DNA from: Emcibacter sp.
GTDB lineage: Bacteria > Pseudomonadota > Alphaproteobacteria > Sphingomonadales > Emcibacteraceae
Assembly: GCA_021774785.1 (NCBI GenBank)
Contig: JAJFIQ010000026.1
Location: 310,001 to 374,000, forward strand
Direction of reading: 5' to 3'
Length of the DNA: 64,000 nt
Part shown: piece by piece, positions 1 through 64,000 of the stretch
Position numbering within the stretch: the stretch's first letter is position 1
Layout: each line of letters starts with the position of its first letter
Notes under the pieces: model-generated
The model's database searches: none
What the model saw: the letters and a program-made list of their open reading frames with translations, nothing else
Told to the model about the DNA's origin: nothing
Position numbers and translations under genes: made by a program

Positions 1-820
1 CGTCAGTATCCTCATAATCAAAGGTGATTTTTTCATCCTCAACAGTAATCTCAACCCGAATGGTAAATTCGCTACCCTCGTGGCGGCCATCGTAATAGAC
101 CTTGCCTTCACCTTTATAGACCCCGTTGGGGACTTTGCGAATTTCCGCTTCCATCATTTTCCGCGTGGCTTCAAACAGAGCCTGTTTATGATCCTGATAA
201 CTTTCCAGACCATATTTAGCCACCAGATCCAGCATACGCCGCTCACCTATGGTGCAGGCACCCATCTGGGCCTTCATATCATGTTGAACGATGTCAAAAC
301 GGATATTGGCAAAGATCAGATTCCAGATGTCCTTGCGTAATTTACCCCCTTCAACCACTTTGATCGGCGGAATACGTAGGGCTTCCTGCCAGACTTCGGT
401 CGCATTGGGGTTATAGCCGCCGGGAACATTGCCGCCGATATCGGCCTGATGGCCTTTCACCGCCGACCATGCCACAAGTTCGCCTTCAAAGAAGATCGGC
501 TTGTAAACCGCCACATCGTTATTCTGATTACCCATGGAAAAAACATCGTTATGGAAAAACACGTCGCCTTCGTTGATATCGCCTGCATAATATTCAATGA
601 TATATTTACAGACCGGTGCCAGTGAGAAAGCCAAGATGGGCAGATTTTCCATTTGCTCCAACATATTACCCTCACCATCATAAAGCCCGGTCACAAAGTC
701 CTTGGCTTCGCACAATATGGGCGAGCGGGTGGATTGCTGAACGGATATGCTCATTTCATCGGCGATGGATTTAAAAGCCCGCGCATATACGGATAATAAA
801 ATCGGGTCTATATTACTCAT
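1..820 (-). CDS. HyuB-type subunit (hydantoinase B/oxoprolinase/acetone carboxylase alpha family), 3' end cut off
   Basis: The reading frame starts at an ATG at 820 and runs open off the left edge, giving about 273 residues of a protein that is usually 550-770 long. The N-terminus (MSNIDPILLSVYARAF, then SVQQSTRSPILCEAKDF and a GNMLEQ region) is characteristic of the HyuB family, which pairs with HyuA in ATP-dependent hydrolysis of 5-oxoproline or N-methylhydantoin, or carboxylation of acetone or acetophenone. Its start codon overlaps the stop codon of the upstream HyuA gene (ATGA), so the two are translationally coupled and almost certainly form one enzyme. The family is clear. The substrate is not, because the family covers both hydrolases and carboxylases. 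Confidence 0.88.
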   Translation of the reverse strand, partial: MSNIDPILLSVYARAFKSIADEMSISVQQSTRSPILCEAKDFVTGLYDGEGNMLEQMENLPILAFSLAPVCKYIIEYYAGDINEGDVFFHNDVFSMGNQNNDVAVYKPIFFEGELVAWSAVKGHQADIGGNVPGGYNPNATEVWQEALRIPPIKVVEGGKLRKDIWNLIFANIRFDIVQHDMKAQMGACTIGERRMLDLVAKYGLESYQDHKQALFEATRKMMEAEIRKVPNGVYKGEGKVYYDGRHEGSEFTIRVEITVEDEKITFDYEDTD

Positions 821-2937
821 GCCTTATCTCCTTCTAATAGGGATGATACCATATCACTTCGGTCTTTGCGGTAGAGCGCGAAAGATCCATATTGATCAAT
901 CACGCAATTAAACTGACCGCCGACAAAAATTGCCGTTGTCACCTGCTCAATCATGGCCGGCCCCTCCACATGATTACCATGCACCATTTTATGGCCGTCA
1001 TAAACATTCACGTTGCGGTATTCTTTATCCTCCGGTACATAAACCGACCTTTCGCCCTTTATGGCGTGGGAGGCATCCGCAGCTGACTTTTCCTCCGTCT
1101 GGAAGCTCGGTTTTGCCACCTCTCCTACGGACTGTACCCGTACATTGATAATCTCGATCGGTGCTTCTTCATCATCTTCCAGCGAATAACCAAACAGGCG
1201 GTTATGTTCTGTATGGAAGGCGGTGGAAATTGCCGCCTCATCATGATTATCAAGATGATCTTGGCTGACCTCCACAGATACTTCATGATATTGACGCAGA
1301 TAACGGCAATCAAGTTTGATAATCGTACTCCGCCGCTCTGCCGGAATATTTTCTTCCTCTAGCAAGGCGTCACCCTCTGACACCAGACCTGAGATTACAT
1401 CATTCAATGCGTCCCAATCCATCTCATTAAGCTTGCTCACAAAGGTGCGGACAAAATCATGGCGAAGGTCAGACATCAACATACCCGCCGCACAAAGGAT
1501 GGAAGATTCGCGGGGTACGATCTGAAACGGAATTTGTAATTCCTCACAAATCAGGCAGCTATGGGTTGGCCCCGCACCACCGGCGACCACCAGCGGAAAT
1601 TCACGGGGATCAAAACCGCGCTTAATGGTAATTTCCCTTATCCCCTGCGCCATGTTCGTGCAGGCAATGCGGTACATACCCGCCGCCGCTTCCTCTATGG
1701 AAAGTCCCATTGGGGTTGCCACATGTTCTTCAATAGCATCTCGCGCCGCTTGCACATCAAGCTTCATGGCACCACCGGCAAAGAAATCAGGGTCAAGATA
1801 ACCCAACACCAGATTGGCATCTGTACAGGCCGGTTTCTTACCGCCCTTGCTATAGCTCGCGGGGCCAGGAGCCGCACCGGCGCTTTCCGGCCCCATACGC
1901 AGAAGCCCGCCCTCATCAAGCCAGCCCACGGAACCGCCACCAGCCCCGATGGTATGAATACCAAGCATGGGCAGCGCCAGTCGGCGGCGATCTATTTCGC
2001 CCTCATTGACCACTACGGGACTTCCGACCACAAGGGCCGCTTCAAAGCTTGTGCCACCCATATCAACAACGATACAGTTTTCCTGATCATGGGCCTTCAC
2101 ATATTGCAGACCCGCACCAGGCCCCGCCGCCGGTCCAGACAGCAATGTCAGAGCCGCCTTTTCCTTGGCAATTTCCGGTGTCATCACCCCGCCATTGGAT
2201 TGCATGATCAGCAGAATGCCTTTGAAATTAATATCCTTCAGGCGACCCAGAAGCTGGTTCAGATAATGATCAAGGATAGGGCCGATATAGCTGTTCAATG
2301 CTGTGGTGCTGACCCGCTCATAAAACCGGATGGACGGTAACAAGTCCGACGATACGGTAAGATACGCTTCGGGCATTAGTTCCCGCACCAGTTCTGCGGC
2401 CTGTTGTTCCTGTTCGCCGTTGGTGAAGCTGTTCATGAAACAGATGGCAACGGCCTCGACCTTCTCGGCCTTGAATATTTCAATGGCATCCTTTACATCA
2501 TCAAGGCTTAGAGGTGCGATTTCTTTACCATTACGGTCAAGCCTGCCGCCCACACCCTGGCGAAGGTAACGGGGGACCAGTGGCACCACATTGGTGCAAC
2601 GGTTATTATATTGCTCTTCCCGAATACCGCGCCGCATTTCAAGCGCATCACGCACGCCTTCAGTAGTGATCAGTCCGGTCTTGGCCCCGTTACTGGTCAG
2701 GGTAGCATTGGTGGTCACGGTGGTGCCGTGCACAATGGTATCCACTTCTGCCATTAATGCTTCCAATGTCATGGGCGGGTCCATAGTTTCAGCAATATCC
2801 GTCAGTCCATTCATCACCGCAATGGACGGGTCAGACGGTGTTGACAATGTCTTGTGAATGCGGGTGCCGTGCCCCGCCTGATCCACGAAAAAGTCGGTAA
2901 AAGTCCCGCCGACATCTATGCCTATTTTCAAACTCAT
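817..2937 (-). CDS. HyuA-type subunit (hydantoinase A/acetone carboxylase beta family)
   Basis: About 706 residues, normal for the family. The N-terminus MSLKIGIDVGGTFTDFF is the Hydant_A_N signature with the actin-like phosphate-binding glycines; the Hydantoinase_A domain follows (LLSGPAAGPGAG, VDMGGTSFEAAL, GIHTIGAGGGSVGW). HyuA binds ATP and activates substrate or bicarbonate for the HyuB partner. The frame is open further upstream to 3042, but that extension lies inside the preceding gene, and the ATG at 2937, one base after that gene's stop, aligns with the conserved start. It sits between a thiolase-like gene and hyuB with essentially no gaps, so the three are one operon. The thiolase neighbour suggests ketone or acyl-CoA metabolism more than hydantoin hydrolysis; this is inference. 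Confidence 0.9.
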   Translation of the reverse strand: MSLKIGIDVGGTFTDFFVDQAGHGTRIHKTLSTPSDPSIAVMNGLTDIAETMDPPMTLEALMAEVDTIVHGTTVTTNATLTSNGAKTGLITTEGVRDALEMRRGIREEQYNNRCTNVVPLVPRYLRQGVGGRLDRNGKEIAPLSLDDVKDAIEIFKAEKVEAVAICFMNSFTNGEQEQQAAELVRELMPEAYLTVSSDLLPSIRFYERVSTTALNSYIGPILDHYLNQLLGRLKDINFKGILLIMQSNGGVMTPEIAKEKAALTLLSGPAAGPGAGLQYVKAHDQENCIVVDMGGTSFEAALVVGSPVVVNEGEIDRRRLALPMLGIHTIGAGGGSVGWLDEGGLLRMGPESAGAAPGPASYSKGGKKPACTDANLVLGYLDPDFFAGGAMKLDVQAARDAIEEHVATPMGLSIEEAAAGMYRIACTNMAQGIREITIKRGFDPREFPLVVAGGAGPTHSCLICEELQIPFQIVPRESSILCAAGMLMSDLRHDFVRTFVSKLNEMDWDALNDVISGLVSEGDALLEEENIPAERRSTIIKLDCRYLRQYHEVSVEVSQDHLDNHDEAAISTAFHTEHNRLFGYSLEDDEEAPIEIINVRVQSVGEVAKPSFQTEEKSAADASHAIKGERSVYVPEDKEYRNVNVYDGHKMVHGNHVEGPAMIEQVTTAIFVGGQFNCVIDQYGSFALYRKDRSDMVSSLLEGDKA

Positions 2938-2938
2938 T

Positions 2939-4147
2939 TTATTTCCTATCGGTAACTTGGATGACAATAGCCATGGCGGTGTCACCCGCAGCACAACCGC
3001 TGAACAGACCATATCCACCGCCGTTTTTGGCCAGTTCTTCAATTAATTCAATGACCCCGCGCAAGCCCATAGGCCCCTGAGGATGACCCCAGATCAGCGA
3101 GCAGCCAAAATTATTCATTTTCATGACATTGATGCCGAACTGCTCGGCAAAATACAGGTCATTAACCGCAAAAGGATTATGGGTTTTCAGGGCGTCCATC
3201 TGTTCAATGGCAAGACCCGCCTGTGCCAACGCAACCCGCGCCGCCGGAACCGTGGCTTTGGGCATATAGGCCAGTTCCACCCGCGCCTGTCCAATACCCA
3301 GTATTTTAACCTGAATACTGCTGTCCGTACTGAGCTCTTTGGCTTTATCAGGGCTAGCGACAATCAGGGACGCATTACCATCAGCCGGATGTGTCTGACC
3401 ACCAAAGGTGATCGTGCCGTCTTTCAGAACGGGCCGCAATCCGGCCAAGCCTTCAGCGGTGGAGGTCACTAGACCCTCATCACCGATTAACTGATTTGCT
3501 GTTTTTTTGAAATTGGGCCGCGGCACATCAAAGGGCAGGGTCATGAAACGTTTCTGGAAGGCATGATCATCGGCTAGGGCGTCAGCATATTGTTCCTGGC
3601 GGCGCAGTACAACTTCATGCTGCTGTCCGGTGGTGATATTAAAATCACGAGCGACATTCTCTGCCGTCGCCAACATGGAATGTCCACCGAGTGGGTCATA
3701 TCCGAAATTATCCATGGTCCAATTTTCTGTCTTGCCCGTACCACCTGGTCCCGTGGGGGCAGGATAATATACCTGTGGCCCGTTGGATACCCGGTCAGCG
3801 GCAACGATCAGGGATGCGGTCGCCTGTCCTGTTTCAATTTCCTGTGCACCGTTCAATATACAACGAACACTGGTAGCGCAGGCCTGTCCGATGGTTGGTC
3901 CACCCACATGATCCAGTCCCGCCATACCCGTGAGCCACGGCAGACCATAAAAAACATGATGTTGTGGAACCGATGTGCCCAATACGCCATAATCCAGCAA
4001 GGCACCGTCTATATCCCGCTTGGCAATTTCTTGTCTTACCACATGGGCGGCGAATTTAATGCTGTGAAGATTTGCGAGACTGCCCTGCCACCGGCAAAAG
4101 GGGGTGGACCAATAGGCACCGTAAGGTATCTCCGCGAGATAAGACAT
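2939..4147 (-). CDS. Thiolase-like protein (SCP-x/acetyl-CoA acetyltransferase type)
   Basis: 402 residues with a thiolase fold. The nucleophilic cysteine is at residue 90 in GPTIGQACATSVR, the histidine motif is LIWGHPQGPMG near residue 357, and the C-terminal cysteine is in GLFSGCAAGDTAMA. These are the family catalytic positions, though the last two motifs depart from the canonical GHPxGxSG and CxGGGxG. It may cleave a 3-oxoacyl-CoA or act as a condensing or lipid-transfer homologue. The start at 4147 has a good Shine-Dalgarno (AGGAG). It is first in the operon with hyuA and hyuB, so a plausible scheme is carboxylation of a ketone by HyuAB followed by thiolytic cleavage after CoA activation. 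No CoA ligase is present here. Confidence 0.85.
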   Translation of the reverse strand: MSYLAEIPYGAYWSTPFCRWQGSLANLHSIKFAAHVVRQEIAKRDIDGALLDYGVLGTSVPQHHVFYGLPWLTGMAGLDHVGGPTIGQACATSVRCILNGAQEIETGQATASLIVAADRVSNGPQVYYPAPTGPGGTGKTENWTMDNFGYDPLGGHSMLATAENVARDFNITTGQQHEVVLRRQEQYADALADDHAFQKRFMTLPFDVPRPNFKKTANQLIGDEGLVTSTAEGLAGLRPVLKDGTITFGGQTHPADGNASLIVASPDKAKELSTDSSIQVKILGIGQARVELAYMPKATVPAARVALAQAGLAIEQMDALKTHNPFAVNDLYFAEQFGINVMKMNNFGCSLIWGHPQGPMGLRGVIELIEELAKNGGGYGLFSGCAAGDTAMAIVIQVTDRK

Positions 4148-4209
4148 GGATATACTCCTGCAAAAAACTGACCAATTTCAGCCACAAGAATAAAGCGATA
4201 ATGACCCCC

Positions 4210-4306
4210 GAAACAATTGATAGTTTCTCATGGTTGACTATAGAAAAACTAATGACAAGAAAATAGTAAATAAAACAATTGATTAATCCATATAATGCGT
4301 GGATTA
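4210..4306. promoter_or_regulatory. Candidate LysR operator dyads between the thiolase operon and the LysR gene
   Basis: The 249-bp divergent gap is AT-rich and holds two dyads. One is GAAAC-N8-GTTTC at 4210-4227. The other is a perfect 7-bp inverted repeat TAATCCA-N9-TGGATTA at 4284-4306. AAACAATTGAT also occurs twice (about 4211 and 4274). LysR regulators usually bind dyads in the gap shared with their divergent target, so these are reasonable binding sites. This is inferred from position and symmetry only. Confidence 0.4.
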
Positions 4307-4396
4307 TAGCAATATTTAGGTTGCTTTTTTCTATTTATATGGTATTTGACATAAGTATTTCTAACGCAAATACGCGAGACTCGCCGGGAAAATATC

Positions 4397-5290
4397 ATGG
4401 GACGTAGCCTGCCAAATTTAAATGCCATCCGCGCCTTTGAAGCGGTGGCCCGTCATTTGAGCATTACCCGCGCCGCCAAAGAACTTAACGTGACCCAGGC
4501 AGCGGTCAGTCACCAGATCAAAGCCTTGGAAGAACAGATGGGCGTGATGCTGTTCCGCCGCCATAATAAAGGGTTGTTGCTGACCAAGGAGGGGCAGGCC
4601 ATGATCCAGCCCATGACCAATGCCTTTGACATGATTGCCGACGCCACCAACCTGATTTTCAATAGCGAGGTTCAAATATTGAAGGTCTCCATGCTCAGCA
4701 GCTTTGCCGCCGGATGGCTCATGCCACGGCTTGACGGATTTTACCAAGAATACCCCAATATCGACATACGGATATTGGTCACCAGCAAGGAAGTGGATTT
4801 TTTAAAAGCGGGTGATGTGGATCTTGAATTGCGCTACGGCGATGGCAGATGGCCGCAAGTGGATAGCCAGAAATTCATGGCTGAAGAAATTTTTCCGGTC
4901 TGTAGTCCGGCATTGCTAAAGGGGGATATTCCCCTGCAAACGCTGGATGATCTCAGCCATCATATTCTGCTTCATGACCATAAGGATATTGGTTGGAAAG
5001 AATGGTTGGATGATGCCGGAGTAAAGGGTATCGACTATAGCCGGGGGCCGGGCTTTTTCCAGTCCCACCTGACTATGCAGGCCGCCGCATTGGGCCATGG
5101 CATCGCCCTTGGGCGAATGCCCTTGGTTTCGGAATCCTTAAGGTCCGGCGAACTGGTAAAGCCCTTTGACATCAGCCTGCCCACTGGCATGGGTTATTAT
5201 ATGGTCAATATAAATACCGCCAGTGATAAATCAAAAATCCGCGCCTTCACCAACTGGTTGATGGAAGAAGTGCGGATTTTTGAGCAATGA
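4397..5290 (+). CDS. LysR-family transcriptional regulator, GcvA-like
   Basis: 297 residues. An N-terminal winged HTH (LNAIRAFEAVARHLSITRAAKELNVTQAAVSHQIKALEE, residues about 8-46) is followed by a linker helix and a type 2 periplasmic-binding effector domain (residues about 90-290). The HTH wording is that of the GcvA/AmpR branch. It is divergent from the thiolase-hyuA-hyuB operon and three bases from the convergent aldehyde dehydrogenase stop. The divergent operon is the most likely target, with dyads in the gap, and the effector is unknown. Confidence 0.92.
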   Translation: MGRSLPNLNAIRAFEAVARHLSITRAAKELNVTQAAVSHQIKALEEQMGVMLFRRHNKGLLLTKEGQAMIQPMTNAFDMIADATNLIFNSEVQILKVSMLSSFAAGWLMPRLDGFYQEYPNIDIRILVTSKEVDFLKAGDVDLELRYGDGRWPQVDSQKFMAEEIFPVCSPALLKGDIPLQTLDDLSHHILLHDHKDIGWKEWLDDAGVKGIDYSRGPGFFQSHLTMQAAALGHGIALGRMPLVSESLRSGELVKPFDISLPTGMGYYMVNINTASDKSKIRAFTNWLMEEVRIFEQ

Positions 5291-5293
5291 GAT

Positions 5294-6697
5294 TTAAGAG
5301 AATACCGCCTGAATGGTGGTATATTCTTTCAGGCCATCAACACCAAACTCAACGCCGATGCCGGAGCCTTTAACGCCACCAAAGGGCACATTGGGCTGAA
5401 TGGCACCATGCTTGTTGATCCATGCGCTACCACATTCCAGACGATTGGCAAGGGCTTTGGCTTTTTCAATATCCGTTGACCAGATCGAGCCGCCCAGACC
5501 ATTATCAGAATCATTGGCGCGGGCAATGGCGTCATCTATGTTGCTATATTTAATGATCGGCAGGGCAGGGCCAAATTGTTCCTCATCCACAATCCGCATA
5601 CCATCTGATACATCCGCAAGCAGCGTTAGCGGATAAAAATAACCGGGTCCGTCTTCTGGGTTTGCGCCCAGCAAGACCCGCGCACCACCTGCCACCGCAT
5701 CATCAACAAGCCCTTTGACCTTGTTATACTGCATTTCATTCTGGATCGGACCCATGATCATGTTTTCATCTAAGCCGTTACCCATAGGAATATTTTTGGT
5801 GAATTCGGTCAGCGCCGCACAGACATCATCATAAACATCTTCGTGGACATAAAGCCGTTTCAGGGCAGCACAGGTCTGACCGCCGTTAATGAACGCACCC
5901 CAGAATAAACCCTCAGCTATGGCAGACGCGTCAACATCCGGCAAAACGATGCCCGCATCATTACCGCCAAGCTCAAGCACCAGACGTTTCAGGGTCGGGG
6001 CCGCCGATGCCATGATTTTACCACCCGTGGCGCATGATCCGGTGAAGACAATTTTCTGAATATTCTCATGCTCGCTCATCCATTGGCCCAGTTCGTCACG
6101 GCCACTGACCACATTAAGCACGCCCTTGGGCAGAATACCGCTGATCAATTCGATCATACGCAGGGTGCTGAGCGGGGTGAAGGGGGACGGTTTGATCACA
6201 ACCGTATTACCGGTACGGATGGCAGGGATCACATGCCATATGGCAATCATCAGAGGCCAGTTCCACGGCGTGATGGAGCCGACAACACCAAGTGGCTTGC
6301 GGTGCAATTCCACATGGCCTTCTTCATTGTCCTGTACAACCTCAACCGGCAATTCCAAATCGGCGGTGAAATGAGTCCAGCCCTGACAGCCACCCATCTC
6401 AAAGCGCGAACCGACACCATTCAGGGGTTTGCCCTGTTCCTGTGTCAAAAGCAAAGCCAGTTCTTCGGCATTTTCTTCCAAAATCTGTCCTATGGCGTGA
6501 CAGGCATTCTTACGATCTTCGTCGCTGACCTGGCTCCAGCTTTTATAGGCTTCGGCAGCGGCGGCGACGGCATCATCCAACTGTTCGCGTGTTGCCACAG
6601 GGCATTTACCCAATAGATCGCCATTGGCCGGATTGAAGATATCCATGTGATTTTCTGTGGCCACAGATGCGCCATTTATATAGAGGTTATAGTCCAT
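5294..6697 (-). CDS. NAD(P)-dependent aldehyde dehydrogenase
   Basis: 467 residues, typical ALDH length. The cofactor region is ITPWNWPLMIAIWHVIPAI with the lysine in VVIKPSPFTPLS; the general-base glutamate is in LVLELGGND and the catalytic cysteine in INGGQTCAALKR. The Shine-Dalgarno GGAGAAG supports the ATG at 6697. It lies 11 bp downstream of qhpB on the same strand, last in the amine dehydrogenase transcript. The reaction it most likely performs is oxidation of the aldehyde released by QHNDH to the carboxylate; that assignment rests on context, since the sequence does not fix the chain length of the substrate. Confidence 0.92.
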   Translation of the reverse strand: MDYNLYINGASVATENHMDIFNPANGDLLGKCPVATREQLDDAVAAAAEAYKSWSQVSDEDRKNACHAIGQILEENAEELALLLTQEQGKPLNGVGSRFEMGGCQGWTHFTADLELPVEVVQDNEEGHVELHRKPLGVVGSITPWNWPLMIAIWHVIPAIRTGNTVVIKPSPFTPLSTLRMIELISGILPKGVLNVVSGRDELGQWMSEHENIQKIVFTGSCATGGKIMASAAPTLKRLVLELGGNDAGIVLPDVDASAIAEGLFWGAFINGGQTCAALKRLYVHEDVYDDVCAALTEFTKNIPMGNGLDENMIMGPIQNEMQYNKVKGLVDDAVAGGARVLLGANPEDGPGYFYPLTLLADVSDGMRIVDEEQFGPALPIIKYSNIDDAIARANDSDNGLGGSIWSTDIEKAKALANRLECGSAWINKHGAIQPNVPFGGVKGSGIGVEFGVDGLKEYTTIQAVFS

Positions 6698-6708
6698 TAT
6701 CTTCTCCG

Positions 6709-7785
6709 TTATTTTTGTATCATTCTGATGACCGTAGCCCCCATATCGGGGCAGTCGGGCAATATTACTTCGCCAAGGCGTGACAAGTCTTTGGTTGAAT
6801 AGATGGCAACATCACAAGCCGTGCCGCCCACGTAAACTTCTTTGCCATCGGCGGAAATATCTGTCTGGTAATAGGTATGGTCAAGGTCAATGCGCTTTGC
6901 GGTATGGGGATTTTCCAGATCAATCTTGATCAGGGTATTATAAGCGGCATAGGCGGTTTTCCGGTCGGGATGAAAAACTGAACTAAACAGTATCTCCGGC
7001 GCAGACTGAAAATCTGTCAGCTCAAATTTTTCAGTGTCCAGATCAAGGGACAATAGTCCGGTGCGGAAACGTTCCATATTATCTTCGGCCATATCTGTCC
7101 GCACATAAACGATAGGTGTTGAAAAAATCCCGTTGTTATCCCAGCTGGGCCAGAAGGCAAGCGCATCAGGCTGTGAGAGGTTTTTCTGGGTCCAGTTGCG
7201 AAGGGGGTAGGCCACTTGCACGTCCCCCGTCTGCACATCCACCTTATAGAAATCCCAACCCATAGCATAAAGCGCGCCGGATTTTGCGGTCATCAGCATA
7301 TGAATACGTCTGGGCATGGGGAATTCCCGCACTGGTGCCGCTTCCAGCCCACCATCGGTTTTGAAGACACTTAAACGGGGTTCTAACGATTCATAACGAT
7401 CCAGATGAATTTTTGTCGGAATGTCATAGGAATATAATTCTGACCCATTGGAACTTATATCAATGCCGTAATTCCATGTTCGCTCGTCATCTTTATAATC
7501 AAGGTCGGCACGGAAAACCACATCCCCGCTTGTCAGATCAATACCAACAATGGAGCGTAGATGATTGGTGATCACATAAGCAATTTTTCCATCCGGTGAG
7601 ATTACTATATTTTGTGGCGCGGTGCTGTCGGGAATAGTGAAGGTTTTTTCTACCTTGCGGGCTTTGATGTCGATCACAAACAGCTTGTCCGGTCGTGCGC
7701 CGACAATCATATATTCCTTGGCCGCGCTTAACGACGACAAGGCCACCCCCCAGAGAATCATCGATAGTATTATAATTTTTTTCAC
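6709..7785 (-). CDS. qhpB: Quinohemoprotein amine dehydrogenase beta subunit
   Basis: 358 residues. A cleavable signal peptide (MKKIIILSMILWGVALSSLSAA) is followed by a seven-bladed YVTN-type propeller with repeated motifs such as NIVISPDGKIAYVI and TDISADGKEVYVGG. In QHNDH the beta subunit forms the propeller that, with QhpC, encloses the quinone active site in the periplasm. The start is a GTG at 7785 with AGGA eight bases upstream, four bases after the qhpC stop. Identification rests on the propeller plus its place directly behind an unmistakable gamma subunit and the diheme alpha subunit. Confidence 0.9.
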   Translation of the reverse strand: MKKIIILSMILWGVALSSLSAAKEYMIVGARPDKLFVIDIKARKVEKTFTIPDSTAPQNIVISPDGKIAYVITNHLRSIVGIDLTSGDVVFRADLDYKDDERTWNYGIDISSNGSELYSYDIPTKIHLDRYESLEPRLSVFKTDGGLEAAPVREFPMPRRIHMLMTAKSGALYAMGWDFYKVDVQTGDVQVAYPLRNWTQKNLSQPDALAFWPSWDNNGIFSTPIVYVRTDMAEDNMERFRTGLLSLDLDTEKFELTDFQSAPEILFSSVFHPDRKTAYAAYNTLIKIDLENPHTAKRIDLDHTYYQTDISADGKEVYVGGTACDVAIYSTKDLSRLGEVILPDCPDMGATVIRMIQK

Positions 7786-7789
7786 AGTA

Positions 7790-8098
7790 TCAATCCTCTG
7801 GAAATACAGCTTGTAATTTGCGCCAGTTCTTGCGGGTATCTTTTAAATTGGACCAGTCAGGGTAGGTATTGACCGTATCGGGAACCGCAGCAGGCCACCA
7901 ACAAGGGTCTGAACAACCATAAAGATCCGCCTCCATAGGCTGACAAAGGGAAGCGACACTGCCAAAGGGGTCCACCTCCCATCCAGGATCGGTGGAGGTG
8001 GTACATCCGGCCACTGTCTGCATGGCATAGACTTCTTGTCTGTCAGGTGCCGTGGTAAGCTTATGGGCTTTTTTATTCAAGGGTTTTAAATGTTTCAT
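7790..8098 (-). CDS. qhpC: Quinohemoprotein amine dehydrogenase gamma subunit, CTQ-bearing precursor
   Basis: 102 residues from the ATG at 8098, preceded by AGGACAGGA. A GTG at 8116 overlapping the qhpA stop is also in frame, but [14 protein letters not shown] matches the usual leader start. The mature part (from about residue 26) has every crosslinking residue of the known gamma subunit at the right spacing. In mature numbering these are Cys7-Glu16, Cys27-Asp33 and Cys41-Asp49 for the three thioethers, and Cys37-Trp43 for cysteine tryptophylquinone (precursor residues 32/41, 52/58, 66/74 and 62/68; core motif CSDPCWWP). The leader is not a Sec signal. In studied systems it is used for crosslinking by the radical SAM enzyme QhpD, export by QhpF and removal by QhpE. 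Confidence 0.95.
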
Positions 8099-8112
8099 AG
8101 GTCCTGTCCTGC

Positions 8113-9702
8113 TCACATTATTGGCGGATTATTCCAACGCTGCACGGTGGCAATGAGATGTGCTTCGGCGGTTAATATCCGCGCACCATCGGTATAGGTG
8201 GCGATAACTTTCAGGTCACCCGCATTATTGGTACCGTATTTTCGGTCCGGATTGGGGCCAGCAACCTCCGGTATGAACGTACCTTGCGCAGTTATATATC
8301 CTGCATATTTCGCGTCCTGCATCTCTGCGGAGGCTTCACTATAATTGTCCACGGCCCAAGTAACCTGAAGCATGCCAAGCCTTACATCATCATCCGTTCC
8401 CGCCACGCTGTCGGGACCAAAAGAATATCCAACGGCCTCAAACTGTGCTTTAACCTTTGGTATCGGACCGCCGCCGCCGCCCACACGGGAAATGCCATAT
8501 TCAGGCGTGACTTTCAGATAGTCCACTTGGGCGTATATGGTTTGTATGGAAACATCTTTGCCCACGGAAAGTTTCACATCACCTTCTGTGGTACCATCAG
8601 CCTTGACCTGAGCTACAATTCGATCCGCCGTGGCGCTAGTAACCGTAACCTTTGCGCCTTCAATAGTCACATCGCCGGATAAATTTACCCCGCTGATCAC
8701 AACTTCTGTCTCGACACCCACTTTCACAGCCGAAGGCACAATGCCCATTATACCATTTTCAGATGTTTTTCGCCATGCCGTGATTACCATGCTTTCTTCG
8801 AAATGATCTTTGTTGAAAAAACTTCCGGTCATACTGTTACCATCAGTTGAAGCCGCCCAAATCTGGCGAACTTTCTCATCCGGGAAGGTTGCCGTGCCGC
8901 GCCACTCAAACCCACTATGAACAATAGATTTGCCTTTACCGACAAGCGTCTGTCCTACAAAATGCAATGTAAATTCTGTTTGATAGTTATCGCCTCCCAA
9001 GGATGTCACCTTCATAGTGCCCTCCATATCCCCCTTGCCGGGATAATGACCGACGATGCGCCATTCACCAGACATGTCTTTCCATTCGGTGGCTTGCCAG
9101 TCCGCCCAGACCGCAGTTTTCAAAGGGTACATCTGTCCCAGTTTTTCAGACACCGGCCCCAGGGCATCCGCCCGCCAGTCCCGCTCCCGCGAGAGCATTT
9201 GATATTCGATAGACGCCCATTGACCCAAATGCATATGGACCAGATTTTGCCATTCGGCCTTGTCACGCCGTTGCAGGGCAACACGGGCATAGGTATGGCA
9301 GCGCGCACACATAGCGGCAAGGTCCGGGTCCACATCCTGCTCAATTGTATTATGTTTTCTTTCCAGAATATCTCGGTGGGCGGCTGTTTCGGCCGGGGCC
9401 AAACCCTGCGTATCGGACAGGAATTTCACCAAAGCCCGACGGTCCTGTGGTTCAATCTCAAGACCATGAAAAATCATCATGCGGGCAATATTCATATCCC
9501 AGCCTTCGGGGGTTTTACGCATATGGCTGATACGGCTGAAGCTGCCATCGTCAGACGCCATATGACAGCCGGAACAATTATCGGAAAGGAGCGTATTGCC
9601 TACCAGCATTTCAGTTTCTGATATATTGGAGGGGGTCACGGGCTGCTCGGAACAAGCAGATAACCCAATAGTTAAGAACAAAATAGTGGTTATAAATTTC
9701 AT
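8113..9702 (-). CDS. qhpA: Quinohemoprotein amine dehydrogenase alpha subunit, diheme cytochrome c, probable lipoprotein
   Basis: 529 residues. Two CxxCH heme sites (CSGCH at 43-47, CARCH at 132-136) form the diheme cytochrome domain, followed by the beta-rich domains of the QHNDH alpha subunit ([19 protein letters not shown]; Ig-like segments to the C-terminus). It carries electrons from the quinone in QhpC to an external acceptor in the periplasm. The N-terminus ends in the lipobox LSAC with Ser after the cysteine, so the subunit is probably acylated and anchored, with +2 Ser favouring the outer membrane. It is the first structural gene, read qhpA-qhpC-qhpB. In known clusters qhpD commonly lies between qhpA and qhpC; here nothing separates them. 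Confidence 0.93.
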
Positions 9703-9748
9703 ATTCTGCCCCGAAAGCGCGTGAGATGGAAAGATCGTTAACTTAAAT

Positions 9749-9782
9749 AAAAAGGCGGACTTTATTAAAAAGCCCGCCTTTG
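9749..9782 (-). terminator. Rho-independent terminator after the TonB-dependent receptor gene
   Basis: On the minus strand the sequence forms a GC-rich stem (AAAGGCGG pairing with CCGCCTTT) closing an AT-rich loop, followed by a T-rich run (TTTTTATTTAAG). It lies 14 bp past the stop of the receptor gene and about 45 bp before the qhpA start, so the receptor and qhpA are probably transcribed separately or with read-through. Confidence 0.75.
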
Positions 9783-9795
9783 TAAAATTATAGAC

Positions 9796-12132
9796 TTAGA
9801 AACGCGTCCGTACGTCAACACCAATAGTCCGGGGACGATTGGTTACAAGACGCTGACGTCCGGGTGTTTCCGCTGCAATGGAGCGACTATCCGCAAGGTT
9901 ATTATGCTCATTGGTCACATTATCAACAAACAGGGTAACTTCCCAATCTTCGATAATAACACCGGCTCTTAAATTAAGAACATTCCAAGAGGGTCGTTTG
10001 CGAGGATTGATCGCTTCATTATTCGAACTGAAACTGACACCATAATAGTTAAAGTCTGCCCGTAACAGGCCCTCCATATCACTGGTCAATGGGAAGACAT
10101 ATTCACCGGAAGCCGTTGCCGTCCAGTTTGGAACACCCTGAATTCGATCCCCTACGGAAACGCCAGCAACACCACCCGTATTGGTGATTTTTGCATCAGC
10201 ATGGCCCAAGGCTGCCACCAAAGTCATACCTTCGATAGGGGCGGCGGTCATTTCAATTTCAAAACCTTTAATCTCGGCTTGACCAGCATTATCCACAAAC
10301 TGGAACCCACAGGCCAAACGGTTTTGCTGTGAAATGTCGCTCCACTTAATGAAATAGCCAGAAATATTCAAGGATACACGGTTATCGGCAAGTCTGGACT
10401 TCATACCGGCCTCATAACTCCACAAGGTATCAGAATCAAATGTTTCCACATCAGAACGACTAATACCAAGTGCCGCCATCTCGTCACCACATAGGGTTTG
10501 TGAAATGTTACCATTCACCCCTCCAATACGATACCCTTTGGCCGCTGAGGCATAAATGTCAAAATTTTCATTAAGGTTGGCTTGAACAAGAACTTTTGGG
10601 TTAAAGCCATTTTCAGACTGCTCCCCTTCAATATGTGTTGGGCCACCGTTGGCAAACCCATCGGAATCAATCACAGCGTCGGTTTCTGTATTATAATAAC
10701 GACCGCCCGCTGTAATGGAAATTGCCTCAGAAACATCAAAGGTTATTTCTCCAAAGACCGCATATTCCTTGGTATTAAAGAAATTGTCCGTGGTAAAGAT
10801 CAGGTCTGGTGTTGTCAGACAGAAGCCGTCAACACAATCTGCTGCCAAACCAGGAAATGTAGCGGCATCAATCGCATCATTCAGGCCCGGTTGCAAAGAC
10901 GGCGGGTCATACCGCAGACGGTTTTTATTTCTTTGATAGAATATACCCGCCGTAACCTGGAAGGGGCCATCAAAATCTGATGTATAGCGCGTTTCATGAA
11001 CAAATGATTTAAATCTCTCATTTTCATCAAGGGGCGATTCCAGTGGATCAAGGGGAATTCCAATGACCTGATTAAACAGGAAGTGCAGAAAATGATGCTC
11101 TTCTTCACGCTCATCTAGGAAACGATCAAAATATGATGTGGTTGACACTATCGAGCCCGCATCAATATCCCAGTTAAGCGTACCACTGATCAACCACCAG
11201 CGATCTGATCCGGGCTCTTCGGTATCAAAGAAACGTACTTGCGTAAAATTATCAGGCGAAATATCTGCAAAGGGCAGACCGTCCGCATCAATTTTCTGAT
11301 ACATAACCTTAGGTACAAATGTTACATTTTCAGCAATCTGAGCTTTTGCAACCAATTGGAAGCCACCATAAGATTCATCATCTACATTTTCATTAACATC
11401 AAATGATGGTGCTGTATTTGCTATGGTTTCACCAGTTTGTGCATTGACCCAATCTGGCTGATAGACACGATCAAAAATACCGGAATTCTGACCGAAATAT
11501 GCTGTTGCCCTAACCGCAAGCTTATCCTCAACTATGGGCAAATTAACGGAGGCATCAACTGACCAGTTTATGTCACCCTCTTTAACCGTTGACAGAGTTG
11601 CGTGAGCAGAACCGGAAGTGCCTTCAAAATCAGGTTGTTTTGTAATCAGGCGTATGGTTCCACCCATGGAACGCGCACCATACAATGATCCTTGCGGACC
11701 ACGTAGAACTTCAATCCTGGAAACATCAATCACCCGTGGCTGAATAGAGGCCGGGAGCGGCGTATCATCAATATAAAATCCCGTGGTATTATCACCAAAA
11801 ACACCGCGAATTGCTGGTGAGTTGGCATTGAAGCGTCCATCTGATTCATTACCAAAGCCCAGATTTGGTACGCGAACGGCAAAATCCTGAAACGATGTGG
11901 CACCCATTCTTTCCAAATCCTGTGCGCCGATGGCTGTCACTGACATACCGGCTTCCTGTAGGGTTTGTTCTCTTTTGGAAGCCGTGATCACGATTTCCTC
12001 AAGGCCTGTGAAGCCTCGTTCATCTTCATCTGCTGCCATCGTTGGTGCCACAGATCCCGCAGCAATCAATGCCGCAAAACAGGTTGTTCCTGTTAATTTT
12101 CTCCACATTGTGGATTTTATAGTTTCCCGCAT
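9796..12132 (-). CDS. TonB-dependent outer-membrane receptor
   Basis: 778 residues. A signal peptide (to about residue 33, ending PTMAADEDE) is followed by a TonB-box-like segment EEIVITASKREQTLQE, a plug domain (SVTAIGAQDLERMG, RIEVLRGPQGSLYGARSMGG) and a 22-strand barrel ending in the aromatic-terminated strand TIGVDVRTRF. The Shine-Dalgarno is GAGGAGAGGACC. The type is common in sphingomonad-like alphaproteobacteria, where such receptors import siderophores, heme, vitamins or aromatic substrates. It lies between the AraC gene and qhpA on the same strand. Uptake of a large amine or of iron/heme for QhpA are both possible; the ligand cannot be read from sequence. Confidence 0.93.
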   Translation of the reverse strand: MRETIKSTMWRKLTGTTCFAALIAAGSVAPTMAADEDERGFTGLEEIVITASKREQTLQEAGMSVTAIGAQDLERMGATSFQDFAVRVPNLGFGNESDGRFNANSPAIRGVFGDNTTGFYIDDTPLPASIQPRVIDVSRIEVLRGPQGSLYGARSMGGTIRLITKQPDFEGTSGSAHATLSTVKEGDINWSVDASVNLPIVEDKLAVRATAYFGQNSGIFDRVYQPDWVNAQTGETIANTAPSFDVNENVDDESYGGFQLVAKAQIAENVTFVPKVMYQKIDADGLPFADISPDNFTQVRFFDTEEPGSDRWWLISGTLNWDIDAGSIVSTTSYFDRFLDEREEEHHFLHFLFNQVIGIPLDPLESPLDENERFKSFVHETRYTSDFDGPFQVTAGIFYQRNKNRLRYDPPSLQPGLNDAIDAATFPGLAADCVDGFCLTTPDLIFTTDNFFNTKEYAVFGEITFDVSEAISITAGGRYYNTETDAVIDSDGFANGGPTHIEGEQSENGFNPKVLVQANLNENFDIYASAAKGYRIGGVNGNISQTLCGDEMAALGISRSDVETFDSDTLWSYEAGMKSRLADNRVSLNISGYFIKWSDISQQNRLACGFQFVDNAGQAEIKGFEIEMTAAPIEGMTLVAALGHADAKITNTGGVAGVSVGDRIQGVPNWTATASGEYVFPLTSDMEGLLRADFNYYGVSFSSNNEAINPRKRPSWNVLNLRAGVIIEDWEVTLFVDNVTNEHNNLADSRSIAAETPGRQRLVTNRPRTIGVDVRTRF

Positions 12133-12392
12133 GGTCCTCTCCTCTATAAGGGTTCAAGTTTTACTATTGTCGTTATTATTATTCTCACATATTAGCACTA
12201 CATACACCGTGCTCTCTTGTCTGAGCGTGCCAGCTAAACTGTTTTAGAGTGACAAAATAATTATTTTTTCCCCCTAAACCGAACTGAATTCACATAATTC
12301 AGGGTGCTTTAGTTAACTGTACAATAAATTGAAATATCATTTTTACATTGCATTTGCAACACAATATTCAACCCCAAATACGAGGGGCTGAC

Positions 12393-13343
12393 TTATACGG
12401 CTATAGGGTATTGTCTTCTATAGTCTCTGGGCGACTGGCCGAATTCCTGACGGAATGTACGGCTAAAATGTGCCGCATCATTAAATCCCCAATGAAAGGC
12501 TATCTGAATAATGCTGTAGTCTGAAAAATGTTTATTGGCAAGCTGCCTTCTCGCCTCTGACAGGCGGCGTTTTCGGACCCATTCGCCAAAGGATACACCG
12601 TCACCTTTGAACAGGCGATGCAAATGCCGGGTAGATATACCACTCAATTCCGCCACCATGGTTGGCGACAGACAGGGATCAGTTAAATTTTGTTCGATGA
12701 TTTGCCGGATATGGGAAAGCTGCCGTACCTTCTGGTCCAGCATATTGTCCGGCTCATAACCCCGAAGCGTAGCCGCAAGAAAATTAAGCAGCGCTTCACG
12801 AACGGCAGGATAATCCTGTTCATTAATACAGGATGCCTCATTATAGGTGGATGTGAGATAATCCCTGATTATGGCCCCCATGCCGGACACACCTGAGATT
12901 GTTCTGGCGGCGTCAATATGGCGGTAAGGCAAACAGGATTCCAGTGTCTCCCGTGGGATATGCAGTGAAATCTGCTTCATAAATCCGTCATAGTTAAATT
13001 CGGAAGGATAGCCGGAATCAATTAACGCCATGTCACCCGGCTCAAGGAAGGCCTCATTATTTCTCTGTGACAATACGGCCCGGCCCTGCATCTGCATAAT
13101 CAGAAAACAATATTTGTCATCCCCTTGTGCTATTTGCTTTCTCGAACGCTTTATCTTATCCGCATTAACCGAGATGCCGGCCACATCAAAGCCGCCAATA
13201 TTGCGCAGTTCAATATTGCCCTTGAATTTAGACCAATCACTGGAAATTGTCTCAAACCCCCCACAAATATTCATCAGTGATTGAGACCAGTAATCGGCAC
13301 GGTCTGCCGGGGCAACTTTTTCAATTGGGTAACTTGTTTCCAT
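12393..13343 (-). CDS. AraC-family regulator, probable QhpR-type activator of amine utilisation
   Basis: 316 residues. An N-terminal ligand-binding domain of the AraC_binding_2/FeaR type (residues about 20-190; FLIMQMQGRAVLSQ, EPGDMALIDSGYP) precedes two HTH motifs (MVAELSGISTRHLHRLFKG and IAFHWGFNDAAHFSRTFRQ) in residues about 210-315. FeaR controls amine oxidase genes, and an AraC protein (QhpR) controls QHNDH genes in Paracoccus. Position next to the qhp genes makes an amine-sensing activator the best guess. GGGAGCGA precedes the ATG. The 260 bp between this gene and the receptor show no clear direct-repeat operator. Confidence 0.88.
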   Translation of the reverse strand: METSYPIEKVAPADRADYWSQSLMNICGGFETISSDWSKFKGNIELRNIGGFDVAGISVNADKIKRSRKQIAQGDDKYCFLIMQMQGRAVLSQRNNEAFLEPGDMALIDSGYPSEFNYDGFMKQISLHIPRETLESCLPYRHIDAARTISGVSGMGAIIRDYLTSTYNEASCINEQDYPAVREALLNFLAATLRGYEPDNMLDQKVRQLSHIRQIIEQNLTDPCLSPTMVAELSGISTRHLHRLFKGDGVSFGEWVRKRRLSEARRQLANKHFSDYSIIQIAFHWGFNDAAHFSRTFRQEFGQSPRDYRRQYPIAV

Positions 13344-13497
13344 TCGCTCCCTATTATTATATCAGATGTGACACTGAACCCTGTATTCTGGCGGTCTTTT
13401 AACAAGACTCATCATAGCATTTAAAGGATGTTAGCAAATGCAACCAATATCGTCAATTCTGGTAGATTATTGTATCAGAACCCATAATCACCCGCCT

Positions 13498-13683
13498 TTA
13501 ACCTCTGGCCACTATCATCGCTTCAGAGAGGGTTTCCTGATCGCCAATATGGTTCGCCAGAACCAAAATCAATTTGGCATTCATCAGCTGCACATCGTCC
13601 TCACTCATATCACGCTGCATATCAATCAGCTCTTGATAAAAGTCATCGGGGCGGATGATATTTGCTTTCAAATTCAGTGACAT
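13498..13683 (-). CDS. Small DUF2783-type protein
   Basis: 61 residues (MSLNLKANIIRPDDFYQE through LILVLANHIGDQETLSEA), acidic and helical, no signal peptide. The layout, with DDFY near residue 13 and a conserved NAKLILVLANHIGD stretch, matches DUF2783, a family of about 60-residue proteins that travel with a FAD monooxygenase and an MBL-fold protein, exactly the neighbours here. The gap to the monooxygenase stop is 9 bp. Function is unknown; a small partner or subunit of the monooxygenase is plausible. Confidence 0.8.
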   Translation of the reverse strand: MSLNLKANIIRPDDFYQELIDMQRDMSEDDVQLMNAKLILVLANHIGDQETLSEAMIVARG

Positions 13684-13692
13684 GATAGTCTC

Positions 13693-15312
13693 CTATTCTT
13701 GGCCAGTTGCACGGGCAAGAGCCGCGATAATTTTATTTTCATCAAAGGTCCGCCAGCGGGCCGTTACATGAGCATCGGGGCGGATCAGATATACCGCACC
13801 CTTTTCCCCATCATATCTCTTGGTCAGCAGACCCTGGCTGTCTTCAAAGTCATCCCCCACCGTAATCACATCAGCAGAAATTTCACCTGAGCTGATTTTG
13901 AATTTTCCAGGCTTGTCGCCAAAAACCAATAGCGTAAAGCCATCACCAAGCTGATTAAGCAGCCAGCCGTCTTCACCGTCCCTCACAATTGGTGCATCGA
14001 TACAGTTTGTTCCCGGATGCATGGTACCCGCAAAGACATCCTCATCCACCGTATTCAATGGCGAATTAACATATGGTGTTGGCGTAGAAAGTCGGCCACT
14101 GTTCACCAGTGGCCGGGCGAAATCATATTTCTTAGACAATTCAAGGACCGCATCACGGAAATAACGGCTGGCCCGGTTTTTTGGCGTAATAAAGTCCGTG
14201 GAGCGGGTGGAATTCAGCAGATTATCATCGGCAGCAAAGGCCCGCTCCTCATCATAGCTATCAATCAGGCTATCCGGTGCCTTGCCATCCATAACCAGTT
14301 TCAGCTTCCAGATCAGATTATCAATATCCTGTATCCCTGTATTGGCTCCCCGTGCGCCAAAGGGCGATACCTGATGAGCGGCATCACCGGCAAAAAGAAT
14401 ACGGCCATAACGGAAATTATCAATGCGGCGGCAGGCAAATTGGTAGATCGACACCCACTCCAGCTCAAACTCGGTCCCCTGTCCCAGCATGGCCTGAATC
14501 ATCGGGATCACATTTTCCGGCTTGGTGGCCTCTTTCGGATCCACATCCCAGCCCATCTGAAAATCAAGCCGCCAGACATCGTCAGATTGCTTGTGGAGCA
14601 ATGCCGACTGATTTTTATGGAATAATGGATCAAACCAGAACCAGCGTTCGGTGGGGAAATCAGCTTTCATCACCACATCGGCGATCAGAAACCGGTCCTG
14701 AAAAAACTGACCAGTAAAAGAGGCATGAACCATATCACGCACATTACTGTTGGCCCCGTCACAGGCAATTACCCAGTCGCTTTCCATGGTGAATACGCCA
14801 TCCGGCGTTTCCACCTGCAGTGCGGTATAGTCATCATGCTGTGTCAGGCTGATAATTTTATGTTTCCAGCGCAGGTCAATAAGGTCACTATGTTTCAAGA
14901 CCTCTTCCACCAGATATTCTTCACAGTAATATTGCTGAAGATTTGTAATCGCCGGCATCTTATGGCCTTCTTCCGGTAGCAGGTCGAATTCATAAGCCAG
15001 GTCTTCCTTAAAGAAAACCTTGCCCAACTTCCAACTAATGCCTTTTTCCACCATCTTGTCAGCAACGCCTAGCCTGTCCCATATTTCCAAAGGACGTTTG
15101 GCATAACAGACGGCACGGGAGCCAATGCTCACGGTGTTATTATCATCCATAACAATCACCGGGATGCCCCGCTTGGCACAATCCAGTGCGGCGCTCAGTC
15201 CAATGAGGCCCGCGCCAATGACAATAACCGGATGCCGTTTGATTGTGGCGGTATTTTTCTGGTCTTCTGACTGAACATAATCATATTCAGGCCATGTATA
15301 GGTATTCAGCAT
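13693..15312 (-). CDS. FAD-dependent aromatic-ring monooxygenase (PheA/TfdB/MhpA family)
   Basis: 539 residues. The FAD Rossmann motif is VIVIGAGLIGLSAALDCA (about residues 29-46), the second FAD motif is GRILFAGDAAHQVSPFG near 295-311, and the intermediate DG-type motif is VIACDGANSNVRD. The C-terminal 130 residues form a thioredoxin-like tail as in phenol hydroxylases and MhpA. It hydroxylates an aromatic ring using NAD(P)H and O2, substrate unknown. It stands in a compact trio with the DUF2783 protein downstream and the MBL protein 11 bp upstream. Being inside the qhp region, it may act on an aromatic amine or its acid product; that is inference. Confidence 0.88.
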   Translation of the reverse strand: MLNTYTWPEYDYVQSEDQKNTATIKRHPVIVIGAGLIGLSAALDCAKRGIPVIVMDDNNTVSIGSRAVCYAKRPLEIWDRLGVADKMVEKGISWKLGKVFFKEDLAYEFDLLPEEGHKMPAITNLQQYYCEEYLVEEVLKHSDLIDLRWKHKIISLTQHDDYTALQVETPDGVFTMESDWVIACDGANSNVRDMVHASFTGQFFQDRFLIADVVMKADFPTERWFWFDPLFHKNQSALLHKQSDDVWRLDFQMGWDVDPKEATKPENVIPMIQAMLGQGTEFELEWVSIYQFACRRIDNFRYGRILFAGDAAHQVSPFGARGANTGIQDIDNLIWKLKLVMDGKAPDSLIDSYDEERAFAADDNLLNSTRSTDFITPKNRASRYFRDAVLELSKKYDFARPLVNSGRLSTPTPYVNSPLNTVDEDVFAGTMHPGTNCIDAPIVRDGEDGWLLNQLGDGFTLLVFGDKPGKFKISSGEISADVITVGDDFEDSQGLLTKRYDGEKGAVYLIRPDAHVTARWRTFDENKIIAALARATGQE

Positions 15313-15323
15313 TGCATTTTCTC

Positions 15324-16277
15324 CTAACCTTCAAGGTCGAGCCACATTTTCTTGTCCCGTTCCGCCGTCCAGATACGCGGGTCGCGAATACCCTGACATT
15401 CATCATAAGCACGGGTCACATCAAAGGGCAGACAATGTTCAAAAATTACCCAGTGACCATATTTAGGTGTCAAAACCTCCATAGTCGCTTTATAGGTGCT
15501 GTTCAGATCCATACCCTTGGCCTGACATGATTTGACCGAGCCATACATGTCGCTTATGAAAGCGCGGGTTTCGGTCAGCCCCTGCAGACATTGTTCCGCC
15601 GTCATCAAGGCATCACCACGGCCGGGCACCAGCTTTTCCGGCTTCATAGCCACCAGATTATCCAACGTTGCAGGCCAGTCCTCAAGATAAGCATCACCGG
15701 TATAGGGTGTGGCACCAAATTCAACCAGATCGCCACTGAACAGAACCTTGTCCTGTGGCAGCCATGCGATGGTATCGCCTTTGGTATGACCACGACCAAC
15801 CTGTTTTAGCTGTACTTCCACTGAACCCAGCCAAATGGTCATCTCACCCTTGAAGGTCTGGGTCGGCCAGGTGAGGCCGGGCACACTTTCAATGGCATCA
15901 AACAGACGCGGGAAGCGCTCATATTCAGATTTATAATCCTGTTCGCCGCGCTCAACGATCAAATCCCGGGTATCCATGCTGGAAATAATATGCTCCGGCT
16001 CATATCCCGATGCCCCCAGAACCCGAACCGCGTGATAGTGAGTTAATACAACATATTTAATAGGTTTATCAGTTACGGTACGGATTTGGTCAATCACCAG
16101 CTGGGCCATGACGGGCGTTGCCTGTGTATCCAGAACCATGACACAATCATCCCCTATGATCACACCAGTATTCGGATCGCCCTCTGCGGTGAAGGCATAG
16201 GCATGTTCGGATAATTTGGCAAATGTGATTTTCTTTTCTTCCAGATCGGCTTGCGACGCGAATTTCTTTTCAGTCAT
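15324..16277 (-). CDS. MBL-fold protein with degenerate metal-binding motif
   Basis: 317 residues. Metallo-beta-lactamase fold features are present: VLTHYHAVRVLGAS where an active enzyme has HxHxDH, then GRGHTKGDT, LFSGDLVEFGATP, and PGRGD in place of PGHG. Two of the usual ligands (Asp and His of the first motif) and the late histidine are therefore replaced (Val, Arg, Arg). This looks like a stable subfamily: from memory the same wording occurs in homologues beside FAD monooxygenases, so it is unlikely to be decay here. It may hydrolyse a ring-cleavage or lactone intermediate or have a non-canonical metal site. First gene of the trio, with a dyad upstream. Confidence 0.85.
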   Translation of the reverse strand: MTEKKFASQADLEEKKITFAKLSEHAYAFTAEGDPNTGVIIGDDCVMVLDTQATPVMAQLVIDQIRTVTDKPIKYVVLTHYHAVRVLGASGYEPEHIISSMDTRDLIVERGEQDYKSEYERFPRLFDAIESVPGLTWPTQTFKGEMTIWLGSVEVQLKQVGRGHTKGDTIAWLPQDKVLFSGDLVEFGATPYTGDAYLEDWPATLDNLVAMKPEKLVPGRGDALMTAEQCLQGLTETRAFISDMYGSVKSCQAKGMDLNSTYKATMEVLTPKYGHWVIFEHCLPFDVTRAYDECQGIRDPRIWTAERDKKMWLDLEG

Positions 16278-16348
16278 GATTATATATTCCCTGATTTTAA
16301 GGTTTTTAAAGCTTGGATATTGTTATAGATGTTAAATAATATTCTGTC

Positions 16349-16368
16349 TGTCCACATAGATAGGGACA
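16349..16368. promoter_or_regulatory. Candidate operator dyad upstream of the MBL-fold gene
   Basis: A 20-bp dyad TGTCC-N10-GGACA lies between the LuxR-type regulator gene and the MBL/FAD/DUF2783 trio, about 70 bp before the trio start. Its length and place suit a LuxR-type regulator acting on the trio. Assigned only by symmetry and context. Confidence 0.3.
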
Positions 16369-16374
16369 AGCCAG

Positions 16375-17226
16375 TTACGCAACAAGTGATATTAACTCAA
16401 GATACAGACTGAACAGCTCATTCTGGGAAGAAATCCCGAGCTTGGCATAGGCCCGCTTGCGATAGGTGTGAATGGTCGATATGGCAACCTTGAGATCAAG
16501 GGAAATGGCCTCGGATGTCAAGCCCTGTAATATCCTGATACATACCTGTTGTTCCCGTTCGGTTAATTGGGCAAAAAGCTCGTTCTTGGCATCCAGTAGA
16601 TTGGCTGAGGCATCTGCCGAACGGCCTAAGGGCACTTGAGTTATTATGGGGTCTTGATGATTTTCATTTTCCTTCAGGCCTGAAAGTCGGAAATGTTTGA
16701 AAATCAAATTGGTCAAGATCGGCAAAATGCGCGATAGTTCATCAAATTCCTGTGGCTGAAACCGGCCACTTTCTTCCAAGCGGTAAAAACTGCAATATAT
16801 ATTATATTGGCGTGTTTCTAACAGACTGGATACTTTATCCACCAGACCCGTATTGGTGAAAAACCGGGCCTTGTATCCCTCATCATAGGCCGCTACGGGC
16901 GTATGGGGTAAAAGCGTCATTTTTTCTTTCGGGGGATTCAATTCCTGATCCAATGCATCAAGATTAGGGTCTCTGATATAAAATCGTTCTGTATAGGCAT
17001 TGGCTAGAGAACGGCAAATGTCGTCACTTAGCTTGCTTTTGGTAAATAGATGAGCCGTTGAGCCATCATTGTTATTAATAAAAACAACGCAATGATCAAC
17101 GCAGACCATGGCATTGACCAACTCAAACAGGCTGTCTTCAAATTCTGCCTGCCCCAGTTTGGCTATGGTCTTATTTAATTTGATCAGCCAGTCTTCTGAT
17201 CCTGCTATGGAGATATTTTGCGACAT
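16375..17226 (-). CDS. LuxR-family transcriptional regulator
   Basis: 283 residues. The C-terminal LuxR HTH is clear (AQLTEREQQVCIRILQGL, then ISTIHTYRKRAYAKLGISSQ, residues about 210-270). The first 180 residues form an unassigned sensing domain, possibly GAF- or autoinducer-like (GSTAHLFTKSKLSDD, TPVAAYDEGYKARFF). There is no phospho-receiver, so it is a one-component regulator. It lies between qhpE and the MBL trio on the same strand, 24 bp downstream of the qhpE stop, so it may be cotranscribed with the maturation genes. Confidence 0.88.
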   Translation of the reverse strand: MSQNISIAGSEDWLIKLNKTIAKLGQAEFEDSLFELVNAMVCVDHCVVFINNNDGSTAHLFTKSKLSDDICRSLANAYTERFYIRDPNLDALDQELNPPKEKMTLLPHTPVAAYDEGYKARFFTNTGLVDKVSSLLETRQYNIYCSFYRLEESGRFQPQEFDELSRILPILTNLIFKHFRLSGLKENENHQDPIITQVPLGRSADASANLLDAKNELFAQLTEREQQVCIRILQGLTSEAISLDLKVAISTIHTYRKRAYAKLGISSQNELFSLYLELISLVA

Positions 17227-17250
17227 AATATCCGCCCTATTCTGTCACCC

Positions 17251-17892
17251 TTAACCTGTTCTATGTTCATTATGGACATATTTCGCCTGGGAGACAAGCC
17301 ATTCCCGCACCCCTTGATGCGCACCGCCCCCTTGCAAAAAACCCGCAACCTGCCCCGAAATATGGGCCGTTCCCATACTGGCACCACCAATACCCGCTAC
17401 CATCTGTGTCAGGCCGCGCGGGCAGCCGCCAAAATCAGCCTGTTTTGAATTAAGAAACGATATTTCCCCCACATCACAACGGGCATCCCCCGTGGCCCGA
17501 ATGACGCCGGCATAAGAAGAAGGATAAACCGGCGCCCCCTGTGCCGGAGAGGCGGCAATCAGGATAATACCCGCCTCTAGCGCACGGGCACAGGCATCTG
17601 CAAGAATACGGCGGTCATGGGCAAGACCTAGACTTAAATTGATCAGATCAACCTTTTCAGCAACCAGCCAGTCAATGGCCGCCGCCACATTTGCCGCCGT
17701 TGTCACCCCGCTAGCATCGAACACCTGTGCATTATAAAGCCGGATATTTGGGGTGTAATACAATATTATTTCACAAACCGCCGTGCCATGGCCTAACGGG
17801 TCCGAAATCGTATCAGCCGTCATTGAGGTATAGACATATTCAGCCTGTGCCGCTGACACCCCGCTATCCACCAGACCTAAGCGCAGCGTCAT
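17251..17892 (-). CDS. qhpE: Subtilisin-like serine protease for QhpC leader removal
   Basis: 213 residues with no signal peptide, so cytoplasmic and short for the S8 family, as expected for QhpE. Catalytic triad: Asp9 in GLVDSGV, His35 in DPLGHGTAV, Ser near 172 in GGASMGTAH. The usual oxyanion-hole Asn region reads AASPAQG, without an obvious Asn. QhpE removes the leader of the crosslinked gamma subunit. ATG overlaps the qhpF stop (ATGA), so it is translationally coupled to the exporter. Called from the triad, the size, and the qhpG-qhpF-qhpE order. Confidence 0.87.
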   Translation of the reverse strand: MTLRLGLVDSGVSAAQAEYVYTSMTADTISDPLGHGTAVCEIILYYTPNIRLYNAQVFDASGVTTAANVAAAIDWLVAEKVDLINLSLGLAHDRRILADACARALEAGIILIAASPAQGAPVYPSSYAGVIRATGDARCDVGEISFLNSKQADFGGCPRGLTQMVAGIGGASMGTAHISGQVAGFLQGGGAHQGVREWLVSQAKYVHNEHRTG

Positions 17893-19580
17893 GTCATTAC
17901 CTCAGTCAATATGCCTTCCCGCATGGAAAAAATCCGGTCAATGTTACCGATAGCCCCCACATGATGGCTGATGATGATGCGGGTTCGGTCGGCAAAATAC
18001 TGATCCAGCATTTCCTGAAATTCCGCCTCGGTCTCCGGGTCCACTGCCGAGGTGGCTTCATCCAGTATCAACACATATGTATCCATAAGAAGGGCGCGGG
18101 CAATAGAAAGTCGCTGTTTTTGACCACCGCTCAACTGTGCGCCCCGCTCACCAAGCGGCGTGTCATACCCGCCGGGCAATGTCTGAATGAAATCATCAAT
18201 GCGGGCCGCCTTAGCCGCCACGATTACCTGTTCCATAGTGGCGTCTTTCATGCCGTAGGTAATATTGTCGCGCACGGTACCGTGAAACAGGATTGTATTC
18301 TGATCAACCACGGCAATTATGCTGCGTAATTCTTTCAGTGACAGATCAGGATAGGCCACCCCGTCCAGCGAAATATTGCCTGAACTCGGATCAAAATGGC
18401 GATGCAACAGATTAATTAACGTAGACTTCCCCGCGCCGGACGGGCCGGTGATCAGTATCTTTTCCCCGGGCCTGATATGGAGCGATATCTGCTGCACCCC
18501 TCTGTTTTCCTCATAAAAGAAGCTCACCTGATCCAGCTTAATATCACCTTGGGCATCAGCACCAATCAGGACCGGATGGATGGGGTCTTTCACGGCAATT
18601 TTCTGATTTTTCAGTGCCTGAACCCGAACCAGACTGACCATGGCCCGCTGATAGGCCACATAAAGACCAAGGAAAGTCTGCACCGGACCCGTTGCCCGCG
18701 CCATATAGGCGGAAAAGGCAATCAGGGTGCCTATGGTCGCCGTACCCTGAGTGACAAAATACCCACCAATAATAAAGACCAAGGCCGTCGCGATACCGGT
18801 CAGCAGCCCCGGAATACCGCCTGTCACATGATTGACAATCTGTAATTTCAGCAATTCATCCAGATAGGAATGATTAAGCTTTCTCAGCCGCACACGCTCA
18901 TGGTGGGTTCCGGACATGGACTGAATGAATTTTACCGAAGTCAGGGTTTCAAAGAAAAAACTACCCACATCGGCTGATTTTTCCCGCAATTGCCGGTTGC
19001 CCTTTTCCACCCTTGGCCGCATGCGGCGCAGGAATATGACCTGCAACGGCAGCAGGGCAAAGGCAATCAAAGTCAACTGCCAACTCAGTATCAGCATAAT
19101 CGCCAGACTGCCGATCAGGGCCATGCTGCCATTGACCACCGCCAACAGACTATCCGTAGAAAAACGCTGGACCTCTGCCACATCCCCATCAAGGCGCGAG
19201 ACTATATCCCCTGTCCGCCAGGACCCGAAAAACTCTGGCGACAGTTTCATCAGGCGACCATAAACATCCTGCCGCAACCGAAATAATATACGACCCGACA
19301 AGCCCACATATAGCCAGCGGTTAAGACCGCTAACTCCGAAAACCACTATTGACATGATGACGATCAAAGCTGCAAAACGGATGACCATGTCCATATTACC
19401 TGCCATCAGGCCGTCATCAATCAATATTTTAGTGAAATAGGGTTGGGCCAGAGCAAAACCGGTCATACAGGCGGCAAGCAGCATGACCAGGCTCAAAGAC
19501 TTTATTTCTGGCCGGATAAATTTACCGATCCAGCTTAAGGCATGCTTTTTATTATTCTCATGTTTCTGTGCCTGATCCAA
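17889..19580 (-). CDS. qhpF: ABC exporter (fused permease and ATPase) for the QHNDH gamma subunit
   Basis: 563 residues. A six-helix exporter transmembrane domain (about 20-310) is fused to an ATPase with Walker A TGPSGAGKSTL, signature LSGGQKQRLSIARA, Walker B YVLILDEATSAVD and switch His ISHH. It is a half-transporter that would act as a homodimer; in QHNDH clusters it moves QhpC across the inner membrane. The start is a TTG at 19580, one base after the qhpG stop, with a weak CAGG ahead; the next in-frame ATG would cut into the first helix. The weak start may keep the exporter low relative to QhpG. Confidence 0.87.
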   Translation of the reverse strand: MDQAQKHENNKKHALSWIGKFIRPEIKSLSLVMLLAACMTGFALAQPYFTKILIDDGLMAGNMDMVIRFAALIVIMSIVVFGVSGLNRWLYVGLSGRILFRLRQDVYGRLMKLSPEFFGSWRTGDIVSRLDGDVAEVQRFSTDSLLAVVNGSMALIGSLAIMLILSWQLTLIAFALLPLQVIFLRRMRPRVEKGNRQLREKSADVGSFFFETLTSVKFIQSMSGTHHERVRLRKLNHSYLDELLKLQIVNHVTGGIPGLLTGIATALVFIIGGYFVTQGTATIGTLIAFSAYMARATGPVQTFLGLYVAYQRAMVSLVRVQALKNQKIAVKDPIHPVLIGADAQGDIKLDQVSFFYEENRGVQQISLHIRPGEKILITGPSGAGKSTLINLLHRHFDPSSGNISLDGVAYPDLSLKELRSIIAVVDQNTILFHGTVRDNITYGMKDATMEQVIVAAKAARIDDFIQTLPGGYDTPLGERGAQLSGGQKQRLSIARALLMDTYVLILDEATSAVDPETEAEFQEMLDQYFADRTRIIISHHVGAIGNIDRIFSMREGILTEVMT

Positions 19581-19581
19581 G

Positions 19582-20931
19582 TTATGCCTGCCCTATGATA
19601 TTTCTCGCCATCAGCCATTTTCGTGCCGACGCCACCTGCGCTATGGCACAGCCAAATTTTTCAGCATTATCAGCATCATCTTCTGAACCATCGTTGATGG
19701 ATTCAATCAGTCCGGCCAATGGAATACCGTCAACCTGCCACACGCCACGTGGATGATCGGCGGTAACAATAACATTTTCAAGCTCGATATAACCATCCTT
19801 GACCACGGGTTTTTGACATAGTTTCGCCGGTTTCGACAAAGGGTCCGGGTGGGATGTTCCCTCAGTATGCGGCCAATTACTGCGATCTTTCCAGAACGGT
19901 GCATCAGGCCAGCGTTGTTCAGTCTGGTAAAATTCTTTTCCCATCAGGCACCCGCCCTCAAAGGCCAGATCTATACGTTCCTGATAAAATTGTAACGCCT
20001 GTTTTCCGTTCTCTGGTTTGTGAATCAGGGTATTGATCACAGGTGCCGCCGCAAGGCCGCTACCGATAGCATAAAAAATGCCATTGCCAGACAAAGGGTC
20101 CAGGGCAAGCGAACCATCACCAACCACCAGAAAATTTACCCCGCCCACCGGCGTTACTTTTGTGGCCGCAGCCGTGCGTACGGAAACCTGATCTCCACGG
20201 GCTTTCGCATCACATAACCATTCCTCCGCCTCGGGCAGCTGTTTAATCAATTCTGAAAAATAATTTTCCAGCCCCGCCTTTGACGGTAGTTCACCCTTCT
20301 CGCTGCTGACGAATATCTGCAGGATAGCGGTGCCTTCCCCGTCGCGCAGATACCATGCCCAGCCTGCGGGGAATGAGGCAACCGATGTTATGGCAGAAAG
20401 GTCCGGCGACACGCGATAAGATTTCAACAGGGCCGATGTGGCAGGGGCGGTGATATAATCATCATCGCCCGTCATCAGCTTGCGGCCGAGGCGGGCTTCA
20501 CGGCCCCGGGCCTCCACCAGAAAACCTGTTGTTATGGTTTCTGATCCATACGAAATATGCCATCTGTCTGCATTTCGCGCTACCTTCTCAATACGCCCCT
20601 CTATGACCTGTACACCTTTGTTTCCAGCATCCCTGAGCAAAGCCTGATCAAACCGTTCGCGGTTGAGTATATATTCCCGGTTCTGTATTTGTGACATCCC
20701 ATTCCAATGGGCCTCCCGCCCCACCATAGGACCAACGCTTGCCACCGTTTCCTCAAAACCAAAAAGCCTTAAAGTGGTCAGGGGCCGTTCCGACATGCCC
20801 TCCCATGCGGGAAAGGGTCGGGGGCGCGTGATGATAACCACCTCTGCCCCAAGATCCACAAGGCCACAGGCAGTAAAAACACCCGCCGGGCCACCGCCCA
20901 TAATTACAATTGGTTCCGTTGGTAAGGTCAT
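19582..20931 (-). CDS. qhpG: FAD-dependent monooxygenase for CTQ cofactor formation
   Basis: 449 residues. The N-terminal FAD motif is IVIMGGGPAGVFTACGL (residues 8-24), the second FAD site is FLVVGDGSLALDPLSGNG, and the family is tryptophan-halogenase-like/PHBH-like flavoproteins. QhpG hydroxylates the tryptophan of crosslinked QhpC in forming CTQ. It heads the minus-strand run qhpG-qhpF-qhpE and is divergent from an Lrp gene across 203 bp. The assignment depends on the neighbouring exporter and protease; in isolation it would be only a generic flavin monooxygenase. Confidence 0.85.
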   Translation of the reverse strand: MTLPTEPIVIMGGGPAGVFTACGLVDLGAEVVIITRPRPFPAWEGMSERPLTTLRLFGFEETVASVGPMVGREAHWNGMSQIQNREYILNRERFDQALLRDAGNKGVQVIEGRIEKVARNADRWHISYGSETITTGFLVEARGREARLGRKLMTGDDDYITAPATSALLKSYRVSPDLSAITSVASFPAGWAWYLRDGEGTAILQIFVSSEKGELPSKAGLENYFSELIKQLPEAEEWLCDAKARGDQVSVRTAAATKVTPVGGVNFLVVGDGSLALDPLSGNGIFYAIGSGLAAAPVINTLIHKPENGKQALQFYQERIDLAFEGGCLMGKEFYQTEQRWPDAPFWKDRSNWPHTEGTSHPDPLSKPAKLCQKPVVKDGYIELENVIVTADHPRGVWQVDGIPLAGLIESINDGSEDDADNAEKFGCAIAQVASARKWLMARNIIGQA

Positions 20932-21134
20932 AAATATAGTGTTATCATTATATATCTCTGTTTACGACCACCTTTTCTTAACATGTGAACATAAGTCTTT
21001 TAAAAATGATCTACTATACCTAATATAATACTACAATATCCATTGACTACACTACATTTATAGATATAAAATGAACAAATGTAGCATCTAATTAACATAA
21101 GAACGAGAATTTATAAAATCATAAAAGGTCAGCC
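20932..21134. promoter_or_regulatory. Divergent promoter region qhpG / lrp-like, with inverted repeat
   Basis: A very AT-rich 203-bp gap between two divergent starts. It contains a perfect 8-bp inverted repeat CTACATTT (21052-21059) and AAATGTAG (21077-21084) separated by 17 bp, about 50 bp before the Lrp start. Related ACATAA-N4-TTATGT symmetry recurs at 21602-21617 before the ALDH7 gene. These fit Lrp-type binding sites, but no strict consensus can be claimed. Confidence 0.4.
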
Positions 21135-21569
21135 ATGCAGTTACAGGATAATGAACAGCAGCTTCTGGATTTGCTCAAAATAAACAGCCGTATGAGTGCC
21201 GCAGAACTGGGGCGGCAACTGGGACTTGCCCGCTCCACCATCCATATGATGCTGACGCGCCTTGAAGAAAAGGCTATCGATAGCTATACAGTCAAGCTGA
21301 AGAGTAATGCTTCGGAAAACCAGTCAATATGCTATGTTCTGATTACCCGCGATCCCAAAAAAGCTGAGGAAATAGAAGAAAAAATGCATAAAATTGCCGA
21401 AGTAGACAAGCTGGTCACGGTCGCCGGACTTTATGACTTCATCGCTCTGGTTCGCACGGGCGGCAATCAGCATATGGACCGGGTGTTAACCGAAATTGCC
21501 ATGATGGATGGTATTATCAAAACCGAAAGCCACATCATTTTGTCAGAAAAATTTAGCCGTGGTTTATAA
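21135..21569 (+). CDS. Lrp/AsnC-family transcriptional regulator
   Basis: 144 residues: N-terminal HTH (LLDLLKINSRMSAAELGRQL, then ARSTIHMMLTRLEEKA) and C-terminal RAM ligand domain (CYVLITRDPKKAEEIEEK, VTVAGLYDFIALVRTGG). Such regulators sense amino acids and usually control adjacent catabolic genes. It precedes the ALDH7-CoA transferase-CbiX operon by 146 bp and is divergent from qhpG. Lysine or a derivative is a likely ligand given the neighbour. A palindrome AAAAGTACTTTT covers the stop codon (21569-21580). Confidence 0.92.
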   Translation: MQLQDNEQQLLDLLKINSRMSAAELGRQLGLARSTIHMMLTRLEEKAIDSYTVKLKSNASENQSICYVLITRDPKKAEEIEEKMHKIAEVDKLVTVAGLYDFIALVRTGGNQHMDRVLTEIAMMDGIIKTESHIILSEKFSRGL

Positions 21570-21715
21570 AAAGTACTTTTAATTAGTTATTTTGTTCAAA
21601 AACATAAGAATTTATGTAGTTTTTTCTTGAAATAAAGACAGTTATATTGTTATTTGCATTAAAACTTTAAAAATGGATAATATCCTCTTAAACAGAGAAA
21701 TAAATAGGAAATATC

Positions 21716-23224
21716 ATGAATATTCAGGAAATTTTTACCCAACTGAACCTAACAGAGAGTGACCTTAACGGCGGGACATTAGACGTTCACAGCCCTCGTG
21801 ACGGCGCCCTGATAGCCAGCGTTCATATGGACAGTGCCGATATGTCGCGGGACAAGATTGCTGCGTCTCATGTTGCCTTCAAAGACTGGCGTATGGTACC
21901 CGGGCCACGCCGCGGTGAACTGGTTCGTCTGTTGGGTGAAATTTTACGTGAAAAGAAGGATGCTCTGGGATCATTGGTCGCGCTGGAATGCGGCAAGATT
22001 TATCAGGAAGGCCTGGGTGAAGTTCAGGAAATGATTGACATCTGCGACTTTGCCGTTGGGCTTAGCCGTCAATTATACGGCCTGACTATTGCCTCTGAAC
22101 GGCCCGGGCATAAGATGCGTGAATACTGGCAACCTCTTGGCCCCGTTGGTATAATTTCTGCTTTTAATTTCCCCGTAGCCGTCTGGGCATGGAATGCGGC
22201 ACTGGCTTTGGTATGCGGCGACAGTATTATATGGAAGCCATCGGAAAAAACCCCACTGACCGCCATCGCCTGTCAGAAATTATTCGATGAAGCCTGCGCC
22301 CGCTTTGGGGATGATGCCCCCGCAGGTTTAAGCCAGTTATTGATTGGTGAACGTGACATCGGCGAGCTTATGGTCGAAGACAAACGCGTACCCGTGATCA
22401 GTGCCACCGGCAGCTGTGCCATGGGTCGTATCGTCGGGCCAAAAGTGGCGGCGCGGTTTGGTCGAAGCATTCTTGAACTTGGCGGTAATAATGCCATTAT
22501 CGTCGCCCCTACGGCTGACCTTGATCTGGCGTTTCAGGGCATCCTGTTTGGTGCGGTTGGAACCTGCGGACAACGCTGTACATCGACCCGGCGGGTATTC
22601 GTTCATGCAGATGTTTATGACAAACTGGTGCCACGGCTTAAAAAATCTTATGAAGGGCTTTCCATTGGCGACCCCCTAGATCCGGCGACATTGGTTGGTC
22701 CACTGATAGATGAGATGTCCTATAACAATATGGAATCCGCGTTGGAACTGGCCAAATCAAATGGTGGGCAGATTGTTGGCGGTGGCCGCACCAACACAGA
22801 ACAGTATCCTAATGCCTATTATGTCAAACCGGCGATTGTGGAAATGACCGGACCGGATGATAATGTGCAAGAGGAAACCTTCGCACCGATTCTTTATATC
22901 TTCAAATATACCGACCTCAACCAGGCCATTGGGCGTCAAAATAATGTGCCGCAAGGGTTATCATCAGCCATCTTCACCCGCGATGTATTGGAAGCAGAGA
23001 CATTCACCTGTGAGTCCGGCAGTGACTGTGGCATTGCCAACGTCAATATCGGTACTAGCGGGGCCGAAATTGGTGGCGCATTCGGCGGTGAGAAAGAAAC
23101 CGGCGGCGGACGTGAAAGTGGTTCTGATGCATGGAAAGCCTATATGCGACGCATGACAAGTACCCTGAACTTTTCCAAGGAACTTCCCCTGGCGCAAGGC
23201 ATTAAATTCGACACGGATGATTAA
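21716..23224 (+). CDS. Aldehyde dehydrogenase, ALDH7/antiquitin type (probable aminoadipate-semialdehyde dehydrogenase)
   Basis: 502 residues. Signatures: SAFNFPVAVWAWNAALAL (cofactor loop), SILELGGNNA (Glu), GTCGQRCTSTRR (catalytic Cys), and the antiquitin-specific tail FGGEKETGGGRESGSDAWK. ALDH7 enzymes oxidise 2-aminoadipate 6-semialdehyde to 2-aminoadipate in lysine breakdown. Downstream genes overlap: a CoA-transferase begins on the last base of the stop codon (TAATG). The Lrp gene upstream agrees with amino-acid catabolism. Family is firm, the lysine role likely. Confidence 0.92.
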   Translation: MNIQEIFTQLNLTESDLNGGTLDVHSPRDGALIASVHMDSADMSRDKIAASHVAFKDWRMVPGPRRGELVRLLGEILREKKDALGSLVALECGKIYQEGLGEVQEMIDICDFAVGLSRQLYGLTIASERPGHKMREYWQPLGPVGIISAFNFPVAVWAWNAALALVCGDSIIWKPSEKTPLTAIACQKLFDEACARFGDDAPAGLSQLLIGERDIGELMVEDKRVPVISATGSCAMGRIVGPKVAARFGRSILELGGNNAIIVAPTADLDLAFQGILFGAVGTCGQRCTSTRRVFVHADVYDKLVPRLKKSYEGLSIGDPLDPATLVGPLIDEMSYNNMESALELAKSNGGQIVGGGRTNTEQYPNAYYVKPAIVEMTGPDDNVQEETFAPILYIFKYTDLNQAIGRQNNVPQGLSSAIFTRDVLEAETFTCESGSDCGIANVNIGTSGAEIGGAFGGEKETGGGRESGSDAWKAYMRRMTSTLNFSKELPLAQGIKFDTDD

Positions 23225-24360
23225 TGGCGGGGCCGCTCAGTCATATCAAACTACTGGACTTGAGCCGCGTGCTCGCTGGCCCATGGTCAACCCAGATGCT
23301 AGGCGATATGGGGGCAGAGGTCACCAAAATTGAACGACCCGGCACCGGGGATGATACCCGGAGCTGGGGCCCGCCTTTCATAACAAATGCCGATGGCAGT
23401 CTGGGTGACGCGGGATATTTCCTCTGTTCCAACCGTAATAAATCCAGCCTTCAGGTGGATATTACGAGCGCAGAGGGTCAGGCAAAAATCCGCGAACTGG
23501 TACAGGAATCCGACATTCTGGTGGAAAATTACAAGGTGGGGGGGCTGAAGCAATATGGGCTGGATTATGATAGCCTAAAAGTTTTGAACCCGGGGCTGAT
23601 CTATTGTTCCATCACCGGATTTGGTCAAACCGGTCCCTATGCTAATCGTCCAGGCTACGACTTTCTTATTCAGGCCATGAGCGGGTTGATGAGTGTTACC
23701 GGCGAAAAAGACGGCATGCCCGGTGCTGGCCCACAGAAGGTAGGTATTGCCATCTCCGACCTGATGACCGGCATGTATGCCACCGTTGGTGTCCTCGCGG
23801 CCCTTGCCCACCGTGATAAAACGGGCGAGGGTCAATATATCGACCTGTCACTGCTTGATTGCCAGATTGCCATGCAATCGAACCAGAATATGAATTACCT
23901 CATAGAAGGCACATCCCCTGTGCGTATGGGCAATGCCCATCCCAATATTGTCCCTTATCAGGTAATGGCAACCAGTGATGGCTTTCTGATACTCGCCATT
24001 GGCAATGACGGCCAGTTCACGCGGTTCTGCGCCATTGCCGGACGGGATGACCTGCGTAAAGAATATGCCACAAATGCCCTGCGCGTCCGTCATAGGCATC
24101 AACTTGTTCCTCAAATTGAAGATATTATCAAAGCCAAAACCACAGCACAATGGATCAACATACTGGAAGAATATAACGTACCCTGCGGCCCGGTGAATAC
24201 TATTGAGCAGGCCTTTCAAGACCCGCAGGTTATCCACCGCAATATGCAACAGACCATAACACGGCCTGATGGCACCTCTATCCCCGTGGTTGCCAATCCG
24301 ATCAATTTTTCCAAAACACCGGTTGAATATATTATGGCACCGCCTAAACTAGACTTATGA
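23224..24360 (+). CDS. Family III CoA-transferase (CaiB/BaiF)
   Basis: 378 residues. The N-terminus MAGPLSHIKLLDLSRVLAGPW with GDMGAEVTKIERPG is diagnostic; the catalytic aspartate region is EGQYIDLSLLDCQIAM near residue 200. Such enzymes move CoA between acids. Next to an ALDH7 gene, glutarate or another C5-C6 dicarboxylate of lysine catabolism is a reasonable substrate (as in succinyl-CoA:glutarate CoA-transferase), but substrate cannot be read from the sequence. Start overlaps the ALDH stop by one base, and the stop overlaps the next start (ATGA). Confidence 0.9.
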   Translation: MAGPLSHIKLLDLSRVLAGPWSTQMLGDMGAEVTKIERPGTGDDTRSWGPPFITNADGSLGDAGYFLCSNRNKSSLQVDITSAEGQAKIRELVQESDILVENYKVGGLKQYGLDYDSLKVLNPGLIYCSITGFGQTGPYANRPGYDFLIQAMSGLMSVTGEKDGMPGAGPQKVGIAISDLMTGMYATVGVLAALAHRDKTGEGQYIDLSLLDCQIAMQSNQNMNYLIEGTSPVRMGNAHPNIVPYQVMATSDGFLILAIGNDGQFTRFCAIAGRDDLRKEYATNALRVRHRHQLVPQIEDIIKAKTTAQWINILEEYNVPCGPVNTIEQAFQDPQVIHRNMQQTITRPDGTSIPVVANPINFSKTPVEYIMAPPKLDL

Positions 24361-25115
24361 GCTATCGTGAAACAAAACCAGCCGTCCTGCTATGCGGTCA
24401 TGGCAGCCGAAAGGCTGAGGCGGCCACAGAGTTCCAATGTCTAGTGGAAAAGATTCAGAAAAAGCTTGCGCCCCAGCCTGTCTCAGGTGCCTTTCTGCAA
24501 TTTAACCAACCCACCATTCCAGAGGGCTTACAGGCTGTTTATGATCAGGGCATCCGTGAGATCATTGTCCAGCCCATAACGCTTTATAACGCCAAACATA
24601 CCAAGATTGACATCCCGGATATATTGGCAGAATTCACACAAGCTCACCCCGACGTATGCTTGCATTATGGCGCGTCACTGGGTCTAAGTCCGCTTACCCT
24701 TGATGCTGCCGTCTTTTCCATACAGTCCGTCATGCCGGACGTGGACCTGGAAGACTGTAAATTATTATTGGTAGGGCGCGGATCAAAGGACCGGATGGTA
24801 TCTGATCAGAGTATAAACCTGTGTCGAAAGCTGCACGACTGGATGGACTTCGGCGATAGCAGATATTGTTATCCCGCTGAAAGTTCCCCATTACTGGAAA
24901 ATGCCCTGACCCAAGCGGCTCAGTCCCATTACCCCCATATCATCGTGCTGCCTTTTCTGTTATTTTCTGGACGTCTGCTGGCAGATATTTACGCTAAAAT
25001 TGATGCCGCCATTGAGAAATACCCCACCTTTACATTTTATAAGGCCCCCCACCTTGGCCCACAAGATGATATCGTCGATGCGCTCATTCAGAAAATAAAT
25101 CTGGCCCTTAAGTAA
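24357..25115 (+). CDS. CbiX/SirB-like chelatase family protein
   Basis: 252 residues built of two CbiX-like halves. The first starts AVLLCGHGSRKAEAATEF with the conserved His at GHGSR and PITLYNAKH; the second is LLLVGRGSKDRMVSD and IIVLPFLLFSGRL. The family inserts Co2+ or Fe2+ into sirohydrochlorin-type tetrapyrroles or carries related metals. No other cobalamin or siroheme gene is near. It is translationally coupled to the CoA-transferase (ATGA) and its last 8 bp overlap the convergent hutC gene. A metal-chelating gene in a lysine catabolism operon is unusual; it may serve a B12-dependent step. Confidence 0.83.
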   Translation: MSYRETKPAVLLCGHGSRKAEAATEFQCLVEKIQKKLAPQPVSGAFLQFNQPTIPEGLQAVYDQGIREIIVQPITLYNAKHTKIDIPDILAEFTQAHPDVCLHYGASLGLSPLTLDAAVFSIQSVMPDVDLEDCKLLLVGRGSKDRMVSDQSINLCRKLHDWMDFGDSRYCYPAESSPLLENALTQAAQSHYPHIIVLPFLLFSGRLLADIYAKIDAAIEKYPTFTFYKAPHLGPQDDIVDALIQKINLALK

Positions 25116-25821
25116 ACTGGTCTTTCAGACTATAGCGTGAGCCCGGATGATAGAGCTGAACATAAGTTGCAACCTGTTCTTTCACCCATGTACGGCGTTC
25201 CAGCAACAGGCAAGGCTCACTTTCTTTTAAGGTCAGAGCCTCACGGACTGTATTTTTAGGGGTTATCGCGGATACCACATGTTCTGCCCGTTGCATGGGC
25301 GCCTCAGCCATCAGATATTCATAAGGCGAAACTATTGTCAGATCCACCGAGCCAAAATCTGGAAATACGTTCGGATTGACATATCTGTTTTCCAACTGAA
25401 TCGGCATATATTGTTCGAAGTGGAGAATCTGGCAATGAAAAACTGATGCTGCGGTCGGCAATGACATGCGTGACAATATATCCGTCTTTACCGCAGTATA
25501 ATCATGGATCATGATCTCCCTTGAATAATGATGACCACGGGCGCGGATTTCATCGGCAATATCATGAACCTCCAGCAGATGACTTTGGGCCTTGGGTTCG
25601 GCAACAAATGTTCCAATACCGGCCAGACGAACCAGATAACCGTCATCGGTCAATTCCCGTACCGCCCTGTTGACGGTCATTCTGGAAATGCCAAACATTT
25701 TGACCAGTTGATTTTCAGACGAAATTTTCTCATGCGGTTTCAGATCACCGGATTCTATCTGGGCCATGATGTGGTTCTTGACCTTTTTATAAAGGGGAAC
25801 GGCTATGGTCGATTGGTTCAT
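25108..25821 (-). CDS. hutC: GntR-family repressor, HutC type
   Basis: 237 residues. An N-terminal GntR winged helix (PLYKKVKNHIMAQIESGDL; GISRMTVNRAVRELTDDGYLVR) precedes a UTRA ligand domain (ECHxLxx-like LLERRTWVKEQVATYVQLYHPGSRY). HutC binds urocanate and represses histidine utilisation. It follows hutF on the same strand by 7 bp, which fixes the subtype. hutH, hutU, hutI and hutG are not in the window. Confidence 0.9.
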   Translation of the reverse strand: MNQSTIAVPLYKKVKNHIMAQIESGDLKPHEKISSENQLVKMFGISRMTVNRAVRELTDDGYLVRLAGIGTFVAEPKAQSHLLEVHDIADEIRARGHHYSREIMIHDYTAVKTDILSRMSLPTAASVFHCQILHFEQYMPIQLENRYVNPNVFPDFGSVDLTIVSPYEYLMAEAPMQRAEHVVSAITPKNTVREALTLKESEPCLLLERRTWVKEQVATYVQLYHPGSRYSLKDQFT

Positions 25822-25828
25822 GATAATC

Positions 25829-27196
25829 CTAGGTTAACTTGGTAATTGTCTTTTGATAATTAGCTATAATGGCCTCTTCCCGAGCGTGATACCTGTCTTT
25901 TATAGACCATTTTCCGGCGACCATGACATGTTTAATATCCGTACCTCCGCCACTGAAAATCAGAGCATCCAGAATATTCTTTTCGGGAACCTGATGAAAC
26001 AAAGCATTATCCAGAACGATGATATCCGCCCGATAACCAACCGCGATGGCACCGGTTTTCTGCCCCAAAGCCTGTGCCCCGCCTTTTTGTATGGCGTTAT
26101 ACAGGACACTGCCCGTATGGGGGTCTGCCTCAGTTGCGGCAATATTTCGTTGTTGTCCACACAGTCGCGCACCATATTCTAGCCACCTGATTTCTTCTAT
26201 GGGATCAATCAGGCTGTTGCCATCCGAACCCACAGATATACGCCCGCCTGCGCCCAGAAATCTTGCCAGCGGAAAAAACCCATCGCCAAGATTAGCCTCT
26301 GTGGTTGGGCAAATGCTCACCACCGCGCCGGATTTTGCCAGAGCAGCCGTCTCATCCTCTGTCATATGAGTTGCATGAACAAGGCACCAGCGATGATCCA
26401 GATTATGCTGCGATAACAGCCATTCAACGGGCCGCTGACCCATGTGCTTCAGGCAACCCTCAACCTCTTTTTCCTGTTCGGCAATATGGATATGGACCGG
26501 CATATCACGGTCTATGACGTCCAAAACCTCGACCAAGGCTGCCTTCGGCACCGCCCGCAGGCTATGAAAAGCAACCCCATGGTGATGGTCCTGTAACCGT
26601 TCCAGCAGGCGCAGATATGCGTTTACATCATGACCGAAGCGACGTTGATTTTTTTCCAGCGGAATATTACCAAAACCACCCTTCATGTAAAGAACCGGCA
26701 ACTGCGTGAGACCAATCCCAACCGTCTGCGCCGCATGGATGATTGCCATGGACATTTCGGCAGGATCGTCATAGGCCATGCCGCCCGGCTGATGATGCAA
26801 ATAATGGAATTCTGCTACTGCGCTATATCCGGCCTTCACCATTTCAAGATAAAGATAGGATGCAATATTTGTTAAATCCTGCGGGTCAATGGCCCCGGCA
26901 AATTGATACATCAGATTACGCCAGCCCCAGAAGTTATCTTTATGATTTGCCTTATATTCTGTTCGCCCTGCCAGAATTTTTTGGAAAGCATGGCTGTGGC
27001 TATTGGGTATGCCGGGAAGGGCTAAACCAATTATTTTTTCTACTGCATCGTCATGGGCATTAGGCGCCACCGCAGAAATAAACCCGCGATCGTCAACCGT
27101 TACCAAAACATTATTCTGCCATCCGATATTGTGACCTTCTGACAGATAGGCTTTTTCGAAAAAGAATTTCTTCATAATACCGTCCGTTAAGATCAT
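25829..27196 (-). CDS. hutF: Formimidoylglutamate deiminase
   Basis: 455 residues, amidohydrolase fold. Metal ligands: PNSHSHAFQKILAG, HIHIAEQEKEVEGCL (His pair), CLVHATHM, and the aspartate in SVGSDGNSLIDPIEE. It deiminates N-formimidoyl-L-glutamate to N-formylglutamate and ammonia in the five-step histidine pathway. The ATG at 27196 has AAGG nine bases upstream; an ATG at 27175 (MKKFFFEKAY) is an alternative start. Transcribed with hutC, which probably represses it. Confidence 0.93.
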   Translation of the reverse strand: MILTDGIMKKFFFEKAYLSEGHNIGWQNNVLVTVDDRGFISAVAPNAHDDAVEKIIGLALPGIPNSHSHAFQKILAGRTEYKANHKDNFWGWRNLMYQFAGAIDPQDLTNIASYLYLEMVKAGYSAVAEFHYLHHQPGGMAYDDPAEMSMAIIHAAQTVGIGLTQLPVLYMKGGFGNIPLEKNQRRFGHDVNAYLRLLERLQDHHHGVAFHSLRAVPKAALVEVLDVIDRDMPVHIHIAEQEKEVEGCLKHMGQRPVEWLLSQHNLDHRWCLVHATHMTEDETAALAKSGAVVSICPTTEANLGDGFFPLARFLGAGGRISVGSDGNSLIDPIEEIRWLEYGARLCGQQRNIAATEADPHTGSVLYNAIQKGGAQALGQKTGAIAVGYRADIIVLDNALFHQVPEKNILDALIFSGGGTDIKHVMVAGKWSIKDRYHAREEAIIANYQKTITKLT

Positions 27197-27225
27197 TTAA
27201 ATAGACCTTAAGCGGTTTATATTGT

Positions 27226-27250
27226 CAATACTTGTATAGACCAATTTATA
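27226..27250. promoter_or_regulatory. Possible HutC operator upstream of hutF
   Basis: CTTGTATAGACCAA about 35 bp before the hutF start resembles the HutC-type operator half CTTGTATA. The opposite half is poor (ATTTATAAG), so the site is imperfect. The rest of the 256-bp gap between hutF and the PepSY gene shows no gene and no strong hairpin. Confidence 0.35.
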
Positions 27251-27452
27251 AGGATGTTATTGGCAAAGTAACAACAGGCTTCAAAATTTTACCTGTCGGT
27301 ATAGAAATCCCGGCTTATTTATGACGTATCATTATACCGCTGTGGCTTACAACTGAAACTCCGAGATCAAAGCTCTTCCCCTATAGGGCAAAGATCGCAC
27401 GCTTCATTGGCCGGATAGTAACCATTGATTTAAGGTTTTCAATTCTTCAAAT

Positions 27453-27983
27453 TTAATAAGTTTTTTTGGCAATAATCGTTTTTTTACGTCTTTTCTTCAC
27501 CATAGGCAGAAAAAACATATAGAGACCACTTAAGCTTAAAATAAACAAGATTATACCCGTCGGCAAAGATAGAAAATATTTCGTTGATGCGCCAAAATAA
27601 CTACCGTCATGCAGGCTTTCAATAAAATCCGAACGGCGTATTTTCACCGACAGAATTTCACCTGTTGAGGGGTCAATCTGAATTTCCCAGTCGTCCGGTG
27701 TGACAAATTTTACAATACCTTTTGAAGGCTTAAAGTCAATCCGTTCAAATTGATGCCACTCAAGGTTTTTCGCTTGAGGTATAGCGATCACTCTGGCTAA
27801 AATCTCCATCAGGGGGAGAGTCGGGGTCGCCAGCGTTTCGCCCTTGTGGCTCGGTGGTTGTATCCATTCAAAATCCTTTTTAAGTATCAGCAATATACCC
27901 GTTATCAGGATCAGTAAAATGGGCAGTGCAATAAAGACCGATAGCCAATTATGGGTCAGTCGGTTCAATTTAGTAAATTTCAT
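27453..27983 (-). CDS. PepSY-domain membrane protein
   Basis: 176 residues. An N-terminal membrane helix with the typical start (LNRLTHNWLSVFIALPILL, residues 7-33) is followed by a periplasmic PepSY-type domain (VTPDDWEIQIDPSTGEIL) and a second membrane helix near 140-162 with a basic C-terminal tail. Small PepSY_TM proteins accompany iron-uptake receptors or reductases, but none is adjacent. It is on the same strand as the large propeller gene, after a strong hairpin, so independent transcription is likely. Confidence 0.78.
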   Translation of the reverse strand: MKFTKLNRLTHNWLSVFIALPILLILITGILLILKKDFEWIQPPSHKGETLATPTLPLMEILARVIAIPQAKNLEWHQFERIDFKPSKGIVKFVTPDDWEIQIDPSTGEILSVKIRRSDFIESLHDGSYFGASTKYFLSLPTGIILFILSLSGLYMFFLPMVKKRRKKTIIAKKTY

Positions 27984-28035
27984 TACAATTTCACATTCTT
28001 AATTTTTCTGACTTTCTAACATCTGCGCACAGCGA

Positions 28036-28075
28036 TATAAAGGGCGTAAGATTGATAAATCTCACGCCCTTTATA
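28036..28075 (-). terminator. Hairpin terminator after the BNR propeller gene
   Basis: A 12-bp perfect inverted repeat (TATAAAGGGCGT at 28036-28047 and ACGCCCTTTATA at 28064-28075) extends inward through AGATT/AATCT. It lies 13 bp past the stop of the propeller gene. The T-run is short, so it is a strong stem with a weak tail, and it could act in both directions. Confidence 0.65.
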
Positions 28076-28088
28076 ATAGATATAACCG

Positions 28089-31000
28089 CTAGTCAGCCGC
28101 CGGGATAGCCGCCCCCGGCGTCCAGGGTGCACCAGCTTCTTCAAGCGCTTTCTGGAAGGCGGGCAGTGTCTCACCCACAAAAATATTCAGCCGGTCTTTT
28201 ACAACAGTGAATTCTGTCACGGCATAGCCAAGCTGTTCTTTATGGGTTTTCGTCGGCCCATAGGTGCTTGTGGCACCGAGCATGACATAAAACAGGCGGC
28301 TATTAACCGTTGCCGGAGTTGATCCTTTACGCTGACGAATTTTCATGCCGTTCAAGGCTGCATCCAGCTCAAACAATTCTGTCCGCATGGCCTGCCATCT
28401 GTCATCAAGTGCCGCATCAGCCACCAGTGACCGATCCACCGCTTTTCTAAATATCGTTATTTTTTTCTTCAGGTCTTTTATTAATACCGTGGTTGCTGAT
28501 GTAGCCCGCCATAGTTTACTTGCTTTACGGGCAAAGGCCGTCACTTCTTCAGGTGTGGACCCTTTCAGAGCACCTGTTCTCATAACCTCTACCGCAAAAT
28601 CAACCGGTCCCGCTAGTTGTTTCGTCACCCCATTGTGACGACTGGACAGGGTTGCTGTATATTTACCGGGTGCTGCCATGATGACGGGATTGCCAAAATA
28701 ACCAACTGGCGGCGTAATTCTTTGAAGCGCTAATTGTGGTGGATATTGCAAATCCCAGGTAATCCTATGGATACCTTTCTTGGCCGGGCCATTAACCCGA
28801 CGCACCATATTGCCCTCATCATCCCTAATGGTCAGGTAAACCGCGGCCTTGGCTTCTCTGCCTTCGGCTTCTGCCACTTCCCAGTCAGGATAAATAGTGT
28901 CCTTGCCAGCTTTAACCAATTCCTGATCCCGCTTGTGACGCCGTTCTTTCGCGGTCAACAGTTCATCTTTCAGGTAATATGTAAATGTCGCGCCAAAATC
29001 AGGGTTTTTCGCCACAAACTGATCATCACCCTGTGACGTGCTATGAAGCCTATTTGGACGATACCAAGGGGCCGTACGGGCAGAGAATAGCAACACATCG
29101 GATTCCATCTGTTCCGCTGTCATCCCCCGCAGTGGGGTGTAATCATCAAGGATATAGATGCCACGGCCAAAGCTGCCGGCAACCAAGTCATTTTCACGAC
29201 GTTGAATAACCACATCACGGAAAGAAATTGTCGGTACATCCCCTGTGAGTTCAATCCATGTTTTGCCACCATCAACCGTGAAGAACAGACCAAACTCTGT
29301 GCCTAAAAACATCAGTTCTTTCTTCACATGGTCTTGCACGATACGCCATACCAGATGTTTGTCCGGCAGGTTAGAGCTGATGGATTTCCAGCTTTTACCG
29401 CGATTGGTGCTTTTGATCAGATAGGGTTTATAGTCCCCATATTTATGATTATCCAGAGCCACATATACGGTATCTTTATCAAACAGGTCGGCCCGAATGT
29501 CATTGACATAGGCGGTTTTGGGAATACCTTTGATTTTTCCAATCTCATAACGTGTCCATGATTTTCCGCCATCTGATGTCACTTGTATCAAACCATCATC
29601 AGTCCCCACATAGAGGATATTTTCATCAACAGCAGATTCTGCCATATTGGCGATGGTGTTATAATTGGACATGGCGTAGAGGTCCCACCCGGCTCCCACA
29701 GACCAGCTCCGCCCCATCACGGGCATGCGCATACGGTTTTCATTGCGGGTCAAATCACCAGAGATAGCAGTCCAGCTGTCACCACGATCATCCGAACGCC
29801 ATAACCGCTGTGAGGCATGATAAAGCCGTTTTGGGTCATGTTGTGATACATTTATCGGCGCATCCCAGTTGTAACGCTCCGCCACTTCACCGGGTTTTGC
29901 CTGTGGCTGAATGAGAACAACTTCGCCCGTCTTTCTGTCATGACGGGCAAGATTGCCCTGCTGCCATTGTGAATATAAAATATCAGGATTGCCCGGCTCC
30001 GTTGCGGGCTGATGACCATCGGCAAACAGGGTTAGAAACCAATCAGAATTTTTAATACCATTCACACGGTCAGTCCGTGACGGGCCGCCTTGTGTGGAAT
30101 TGTCCTGAGTACCGCCGTAAACAAAATAGAACGGCTTGGCATCATCCGCCGCTATTTTATAAAATTGGGTCACGGGCAGGTTGGCAATGAACCGCCATTT
30201 TTTCCGTCCATCATGGGTCTCGTAAATACCGCCATCGGACCCGATCAGCATGAAATCCGGATCCGTTGGGTGAAAGGCCATGGCATGATCATCAACATGT
30301 TTGTTTTTATTGTTAATGGGGGTCCATGTTTTGCCACCATCTTCTGATGTCTTGCTTTGATTGCTGGCAATATAAATACGGTCAAATTTATGGGCGTCTG
30401 CAAATATTTCCTGATAATAATGTGGTCCTGTGCCGCCCGATACTTCATCGGACATTTTCACCCAACTGGCGCCACGGTCACTTGATCGGTAAAGACCGCC
30501 TTTGCGTTCGTCAATTTCAACGGTTGCATAAACCACATTCGGTTTCATGGGTGAAATGGCAAGACCGATTTTGCCCATATTGGTCTTGGGCAGTCCTTCG
30601 GTCAGTTTGCGCCAGTTTTCACCGCCATCATCGGATGTATAAATAGCAGAACCCGGACCGGTCCCGATGTATGCCGCAACCGTGCGCTGGCGTTGCCAGC
30701 TAGCAGCATATAATTTATCAGGGTTGCCGGGGTCAATGACAAGGGACGTCACCCCCGTCCATTCGTCAACCGCTAGGGTATTACGCCATGTTTTACCGCC
30801 GTCTGTTGTCTTAAAAAGACCACGCTCGCCGCCCTTTGACCATAGTGGTCCTTGTGCTGAAACCCAGACAATATTTGAATCTTGGGGGTGAATGATAATA
30901 TCCGAAATATGTTCGGATTTATTCAGCCCCATATTTTGCCAGGTACTGCCTCCATTATCAGACCGATAAACCCCATCGCCAAAACTTATATGACGGCCAC

Positions 31001-31352
31001 CATTATTCTCACCGGTGCCAACCCAGATTATATTTGAGTTGCTGGGATCAATGGTAACATCGCCGGTCGAATAAACGGCCTGCTTATCAAAAATCGGCTG
31101 CCACGTGGTACCGGCATTTTCGGTTTTCCAGATGCCGCCGGAACCCACCGCCACATACCATGTGGCCGGGTCTTTTTGATCCACTTCAATATCGGCAATT
31201 CGGCCTGACATATAAGCCGGACCGATATGGCGCAATTTCATACCACTGAATGTGTCACTGGACATGATTTCTTTCACGTCCTCATCAGCCGCCCACAAAT
31301 TTACTGGTAATAAAAGCAAGGCCGCAAGGGCCAGCGTTGTAATCCGATTCAT
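28089..31352 (-). CDS. Large secreted BNR/sortilin-type beta-propeller protein (VPS10-like, glycosyl-hydrolase-annotated family)
   Basis: 1087 residues from the ATG at 31352 (AGGACGGG upstream; in-frame ATG at 31397 is too far). Signal peptide MNRITTLALAALLLLPVNLWA. The body consists of repeated BNR/Asp-box motifs with SxDxGxTW character: TENAGTTWQ, SDNGGSTWQ, TTDGGKTWR, SDDGGENWR, SSDRGASWV, TSDGGKSWT, STNRGKSWK, TVDGGKTWI, forming tandem propellers across about residues 40-760. A C-terminal segment of about 300 residues contains Ig-like and helical parts. Homologues of this length are secreted proteins of uncertain role, often labelled glycosyl hydrolase; no catalytic residues are evident. 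Confidence 0.85.
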   Translation of the reverse strand: MNRITTLALAALLLLPVNLWAADEDVKEIMSSDTFSGMKLRHIGPAYMSGRIADIEVDQKDPATWYVAVGSGGIWKTENAGTTWQPIFDKQAVYSTGDVTIDPSNSNIIWVGTGENNGGRHISFGDGVYRSDNGGSTWQNMGLNKSEHISDIIIHPQDSNIVWVSAQGPLWSKGGERGLFKTTDGGKTWRNTLAVDEWTGVTSLVIDPGNPDKLYAASWQRQRTVAAYIGTGPGSAIYTSDDGGENWRKLTEGLPKTNMGKIGLAISPMKPNVVYATVEIDERKGGLYRSSDRGASWVKMSDEVSGGTGPHYYQEIFADAHKFDRIYIASNQSKTSEDGGKTWTPINNKNKHVDDHAMAFHPTDPDFMLIGSDGGIYETHDGRKKWRFIANLPVTQFYKIAADDAKPFYFVYGGTQDNSTQGGPSRTDRVNGIKNSDWFLTLFADGHQPATEPGNPDILYSQWQQGNLARHDRKTGEVVLIQPQAKPGEVAERYNWDAPINVSQHDPKRLYHASQRLWRSDDRGDSWTAISGDLTRNENRMRMPVMGRSWSVGAGWDLYAMSNYNTIANMAESAVDENILYVGTDDGLIQVTSDGGKSWTRYEIGKIKGIPKTAYVNDIRADLFDKDTVYVALDNHKYGDYKPYLIKSTNRGKSWKSISSNLPDKHLVWRIVQDHVKKELMFLGTEFGLFFTVDGGKTWIELTGDVPTISFRDVVIQRRENDLVAGSFGRGIYILDDYTPLRGMTAEQMESDVLLFSARTAPWYRPNRLHSTSQGDDQFVAKNPDFGATFTYYLKDELLTAKERRHKRDQELVKAGKDTIYPDWEVAEAEGREAKAAVYLTIRDDEGNMVRRVNGPAKKGIHRITWDLQYPPQLALQRITPPVGYFGNPVIMAAPGKYTATLSSRHNGVTKQLAGPVDFAVEVMRTGALKGSTPEEVTAFARKASKLWRATSATTVLIKDLKKKITIFRKAVDRSLVADAALDDRWQAMRTELFELDAALNGMKIRQRKGSTPATVNSRLFYVMLGATSTYGPTKTHKEQLGYAVTEFTVVKDRLNIFVGETLPAFQKALEEAGAPWTPGAAIPAAD

Positions 31353-31743
31353 TATCCCGTCCTCAGTATTTTTATGATTAATAATAATTGATAGCATTTT
31401 ATTACGTAAAAAAACAAGTTCTGAACCAATATATTACTTACTCCATCCAAACCTAAATAGTGGCACCCCTTGATGGTGTGAGGTATTAAATCAAGAGGAC
31501 AGCGGGAAGAAAGCCTATGATACTTTGTCCAATACTGTCATAATTGACTTGTTAAATTACCTAAGTCTGCTCAAAGGGTTGTGCAACAGTGTGAAATAAT
31601 ATGAAATACGAGCCAAGCCAATTATATTATTAATAAAACAATTCGTATTTAGTAGATCATATGTTCAAATCACATTATCGGCATCATTTAAGGAAGAACA
31701 TCATTTATTTCAAATGCAGGAGTGTTGAACGGAGTATTTGTCA
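31353..31743. other. Divergent intergenic region, no gene seen
   Basis: 391 bp of AT-rich sequence between the propeller gene and the lipid kinase gene. It should hold both promoters. A short dyad CACC-N6/7-TGGTG occurs near 31467. No open frame, tRNA or repeat was recognised. Confidence 0.6.
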
Positions 31744-32715
31744 GTGCCAATAACACATGTGATTGTCAATCCAACGTCAGGCAACGGGCGCACGGGCCGC
31801 GAATGGCCCCATATGCAAAGATGTCTGGCCAAGAGCATAGGATCATTTATCACCCATATGACGGAACATCCCCAACATGCCATTGAACTCACGAGGGAGG
31901 CGATCAAATCGGGGGCGGGTCGTATCATCGCTATTGGTGGTGATGGTACCCTTTCCGAGGTTGTTAACGGATTTTTCCTAAAGGGTTCCCTCATCAATAA
32001 AAATACAGTTTTTGGTATTTTATCCAGCGGCACCGGCGGCGATTATGCGCGCAATTTGGGGTTTTATGGCAAATGGGAAGATCAGCTCGCAAAACTTGAA
32101 CAAGCAAGCATACATCACGTTGATGTGGGACAAATCACCAGTCATAATAACCATGGCCAGCCAACCGATCATTATTTCATCAATGAATGCAGTATCGGCA
32201 TGGCCGCAAATATGGCAAGACATGTCAATAAAACGCCCCTGCAAAAACGTCTTGCAGGCCGTTACGCCTATCTTTTTGCCGCCATACGCGCACTGTTACG
32301 GCCCAAGCACTGGCAGGTCACGATTATAACATGTGATGGCCATGAAAAAATAATGGATATGTCCCTTGCCGTATTCATGAATGGTATCACCACGGGTGGC
32401 GGCATCCGCTTGGCTCCTGACGGGCGCATTAATGACGGCCTGCTGGATTGCCTTTTCGTCGCCCCCATAGGCTTGAAAAACCTGATCCGCTGGATACCAA
32501 GCCTATACAAGGGTGGCCTGAATAATCATCCGGCAGTCACTCATTTTTCAACCCGCGCCCTTACCATCACATCCGAAAACGAGATGCATGCCATAAACCT
32601 CGAAGCTGATGGCGAATCCCGGTGGCAGTTACCGGCCACCATCAGCCTGCTGAAGCAGACCCTGCCTGTTATATGTTCGGATTTAAGCCATTTGGATATA
32701 AATAAAACCGTCTGA
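31744..32715 (+). CDS. Diacylglycerol kinase family lipid kinase (YegS/LCB5 type)
   Basis: 323 residues from a GTG at 31744, nine bases after GGAG; a TTG at 31738 is also in frame but only three bases from it. Catalytic-domain motifs: VNPTSGNGRTGREW (nucleotide loop), IAIGGDGTLSEVVNGF (GGDGT), GTGGDYARNLG (GTxNDFAR). The C-terminal beta domain has NGITTGGGIRLAPDG and ends in a sphingosine-kinase-like EADGE motif. It phosphorylates a lipid with ATP at the membrane. Its 3' end carries a tandem 23-bp duplication. Confidence 0.9.
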   Translation: MPITHVIVNPTSGNGRTGREWPHMQRCLAKSIGSFITHMTEHPQHAIELTREAIKSGAGRIIAIGGDGTLSEVVNGFFLKGSLINKNTVFGILSSGTGGDYARNLGFYGKWEDQLAKLEQASIHHVDVGQITSHNNHGQPTDHYFINECSIGMAANMARHVNKTPLQKRLAGRYAYLFAAIRALLRPKHWQVTIITCDGHEKIMDMSLAVFMNGITTGGGIRLAPDGRINDGLLDCLFVAPIGLKNLIRWIPSLYKGGLNNHPAVTHFSTRALTITSENEMHAINLEADGESRWQLPATISLLKQTLPVICSDLSHLDINKTV

Positions 32716-32739
32716 AGGATATAAATAAAACCGTCTGAA
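32694..32739 (+). repeat. Perfect tandem duplication of 23 bp at the lipid-kinase stop codon
   Basis: Units 32694-32716 and 32717-32739 are identical. The first contains the stop codon TGA, so the second copy is untranslated. This is a recent slippage-type duplication that does not change the protein. Confidence 0.9.
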
Positions 32740-32850
32740 GCATGGGAAATAGAAAATATATTTGGTTTTCATTAATTCTGGCTATAGTGACTTTAGTCAC
32801 AGAAATTTTGATCCTCCGGATATAGAATCAGGATTATATTACGGAAAAGA

Positions 32851-32872
32851 TGTCTGGTGATTTTACCAGACA
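32851..32872. promoter_or_regulatory. Perfect 8-bp inverted repeat before the RND efflux genes
   Basis: TGTCTGGT-GATTTT-ACCAGACA lies 25 bp before the start of the adaptor gene. It may be an operator or a leader hairpin near the translation start. No regulator gene sits next to the pump. A second small hairpin, GTGAC-TTTA-GTCAC, is at 32787-32800. Confidence 0.5.
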
Positions 32873-32896
32873 CCACCACGGGATAGAAGGCAAGCT

Positions 32897-34273
32897 ATGG
32901 AAAAATTCATGAAAAAGGCAGTGGTTCTTCCGCTTATCTTTATAATCGCGCTACTGGTGGTGATCATTGCAGTGAAATCCCGGCCTGCCATAGAGCATAA
33001 AGACCTGCAATTTCCCACTAAAACAGTGGAGGTTATTACCGCTAAAAAAATCCCCTTTCGGGCGCGCGCCATGGGCTATGGCAATGTGGAGCCAGCCATT
33101 CTGCTAAAGGCAAGAACCGAAATTAGCGGCAAGATCAGCTATATCCATCCGGACTTGAAAAAAGGAGCCAGTCTGGCCAAGGACACGGTGGTTCTGCGCA
33201 TAGAACCCACAACCTTTGAATTTTCCCGTGATCAAAGCAAGGCCGGATTAACCAGCGTCCAGTCTTCCCTCAAGCAATTGGAAATTGAAGAGGCCAGCGC
33301 CAAGCGGTCTTTGGATATTGCCCGCAAGAATCTGGACATCAGTCAGAAAGAGCTGGATCGCTTTCGGATACTTTGGGACAAGCGGGTCATTACCCGTTCA
33401 AAAATGGACGCAGAAGAACAGAAGGTTTTACAGCTCAGCCAACAAGTGGAGGAACTGGAGGGCAAACTTGCCACCTATGCCAGCCGCAAATCTGCAACTC
33501 AGGCCCAAATTAAAAAATCCAAAACCCAACTAGCCCAGAGTCAGGATACTTTGGGGCGCACCGAAATTACCCTGCCCTTTGATGCCCGTATTGGGACGGT
33601 TTCCGTTGAAAAGGGTGAATTTGTTGCCGTGAGTAATTTATTATTTGAAGCCCTCGGCACACAAGCCGTTGAGATTAATGCCCAACTGCCGGTAACACAA
33701 TTTTCGCCATTAATCGCAGGGCTAGGCAAAGAATCCGTTAACCTGCAAAGGCCGGAAGACCTCCAGATAGCCTTCTCACAAATGCAAATTGGTGCGAATG
33801 TCAGTCTGGTCGGCGATACGCGGAATACTGCAAAATGGTCGGGTGAATTATTGCGCATTGGCGAATCCATTGATCCCACCCGCGATACCATCAGTCTGGT
33901 TGTTGCGGTCAACAACCCTTATGAAAATATCATACCCGGAAAACGTCCCCCCCTCCTGAAGGGGATGTATGTAGCTGTCGAATTTTATGCCCCGGCACGA
34001 GAAATGATAGTGCTGCCCAGAAAAGCCCTTCATCAGGGCCGCGTTTACGTGGCAGGGACTGATGACAAGCTACAAATTCGTCCGGTGAATATTCTTTATA
34101 AACAGGAACAGTTAATTGTTATTGGTGACGGCATTAAAGCAGGCGAAAAAATCATCATAACAGATGTTATCCCGGTCATTGAAGGCTTGCCCATAACCCC
34201 TCTGCCGGCCAGCGAATATGAAAAACAACTGGCTATTGATGCTTTGGGTAACGTTACGGAGAACGGCGAATGA
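32897..34273 (+). CDS. RND efflux periplasmic adaptor (HlyD/AcrA family)
   Basis: 458 residues. The N-terminal membrane anchor is KKAVVLPLIFIIALLVVIIA (residues 5-24). Then come the first half lipoyl/barrel region (RARAMGYGNVEPAILLKART), a long coiled-coil hairpin (about 110-220, rich in Gln/Lys/Leu), the second lipoyl half (GRTEITLPFDARIGTVSVEKG) and a membrane-proximal domain. It couples the inner membrane pump to an outer membrane channel. It overlaps the permease start (ATGA), so both are made together; no TolC-like gene is adjacent. AAGG precedes the ATG. Confidence 0.92.
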   Translation: MEKFMKKAVVLPLIFIIALLVVIIAVKSRPAIEHKDLQFPTKTVEVITAKKIPFRARAMGYGNVEPAILLKARTEISGKISYIHPDLKKGASLAKDTVVLRIEPTTFEFSRDQSKAGLTSVQSSLKQLEIEEASAKRSLDIARKNLDISQKELDRFRILWDKRVITRSKMDAEEQKVLQLSQQVEELEGKLATYASRKSATQAQIKKSKTQLAQSQDTLGRTEITLPFDARIGTVSVEKGEFVAVSNLLFEALGTQAVEINAQLPVTQFSPLIAGLGKESVNLQRPEDLQIAFSQMQIGANVSLVGDTRNTAKWSGELLRIGESIDPTRDTISLVVAVNNPYENIIPGKRPPLLKGMYVAVEFYAPAREMIVLPRKALHQGRVYVAGTDDKLQIRPVNILYKQEQLIVIGDGIKAGEKIIITDVIPVIEGLPITPLPASEYEKQLAIDALGNVTENGE

Positions 34274-37200
34274 TTCGCTATTTTGCGTCACACCCAACCC
34301 TGGCTAATATCCTGATGATGGCAATCATTGCTATTGGTCTAAACTCGCTCCGGAGCCTGAATAAAGAATCCTTTCCCCTGATCAAACCGAGTAAAGTGCA
34401 GGTTATTGTCGCCTATCCCGGTGCCAGCCCCTCGGACGTGGAAGACGGGATTTGCAACCCGCTTGAGGATGCTACTGATGGGATCAGCTTTCTGCATGAG
34501 CAGGAATGTGATGCCCGTGATAATATGGCCATTTTCACACTGGAAATGCAGGAAGCGGGAAATATCCGTGAATTCACAGATGACATCAAAACAGAAATTG
34601 ATGCTATCCAGAATTTCCCTGATAATATAGAAGACCCGGTGATCAAACAGCTGGGCCGTATTAATGCGGTAGCCAATATTGCCATCACGGCAGACAAATT
34701 AACCCTTAGCGAGTTAAAGGCACTGGCGGAATATTACCGGGACCGCCTGATTGCCATGCCCGAAATCCCCATCGTTACCATGGCCGGTTTTTCAACCCAC
34801 CAATTACAGGTATTGATCCATCCCGATACCCAGAAAAAATATAATCTCAGTGTTCAGGATATTGCCGGTCTTATTGCGGGTCAGGCGCTGGAATTGCCAG
34901 TGGGGATATTGGAAGCCACGGAAACCTCCTATCAGATTAAATTTGATAATGTGCGCCAGACCATTGATGAGCTTGCCAGTCTGGTTATCCTCAATACGCC
35001 CGCCGGTGGTGAGATTAAACTGGGTGACGTCGCCAAAATACAGGATAATTTTGAAAAACCGGAAGATAGTATCGCACTCAATGGTAAACCCGCAGCCCTG
35101 CTGAAAATAAGCAAAAATACCATTGATGATACTTTAAAAGTTGCCGACGCCCTCAGTGCCTTTGTGGTGCGGGAAAATAAACTTCTTCCCAAAGAGACAA
35201 AGCTTACCATCGTCAATGATGCCTCTTCCTCGGTACGGGATCGCTTGCAGCTGCTCTTGACCAATGGCTGGCAGGGGCTGATTTTAGCAACCTTCATGCT
35301 GCTGCTGTTCTTTTCATGGCGTTATACTTTCTGGATAGCTTTAGGACTGCCCATATCATTTTTAGGTGGGCTGGCCTTGATGGTCGTCTTTGGGATCAGC
35401 ATCAATATGATATCCATGGTTGCCCTGCTTATGGCGATTGGTATTTTAATGGATGATGCCATCGTATTGTCTGAAAATATCGACCATGAATACCGCAAGG
35501 GTAAATCACCACTGGATGCGGCAGTTGACGGCACAAAAAAAGTCTTTCGCGGCGTTTTTGCCTCTTACCTCACATCGGCCATGCTGTTCGGCAGTCTGCT
35601 GATGATGAAGGGCGATATGGGGCAGATACTTGGTGTGTTACCTGTGGTTCTGTTGTCGGTCCTGACCATCAGCCTGATTGAGGCCTTTCTGGTCTTGCCA
35701 CACCATCTGAAGCAATCTCTGGTTCATGCCCACCATAAGGAACCACCAAAATGGCGCCAGAATTTTGAAGCCCAGTTTAGCAAATACCGTCACGCCGCCG
35801 GCGATGCCGCAAAAATGGCCATGCGTTTTCGATATGTAACCATCGGGATTGCTCTTGCCATGTTTATTTTCTCCATTGGCCTGATGGCCACCGGAATCGT
35901 AAAATTCAAGGCTTTCCCCGATCTGGAAGGTAATAACCTGGAGGCCAGAATTCTCTTGCCACAAGGCACCCCGCTGTCAGAAACCCAGAGGCTGGTGGGT
36001 AAATTGCTCACAGCACTGGAAAAAACCAATGCGGCCCTTAGCCAGAATGAAGATGAGGATCTGGTTAAAAATATACAGGTAACCTACGGCACTCATGGTG
36101 ATGTGCCGGAAAATGGCCCCCATCTGGCGACGTTAAGCATTGACCTGCTCAACACTGAAGAACGCAATTCAAAGATGAATGCCATAATCCAGAATTGGAA
36201 AGACAATACCGGTGCGCTGCCGGATGTATTAAATATTCAATATAAAGAACCACGTGTCGGCCCCGCCGGTCGCGCCATCCATATTCGCCTTAGCGGACAG
36301 AATCTGGATCAGCTGTCAGCCGCATCATGGGACACCCAGAACCAGCTAAGGGGTTACGACGGCGTGAGTAACCTGCTGGATGACCTCCGTCCCGGAAAAC
36401 CACAATATAGCATCAAACTGAAGCCGGGTGCGTTGGCGACGGGCATCACATCCCGCAGCATCGCGGCACAATTGCGATCTGCCTATCTGGACGTTAAAAT
36501 TGCTGAAATTTATAATGGCCGCGAAGCCTATGAAATAATAGCCAAGCTCCATAGCCCGGAAAATCAGGCATTGCGGGATTTTGATAATTTTACCGTATTT
36601 TCAAATAGCGGACAGGCTATTCCTCTCACCAGTATTGCCATCATAACCGAGACCCGTGAATTTTCACGTATTGGCCATATCAATCACCAGAGAACCGTAA
36701 ATATTTACGGTGATGTGGACGCAGATATTGCCAATACATCAGAAATCATCGCCAGCGTGCAACGCTTTGCGGACGTTCTGCAAGATCGATATCCTGAGAT
36801 TACCTTTAATTATAAAGGTGAGGTGGAGAATGGCACCGAAACCAGAATGTCTATTCTGTCAGGCTTCGGCCTTGGGGTATTCGGGGTCTTTCTGTTGCTC
36901 AGTTTGCAATTTGGCAATTACCGTGAACCGCTCATCGTCATGATCAATATCCCGCTCGCCCTGATCGGTGCCATATGGGGTCACATGATTATGGGGCTGG
37001 ATTTCACCCTGCCCAGCATGATCGGTTTTGTATCGCTAGCGGGGATTGTGGTCAATGATTCCATCCTGCTGGTGGAGTTTGTCAAATTTCGGGTCGCCGA
37101 AGGCATGGTTTTTCACGATGCGGCTCGACAAGCTGTTTATGATCGTTTTCGCGCTATCTTTCTGACTTCTGTTACCACCATTGCCGGCATGTCTCCCCTA

Positions 37201-37368
37201 TTGTTTGAAACCAGCACTCAAGCCCTGATCCTAGTGCCATTGGTCACCAGTATTGTCTTTGGTATGCTGACTTCCACCGTTTTGATCCTGCTGGTACTCC
37301 CCGCCCTCTATGCCATTATGGAAGATGTCGGTTTTGTTAAATTAACGGCAAAGACAGAGCCGGTCTGA
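34270..37368 (+). CDS. RND efflux permease (AcrB/HAE family)
   Basis: 1032 residues with twelve membrane helices and two large periplasmic loops. N-terminal TM1 is followed by the porter domain (VIVAYPGASPSDVEDGI). TM4 has the paired proton-relay aspartates (MAIGILMDDAIVLSENIDHE). TM10 reads SLAGIVVNDSILLVEFVKF, where AcrB has a lysine, so the relay differs from classical drug pumps. Driven by the proton gradient, it would export drugs, lipids or metabolites; substrate unknown. Confidence 0.93.
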   Translation: MIRYFASHPTLANILMMAIIAIGLNSLRSLNKESFPLIKPSKVQVIVAYPGASPSDVEDGICNPLEDATDGISFLHEQECDARDNMAIFTLEMQEAGNIREFTDDIKTEIDAIQNFPDNIEDPVIKQLGRINAVANIAITADKLTLSELKALAEYYRDRLIAMPEIPIVTMAGFSTHQLQVLIHPDTQKKYNLSVQDIAGLIAGQALELPVGILEATETSYQIKFDNVRQTIDELASLVILNTPAGGEIKLGDVAKIQDNFEKPEDSIALNGKPAALLKISKNTIDDTLKVADALSAFVVRENKLLPKETKLTIVNDASSSVRDRLQLLLTNGWQGLILATFMLLLFFSWRYTFWIALGLPISFLGGLALMVVFGISINMISMVALLMAIGILMDDAIVLSENIDHEYRKGKSPLDAAVDGTKKVFRGVFASYLTSAMLFGSLLMMKGDMGQILGVLPVVLLSVLTISLIEAFLVLPHHLKQSLVHAHHKEPPKWRQNFEAQFSKYRHAAGDAAKMAMRFRYVTIGIALAMFIFSIGLMATGIVKFKAFPDLEGNNLEARILLPQGTPLSETQRLVGKLLTALEKTNAALSQNEDEDLVKNIQVTYGTHGDVPENGPHLATLSIDLLNTEERNSKMNAIIQNWKDNTGALPDVLNIQYKEPRVGPAGRAIHIRLSGQNLDQLSAASWDTQNQLRGYDGVSNLLDDLRPGKPQYSIKLKPGALATGITSRSIAAQLRSAYLDVKIAEIYNGREAYEIIAKLHSPENQALRDFDNFTVFSNSGQAIPLTSIAIITETREFSRIGHINHQRTVNIYGDVDADIANTSEIIASVQRFADVLQDRYPEITFNYKGEVENGTETRMSILSGFGLGVFGVFLLLSLQFGNYREPLIVMINIPLALIGAIWGHMIMGLDFTLPSMIGFVSLAGIVVNDSILLVEFVKFRVAEGMVFHDAARQAVYDRFRAIFLTSVTTIAGMSPLLFETSTQALILVPLVTSIVFGMLTSTVLILLVLPALYAIMEDVGFVKLTAKTEPV

Positions 37369-37432
37369 TCTTGTCATTGGATGATATGCTTGGTAAAGTG
37401 GTGCTGAATAACGATAGATCCTGATCCTAACT

Positions 37433-40165
37433 ATGCCTGAACCACTTTTTAATTTTCCTGACCCTTTTGAGGTTCTGTCCCGCTTGCCTGCATTGGTTGT
37501 CGGGCCGGATCATGGTACCGTTCTGACCCCAGACGGCGAAGTTGTGGAATATGACCTGCCCGACCTGAAAAAAATTGTCCGGGATCAGGCTTTCCTGATT
37601 TGTAATCAACGCGTGTCAAGCCGACGGCTGGGCAAGGTCGCTTTCAGGGCTTTTGATGTTTTGGAACTTTTTGCCTTTATCAGGCCCGCACAATTCTGTC
37701 TGCCTCTGCCTTTTGGGCTGGAAAAAGCGCTCAACCTAAAGGCTGCGGGTGATAGTCAGGAAGATAACGCCTTTGTCATACTGCAATCTGCACAAGGGCT
37801 GTTTCAGGAACTTACGTCTCCAGATTATATCTATGCAGAGGGTGCCGCCTCCAGCGCAAAGAGCATGGCCGATACGGGCTGGCTCTGGGGGCCGCTCATT
37901 CTGGGCGCCCTTGGCATTGATCCAAAAAACCAAGGCTACCATGTGTGGAATCACCTGTCCGAGTGGCAAGAAACTGCCCCGCCACCGCCACCGGGTATTG
38001 ATCCGGTAAGTGAGGCGGAAAGCCTTGCCCGGCTTCATGATTTACTGGGGCCGAATGCGGAGGAACGCCAGAGCCAGAAAGACTATGCCGCCCTGACCAC
38101 ACAAGCCTTCCTGCCGCCGGAAAATGCCGATGAGCCAAGATTAATCCTTGCCGAGGCCGGAACTGGTATCGGCAAAACTCTGGGCTATATTGCACCGGCA
38201 AGTTTATGGGCAGAAAAGAATGATGGCACTGTCTGGCTTTCCACCTATACCAAAAATCTGCAACGACAACTTGATCAGGAGATGAATAAGCTTTATCCCG
38301 ATCCCTTACTCAAAAAAGATAAAGTGGTCATTCGCAAGGGACGTGAAAATTATCTTTGCCTGCTGAACCTTCAGGAACTATCACTGGGTGCCGTACAGCC
38401 ACAGGGGCGTATACTGTTGGGGCTTGTGTCGCGCTGGGCCAGATACAGTCGGGATGGTGATATGATCGGCGGTGATTTTCCGTCATGGCTGAGTGAAAAT
38501 TTTGGTGGTAACCGCCTGTCACAACTGACCGACAGAAGGGGGGAATGTGTCTATTCTGCTTGCGCTCATTACCGGAAATGCTTTATTGAGAAAGCCCAGC
38601 GCAAGGCCAAAGGCGCCGACCTTGTCATCGCCAATCATGCCCTTGTCATGGTGCAATCCGCCACCCGCCGGGGTGAGGCGGATCTGCCAAGCCGTTATGT
38701 CTTTGACGAGGGACATCATCTCTTTGATGCCGCAGACAGTGCCTTTTCTGCTCATTTGACGGGTCAAGAGGGGCTTGAATTGCGCCGCTGGATCAGGGGG
38801 GCCGAAGAGACGCGCCGCCGTGGTAAAGGACTGAAGGGTCGTGTAGAAGATCTGATCAGTGATGATGACAATGCAAGACGACTGCTGGAACAGGTCATAA
38901 CCGCCGCCCGCTGCCTTCCTGCCGATGGCTGGCATGGCCGAATTATGGATGATAGCGCCTTTGGGCCTACGGAAAAATTCTTAGAACTCGTGCGAAACCA
39001 AATACTGGCCCGAAGTGATGGGTTTGATAAATACCACAGTCTGGAAACGCCCGTAGGGCATCTTACCGACGATCTGCTTGATATGGCTGGGGAGCTTCAT
39101 GCCTCACTTGGAGATTTGGTTTTGCCTTTGAAAAAGCTCGCAACAACATTACTCAAAAAACTGGATAACGAAGCCGAGGAGCTGGACAGCGGCCTGCGCG
39201 CCCGCCTTGAATCCGTATCCCGGACCCTCAAAAGACGGGCGGAAACTATCGCGGATGGCTGGATGCCCATGCTGATCAGCCTGAAAGGCGAAATGAATGA
39301 AAATTTCGTCGACTGGTTTGAACTGGACCGTATTCAGGGGCGGGAGATAGATTGCGGTATGTATCGCCATTGGATCGACCCGAGCCTGCCCTTTGTGGAA
39401 ACCGTACTGAAACCGGCTCATGGTGCTGTTATTACTTCTGCCACCTTGCGTGACCGGACCGATAGCGACAACCCCGACGTTGAATGGCACGCAGCAGAGG
39501 TCCGAACCGGAGCGGCACATTTAATCAGCCCCAGCCGCCGTCAAAGTCTGAAATCACCCTTTAATTATACCGAGCAGAGCCGCATTTTCATTGTCAATGA
39601 CATGAACAAACGCGACCTTGATCAACTGGCCGCCGCCTATCGGGAACTGATGCTGGCATCCGGTGGGGGGGCATTGGGCATATTTACCGCCATCAGCCGC
39701 CTGCGCGGCGTTCATGAACGGCTAGAGCCTCATATGGAACAAAATCATATCCCGCTTTACGCACAACATGTGGACCCGATTAATGTGGCAACCCTAGTTG
39801 ATATTTTCCGGGATATTGAGGATAGCTGCCTTTTGGGGACGGATGCGGTACGTGACGGTGTTGATGTACCGGGACCATCGCTCAGGCTGTGCGTGTTTGA
39901 TAAAGTGCCTTGGCCGCGTCCGACCCTTCTGCATAAAGCCCGTCGGCAACAGTTCGGCAAACAAACCTATGACGATTTGATCACTCGCCTGCGCCTGAAA
40001 CAGGCTTACGGACGGCTGATCCGCAGACGAACGGACAAGGGGGTATTTGTTATGCTGGACGGGGCCACACCAACGCGCCTGCTCACCGCCTTTCCGGAAG
40101 ATGTCATTGTTGAGCGGGTCGGTCTTGCTGAGGCGATCCACAAAACAAAGGAATTTTTACTCTGA
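37433..40165 (+). CDS. ATP-dependent DNA helicase of the DinG/XPD family
   Basis: 910 residues. A 230-residue N-terminal extension typical of alphaproteobacterial members precedes helicase motifs: Walker A AEAGTGIGKTLGY (about residue 242), DEGH in YVFDEGHHLF, and motif VI QAYGRLIRRRTDKG. Four cysteines of a 4Fe-4S cluster lie between motifs I and II (YLCLLN, GECVYSAC, KCFIEK). Such enzymes unwind forked DNA, D-loops or R-loops 5' to 3'. Its last 9 bp overlap the convergent M48 gene. Confidence 0.88.
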   Translation: MPEPLFNFPDPFEVLSRLPALVVGPDHGTVLTPDGEVVEYDLPDLKKIVRDQAFLICNQRVSSRRLGKVAFRAFDVLELFAFIRPAQFCLPLPFGLEKALNLKAAGDSQEDNAFVILQSAQGLFQELTSPDYIYAEGAASSAKSMADTGWLWGPLILGALGIDPKNQGYHVWNHLSEWQETAPPPPPGIDPVSEAESLARLHDLLGPNAEERQSQKDYAALTTQAFLPPENADEPRLILAEAGTGIGKTLGYIAPASLWAEKNDGTVWLSTYTKNLQRQLDQEMNKLYPDPLLKKDKVVIRKGRENYLCLLNLQELSLGAVQPQGRILLGLVSRWARYSRDGDMIGGDFPSWLSENFGGNRLSQLTDRRGECVYSACAHYRKCFIEKAQRKAKGADLVIANHALVMVQSATRRGEADLPSRYVFDEGHHLFDAADSAFSAHLTGQEGLELRRWIRGAEETRRRGKGLKGRVEDLISDDDNARRLLEQVITAARCLPADGWHGRIMDDSAFGPTEKFLELVRNQILARSDGFDKYHSLETPVGHLTDDLLDMAGELHASLGDLVLPLKKLATTLLKKLDNEAEELDSGLRARLESVSRTLKRRAETIADGWMPMLISLKGEMNENFVDWFELDRIQGREIDCGMYRHWIDPSLPFVETVLKPAHGAVITSATLRDRTDSDNPDVEWHAAEVRTGAAHLISPSRRQSLKSPFNYTEQSRIFIVNDMNKRDLDQLAAAYRELMLASGGGALGIFTAISRLRGVHERLEPHMEQNHIPLYAQHVDPINVATLVDIFRDIEDSCLLGTDAVRDGVDVPGPSLRLCVFDKVPWPRPTLLHKARRQQFGKQTYDDLITRLRLKQAYGRLIRRRTDKGVFVMLDGATPTRLLTAFPEDVIVERVGLAEAIHKTKEFLL

Positions 40166-41418
40166 CAGTTGTCCGTCCAAAACAGGCTGCATAGCCGCCT
40201 TCCAGTTCATGGCCATCCAGACCCGACTTCTGGGTGAGGGATGATCATAAAAAATAACCTCCTCCCAATAGCCCGGGTTAACTTTGCGGTATGTGCTGGT
40301 TTTCATGGCAATCGTGGCCCAGGCATCCGGCTGGTGGGTCAGATTTATGGCAAACTGGTCCGCCTTGACTTCATGGCTGCGGACTATGCCGTTCAAAACC
40401 GGAGTCATCAGAAACATATAAATCCCAAATAAAAGCATAAATACAGGCCACCCTGCAATATCACCGATATCTCTAATCTGCCATCCTTCGCCATATCTTT
40501 TTAACAAACCTGCAAATGTCCAATGGACAAAAAGAAAGCCAAACATGAATATAATGGCAAAATACAGCAGCATTTCATAAATCTGACCCATAGCATAATG
40601 TCCGATTTCATGGGCCATCACAGCTTTGACCTCTACTGGCGTGCTCTGGTTCAGAAGATTATCATTGAGGGCAATGCGCATAGTGCCGAAAAGGCCGCTT
40701 ACATTGGCGGAAATACGATCCGACTGTTTGGATTCATTGACCTGATAGATGTGATCGGTCTTGATACCGTTGGCCCGCGCCATGGCCAGAATTCCTGCTT
40801 AAGGGGTCCGTCTTCCATCTCCGTATAGTCATTAAACAGCGGAGCGATGAACACGGGCGAGATAACCAGCATGACCACAATCATGCCAAACAACACCCCC
40901 GTTCCCCATATCCACCATCTCTGACCCGTCTTGCGGATCACCGGATAAAAAATCGACAGGCCGATGGATAGCATGATAATTGACACAGCGTGCGATTTCA
41001 ATTCATCGCCAAACCATTCTCCCAAAGCCATGTTGGACAGGCCGTATTGATGTTCCCTGTAAAAATTTTCATAAATTGAAATGGGCAAATAAACGACAAA
41101 CTCAAGCACAGAAAAAAGCGCAACAAACAACGGAATCTGTATCCATATTCTTTTGGATATCTTTTCAGCCAGATCGCGGATTTTAACACTGAACAAGTAG
41201 CGCAAAATCAAAAGGCTGGCCCCGACCATATAGATGAAATTCCACAGGATTAACCAGTATCCACCTTCAAAATACGCATCTGAGCGCCCCTTATCCTCAA
41301 TAGTGATACTATTAATATACTGATCCGTTGCCGCAACCGGATCAAACACATCCCCTGCAATGGCCCATCCTGTCATACTTAAAAATACCAGCAATACTGA
41401 AAGGCATATTCTGATCAT
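40157..41418 (-). pseudogene. M48 (Ste24/CAAX-type) membrane metalloprotease interrupted by a -1 nt frameshift
   Basis: Two overlapping frames make one protein of about 420 residues, the usual Ste24 length. The upstream frame (41418 to 40699) has a signal-like first helix, several membrane helices and ends KQEFWPWRGPT; homologues read KQEILAMARANG at that point. The downstream frame (to 40157) continues MARANGIKTDHIYQ, with the zinc motif VMAHEIGHYAMG and the third ligand SHEVKADQFA. Restoring one A in the GAATTC at 40789-40794 (GAAATTC) rejoins them. This is either a real disruption or a sequence error; all catalytic residues remain, so decay, if real, is recent. Confidence 0.83.
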
Positions 41419-41446
41419 TCTCTATCCCCTATCCCATTGTGATCAT

Positions 41447-42745
41447 TCAAGCATTATCTTTGTATCGGCTGCTCTTGGGTCTGGAATGATCCAACAATCG
41501 ACCCTTTTCCCCCAGAAAAAATGGCTTCCATAACCCAATGCCAACCGGCACCGCCACATTAAGGGCAAAAGCGGTGACCATCAATGTGTAGAAAACCTCC
41601 GTCGTAATGATGTTATTTTGCACATAGGCGATATCCATCACTACAAAAGCCAGTTCCGCCCGACCCAGCATACCAATGCCGATCATGACACTTTCCCGCC
41701 AGACAAAACCGCCGGTATATTTTGCCGCCATCGCAGCTGATACTATCTGCGAGAAGAGCAAACCCGATGTCAGGATGGCCACCTGTGGAATGATGGTCAT
41801 GAAAAGATCCATATCAAAGATTATTCTGGTGCCAAGCTCGACAAAAAATACCGGACCAATCCATGAGAAAGCCACATTATCAATGATTTTTTTGGTATTT
41901 TGATAATGGTCCACATTGGGATTATCCCGGAATTTGAAATATTCCTCTTTCAGGATCAGGCCCGCCATATAGGCCCCAACCGCCGGATGAAAACCAAACT
42001 CATGGGCCAGAAGCCCCGCCAATATAGCCACCAGCAATACGGTTAGCGTGGTGTTTTCCCCTTTGCCAAAGGACAATAACTGCTTCACACCATGGCTGCC
42101 GATGAAGGGCATTTTGGAAAATAATCTGTTGGGGTTTTCCGGCATTATCCAGATGCCCACAATAGTGATAATGATAAAAAATGCCGCCGCTTTGCCAGCT
42201 ATTTCCGCAATGCCCCAGGGCGTTAGCATGGCATCCCCCGTGGCAATGGGCACCAATATGGCCACAAAGACAAGCGATGCAATGTCATCCAGTATGGCTG
42301 ACGTCATGATGCCCTTGGCGGCCAAAGTTTTATTCAGTCCGGCTGATTTCAGGGACACCATCGTTAAGGAAACCGCCGTTGCTGTCATGGCAAGACCACA
42401 CATGATGGATATATTGGTATCCGCCCAAAAATACTGGGCCACCGAATAGGCGGTAAAGAAGGGCGCCAATGCTCCGAACAGGGCAATGCCCCAGCTACGC
42501 TTAATGCTTTTGATGAAATCGCTGGTGCTTTCCTCGAAGCCAAGGGCAAACATAATGATAATGATGCCCAGTTCGGCAAATACCCTGATAAACGGGTCGC
42601 TAACCACTGGCAACACGCCGGTATTTACCAACACCGCGCCCATAAAAAGAAAAAACAAAACCGGTGTCATGCGGGTTTTATCGGCCAAAACAGACGCTAC
42701 GAACACCGATGCCCATATAATGGCCAGATAAACTAAAGATTCCAC
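41447..42745 (-). CDS. Cation:proton antiporter (CPA2/Kef-type)
   Basis: 432 residues with about twelve hydrophobic segments and no cytoplasmic TrkA domain. Motifs include VFVASVLADKTRMTPVLFFLFMGA at the start, ATAVSLTMVSLKSAG with TSAILDDIASLV (the paired aspartates of the ion site), and GAYMAGLILKEEYF. It would exchange Na+ or K+ for H+ in the inner membrane. It is separated from both neighbours by 30-40 bp and is probably its own unit or follows the PhzF gene. Confidence 0.88.
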   Translation of the reverse strand: MESLVYLAIIWASVFVASVLADKTRMTPVLFFLFMGAVLVNTGVLPVVSDPFIRVFAELGIIIIMFALGFEESTSDFIKSIKRSWGIALFGALAPFFTAYSVAQYFWADTNISIMCGLAMTATAVSLTMVSLKSAGLNKTLAAKGIMTSAILDDIASLVFVAILVPIATGDAMLTPWGIAEIAGKAAAFFIIITIVGIWIMPENPNRLFSKMPFIGSHGVKQLLSFGKGENTTLTVLLVAILAGLLAHEFGFHPAVGAYMAGLILKEEYFKFRDNPNVDHYQNTKKIIDNVAFSWIGPVFFVELGTRIIFDMDLFMTIIPQVAILTSGLLFSQIVSAAMAAKYTGGFVWRESVMIGIGMLGRAELAFVVMDIAYVQNNIITTEVFYTLMVTAFALNVAVPVGIGLWKPFFLGEKGRLLDHSRPKSSRYKDNA

Positions 42746-42787
42746 AAAATATCCCTCTTTTAGTAACTTATATTCTTAATTACCTTA

Positions 42788-43597
42788 TCACACAAAAATA
42801 CTGCCTTTTAAATAGGTGATTGCATGACCCGCCATATGGACCCGCGCCTTATCCTTTAAATATAGACATTTCAGGTCACCGCTGCGGGTTGAGATTTGAC
42901 GGGCAGATAAAGTTGTCTTGTCCAACCTTTCAGCCCAATAAGGGACCAGTGTACAATGGGAAGATCCTGTTACCGGGTCTTCCGGAATGCCTTGGCTGGG
43001 AACAAAGAAGCGCGATACAAAATCCAAATCCCGCTGATCGGAAGGGGCGGTAACGATTATTCCGACATCATTAATTCGGGATAATTTCTCCATATGCGGG
43101 TTCAAGGCGGCCACTTGTGCCTCCGTCTCAAATACAGCCATATGGTCCCGCGCTAAAAAAAGCTGTTCCGGTTCTGCTCCCAAGGCCTGTACCATATCCT
43201 CAAAAACATCAATCTGTTCACCGGCACGTGCAGGAAAGTCAAGCTGTAATCGCCCATCCGGCTGGCGGCTTACGGTCAATATTCCGGCTTTTTCCGTACT
43301 AAATTTAAGCGTATCTTGATACCAGTCCAGCTCTTTATACAGCACATGGGCCGCCGCCAATGTAGCATGTCCACAAAGGTCGATTTCCGCTGCGGGGGTA
43401 AACCAACGCAGATGAAAATCCACCTCATCGTCATCAGCCCGCACAAAAAATGCGGTTTCTGACAGGTTGTTTTCCATGGCAATATTTTGCATAACGGCCA
43501 CCGCAAGCCAATCGGCCAGAGGGACAACCGCCGCCGGATTTCCCCGAAAGGCCACCGCCGTAAAGGCATCAATCTGATATATACTATATTCCTGCAT
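42788..43597 (-). CDS. PhzF-family isomerase/epimerase-like protein
   Basis: 269 residues. The start YQIDAFTAVAFRGNPAAVV is the PhzF signature, followed by MENNLSETAFF with the catalytic Glu, LCGHATLAAAHVL and ITGSSHCTLVPYW-like PVTGSSHC. The fold resembles diaminopimelate epimerase, and members isomerise small metabolites; without other phz genes a phenazine role is not implied. It lies just after the GST gene on the same strand (18 bp), likely cotranscribed. Confidence 0.92.
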   Translation of the reverse strand: MQEYSIYQIDAFTAVAFRGNPAAVVPLADWLAVAVMQNIAMENNLSETAFFVRADDDEVDFHLRWFTPAAEIDLCGHATLAAAHVLYKELDWYQDTLKFSTEKAGILTVSRQPDGRLQLDFPARAGEQIDVFEDMVQALGAEPEQLFLARDHMAVFETEAQVAALNPHMEKLSRINDVGIIVTAPSDQRDLDFVSRFFVPSQGIPEDPVTGSSHCTLVPYWAERLDKTTLSARQISTRSGDLKCLYLKDKARVHMAGHAITYLKGSIFV

Positions 43598-43614
43598 GTC
43601 TGATCTCTAATGTG

Positions 43615-44286
43615 CTATGTAACGATCATTTTTTTGCCCGCTTGGGCGGTTTTTTCACCCCCTGCGGAGGGTGGTGTATTAACACCTTTTTCTGCGGCAG
43701 GGCGGGCGGCAATGCGGTCAACCCAGGCCCTTAAATTTGGCAGATCGTCTATTTCCACTCCGGCCCATTCATAGGAACGTACCCAACTCCAGTTAGCTAT
43801 ATCGGCTATTGAATATTCGCCGCGTCCGGCCCCTGCCAGATAATCTTTATCCTTAAGCTGAGTATCCAGAACCGTGTAAAGCCGCTTGGTTTCATTCTGG
43901 TAACGATCAATCACTGGCTGAATTTTCTCCGGGAAATAGCGGAAAAAAACATGGGCCTGCCCCTGCATGGGACCAACGCCAGACATCTGAAACATAAGCC
44001 ACTGCATAACATCCATGCGTCCCTTAACATCGGCTGGCATCAGCATCCCTGTTTTTTCCGCCAGATAAATCATGATCGCGCCGGATTCGAATATCACCAG
44101 ATCATCGTTATCCCGATCAACTATTGCCGGAATCCGCCCGTTAGGATTTAACGCTAGAAATTCCGGTTTTTTCTGCTCGCCGCCCATCAGGTCAAGATGG
44201 TGAACGTTATAATCAAGGCCCATTTCCTCTAAAACGATGGAGACCTTGTATCCATTTGGTGTTGCCGCCGTATATAAATCAATCAT
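43615..44286 (-). CDS. Glutathione S-transferase, Nu class (YfcG/Ure2p-like)
   Basis: 223 residues. N-terminal thioredoxin-like domain with [14 protein letters not shown] (the Nu-class TPNGxK motif), then [15 protein letters not shown] and a helical domain with [13 protein letters not shown]. Nu-class members work as disulfide-bond reductases with glutathione. It is preceded by a GNAT gene 16 bp away on the same strand. Confidence 0.9.
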
Positions 44287-44302
44287 GTTTTTTCCTTAAT
44301 AT

Positions 44303-44866
44303 TTAAGCTCTGGAAATATAATCCCATCCGAGTTCGCCCAGACATAGACATTTTTCCTGACACTTGGCGCCAATTTTTTCCGCAACAGAAACAGAAGCCA
44401 CATTTGCCTGCGCCATTACCGAATGCAGTTCGGGAAATTTCTGTATTTTCAAGCCATGCTCTTTCATGGCTGCCGCAGCTTCTGTTGCATAGCCTTTGCC
44501 CCAGCCCTTCCTTAAAAAAGTATACCCAAGCTCATGAATTGGCGTCGCCTCCACCCCTTCAGGTATGGCCTTGGGATCAATATAATAAGATGGCATGCCT
44601 TGTTCCCGGATACCATAAAAAAAACTGATACCACAACGCCCTACAGGTTTATTTTCTTCTTTTAAAATCACAATGCGTTGCCCAACACCATGCTGTTCTC
44701 GGGTTTCCTGCAATCTTTTCAGGTAAGTCATATTTTCTTCATGGGTTCGTACCCGACCCAGAATATAGCGCATGACAAGATCATCACCATGTAACTCATC
44801 CAGAAAATCAATGTCCTGTTCCTCAAAGGGTCTTAAAATAAAACGATCCGTTTCCACTATAGTCAT
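44303..44866 (-). CDS. GNAT-family N-acetyltransferase (RimJ/RimL type)
   Basis: 187 residues. The start ETDRFILRPFEEQDIDFL, the central GRCGISFFYG and the acetyl-CoA loop LGYTFLRKGWGKGYATEAAAAM (Q/RxxGxG/A pattern) match the RimJ subfamily. It acetylates an N-terminus or small amine; the target is unknown. It follows the Rieske gene on the same strand by 9 bp. Confidence 0.9.
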   Translation of the reverse strand: MTIVETDRFILRPFEEQDIDFLDELHGDDLVMRYILGRVRTHEENMTYLKRLQETREQHGVGQRIVILKEENKPVGRCGISFFYGIREQGMPSYYIDPKAIPEGVEATPIHELGYTFLRKGWGKGYATEAAAAMKEHGLKIQKFPELHSVMAQANVASVSVAEKIGAKCQEKCLCLGELGWDYISRA

Positions 44867-44875
44867 AATTACTCC

Positions 44876-45238
44876 TCAACAGGCTATGATGTTACCATCT
44901 TTCAGGTTAATTTCTACGCTGGTCAATGATTGCCCGTTACAGGGGCCGCCAAGACATTGGCCGGTTTTAATATCAAATAGAGCCCCGTGATTTTGGCATA
45001 TGAAATATTTACCGGATTTCTCCGTAAAAACCCCCGCGTTCATATTCAGTGGTATATAAGCATGGGGGCAACTATTTTCATAGGCATATACTTCATTGCC
45101 CATGCGCTGAATGAAAATCTCACGGACCTCATCACCCGCACGGTAGATAAATTCCTTCGCTCTTCCGTCCACAATATCCGTCAAGGGGCAAAGAATTTCA
45201 CCAGACTTCGGGCCCCCCGGAATATCACTGGCCTTCAT
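44876..45238 (-). CDS. Rieske [2Fe-2S] domain protein
   Basis: 120 residues. The cluster ligands are clear: NSCPHAYIPLN (CxH) and FICQNHGALFD (CxxH), about 25 residues apart. There is no membrane helix, so it is a soluble ferredoxin-type Rieske protein. Its ATG follows the TGA of the yciI-like gene directly, so the two are translationally coupled. A role as electron carrier for an oxygenase is possible, but none is adjacent. Confidence 0.9.
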   Translation of the reverse strand: MKASDIPGGPKSGEILCPLTDIVDGRAKEFIYRAGDEVREIFIQRMGNEVYAYENSCPHAYIPLNMNAGVFTEKSGKYFICQNHGALFDIKTGQCLGGPCNGQSLTSVEINLKDGNIIAC

Positions 45239-45538
45239 TCACGCCCCCTCGGGTTTCCACGGGCCCAAGGCCGGGAGCCACGGCTTGATGTCCAGCTTGG
45301 CAAAAAGCCCCGCTTGAGCATAAGGATCCCCTGCCGCAAATGCCTCTGCCGCCGCCCTGTCCGCCACATCAATGATTAACAGGCTACCCCGTGGTTTCGG
45401 GTCATCGCCTTCAGAAAGCAGTGGCCCGGCCAGAACCACACAGCCTTGCGCCGCCGCATAATCCAGATGAGAGGGACGATTATCCATACGTCGTTGCAGG
45501 CTGTCCGCCTTGTCTTCTGCTAAAATAATAAAATACAT
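45239..45538 (-). CDS. YciI-family protein
   Basis: 99 residues: MYFIILAEDKADSLQRR start, with the family His/Asp region SHLDYAAAQGCVVLAGPLL and AFAAGDPYAQAGLF. YciI proteins are small ferredoxin-like-fold proteins, some acting as hydrolases or dehalogenases. It lies 8 bp downstream of gpsA and beside tsaD, a very common alphaproteobacterial neighbourhood. Confidence 0.92.
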   Translation of the reverse strand: MYFIILAEDKADSLQRRMDNRPSHLDYAAAQGCVVLAGPLLSEGDDPKPRGSLLIIDVADRAAAEAFAAGDPYAQAGLFAKLDIKPWLPALGPWKPEGA

Positions 45539-45546
45539 TTTTAATC

Positions 45547-46545
45547 CTATAATTCACTGACATAAGGTCGGTTCATTAAATCCTGCACGACCTCTGTCAC
45601 ATTGCCGCCCTTATGAAGTATCTTATTAACGGCTCCCGCAATGGGCATTTCAATATTTTCACGCGCGGCAATTTCCGCTAAAATACCCGCCGTATGATAG
45701 CCTTCGGCGACACTGATTCGACCAGACATAACTTCATCAACTGACTTGCCCTGACCCAGAGCCATACCAAGGGACATATTGCGGGACTGGCTTGATGAGC
45801 AGGTTAAGATCAGATCCCCCAAGCCACATAACCCCATCATGGTTTCCCGCTTGGCGCCAAATGTTTCGCCAAATCGGACCATTTCCGCCAGACCCCGCGT
45901 GATTAAAGCCGCCCGCGCATTTTCGCCCAGATCCAATCCCGCCACTATGCCGCAGGCCACCGCCAGAACATTTTTCACCGCACCGCCCACTTCCGCTCCG
46001 ACCACATCCCGTGACAGATAAGGGCGGAAAGTTGGCTGGCCAAAAGTATCAGCCACATTTTGCGCAATCTGCTGATATTTAGAGGCTATAGTGACCGCTG
46101 ATGGCATATCAAGTGCCACCTCACGGGCAAAGGTCGGACCCGATAACACCACAAGCGGCGTTTTGGGCAGAACCTCTTTCATAACGTCATTCATCAGCTT
46201 GCCCGAAGACTGTTCAATGCCCTTGGCGCAGAGAATTACGGGTGTGCTTTCCTTGAGATGGGATTTCATGTCAACGGCAACTGAGCGGACAAATTGTGCC
46301 GGCACCACCATCAGAATGACGTCTGCCTTTGCGACAAGCCCGAGGTCGCCGGTCGCCTTTAACGTCTCAGGCAGGGAAACCCCCGGTAAAAAGTCTTTAT
46401 TTTCATGAACTTCGTTAATTGACGTCACGACGTCATCTTCCCGCGCCCACAATAATACTTCGCGTCCTGCCCGGGCCGCCATGGTCGCCAGCGCCGTGCC
46501 CCACGCGCCACCGCCAATCACACTTATCTTATTATATATGGCCAT
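45547..46545 (-). CDS. gpsA: NAD(P)-dependent glycerol-3-phosphate dehydrogenase
   Basis: 332 residues. NAD motif VIGGGAWGTALATMAA at residues 9-24; catalytic-region lysine in GGAVKNVLAVACGI; substrate motif TCSSSQSRNMSLG. It makes sn-glycerol 3-phosphate from dihydroxyacetone phosphate for phospholipid synthesis. It lies 33 bp downstream of tsaD on the same strand, followed by yciI-like and Rieske genes. Confidence 0.96.
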   Translation of the reverse strand: MAIYNKISVIGGGAWGTALATMAARAGREVLLWAREDDVVTSINEVHENKDFLPGVSLPETLKATGDLGLVAKADVILMVVPAQFVRSVAVDMKSHLKESTPVILCAKGIEQSSGKLMNDVMKEVLPKTPLVVLSGPTFAREVALDMPSAVTIASKYQQIAQNVADTFGQPTFRPYLSRDVVGAEVGGAVKNVLAVACGIVAGLDLGENARAALITRGLAEMVRFGETFGAKRETMMGLCGLGDLILTCSSSQSRNMSLGMALGQGKSVDEVMSGRISVAEGYHTAGILAEIAARENIEMPIAGAVNKILHKGGNVTEVVQDLMNRPYVSEL

Positions 46546-46578
46546 ATTCAGTTATTTCGTCCCTTTGATTATTATATC

Positions 46579-47658
46579 TCACGCCTTTACGCCGGCCCCC
46601 TTTGCAGGCGGCGCATCCGGGTCAAGCGGCCACCGCGCCCTTGCCGCTATGTCCAGATCATCCGTCATTCCGCGTTTAAGTCTTTCGACCCCAACCCAGG
46701 CTATCATCGCCCCATTGTCAGTACATAGACTGGGCGGCGGTGCAATAATGCTAAAGCCTCTAGTCAAGCATAGTTGTCTTAAATTACTTTTTAAGAAACT
46801 ATTGGCGGCTACACCACCGGCGACTACAAGACTATGGGGGCCGACGGGACATTGTTCAAGATATAAATCCAGAGCCCGCGTCATCCGGTCAAGAATGCTG
46901 TCACATAAAGCTCGCTGAAAACTGGCCGCAAGGTCATACATATCCTGCTGGGTGATACTATCGCCAATTTTTTCCACTTCACGTCGCACCGCTGTTTTCA
47001 GGCCGGAAAAAGAAAAATTGCATCCCGGTTTGCCTCTCAGTGGCCGGGGAAGGGCGAATCTTTTCTCATCGCCCAGCTTCGCAGCAGCCTCCACGGCCGG
47101 GCCACCGGGATAGCCAAGCCCCAAAATCTTTGCTGTCTTGTCAAAAGCCTCGCCCGCCGCATCATCAATGGTGGTGCCAAGCCGCTGATAATCGCCAACC
47201 CCCCTTACCACCAGTATCTGGCAATGGCCGCCAGAGACCAGCAACAGGATATAGGGAAAAGATACGTCGTCGGTCATACGAGCGGTCAGGGCATGGCCCT
47301 CCAGATGATTAACGCCAATGAAGGGAATATCCCGCGCCGCTGCGATGGCCTTGCCGGTCATCATGCCTACCATCACCCCGCCAATCAAGCCGGGGCCGGA
47401 TGTGGCGGCAACAGCAGACAGGTCGCCAAAAGTACAATTGGCTTCCCTAAGAGCCTGTTTGATCAGGCGGTCCATGTGAGTGATATGAGAGCGAGCGGCA
47501 ATTTCAGGTACCACACCGCCATATGCCTTATGCTCCTCAATCTGGGACAGCACAACATTGGACAGTATCTCGCCATCGCCGCTGACCACAGCCGCGGCCG
47601 TTTCATCGCAACTGCTTTCCAGACCAAGAACCCGTATATTTTTGTCCATATCCCGCAT
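46579..47658 (-). CDS. tsaD: tRNA N6-adenosine threonylcarbamoyltransferase
   Basis: 359 residues. Start [14 protein letters not shown], metal motif [10 protein letters not shown] and [11 protein letters not shown], then [11 protein letters not shown] and [13 protein letters not shown], all of the Kae1/TsaD family. With TsaB/C/E it makes t6A37 in ANN-reading tRNAs. The first Met at 47658 is used; one at 47649 is an alternative. The gene is divergent from hemC across 70 bp. Confidence 0.96.
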
Positions 47659-47728
47659 TATTTATGGCATCGCCTTTAAATTTATTCTAAAACCAATTAT
47701 ATATTCAAAACACTATTATATAAGGCTT

Positions 47729-48685
47729 ATGCCCGTGCAAGACAGTAAAAAAAGTGAAATTTCCGTGCGTATCGGCACCCGGGGCAGTCAATTGGCGCTC
47801 GCTCAGGCCCACGAAGTGAAAGATCACCTGATCCGCGCCCATGATCATTTATCAGAATCTAATATCGAAATTATCGTCATGTCCACCAAGGGTGACCGCA
47901 TATTGGATCGTCCATTGTCCGAAATTGGCGGAAAGGGTCTTTTTACCGAAGAAATCGAAGCGGCATTACTCAATGGCGCGATAGATATTGCCGTCCACTC
48001 CCTGAAAGATATGCCAACCAGCCTGCCAGACGATCTGGAACTAGCCTGCTATCTGGAAAGGGAAGATGTGCGCGACGCCTTTATCTCTGGCAAGGCCAGT
48101 TCGCTGAACGATATACCCTCAGGCGCCGTTATCGGATCAGCATCCTTGCGCCGACAGGCCCAGACTTTGGCCCTGCGCTCTGATGTGGAAGTTGTAACCT
48201 TTCGCGGTAATGTGCAGTCACGGCTGAAAAAGCTAGATGAAAATATTGTCGATGCCACCTATCTTGCCATGGCCGGACTGAACCGCCTTGGCCTGAAAGA
48301 TGATCGTATTCACCCTATTGAGGTTGAGGAATTCCTGCCCGCCGTGGCCCAGGGCGCCATCTGTATTGAAATCGCCAGCCATAACAGGCGGGCGCGACGG
48401 CTGATCCACCCACTCAATCACCGTGAAACAGAGATTTGCGTACGGGCAGAGAGGGCGATGCTGAAAATTCTTGATGGTTCCTGCCGTACGCCTATTGCGG
48501 GATATGCTACATTGCACGGTAGTATGATTACACTCAGGGGCCTTGTTTCTCTGCCGGATGGCAGTGAAAATCATAACTTTGAAGCCAGCGGCGACAACCC
48601 GGAAGAGCTTGGTACCTATGTCGGTCAATATTTGAGAGATCAGGCAGGTGAAGGTTTTTTCAAAAAACTGAACACGGGAATATAG
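47729..48685 (+). CDS. hemC: Hydroxymethylbilane synthase (porphobilinogen deaminase)
   Basis: 318 residues from the ATG at 47729 (AAGG ahead); the frame opens earlier inside tsaD but that part is not conserved. Motifs: IRIGTRGSQLALAQA-like start, HSLKDMPTSLPDDLEL, ASLRRQAQTLALR, and the dipyrromethane-binding cysteine in LDGSCRTPIAGYA. It polymerises four porphobilinogens in heme synthesis. The stop is followed immediately by the hemD start. Confidence 0.96.
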   Translation: MPVQDSKKSEISVRIGTRGSQLALAQAHEVKDHLIRAHDHLSESNIEIIVMSTKGDRILDRPLSEIGGKGLFTEEIEAALLNGAIDIAVHSLKDMPTSLPDDLELACYLEREDVRDAFISGKASSLNDIPSGAVIGSASLRRQAQTLALRSDVEVVTFRGNVQSRLKKLDENIVDATYLAMAGLNRLGLKDDRIHPIEVEEFLPAVAQGAICIEIASHNRRARRLIHPLNHRETEICVRAERAMLKILDGSCRTPIAGYATLHGSMITLRGLVSLPDGSENHNFEASGDNPEELGTYVGQYLRDQAGEGFFKKLNTGI

Positions 48686-49411
48686 ATGTATTTTCTGCTC
48701 ACCCGACCAGAAGAAGACAATAATAAGCTGGGCCAGATACTGAGAGGCCTTGGGCACCGGGTAGGCATCATGCCCCTGCTAAAGATTGATTATTTTGACA
48801 AACAGGAAATTGACTTAGCCAACTTTCAGGCCATCCTGTTCACCAGTGCCAATGGCGTACGGGCCTATGCTAGAAACACCCAAAATCGTGCGCTTCCCTG
48901 CTATGCTGTGGGTGAGGCCACGGCAACAGAAGCAAAAGAAACAGGTTTTAATACCGTTTATACCGCCGATGGTGATGTGAATAAACTTGCCGGTCTAGTC
49001 ATAAAGAAATGTCAGCCGGGAGACGGACAGCTATTGCATATAGCAGGCAAGGACACGGCGGGTAATTTATCCGGCTTACTGGAAAAAGCCAACTTTCACG
49101 TCACGGGCAAACAGCTTTACAAGGCGACAAAGGCAGCCACACTACAAAAAGAGGCCCAAGATCTGATCGCATCCGGTATGATCACCCATATGACTTTTTT
49201 TTCACCGCGTACGGCAAGGGCATTTGTCCAGCTCGCGGCAAAGGCCAATATACAAAATACCTTAACAACAATTACCGCGCTTTGTCTTAGTTCTGCCGTA
49301 TCTGATGTGATAAGCTCCCTCAAATGGCAAGCAATATTGACAGCAAAGCAACCGGATCAGCGTAATCTGTTTAACTTGATTAACGTAACATTAGAGGAAA
49401 GTCGGCAATGA
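48686..49411 (+). CDS. hemD: Uroporphyrinogen-III synthase
   Basis: 241 residues. HemD sequences are weakly conserved, but the start YFLLTRPEEDNNKLGQILR, the FTSANGVRAY motif and FFSPRTARAFVQL fit the fold of two alpha/beta lobes, and the place directly after hemC settles it. It closes and inverts ring D of hydroxymethylbilane. The stop overlaps the Mic60 start (ATGA). Confidence 0.93.
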   Translation: MYFLLTRPEEDNNKLGQILRGLGHRVGIMPLLKIDYFDKQEIDLANFQAILFTSANGVRAYARNTQNRALPCYAVGEATATEAKETGFNTVYTADGDVNKLAGLVIKKCQPGDGQLLHIAGKDTAGNLSGLLEKANFHVTGKQLYKATKAATLQKEAQDLIASGMITHMTFFSPRTARAFVQLAAKANIQNTLTTITALCLSSAVSDVISSLKWQAILTAKQPDQRNLFNLINVTLEESRQ

Positions 49412-50604
49412 CCGAAAAAAAGTCTCCCCCGAAGAAATCTGATAAAGATGCCCAGCAAATCATGGCCGAACGAAAAACGGCTCAGAAAAAAGCCGAGCCT
49501 GAACAATCGGAAAAACCCAATAGGGCCAACTGGTCTTTACGTATTCTATTAATGATTATCGTCTTCCTGCTGGGTTCCGGTACCGCCCTGTATTTCCTGC
49601 CAAGCCTTAAAGAACGCCTGCCCGTTCTGGACAAATGGGTCGGTGTTAGGCCTATCCCAGAGCCGGATACGACAATCGCTGATAGAATTGCCGTTCTGGA
49701 AAATCGTCTCGCCGGACAGGATCGTGATATTCAGGCATTAAAAGATGCCGACAATACACCCCCCGGACCGGATCCTCTGCTGCTGGAACGGCTCGAAAGT
49801 CTGGAAGTGGCCAAAACCCAAAAAGACGACATATCTCAGGCCGCTCGTATTGACATGCTGCTGAGCAGGATGAGCCAGTTGGAAGCCTCCTTCGTTCCTC
49901 TGAGCAAAAGTCTGGCGGAAGCACAGGAAATGCGCCTTGAGCGAACACAATTGGCCGAAGCAGCCAAGACACAAGCTGAACAATTAAACAACATTGAGTA
50001 TCGTCTGGGCAAGGTTGAAGGTTTTGCAGCCCGTGATAATAAAGGCGCCTTGGTCGCCTTTCGCATTGGGGAACTGCGGCGTAAGGTCACATCGGGGGCG
50101 GCCTATGGCGCGGAAATTGACGCTTTAACGGCAATGGTCTCTCAGGGCTCCCTTGCCCTTGATGATCAAATCACGGAAGCACTCGCATGGCTTAACCGGC
50201 ATCGGGACGGTATTGTAACTCATGGTAAATTGCGTGACCAGTTTGCTGACCTGATCCCGACCCTGATCCGCACAGAATCAAGCCATAAGGATGATCCCTG
50301 GTGGACAAGGGCCTATAACAGCACCAAAAATCTGATCATGGTACGGAAAACGGATAATACGGCTGGCAAAAATCTGGATAATATTATCGCCAATGCCCAT
50401 AAAATGATGGAGCGACTTGACCTTACCCAGGCTCTGGCCCTGTTGAAACAGCTTCCCGATAATATTCGGGAAACGCTCAATTCATGGATATTACAGGCAG
50501 AGATATACCTGCAAGCCACCGATGAACTGAGCCGCATAGAAAGCCTTACGGCGGGTTACTATCTTGACAGTGAAAAACCCACAGCTGAGGAGGCCGCCTT
50601 ATGA
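49408..50604 (+). CDS. Alphaproteobacterial Mic60 (mitofilin-like) inner-membrane protein
   Basis: 398 residues. A charged cytoplasmic N-terminus (1-44) leads to one membrane helix (SLRILLMIIVFLLGSGTAL, about 45-66), a long coiled coil (about 90-215) and a C-terminal mitofilin-type helical domain (ALALLKQLPDNIRETLNSW). Bacterial Mic60 shapes the inner or intracytoplasmic membrane and contacts outer membrane proteins; the hem operon is its standard home. Translationally coupled on both sides (ATGA with hemD and HemY). Confidence 0.85.
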   Translation: MTEKKSPPKKSDKDAQQIMAERKTAQKKAEPEQSEKPNRANWSLRILLMIIVFLLGSGTALYFLPSLKERLPVLDKWVGVRPIPEPDTTIADRIAVLENRLAGQDRDIQALKDADNTPPGPDPLLLERLESLEVAKTQKDDISQAARIDMLLSRMSQLEASFVPLSKSLAEAQEMRLERTQLAEAAKTQAEQLNNIEYRLGKVEGFAARDNKGALVAFRIGELRRKVTSGAAYGAEIDALTAMVSQGSLALDDQITEALAWLNRHRDGIVTHGKLRDQFADLIPTLIRTESSHKDDPWWTRAYNSTKNLIMVRKTDNTAGKNLDNIIANAHKMMERLDLTQALALLKQLPDNIRETLNSWILQAEIYLQATDELSRIESLTAGYYLDSEKPTAEEAAL

Positions 50605-51869
50605 TACGGCTTGGTTTTTATATTACCCTTGCCATCATTGTGGCCTTGGGCGCGGTATGGTTTGCTGATAACCCGGGCGCGTTACAGGTTAACTGGCGCG
50701 GCTGGGAAATTCGCATGTCTATGGCCATATACACATTGCTTGTTCTGCTTTATACCGTGCTCTGCTGGTATCTGTTCAAGCTTTACCGCTGGTTCAAAAC
50801 CGATAACCCCTTAATGAGCCCAAAAAGATTAGCCAGCAAGCGCGAGAGGGGACTGGCAGAATTAGACCAAGGCTGGTCTGCGCTAAGTGTTCATGATAAC
50901 GCCGCAGCGCTCAAACATGGCACAAAGGCCCTATCACTATTGCCCACAGATAAGGGACCGCTGCGGCTTCTGCTGAAAGCCAGCCCTGAAAAAACGCAGA
51001 TAAAATATCTGAATATGCTCGATGAGGATGCCAATAGCAAAATACTGGCCCTGACTTTCCGTCTGGAGAAAGAGCTTAACAACCATAACAGCAAAGAAGC
51101 CCATAATATTCTTCTGAAAATGCATAAATTAAGTCCCGACAATCCGTGGATATGCAAAAAACTTTTTGATGTTCTGACCCGTCTGGGGCGATGGGCAGAA
51201 GCAATACAGGAATTAAACAAGCTTGTAAAAACCAAAGCTATGGACGGGTCCGAACAAAAACGTCTTTCCGCTGTTCTCAATTATAGTCAGGCACTGGAAG
51301 CAGATCTTTCAGGTCAGAAAAAGGCCGCCCGTGACTTTACCGAACAGGCGTTGAAAAATGATCCGTCCCACATAGCCGCCGCCTTGTTTTTGGCGCGCCA
51401 CCATCTGGCGGGGGACGATAAAGGCCGCGCCCGCAAAGTGACCGAAACTATATGGAGGGTCGCGCCCCACCCGGATCTGGCACAATTCTACCTTAAGCTT
51501 GAGCCACTGGAAAGTGCCAGTGAAAAATTCCGCCGTATCCAGAAATTTGCCGACCTGAATAGCGACCACCCCCACAGTTTACATCTGCGGGCTCATGTCG
51601 GACTTGATACGGAACATTGGGCCGACGCCAAACAATCTCTGGACACGCTGGTCAAAACGGATCGGGTATCCCGTGAAACATATCACTTGCTGGCCCGACT
51701 GGAAATACTGCAAAAGCAGGACAAAAAAGCTGCCGAAGCCCATATGGTCAATGCAGAAAATGCATGCTCTGACCCTACGTGGCAATGTAACGTCTGCAAT
51801 ATATCCCGGGAAAACTATACTGCCACCTGTCCCACCTGCCATACTTTCGGTGGAATCAGGTGGCAATAA
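50601..51869 (+). CDS. HemY-N domain membrane TPR protein with C-terminal zinc ribbon
   Basis: 422 residues. Two N-terminal membrane helices (LGFYITLAIIVALGAVWF and IYTLLVLLYTVLCWYLF) belong to the HemY_N domain; tetratricopeptide-like helices follow (about 90-380), and the tail has two CxxC pairs (CNVC and CPTC) predicted to bind zinc. It is not the protoporphyrinogen oxidase also called HemY; its role with heme synthesis is structural or regulatory. Convergent with paaK, 4 bp apart. Confidence 0.88.
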   Translation: MIRLGFYITLAIIVALGAVWFADNPGALQVNWRGWEIRMSMAIYTLLVLLYTVLCWYLFKLYRWFKTDNPLMSPKRLASKRERGLAELDQGWSALSVHDNAAALKHGTKALSLLPTDKGPLRLLLKASPEKTQIKYLNMLDEDANSKILALTFRLEKELNNHNSKEAHNILLKMHKLSPDNPWICKKLFDVLTRLGRWAEAIQELNKLVKTKAMDGSEQKRLSAVLNYSQALEADLSGQKKAARDFTEQALKNDPSHIAAALFLARHHLAGDDKGRARKVTETIWRVAPHPDLAQFYLKLEPLESASEKFRRIQKFADLNSDHPHSLHLRAHVGLDTEHWADAKQSLDTLVKTDRVSRETYHLLARLEILQKQDKKAAEAHMVNAENACSDPTWQCNVCNISRENYTATCPTCHTFGGIRWQ

Positions 51870-51873
51870 TATT

Positions 51874-53178
51874 CTATTTATCCGCCAGATTTCGGTAATC
51901 AATGACCCGTTTGGCCTTGCCAGCGGAACGCGGGACACCGCCCGGTTCACGAATGTCCACTTTAGTACTGACCCCACAAAGGTTTTTGATATTTTTCTTC
52001 AGTTCTGCGGCGATATGTGAGCGGGTGTGATCATCGGAGAATTCCGGCTTGGCTTCAGCAACCACCGTTAATTCATCCATCACCTTTGGCCTGCGGATTT
52101 CACAGAAATAGTGGGGTGTCAACCGCTCGTCCTTGCATATGATTTCTTCGATCTGGGTCGGAAAGACATTAACGCCGCGAATGATCATCATATCGTCAGA
52201 GCGACCAAATATTCGCGCCATGCGTCGCATCTTGGATAGTGATCCGGGTAGTAGCTTGGTCAAATCACGGGTCCGGTAGCGGATGATGGGAAAGGCTTCC
52301 TTACATAATGATGTGAAAACCAGTTCGCCTTCTTCGCCATCGGGCAGAACTTCACCGGTATCGGGGTTAATAATTTCAGGATAGAAAAGATCTTCCCATA
52401 TGGTCAGCCCGTCCTGAGTTTCGGCAAATTCAGACGCCACGCCGGGACCCATAATTTCGGACAGGCCGTAAATATCAACTGCCTTGATATCAAAACGCCG
52501 CTCAATTTCTTTACGCATTTCCTCTGTCCATGGCTCCGCGCCATGCAGTCCGATCTCAAGCGATGTGGTGCGGGGATCAATGCCCTTTTTATCAAAGGCG
52601 TCGGCCAGAGCCAGCATATAGGACGGCGTTACCATGATTATTCTGGGCTTGAAATCCATAATCAACTGAATTTGGGAATCTGTCGCGCCACCGGAAGCGG
52701 GAACCACGGTGCAACCCGCCCGTTCTGCGCCGTAATGGGCACCAAGTCCGCCGGTGAACAGACCATAACCATAGGCCACATGAACCATATCACCCGCGCG
52801 GCCACCGGCAGCATGGATACTGCGGGCAAATACATCTGCCCAGACATTAATGTCCTGTGTGGTATAACCAACAACGGTTGGTTTGCCTGTGGTGCCGCTA
52901 GAGGCATGAATGCGGGATAATTTATTGGTCGGAACGGCAAAAAGACCAAAGGGATAATTATCTCTCAGGTCTTTTTTCACCATAAAGGGGAATTTCGCCA
53001 AATCGGCAAGGCATTGTAAGTCATCCGGATGAACGCCCTTTTCATCAAAGGCCTGTTTATTAAATGGTACATTTTCGTAAGCCTGTTTGAGCGACCATTT
53101 CATACGCTCTAATTGTTTGGCTTCAATTTCTTCCCTGCTGGCATATTCGAAACCATTAATTCCTGAAAACATCGTCAT
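51874..53178 (-). CDS. paaK: Phenylacetate-CoA ligase
   Basis: 434 residues, AMP-forming adenylate enzyme of the short PaaK type. Motifs: HASSGTTGKPTVVGYT (P-loop), AVDIYGLSEIMGPGVASE, IIRYRTRDLTKLLPG and RGVNVFPTQIEEII. It forms phenylacetyl-CoA from phenylacetate, ATP and CoA. Here it follows the 2-oxo acid oxidoreductase genes after a 301-bp gap containing an inverted-repeat element, suggesting aromatic amino acid breakdown through aryl pyruvates and aryl acetates. The rest of the paa pathway is not in the window. Confidence 0.94.
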   Translation of the reverse strand: MTMFSGINGFEYASREEIEAKQLERMKWSLKQAYENVPFNKQAFDEKGVHPDDLQCLADLAKFPFMVKKDLRDNYPFGLFAVPTNKLSRIHASSGTTGKPTVVGYTTQDINVWADVFARSIHAAGGRAGDMVHVAYGYGLFTGGLGAHYGAERAGCTVVPASGGATDSQIQLIMDFKPRIIMVTPSYMLALADAFDKKGIDPRTTSLEIGLHGAEPWTEEMRKEIERRFDIKAVDIYGLSEIMGPGVASEFAETQDGLTIWEDLFYPEIINPDTGEVLPDGEEGELVFTSLCKEAFPIIRYRTRDLTKLLPGSLSKMRRMARIFGRSDDMMIIRGVNVFPTQIEEIICKDERLTPHYFCEIRRPKVMDELTVVAEAKPEFSDDHTRSHIAAELKKNIKNLCGVSTKVDIREPGGVPRSAGKAKRVIDYRNLADK

Positions 53179-53225
53179 ATTATATTTCCTGTGTTTTAGT
53201 TTACCCTGTTATATTAGGCGGCTGT

Positions 53226-53491
53226 AGGGCCTTTTGACCTACTAGATTAGGACATTGGTTTGATCAAAGCTGTCCAATTTTAAGCACGAGGCCATAGGAC
53301 ATGCAAGCATATTCAAGGACCAGAGCTGCGAAAGTGGGCAGCTCTGATCAAATCCGATTAGGACGGGCCATATATTACCACTGGACATCATTATAAAATG
53401 CTTGAAGTGGGGGCGCTACGGCACATTTCATGCCTCACCAATGGTAATATATGGCCCGCCAATGTCCTAACCTAGTAGGTCAACAGGCCCT
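53226..53491. repeat. Nested inverted-repeat element, 266 bp, between korC and paaK
   Basis: Outer arms 53226-53258 and 53459-53491 are inverted repeats of 33 bp with 31 matches. Inner arms 53364-53384 and 53438-53458 are 21 bp with 20 matches. A 9-bp perfect hairpin CAGAGCTGC/GCAGCTCTG is at 53321-53346. The right arm abuts the inner arm, so one strand segment of about 54 nt could pair with two places. The right outer arm carries the last three codons and stop of the gamma-subunit gene. No open frame of note and no target-site duplication. It could be a MITE-like insertion or a structured transcript. Confidence 0.85.
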
Positions 53492-54022
53492 GACTCCTCG
53501 CGCAAGGTCCACGCCCGCCTGTAGCGCGTCCATGTTTAAATCCATAAATTTCTTTGGTGAGATTGTCCGAAGTGCTTTTTCGACTATTTCAAGTTCTATA
53601 TCATCTGACAATTCAGCAATAACCCCGGTTGCCACCACATTGGTCACCCGCTCAGACCCTAATCTGATGGCGGTTTCACTCAAGGGCAATTCGATTGTTT
53701 TGAATTTTCCCTCTGGTGGACATGTGGTACGTCTGGGGTCGATAATAACGATGGCATCGTCCCTGATGATGCCATCGGATGCGTTAGCCGCCGCCTGATC
53801 CAATATCAATACCGTATTCAGGTCTGTGGTCAGCGGATAATCCGGCGTACCTTCACTGGCAACGATATCAGCACGGCTAAGGCCACCGCGAGAGGTCGGC
53901 TCATAACTTTGTGACATAGATACATAATACCCTTCACCGGTCAGAGCCTTGGAAAATATCTTGGCACAGAGTTGCAGTCCCTGACCGCCGGCACCACTGA
54001 AACGCATTTCTAATGTTTTCAT
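53480..54022 (-). CDS. 2-oxoacid:ferredoxin oxidoreductase, gamma subunit
   Basis: 180 residues, standard size. The start LEMRFSGAGGQGLQLCAKIF has the GxGGQG motif of the POR gamma domain, then SYEPTSRGGLSRADIV and a conserved middle. It completes the alpha/beta/gamma enzyme with the two genes upstream and starts where the beta gene ends. Its final codons lie within the inverted-repeat element. The substrate is probably an aryl or branched 2-oxo acid, judging from paaK and ior genes. Confidence 0.9.
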   Translation of the reverse strand: MKTLEMRFSGAGGQGLQLCAKIFSKALTGEGYYVSMSQSYEPTSRGGLSRADIVASEGTPDYPLTTDLNTVLILDQAAANASDGIIRDDAIVIIDPRRTTCPPEGKFKTIELPLSETAIRLGSERVTNVVATGVIAELSDDIELEIVEKALRTISPKKFMDLNMDALQAGVDLARGVRAC

Positions 54023-54906
54023 TATTTCTGCCCCTTCTGTGTTAATCCCTGCAGCTGATCGACCATATTGCGATAGCTTTCGCCGTATTCCGGGCGGTCG
54101 GAGCGGACAAATACCCCCATATCCATACTGTTGGGCCGGAAGGGGTGATCAACCACATTATTGTCATACTCGCTCGGACGCATGGTACGGGTTTGGCCCA
54201 ATACCATTTCCGGTGATGAGCCCAGATCATTCTTGCGACCATTGACCTCTGTACAATCGGACATCACCTCAATAAAGGAGAAGCCCTTATATTCAAGCCC
54301 CTCTGAAATCAAATCCCGAAGACGCGGCAGATGGATGGTCAGCTCGCGACCGACAAATCCGGCGCCCGCCGCTTCCGCCAGACGGCTGGCATCAAAAACC
54401 GGCTCCATATTACCCGCAGGGGTGGTGGTGGTAAAACGATCATGGGGTGTTGTCGGTGATACCTGTCCGCCGGTCATGCCGTAAATCTCGTTATTAAGCA
54501 TCAGGCAGGTAATATCCAGATTACGTCGTGCCGCATGAATCAGGTGATTGCCGCCAATGGCGAGGCAATCACCATCACCGGTGATCACGATCACATGCAG
54601 ATCAGGACGCGCCATTTTAAGGCCCGTGGCAAAGGCCAAAGGCCGGCCGTGAGTAGTATGAAAAGTATTTGCATCAATATAGGTGCCAACCCGACCCGAG
54701 CATCCGATACCGCTGACAATGGCCAGCTTATCTTTGTCTATACCCTGTTCATGGATCGCCCAGAGCAGCGCCCGGAGTGCTATGCCGTGACCACAACCCG
54801 GACACATGAAATGGGGGAACAGATCAAGACGCAGATAATCGCGAATTTCAAAGTCTTTATTGTTTTCAGCTTGGGTTTCTTTTTTCAGGGCAACTTGCTC
54901 ATTCAT
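54022..54906 (-). CDS. 2-oxoacid:ferredoxin oxidoreductase, beta (TPP-binding) subunit
   Basis: 294 residues from the ATG at 54906, which has a consensus AAGGAGGT nine bases upstream; the in-frame ATG at 54927 lacks this. TPP/Mg motif GDGDCLAIGGNHLIHAARRN, preceded by the CPGCGHGIALRALL and GIGCSGR segments. It binds thiamine diphosphate and decarboxylates the 2-oxo acid. It overlaps the alpha gene's end by 8 bp. Confidence 0.93.
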   Translation of the reverse strand: MNEQVALKKETQAENNKDFEIRDYLRLDLFPHFMCPGCGHGIALRALLWAIHEQGIDKDKLAIVSGIGCSGRVGTYIDANTFHTTHGRPLAFATGLKMARPDLHVIVITGDGDCLAIGGNHLIHAARRNLDITCLMLNNEIYGMTGGQVSPTTPHDRFTTTTPAGNMEPVFDASRLAEAAGAGFVGRELTIHLPRLRDLISEGLEYKGFSFIEVMSDCTEVNGRKNDLGSSPEMVLGQTRTMRPSEYDNNVVDHPFRPNSMDMGVFVRSDRPEYGESYRNMVDQLQGLTQKGQK

Positions 54907-56044
54907 GGCCGAGCACCTCCTTGACACTTGTTACAATTTGGAACGGTGAAATGGGTTGACCGTCAAAACGATTCAGTCCGGAAACCGCCTGTTTATCAAC
55001 CTTGGCCGAGCCGATCTCCAGGATCAATTGTCCTGCATTCATTTCGGCTACCACAAAATGTTTGGCTTTTTTGGTCAGTTTACGAAAGCTCTTGGTGGGG
55101 AAAGGCCAGAGCGTAATCGGCCGGAAAAGACCTGCCTTAACACCCTGTGCGCGAAGTTCCCTCACCGCCTTGCGGGCCGCACGACCGACGACGCCGAGCG
55201 CCACGACTACCACTTCGGCATCCTTGCAGTCAACATCTTCAAAGCTTTCCACCAGATCATTATTGATCTCTATTTTGCCTAGCAGGCGTTGCATGACCGG
55301 TTCAACGACTTCCGCTTTCTGGGTCGGGAAGCCGCTTTCTTCAACGGTCAGACCCGTGGTATGAACTCTATAGCCATCACCGGGGCGCGCCATGGGAGGC
55401 ACACCATCCGCATCGGCTTTATAGGGCGAATAATCTTCCGGCTTGCCTGTGGCCCATTTGCGAACCGTATCTTCATAGGCTGTCACATCGGGCAGAGCGA
55501 AGGTTTCCACCAAATGACCCAGACTTTCATCAAACAGGACGGTCACCGGTATACGCAATTTTTCCGACAGGGCAAAAGCGCGGGCCGTCTGCTCATATAT
55601 TTCTTCCACTGATCCCGGCGTCAAAGCAATTACCGGATGGTCACCATGCGTGCCCCAGCGAGCCTGCATCAAATCACCTTGGGCCGGACGGGTCGGCATC
55701 CCCGTTGACGGGCCGCCGCGCATGACATTGATAATAACACAGGGCACTTCCGCCCCCATGCCGTAGCCGATATTTTCCTGTTTCAGGGAAAAACCAGGTC
55801 CACTTGTGGCGGTCATGGATTTAACCCCGCCCATGGATGCGCCGAGAGTTGCCGCGATTGAGGCAATTTCATCTTCCATCTGAAGAAATACGCCACCTAC
55901 CTTAGGCAGCTCTTTGGCTAATCTTTCCGCAACCTCAGACGATGGCGTGATCGGATATCCGGCATAAAACCGACATCCCGCCGCCACAGCCCCAAGGGCA
56001 CAGGCATGATTGCCTTGTAAATTTACGGTTTCTTGACCAGTCAT
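54899..56044 (-). CDS. 2-oxoacid:ferredoxin oxidoreductase, alpha subunit
   Basis: 381 residues. QGNHACALGAVAAGCRFYAGYPITPSSE is the POR_N pyrimidine-binding start (written here in part), with LQMEDEIASIAATLGASMGG and TATSGPGFSLKQENIGYG. The C-terminal domain ends with FRPITLWPFP, as in KorA/VorB. No gamma fusion, so the gamma subunit is separate. It overlaps the iorB-like gene at its start (ATGA). Confidence 0.93.
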   Translation of the reverse strand: MTGQETVNLQGNHACALGAVAAGCRFYAGYPITPSSEVAERLAKELPKVGGVFLQMEDEIASIAATLGASMGGVKSMTATSGPGFSLKQENIGYGMGAEVPCVIINVMRGGPSTGMPTRPAQGDLMQARWGTHGDHPVIALTPGSVEEIYEQTARAFALSEKLRIPVTVLFDESLGHLVETFALPDVTAYEDTVRKWATGKPEDYSPYKADADGVPPMARPGDGYRVHTTGLTVEESGFPTQKAEVVEPVMQRLLGKIEINNDLVESFEDVDCKDAEVVVVALGVVGRAARKAVRELRAQGVKAGLFRPITLWPFPTKSFRKLTKKAKHFVVAEMNAGQLILEIGSAKVDKQAVSGLNRFDGQPISPFQIVTSVKEVLGHE

Positions 56045-56997
56045 GCGACGGCCTCCTGAGTTATGGGATTAAGGGATATTGCAAAATCCGGGCAGAGCCA
56101 TTCACAAATATGGCAGCCGGTGCATTTTTCCGGTTCCGCCAGTTCTGCCACTTGGTCCTTATTCAGCACAAGACAGCGTTCGGGGCACATTTTGACGCAT
56201 ATGTCACAACCCTTGCACCATTCAGCCGTTATCTCCAACGTGTTGCGAACGCTGTTAAGTTCAGGCTGAACCAGGGGTACAAAGGCCGCGCCTTCCACCG
56301 GCTCACCCTTGCGCGAGCCATCAATCCAGTTCTGTCCCTGATCAAATACGGCTAGATTCACATCAACCGTTTTGGGCGGTACCATCTGAGCAATAACCTT
56401 TTTCCATTCTTCTGTTGGAAAGGTCAGCGTAGTGGATAATGCACCGAGCAACAATGTATTGGCCGCTCTCTCATTACCAGCTCTGGTTGCCATTTCTGTG
56501 GCATCCAGCGCAAAGGCCTCAGCAACTTTTTCCCGCACATCATCAGGGGTATCCTTGGAATAGCCAATGTCCGCGCCCAATATCCGTGAACGACAGGCAA
56601 AGGGCGGCACAATACGTTTGGTATCGGCGATAAATATGCCCGTTCCCGGACGCAGGTAACTCATCCAGCGCAGGCCCTCGGCCCATTCTAGCGCGATAAG
56701 AACATCTGCCTTGCCCATGGGAATAGTTGGTGACCAGACATTACTGCCAAAACGCACATGGCTGAACACCACACCACCACGTTTGGCCATGCCGTGAACC
56801 TCGCTTTGTTTCACTTCATAACCCAGATTCTGACAGATTAGAGCCAGCACCTTTGACACCATGATCACGCCCTGCCCGCCGACACCAACGATCAAAACAT
56901 TGATCGGTTCTTTCGTTTCTTTGGGGTCAAGCTTTGGTGGGTCTGCCAAAACGGCCATGACGCTATTATCTGTTTTCTTTACCTTTGCCATGATCAT
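56041..56997 (-). CDS. iorB: Indolepyruvate oxidoreductase beta-type subunit fused to a 2[4Fe-4S] ferredoxin domain
   Basis: 318 residues. Residues about 32-230 are the IorB/POR gamma-like domain (VLIVGVGGQGVIMVSKVLA; VHGMAKRGGVVFSHVRFG). Residues about 255-310 hold two 4Fe-4S motifs (CKGCDICVKMCPERC and CTGCHICEWLCPDF). Most IorB proteins of about 200 residues lack this fused ferredoxin, which could pass electrons for both the IorA partner and the Kor-type enzyme. Start overlaps the iorA stop (ATGA). Confidence 0.85.
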   Translation of the reverse strand: MIMAKVKKTDNSVMAVLADPPKLDPKETKEPINVLIVGVGGQGVIMVSKVLALICQNLGYEVKQSEVHGMAKRGGVVFSHVRFGSNVWSPTIPMGKADVLIALEWAEGLRWMSYLRPGTGIFIADTKRIVPPFACRSRILGADIGYSKDTPDDVREKVAEAFALDATEMATRAGNERAANTLLLGALSTTLTFPTEEWKKVIAQMVPPKTVDVNLAVFDQGQNWIDGSRKGEPVEGAAFVPLVQPELNSVRNTLEITAEWCKGCDICVKMCPERCLVLNKDQVAELAEPEKCTGCHICEWLCPDFAISLNPITQEAVA

Positions 56998-58850
56998 TCA
57001 ACTCCGCAAGGTTTAGCTTTTGCCGATTTCTGATCCAAAACCACCGTCGGCTGTATAGCACCGGTTGGACAGAATTGAGCACAGACCGAGCATCCTATGC
57101 AGGCCGTTGGGTCAATCTTGACAATATGGCGGCCTTCATACCATTCGTCGCTCCAGATCAAAGCCGGACAGCCCAGATTCATACAGCCCTGACAGGCGTT
57201 GCAATCCTTGGCATCCACACTCATGGACGGACCTTTGATTTTTACCGGATCAAGAACGCAGGGACGGTCAGCAATCAATACTGATACCCCGCGATAGGCA
57301 ATGGACTCGCGCATGGTCTGCATCATGGATGCCGCATCATAGCTGTCGACCCGTTCAATCCATTCCACACCGCAAGCCCGTATCATTTCTTCAAAATTGA
57401 TCTGATGGGTCTGCTCACCACGCAATGTTTTGCCGGTACCGGGGTTCTCCTGACCCCCGGTCATGGCAGTAATATGATTATCAAGCAGAATGACCGTGAT
57501 ATTGGCCTGATTATAAACCGCATCAATCAAGGGCGGTATGCCTGAATGTATGAACGTACTGTCACCGATGGTGGCCACGATAGGTTTGGTTTCGGTACCC
57601 GCCAGATACATACCGGTCGCATTGGCAATGCTCGAGCCCATGGCAACCGTAGTATCAATAGCGGTCAGGGGGTCACCCACTGCCAACGTATAACATCCAA
57701 TATCACCCGCGACCCTGACGTCTAGGCTTCGGATAGCGGTATAGCTCATGGCATGGGGACATCCGGCACAAAGTACCGGCGGGCGGATCAATGGTTCAAA
57801 CTGTGGGCCAAGGGCATTGGCTTCCGGCTCAAGAACGCCGGCCTGTTCAAAACTGATGCGGGTCTGTTCCGGGGAAAGCTCGCCGATGCGCGGGAAGAAT
57901 TCCTTGCCTTCCACTTTCAAACCCCATGTTTTAATCTCATTTTCAATAACCGGCTCCAGTTCCTCAACCACAATCACCCGATCATGCTTGGCACAGAAAT
58001 CCTGTATCAGTTTTTTAGGCAACGGAAAGGACAGGCCAAGTTTCAAGACACTGGCTTCCGGCAAATTTTCCTTCACATAGACATAGCTCATGCTGCTGGT
58101 GATAATGCCAATCTTGGATGAGCCCAACTCCAGACGATTCAAATCAGAGGTTTCAAGTTCCTCTGCCAACCTTTCCAGACGGTCAATGACCACGGGGTGG
58201 CGTTGGCGCGCATGACCGGGTACCATAACATTTTTGCTCACGTCCATATTAAATCCCAGATCATCAGGCGTTACCCGCTCGCTAACCAATACCGGGCTGC
58301 GGGTATGGGAAATACGGGTAGTGCTGCGGACCATGACCGGGGTGTCGTAACGTTCACTAATATCAAAAGCGATCTTAGTATAATCAAGGGCTTCCTGCGC
58401 ATCGCAGGGCTCCAGAACGGGAATTTGCGCAAAGCGTCCAAAAATCCGGCTATCCTGCTCATTCTGTGATGAATGAATACCCGGATCATCACAGACGATC
58501 AGAACCAAACCGCCGTGGGCGCCAATATAGGATTGCGACATCAGGGCATCTGAGGCCACATTCAAGCCCACATGCTTCATCATGGTCATGGCCCGAACAC
58601 CGGAAAAGGAAGCGCCGATGGCCACATCAAGGGCTACCTTTTCATTGGTCGCCCACTGAGCATGTACATCCCCCACCGGATAGCGGCCCATATTTTCCAT
58701 AATTTCCGTACTGGGCGTTCCCGGATAGGCAGAGGCAACCTTAACCCCGGCTTCCCACGCGGCCCGCGCTATGGCCTCATTTCCGGTCATCTGATGGGTT
58801 ATGCCTGTCTTGATCGCGGTTGGCGATGCCTGTTCAGCCTTTGAGCTCAT
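56994..58850 (-). CDS. iorA: Indolepyruvate:ferredoxin oxidoreductase, alpha subunit
   Basis: 618 residues from the ATG at 58850, six bases after GGGAG; the frame is open to 58952 but that part is not conserved. Pyruvate-oxidoreductase domains (MTGNEAIARAAWEAGVKVAS), TPP motif GDSTFIHSGIPPLIDAVYN, and a C-terminal 2[4Fe-4S] domain (CNACQGCMNLGCPAL and CIGCSVCAQFCPTGAI). It oxidises aryl pyruvates (indolepyruvate, phenylpyruvate) to aryl acetyl-CoA. It is first in the operon and divergent from ubiT over 329 bp. Confidence 0.93.
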   Translation of the reverse strand: MSSKAEQASPTAIKTGITHQMTGNEAIARAAWEAGVKVASAYPGTPSTEIMENMGRYPVGDVHAQWATNEKVALDVAIGASFSGVRAMTMMKHVGLNVASDALMSQSYIGAHGGLVLIVCDDPGIHSSQNEQDSRIFGRFAQIPVLEPCDAQEALDYTKIAFDISERYDTPVMVRSTTRISHTRSPVLVSERVTPDDLGFNMDVSKNVMVPGHARQRHPVVIDRLERLAEELETSDLNRLELGSSKIGIITSSMSYVYVKENLPEASVLKLGLSFPLPKKLIQDFCAKHDRVIVVEELEPVIENEIKTWGLKVEGKEFFPRIGELSPEQTRISFEQAGVLEPEANALGPQFEPLIRPPVLCAGCPHAMSYTAIRSLDVRVAGDIGCYTLAVGDPLTAIDTTVAMGSSIANATGMYLAGTETKPIVATIGDSTFIHSGIPPLIDAVYNQANITVILLDNHITAMTGGQENPGTGKTLRGEQTHQINFEEMIRACGVEWIERVDSYDAASMMQTMRESIAYRGVSVLIADRPCVLDPVKIKGPSMSVDAKDCNACQGCMNLGCPALIWSDEWYEGRHIVKIDPTACIGCSVCAQFCPTGAIQPTVVLDQKSAKAKPCGVE

Positions 58851-59179
58851 GCTCATCTCCCGTTGATAGTGATACAATAATTTATATAAATCCAAATAAA
58901 ATGTATCATATTTATAAATTTTAGCAAGTATAAAACATTGGATTTGCATCAATTGAGGAAAGAAAAAATCTCATATTTTTACTTATAAGAAAGAAAATTT
59001 CCCGAACGGTCGGTTAACTAATTGTTATTTCACAGTTTTACCAATTGATATAAGCCGGAAAAAAATTTCCCCTGCTTCTGAAACATCAACAAAAACAGGT
59101 CATTACACATGTTATTCATTGATATGGATCAATCATAGGAGCGGCCAAATAGGCTATAAAATGCCTTAATGTAACGATT
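58851..59179. promoter_or_regulatory. Divergent region iorA / ubiT with FNR-type site and class II promoter
   Basis: A perfect FNR/ANR consensus TTGATATGGATCAA is at 59119-59132 (TTGAT-N4-ATCAA). A -10-like TATAAA at 59155-59160 places the start near 59167, so the site is centred about 41.5 bp upstream, the class II activation geometry. This predicts oxygen-controlled transcription of ubiTUV. The left half of the gap (58851-59040) is AT-rich with only a weak, mis-spaced TTGGATTTGCATCAA near 58939 toward iorA. Confidence 0.8.
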
Positions 59180-59899
59180 ATGGCTGGAAAATTCCGACTC
59201 ATGTCCTCCAAAACAGAAAATCACACGGCTCATGAAGCCTTCTCACCCCTGCTTGTAGCAGGGATGGTGATCCGGCCTTTGCCTGTGGCCCCGTTAAACC
59301 GGCTCTTACAGCATTTGACCGCTCACATTCAGATTAATCATCCGGCAATTCTGGAAAGGCTGCGTCCCCTCAATGGAAAACACTTTCTTATATGCCCCGC
59401 CGACATTCCCCATGAAATGCGTCTTATCGTTGGTGATGGTCACGTGGAATGCCTGATAGAAGATGAATTTATGGGTCCGGTGGATGTGACCATCTCCGGC
59501 CCTTTTTTATCGCTAATGGATATGATGGACGGTAAAGTGGACGGTGATGCGCTATTCTTCTCCCGCAATCTTACCGTAGAGGGAGATACAGAAGCCCTGC
59601 TTACCCTGCGCAATGCCATGGACAGTGACGACATTGACCTGCGTGCAGAAATTCTGGCGAGTTTTGGCCCGCTGAAAAGTCCGTTAGCCGCAGCCTTAAA
59701 TATCGGTGAGTATCTGTTTCATAGCCTGTCCCGTGATATGAGCAGCCTCAGTCACGCTTTGACCAAACCGTTATCAAATCGCTGTGACGGTCTGGAACAG
59801 GAAAATCAGGGTCTTCACGATAAGGTGGCGCAATTGGACAAGATGCTCACCAAAACACAGAATAGGCTGCAAAGCTTAAGCCGAAAGACAAGCCTATGA
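59180..59899 (+). CDS. ubiT: UbiT, SCP2-domain lipid carrier for O2-independent ubiquinone synthesis
   Basis: 239 residues from 59180, or 232 from the ATG at 59201, which suits the predicted transcription start better. The SCP2-like sterol-binding domain (about 15-170) includes LLVAGMVIRPLPVAPLNRLL, ADIPHEMRLIVGDG, GDALFFSRNLTVEGDTEALL and DSDDIDLRAEILAS. The C-terminal 60 residues look helical or coiled. UbiT binds ubiquinone intermediates for the UbiU-UbiV hydroxylases. The operon order ubiT-ubiU-ubiV and overlap with ubiU (ATGA-type) confirm it. Confidence 0.92.
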   Translation: MAGKFRLMSSKTENHTAHEAFSPLLVAGMVIRPLPVAPLNRLLQHLTAHIQINHPAILERLRPLNGKHFLICPADIPHEMRLIVGDGHVECLIEDEFMGPVDVTISGPFLSLMDMMDGKVDGDALFFSRNLTVEGDTEALLTLRNAMDSDDIDLRAEILASFGPLKSPLAAALNIGEYLFHSLSRDMSSLSHALTKPLSNRCDGLEQENQGLHDKVAQLDKMLTKTQNRLQSLSRKTSL

Positions 59900-60879
59900 C
59901 AAAGTTAGAACTCGTCTGTCCCGCTGGCACCCCTGCGGCCCTACGCGTTGCCGTGGATGCGGGAGCCGATGCGGTTTATATGGGGTTTCGCGACGAAACC
60001 AATGCTCGAAATTTTCCGGGCCTGAATTTCTCCGTTGATGAGCTTTCCGAAGCCCTAGATTATGCCCATGCGGCGGGGGCGAAAGTGCTTTTGGCGGTAA
60101 ATACCTATGCGGCGGCGGGCAATAGCGAACCATGGATAAAGGCTGTGGATAATGCAGCAAAATTAAACGTTGATGCCATCATCATGGCAGATATAGGCTT
60201 GCTGGATTATGCCCACCGCACCCATCCTGATCTGCGACTGCATCTGTCTGTGCAGGCTTCGGCCTCCAATGCGGTAGCCATTAATCATTATACAAAAGAA
60301 TTCAATATCCGGCGTGTGGTTCTGCCGCGCGTGCTGACCGTGCCGGAAATCCGCGACATCAATAGCAAGATCGCCATCAACACAGAGGTATTTGCCTTTG
60401 GCGGCATGTGTCCCATGGCAGAAGGCCGGTGCAGCATGTCATCCTATATTACCGGAAAATCCCCCAATATGAACGGCGTATGCTCGCCCGCCAGCCATGT
60501 GACTTATATTCAGCAGGGTCATGACCTCAAAACCAATCTGGCGGATTTCACCATCAATAAATTCGGGCCAAATGAGCAAGCGGGTTATCCCACCCTGTGC
60601 AAAGGACGGTTTACGGCAAATGAAGAAACAGGCTATCTGTTCGAGGAGCCAACCAGTCTGAATGCCACCGGTATCTTGCTGGAACTGATGGAAGCCGGGG
60701 TCACCGCCCTTAAAATCGAAGGCCGTCAGCGCAGCAAGGCTTATGTGCGTGAAGTGGTGCAGAATTTCCGTGCCGCCATTGATGCTGCCGAGCAGGGTGA
60801 ACGGATGGTCATAGAAATGGATAACCTGTCCGAAGGTGGACAGAATACAACGGGGGCCTATAATAAAAAATGGATGTAA
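59896..60879 (+). CDS. ubiU: UbiU, [4Fe-4S] U32-family hydroxylase subunit for anaerobic ubiquinone synthesis
   Basis: 327 residues. Peptidase-U32 fold (LELVCPAGTPAALRVAVDAG; VYMGFRDETNARNFPG). Cluster ligands Cys172, Cys179, Cys196 and Cys235 (GGMCPMAEGRC, GVCSPAS, LCKGRF) have exactly the spacing of E. coli UbiU. With UbiV it hydroxylates the quinone ring using prephenate as oxygen donor. The last bases overlap ubiV. Confidence 0.95.
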   Translation: MTKLELVCPAGTPAALRVAVDAGADAVYMGFRDETNARNFPGLNFSVDELSEALDYAHAAGAKVLLAVNTYAAAGNSEPWIKAVDNAAKLNVDAIIMADIGLLDYAHRTHPDLRLHLSVQASASNAVAINHYTKEFNIRRVVLPRVLTVPEIRDINSKIAINTEVFAFGGMCPMAEGRCSMSSYITGKSPNMNGVCSPASHVTYIQQGHDLKTNLADFTINKFGPNEQAGYPTLCKGRFTANEETGYLFEEPTSLNATGILLELMEAGVTALKIEGRQRSKAYVREVVQNFRAAIDAAEQGERMVIEMDNLSEGGQNTTGAYNKKWM

Positions 60880-61778
60880 TGAATAACGCTAAACTTTCAC
60901 TTGGACCATTATTATTTAATTGGGATAGTGACAAAATCCGTGATTTTTATTTTGCCATCGCCGATGAAGCCCCCATAGACTATGTCTATCTGGGCGAAGT
61001 GGTTTGCGCAAAAAGACTGGCCGGCAAAAACTATTTGCCCGAGGTGGTGGAGCGACTGGATAATGCCGGTAAAAAGATTATCTTTTCCGGTCTTATGCTG
61101 GTGCTCGATAACAGAGATATGACCGCACTGGAAAGCGTAGCTGCCATGGCCCCGGAATATCTGATTGAAGCCAATGATATGTCCGCCGTGAGCATGTTGT
61201 GGCAGCAAAATCATGCCATCGGACCCTTTATCAATATCTATAATGAAGCGACCCTGAAATATTATGAGGACGGGGGGGCCACGCGTATCTCCCTGCCGCC
61301 GGAACTGCCTGCAAAATCACTTCGCGCCCTAGCAAAGGTCGCCCGGTCAGAACTGGAGGTGCAGATATTTGGTCGCCTGCCACTAGCCATATCTTCGCGC
61401 TGTTACCATGCCCGTGCCCACAAGCTACACAAGGATGGCTGCCAGTATGTATGCGAAAAGGATCCGGACGGCATGACGGTAGATACCATGGACGGGCAGA
61501 AGTTTCTGACCATCAACGGTCTGCAAACCCTGTCCTACAGCTATTGTAATCTGATGGCAGAGCTGCCGGAGCTTGGGCAGATGGGCATTCAGAATTTCCG
61601 CCTCTCGCCCCATGATGTGGATATGGTTAAAGTTAGCCGCATATACCGGAACCGTCTTGATGGAAAAATTGACCTTGAAGAAGCAAACGACATTCTGGAA
61701 GCGGAAATGTTTGCCACCCGCTTTTCCAATGGTTATTATCACGACGAACCCGGCCAGAAACAGGTCGAAACATCATAA
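60870..61778 (+). CDS. ubiV: UbiV, [4Fe-4S] U32-family hydroxylase subunit for anaerobic ubiquinone synthesis
   Basis: 302 residues. Starts SLGPLLFNWDSDKIRDFY; first ligand Cys46 (GEVVCAKRL) and the later triple C-x12-C-x3-C (SSRCYHARAHKLHKDGC, YVCEKD) match the E. coli UbiV ligands. The start is at 60870 or at 60879, where TAATG joins it to the ubiU stop. Forms the UbiU-UbiV heterodimer. Confidence 0.95.
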   Translation: MDVMNNAKLSLGPLLFNWDSDKIRDFYFAIADEAPIDYVYLGEVVCAKRLAGKNYLPEVVERLDNAGKKIIFSGLMLVLDNRDMTALESVAAMAPEYLIEANDMSAVSMLWQQNHAIGPFINIYNEATLKYYEDGGATRISLPPELPAKSLRALAKVARSELEVQIFGRLPLAISSRCYHARAHKLHKDGCQYVCEKDPDGMTVDTMDGQKFLTINGLQTLSYSYCNLMAELPELGQMGIQNFRLSPHDVDMVKVSRIYRNRLDGKIDLEEANDILEAEMFATRFSNGYYHDEPGQKQVETS

Positions 61779-61797
61779 AATCTTTATGTACGACAAA

Positions 61798-63092
61798 TTA
61801 TTCTGAATTCTTGCCCGCCGCAAGAGTGTTTCTGAACCAGGCAACATCTTCTTCTGAATAAAATAACGCTATCTGGCCAATAAATTGATCCGTAGTGACA
61901 ACCTTTGATCGGTAAGTTGATTTTATTAAATCAAAAAATTGCTTGTCTGGCGTTTTTTGACGTAGTTGGTGAAGAAGATATGCCCCCTTTTGATAGAGAA
62001 CTTCTTGAGCCTTTTTATGGGTCCGCGATATACCCATGATCGGCGGCAGGGTGTAAAAACTTTCCTGTGCCTTCTGCCAAAGAGCCGTCACATATTTCTC
62101 ACCATATTTTGCCCTAAGTGCCATGAAGGAAGAATAATCAGAAAAAGCTTCATTTAACCAATCCTGCCAGCTGTTGATGTCCGCTTTATTCCACCAAAAA
62201 TGACCAATTTCATGGGCCGTCACTTTAAAAAGTGAACGATATTCAGACATGTCCATCTTTGTCATTACAGCAAAGTTCCCCCGTGAATATGACGGGCCAT
62301 TTTTCCGGGTCGTCATAATAAAATGATAATTTGACTTCTGTGAAGAGAGTGGCCCAAAATTTTTGCTGTAAAGCAGATGAATAGCCCCGATATCGTCAGA
62401 AAGGTGTCTTACAATCTCTGGGCTTGTTCCCATATGACTGAGCAAGAGTTCTGATGATCCAAATTTATAAGACCGTGTTTCGAGATTTAGCGAGGCAAAA
62501 AACACAATATCAAAAACCTCTCCTTCATTCTCAAGATACCACAAATTCGGCGCCTTTAGGGAAACGTCAGCGTTTCCGGCTACCCTGACACCGCTTGGCA
62601 CTTTCATGTTCAGGCTATAGCTAAATTTTTCATTATTTTCAGAAACAAGAAACCAAGCCGAATAATAACCAAATTCTATATCTGTTGTTGCCAGGAATTC
62701 ATCGGACAGATAATTTACGGCTGAGAGGGGAATTTCATAAGTTATATGAAGTCTTCTGTTTTTCCCCTATTCTGTGCCACTTCAATGGTCAACCGTTTAC
62801 CGTCATTAATGAAACTATTTGGGCTGGGGTCATTGATTAAAAAATCAAAACCCGTTTTATGACCGTCAAGTGTAACCGATTTTATTTTGGCCAACTTATG
62901 CAATGTGAATTTTGTTGACGCCTTACTATCCACATCAATCACTATGATAGTATCAACAATTAAACTTGTATAATCTTTGATGATTTCGGCGGTAATTTGA
63001 TAGTATTTTACAAAATTTTCTGCATAAACAATCTGTGAAAAGCCAACAAACAATAGTATATTCATTAACAAAATACGGATACAGGAATACAT
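61798..63092 (-). pseudogene. M1-like (gluzincin) metallopeptidase, two frames joined at a slippery site
   Basis: The upstream frame (63092-62742) codes a signal peptide (MYSCIRILLMNILLFVGFSQIVYAE, in part) and the first N-terminal domain. The downstream frame is open from the same place to 61798 and holds the zinc site HEIGHFWW with the Glu of NEAFSDY. Joined, they make about 430 residues of a periplasmic, truncated M1-type peptidase. The junction at 62759-62767 reads, on the coding strand, AGG GGA AAA ACA, so a -1 shift on G-GGA-AAA continues NRGKNRRLHITYEI without loss. It is either programmed frameshifting, a one-base deletion or a sequence error. Confidence 0.8.
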
Positions 63093-63265
63093 TTATTTCT
63101 CTTTACTGTTTGAATTTTCAGAACTCTATATTATCTTTACCGAACGGGAAAGACTTATTATAACAAGATGTAAAAGTGATTATACACACATTTTCCAACG
63201 GCTATTATCACGCTGTAACTGGCCTAAAATAGGCCACGGCATGATGAAATGAAAAAAAACGGGGT

Positions 63266-63925
63266 ATGAACCATATGGATTCTTACGCAAAACTCCTTGA
63301 TGGCTATGCTAAATTTCACAAGCAATATCTCGACAAGGAGAATGACACATGGCGCAACTGGGCCAAAACCGGACAAAACCCCAAGGTTATGTTCATAGCC
63401 TGTAGTGACAGCAGGGTTAACCCGGTAATCATCACCCACGCAGGGCTGGGCGAAATATTCATTGTAAATAATGTGGCCAATCTGGTTCCGCCCTATAAAC
63501 AGGATGCGGAAACCTATCACGGCACCAGCGCGGCTATAGAATTTGCCGTCACCCAGTTAAAGGTGGAACATATCATCATCATGGGTCATAGCGGCTGCGG
63601 GGGCATCCGGGCCTTAATGGCGGGTCATGATGATGACATAAAAAAAGATGCCGAATTCAGCTTTATCCGTCCATGGATGCAAATCGTTGATGAAGCAGCC
63701 GAATTTAGCCCTGAAGAAAAAGCCTCATCAAGTATAGATACCCGCGCCACCATCTGTGAACAACGCGCCAGCTTGATTTCCCTCAACAACCTTGCCACAT
63801 TTCCCTGGGTCAAGGATGCCATACTGGAAGACCGGCTGAAAATACACGCCTGGCACTATGATATTGGCAGCGGTATATTGCTGGAATATAATGCAGAAAC
63901 AGAACAGTTCGAAGAATTGATTTAG
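63266..63925 (+). CDS. Beta-class carbonic anhydrase
   Basis: 219 residues. Zinc ligands CSDSR (FIACSDSRVNP) and HSGC (IMGHSGCGGIRALM), with the Asp/Arg dyad in the first motif. Interconverts CO2 and bicarbonate in the cytoplasm. The start is at 63266 or the ATG at 63275. Alone on the plus strand after 173 bp of AT-rich spacer that shows no other gene. Confidence 0.95.
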   Translation: MNHMDSYAKLLDGYAKFHKQYLDKENDTWRNWAKTGQNPKVMFIACSDSRVNPVIITHAGLGEIFIVNNVANLVPPYKQDAETYHGTSAAIEFAVTQLKVEHIIIMGHSGCGGIRALMAGHDDDIKKDAEFSFIRPWMQIVDEAAEFSPEEKASSSIDTRATICEQRASLISLNNLATFPWVKDAILEDRLKIHAWHYDIGSGILLEYNAETEQFEELI

Positions 63926-63945
63926 GTGTCATCCCCTAACGACAT

Positions 63946-63974
63946 TGTCACCCTGAATTTAGTTCAGGGTCCAT
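63946..63974. repeat. Palindromic repeat, CCCTGAA-N5-TTCAGGG type
   Basis: The hairpin CCCTGAATTTAGTTCAGGG at 63951-63969 with flanking GTCA and TCCATG resembles short palindromic repeats dispersed in alphaproteobacterial genomes. It may also end the carbonic anhydrase transcript. Only one copy is in the window, so repeat status rests on familiarity with the motif. Confidence 0.5.
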
Positions 63975-64000
63975 GTTCGAAACATTTCGCGAGAGGACAA

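Follow-up and report, generated by a model that had tools for sequence, protein, structure and literature searches.

The ubiTUV operon of Emcibacter sp. very probably has a class II FNR-dependent promoter, served by an FnrL/FnrN-like dimer that would be active at low oxygen, and induction of the operon under these conditions is a well-supported prediction. The predicted promoter lies in a 64 kb stretch of DNA that was analysed as a whole (the window), and it was compared with the rest of the genome and with the corresponding loci of relatives.

The ubiTUV genes and the predicted promoter

The following features of the window, all on the + strand, make up the operon and its predicted promoter:

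59119-59132, +: FNR-type site TTGATATGGATCAA, centre 59125.5; an exact palindrome, kept upstream of ubiT in relatives
59155-59160, +: -10-like hexamer TATAAA, in class II geometry with its first base 29.5 bp from the site centre
59201-59899, +: ubiT, encoding the SCP2-domain protein UbiT (NF047962, 80.8 bits, cut-off 46.9); start set by N-terminus comparison
59896-60879, +: ubiU, encoding a U32-family protein of O2-independent ubiquinone hydroxylation (NF047963, 510 bits, cut-off 440)
60870-61778, +: ubiV, encoding the U32-family partner of UbiU (NF047965, 348 bits, cut-off 275)

UbiT, UbiU and UbiV are encoded side by side and each exceeds its NCBIfam equivalog cut-off, the combination by which we recognise the ubiTUV pathway; the genes follow each other in the order ubiT, ubiU, ubiV with overlapping ends. 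The longest ubiT open reading frame begins at 59180, and the ATG at 59201 is its codon 8. At four loci of relatives (L042, L006, L007 and L009) no start codon is found at the position matching 59180; the earliest one available is the methionine that aligns with codon 8. This suggests that ubiT starts at ATG 59201 rather than at 59180, the likelier choice because relatives such as L042 lack a start codon at the first position; the leader would then be about 34 nt long. A UbiH/F/I-family ubiquinone hydroxylase that depends on O2 is encoded in the genome as well (TIGR01988, 443.7 bits, cut-off 224.65), and the O2-independent route therefore comes on top of it.

The sequence-only reading had placed a perfect FNR site before ubiTUV, and this holds: the stretch at 59119-59132 matches TTGATNNNNATCAA, the palindrome by which class II membership was judged, at every position and is the sole exact match in the window. 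The whole 3.5 Mb genome has 20 exact copies, compared with none for the reversed-pattern control. A scan of the window allowing up to two mismatches returned 66 matches against 48.6 expected, a yield that makes it useless for judging single sites. The distance from the site centre to the first base of TATAAA is 29.5 bp; with this base taken as -12, the spacing gives a predicted transcription start near 59167 and a site at -41.5, which is the classical class II position. A site with TATAAA 16–24 bp behind it would turn up by chance 0.01 times per window. The earlier prediction of a site near -41.5, ahead of TATAAA, agrees with the spacing and with the conservation of the hexamer in relatives.

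Conservation in relatives and the divergent ior-kor side

Conservation of the site in relatives had been proposed as a check, and it came out in favour of the site. Of the 38 named loci whose upstream DNA was long enough, 31 carry TTGANNNNNNTCAA within 450 bp upstream of ubiT and none carries the reversed pattern, against a background of about 0.02–0.025 per locus for 450-bp stretches from the rest of the loci; the 38 loci are not mutually independent, and the tiny binomial P value therefore overstates the enrichment. The exact site is absent upstream of ubiT in the other seven. All Emcibacter-clade loci with the site (UbiU identity 83–100%) keep TTGA(C/T)....(A/G)TCAA, followed by a TATA-like, TA-rich hexamer at an identical offset, its first base lying precisely 36 bases after that of the site in every case. 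Over the 31 relatives, TA is found at the class II hexamer offset in 27, compared with 0–15 at any other offset, and the match to TATAAT also peaks there. Among relatives, sequence divergence has altered the stretch between site and hexamer but left the spacing unchanged.

Upstream of the site, on the opposite strand, the window holds two further features:

53480-58850, -: ior-kor operon of five genes, iorA, iorB (with an extra ferredoxin domain), korA, korB and korC, for indolepyruvate- and 2-oxoglutarate-type 2-oxoacid:ferredoxin oxidoreductases
58952-58939, -, with TATAAA at 58916-58911: imperfect FNR-like site TTGATGCAAATCCA, which faces iorA with the same 29.5 bp spacing

The group iorA-iorB-korA adjoins ubiTUV across the Emcibacter clade. 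Between the two operons, at 58851-59075, the ior side shows elements conserved in relatives, namely a TGATACA...TGTATCA inverted repeat, GCAAGNANAAAAC and CGAACGNTCGGTTAACTAATTGTTT; these may represent the ior promoter and operators for other regulators.

Two alternative explanations bear directly on these data. That the palindrome before ubiT is a functionless chance occurrence is barely credible: chance copies do exist, 12 of the 20 exact genomic sites falling inside genes, but this reading is refuted in practice by the conservation of both site and spacing across relatives despite diverged flanking DNA. We also consider it very unlikely that the FNR-type site controls, additionally or mainly, the divergent ior-kor operon, with TTGATGCAAATCCA as part of a second FNR-like promoter on that side. 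Such a role would suit ferredoxin oxidoreductases, which are oxygen-sensitive enzymes, and the imperfect site stands at exactly the right distance from its TATAAA in the window; against this, it is missing from all nine relatives that have the same divergent gene pair, where the ior side bears other conserved elements. The second FNR promoter was therefore rejected, its spacing in the window being probably due to chance.

Candidate readers of the site

The genome encodes one protein with the features expected of an oxygen-sensing reader, and a second member of the CRP/FNR family is encoded near ubiTUV; both lie outside the window:

C19:178620-179414: FnrL/FnrN-like protein of 265 aa, assigned by its cluster cysteines and recognition helix
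C19:384496-386079 (L085:297-1883, L179:10997-12583): NIT-CRP fusion P0001, with NIT, cNMP-binding and Crp-type HTH domains

The FnrL-like protein has CDGCSSRHISLC near its N-terminus (CX2CX7C) plus a distal cysteine, and its recognition helix contains ETISR (pattern E-T-I/V-S-R), giving the genome an FNR-type protein with presumptive cluster cysteines as well as an E..SR helix. The four presumptive cluster cysteines are present in all 23 FnrL orthologues. The best models for the protein are FnrL, FixK and Fnr, yet it stays under the curated NCBIfam cut-offs (170 vs 300); the closest solved structures in the PDB are FixK2 and FNR. The gene for this protein is divergent from a uspA gene, and the stretch separating the two holds an FNR-type site.

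Other FNR-type sites of the genome, which has 39 TTGAYNNNNRTCAA palindromes, outline a putative regulon of anaerobic respiration. Intergenic sites face genes for a cytochrome cd1 (nirS-like), a norQ/cbbQ-like protein, nosR, ccoN, ccmC and moaA, and further ones face two uspA genes, boxC, ompW and the narK-narGHJI operon. TA occupies the class II offset in 12 of 30 other gene-facing directions, compared with about three at other offsets (P ~2e-5). Denitrification genes are thus present in this marine alphaproteobacterium, and denitrification would need ubiquinone made anaerobically. The boxC gene (2,3-epoxybenzoyl-CoA dihydrolase) has its site, TTGACATAGATCAA, 54 bp upstream (C24:152418; L106:1919), a hint that the benzoyl-CoA epoxidation pathway may be controlled by oxygen.

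From the sequence and geometry of the site, the gene identities, the conservation, the presence of the regulator and the related sites, we infer binding, start site, oxygen response and physiological purpose as follows. At low oxygen, an FNR-type dimer (FnrL/FnrN-like) with an intact iron-sulphur cluster would bind TTGATATGGATCAA at -41.5 and contact RNA polymerase beside the TATAAA -10 element; the transcript from about 59167 would carry ubiT, ubiU and ubiV, and the cell could thereby make ubiquinone without O2 during nitrate and nitrite respiration. FnrL is the most likely reader of the ubiT site, and possibly not the sole one.

Some 12 kb past ubiTUV comes a nar cluster with two narK genes, narG, narH, a presumed narJ and narI, followed by the divergent gene for P0001 and then by moaA. 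P0001 has a cysteine-rich C-terminus and is encoded in almost every genome of the genus. A literature search for NIT domains fused to CRP/FNR proteins brought up no recognisable description of this architecture.

It is possible, though on balance unlikely, that a CRP/FNR-family protein other than FnrL, sharing its half-site specificity, reads the ubiT site wholly or partly, the likeliest being P0001 some 12–14 kb away, with nitrate/nitrite control of the NarR/DNR type instead of or alongside oxygen. P0001 joins its NIT domain to a cNMP-binding and a Crp-type HTH domain, its recognition helix contains P-E-T-F-S-R, similar to the FnrL-like helix, and it resembles DNR and related CRP-family structures in the PDB. 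The P0001 gene shares a contig with ubiU, at a distance of no more than about 15 kb, both here and in five relatives (G002, G005, G006, G010 and G012), and both this gene and moaA are preceded by FNR-type sites, in relatives too. The 95% complete genome of one relative (G009; L050, the same locus as L006) retains the ubiT site and its spacing, and a search of it for a cysteine-bearing FNR protein found none; a missing contig is a possible explanation for the absent FnrL at this completeness, or another member of the CRP/FNR family may read the site there. Precedent comes from Paracoccus, where the nar genes are under the joint action of FnrP and NarR (PMC3541799). Against such a role, most relatives that have the ubiT site also have FnrL, similar sites stand before ccoN and uspA, which are typical FNR targets, and the half-site specificity assumed for P0001 is putative. 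A combined arrangement, which we put forward as doubtful, would have the ubiTUV promoter shared by oxygen-sensing FnrL and the nitrate/nitrite-sensing one-component NIT-CRP fusion, and would couple the anaerobic synthesis of ubiquinone with nitrate respiration by way of the region in which ubiTUV, nar, NIT-CRP and moaA are linked in the Emcibacter clade.

Relation to known systems

FNR control of ubiTUV is not new and has been published across Pseudomonadota: a survey reported candidate FNR sites at 1362 of 1566 ubiTUV triplets (87%) and proposed conserved FNR control (PMC11707229). The site described here is of the same kind; what is new relative to that survey is the fine geometry in the Emcibacter clade and the linkage to nar genes. 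In E. coli, where FNR control of the O2-independent ubiquinone genes has been shown, the ubiUV and ubiT promoters likewise have FNR-type sites and anaerobic activation, which for Emcibacter sp. is predicted; ubiT and ubiUV are, however, divergent in E. coli with two imperfect sites, whereas Emcibacter sp. has a ubiTUV operon with one perfect predicted site (PMC10470549). Emcibacter sp. likewise resembles the alphaproteobacterium Sphingopyxis granuli TFA, which also has ubiT first, a single Fnr box, an FnrN/FixK protein with cluster cysteines and nitrate respiration. There the box lies at -40.5 before ubiT and FNR control was inferred in a study that has transcriptome and mutant data, whereas in Emcibacter sp. 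the position is a predicted -41.5 (PMC7713065).

The ubiTUV promoter of Emcibacter sp. is thus an ordinary further example, at nucleotide resolution and in a little-studied marine group, of O2-independent ubiquinone synthesis that is probably wired to the regulon of anaerobic respiration. Its one new element is that ubiTUV stands in conserved linkage with a NIT-CRP regulator, so that an input from nitrate becomes open to testing.
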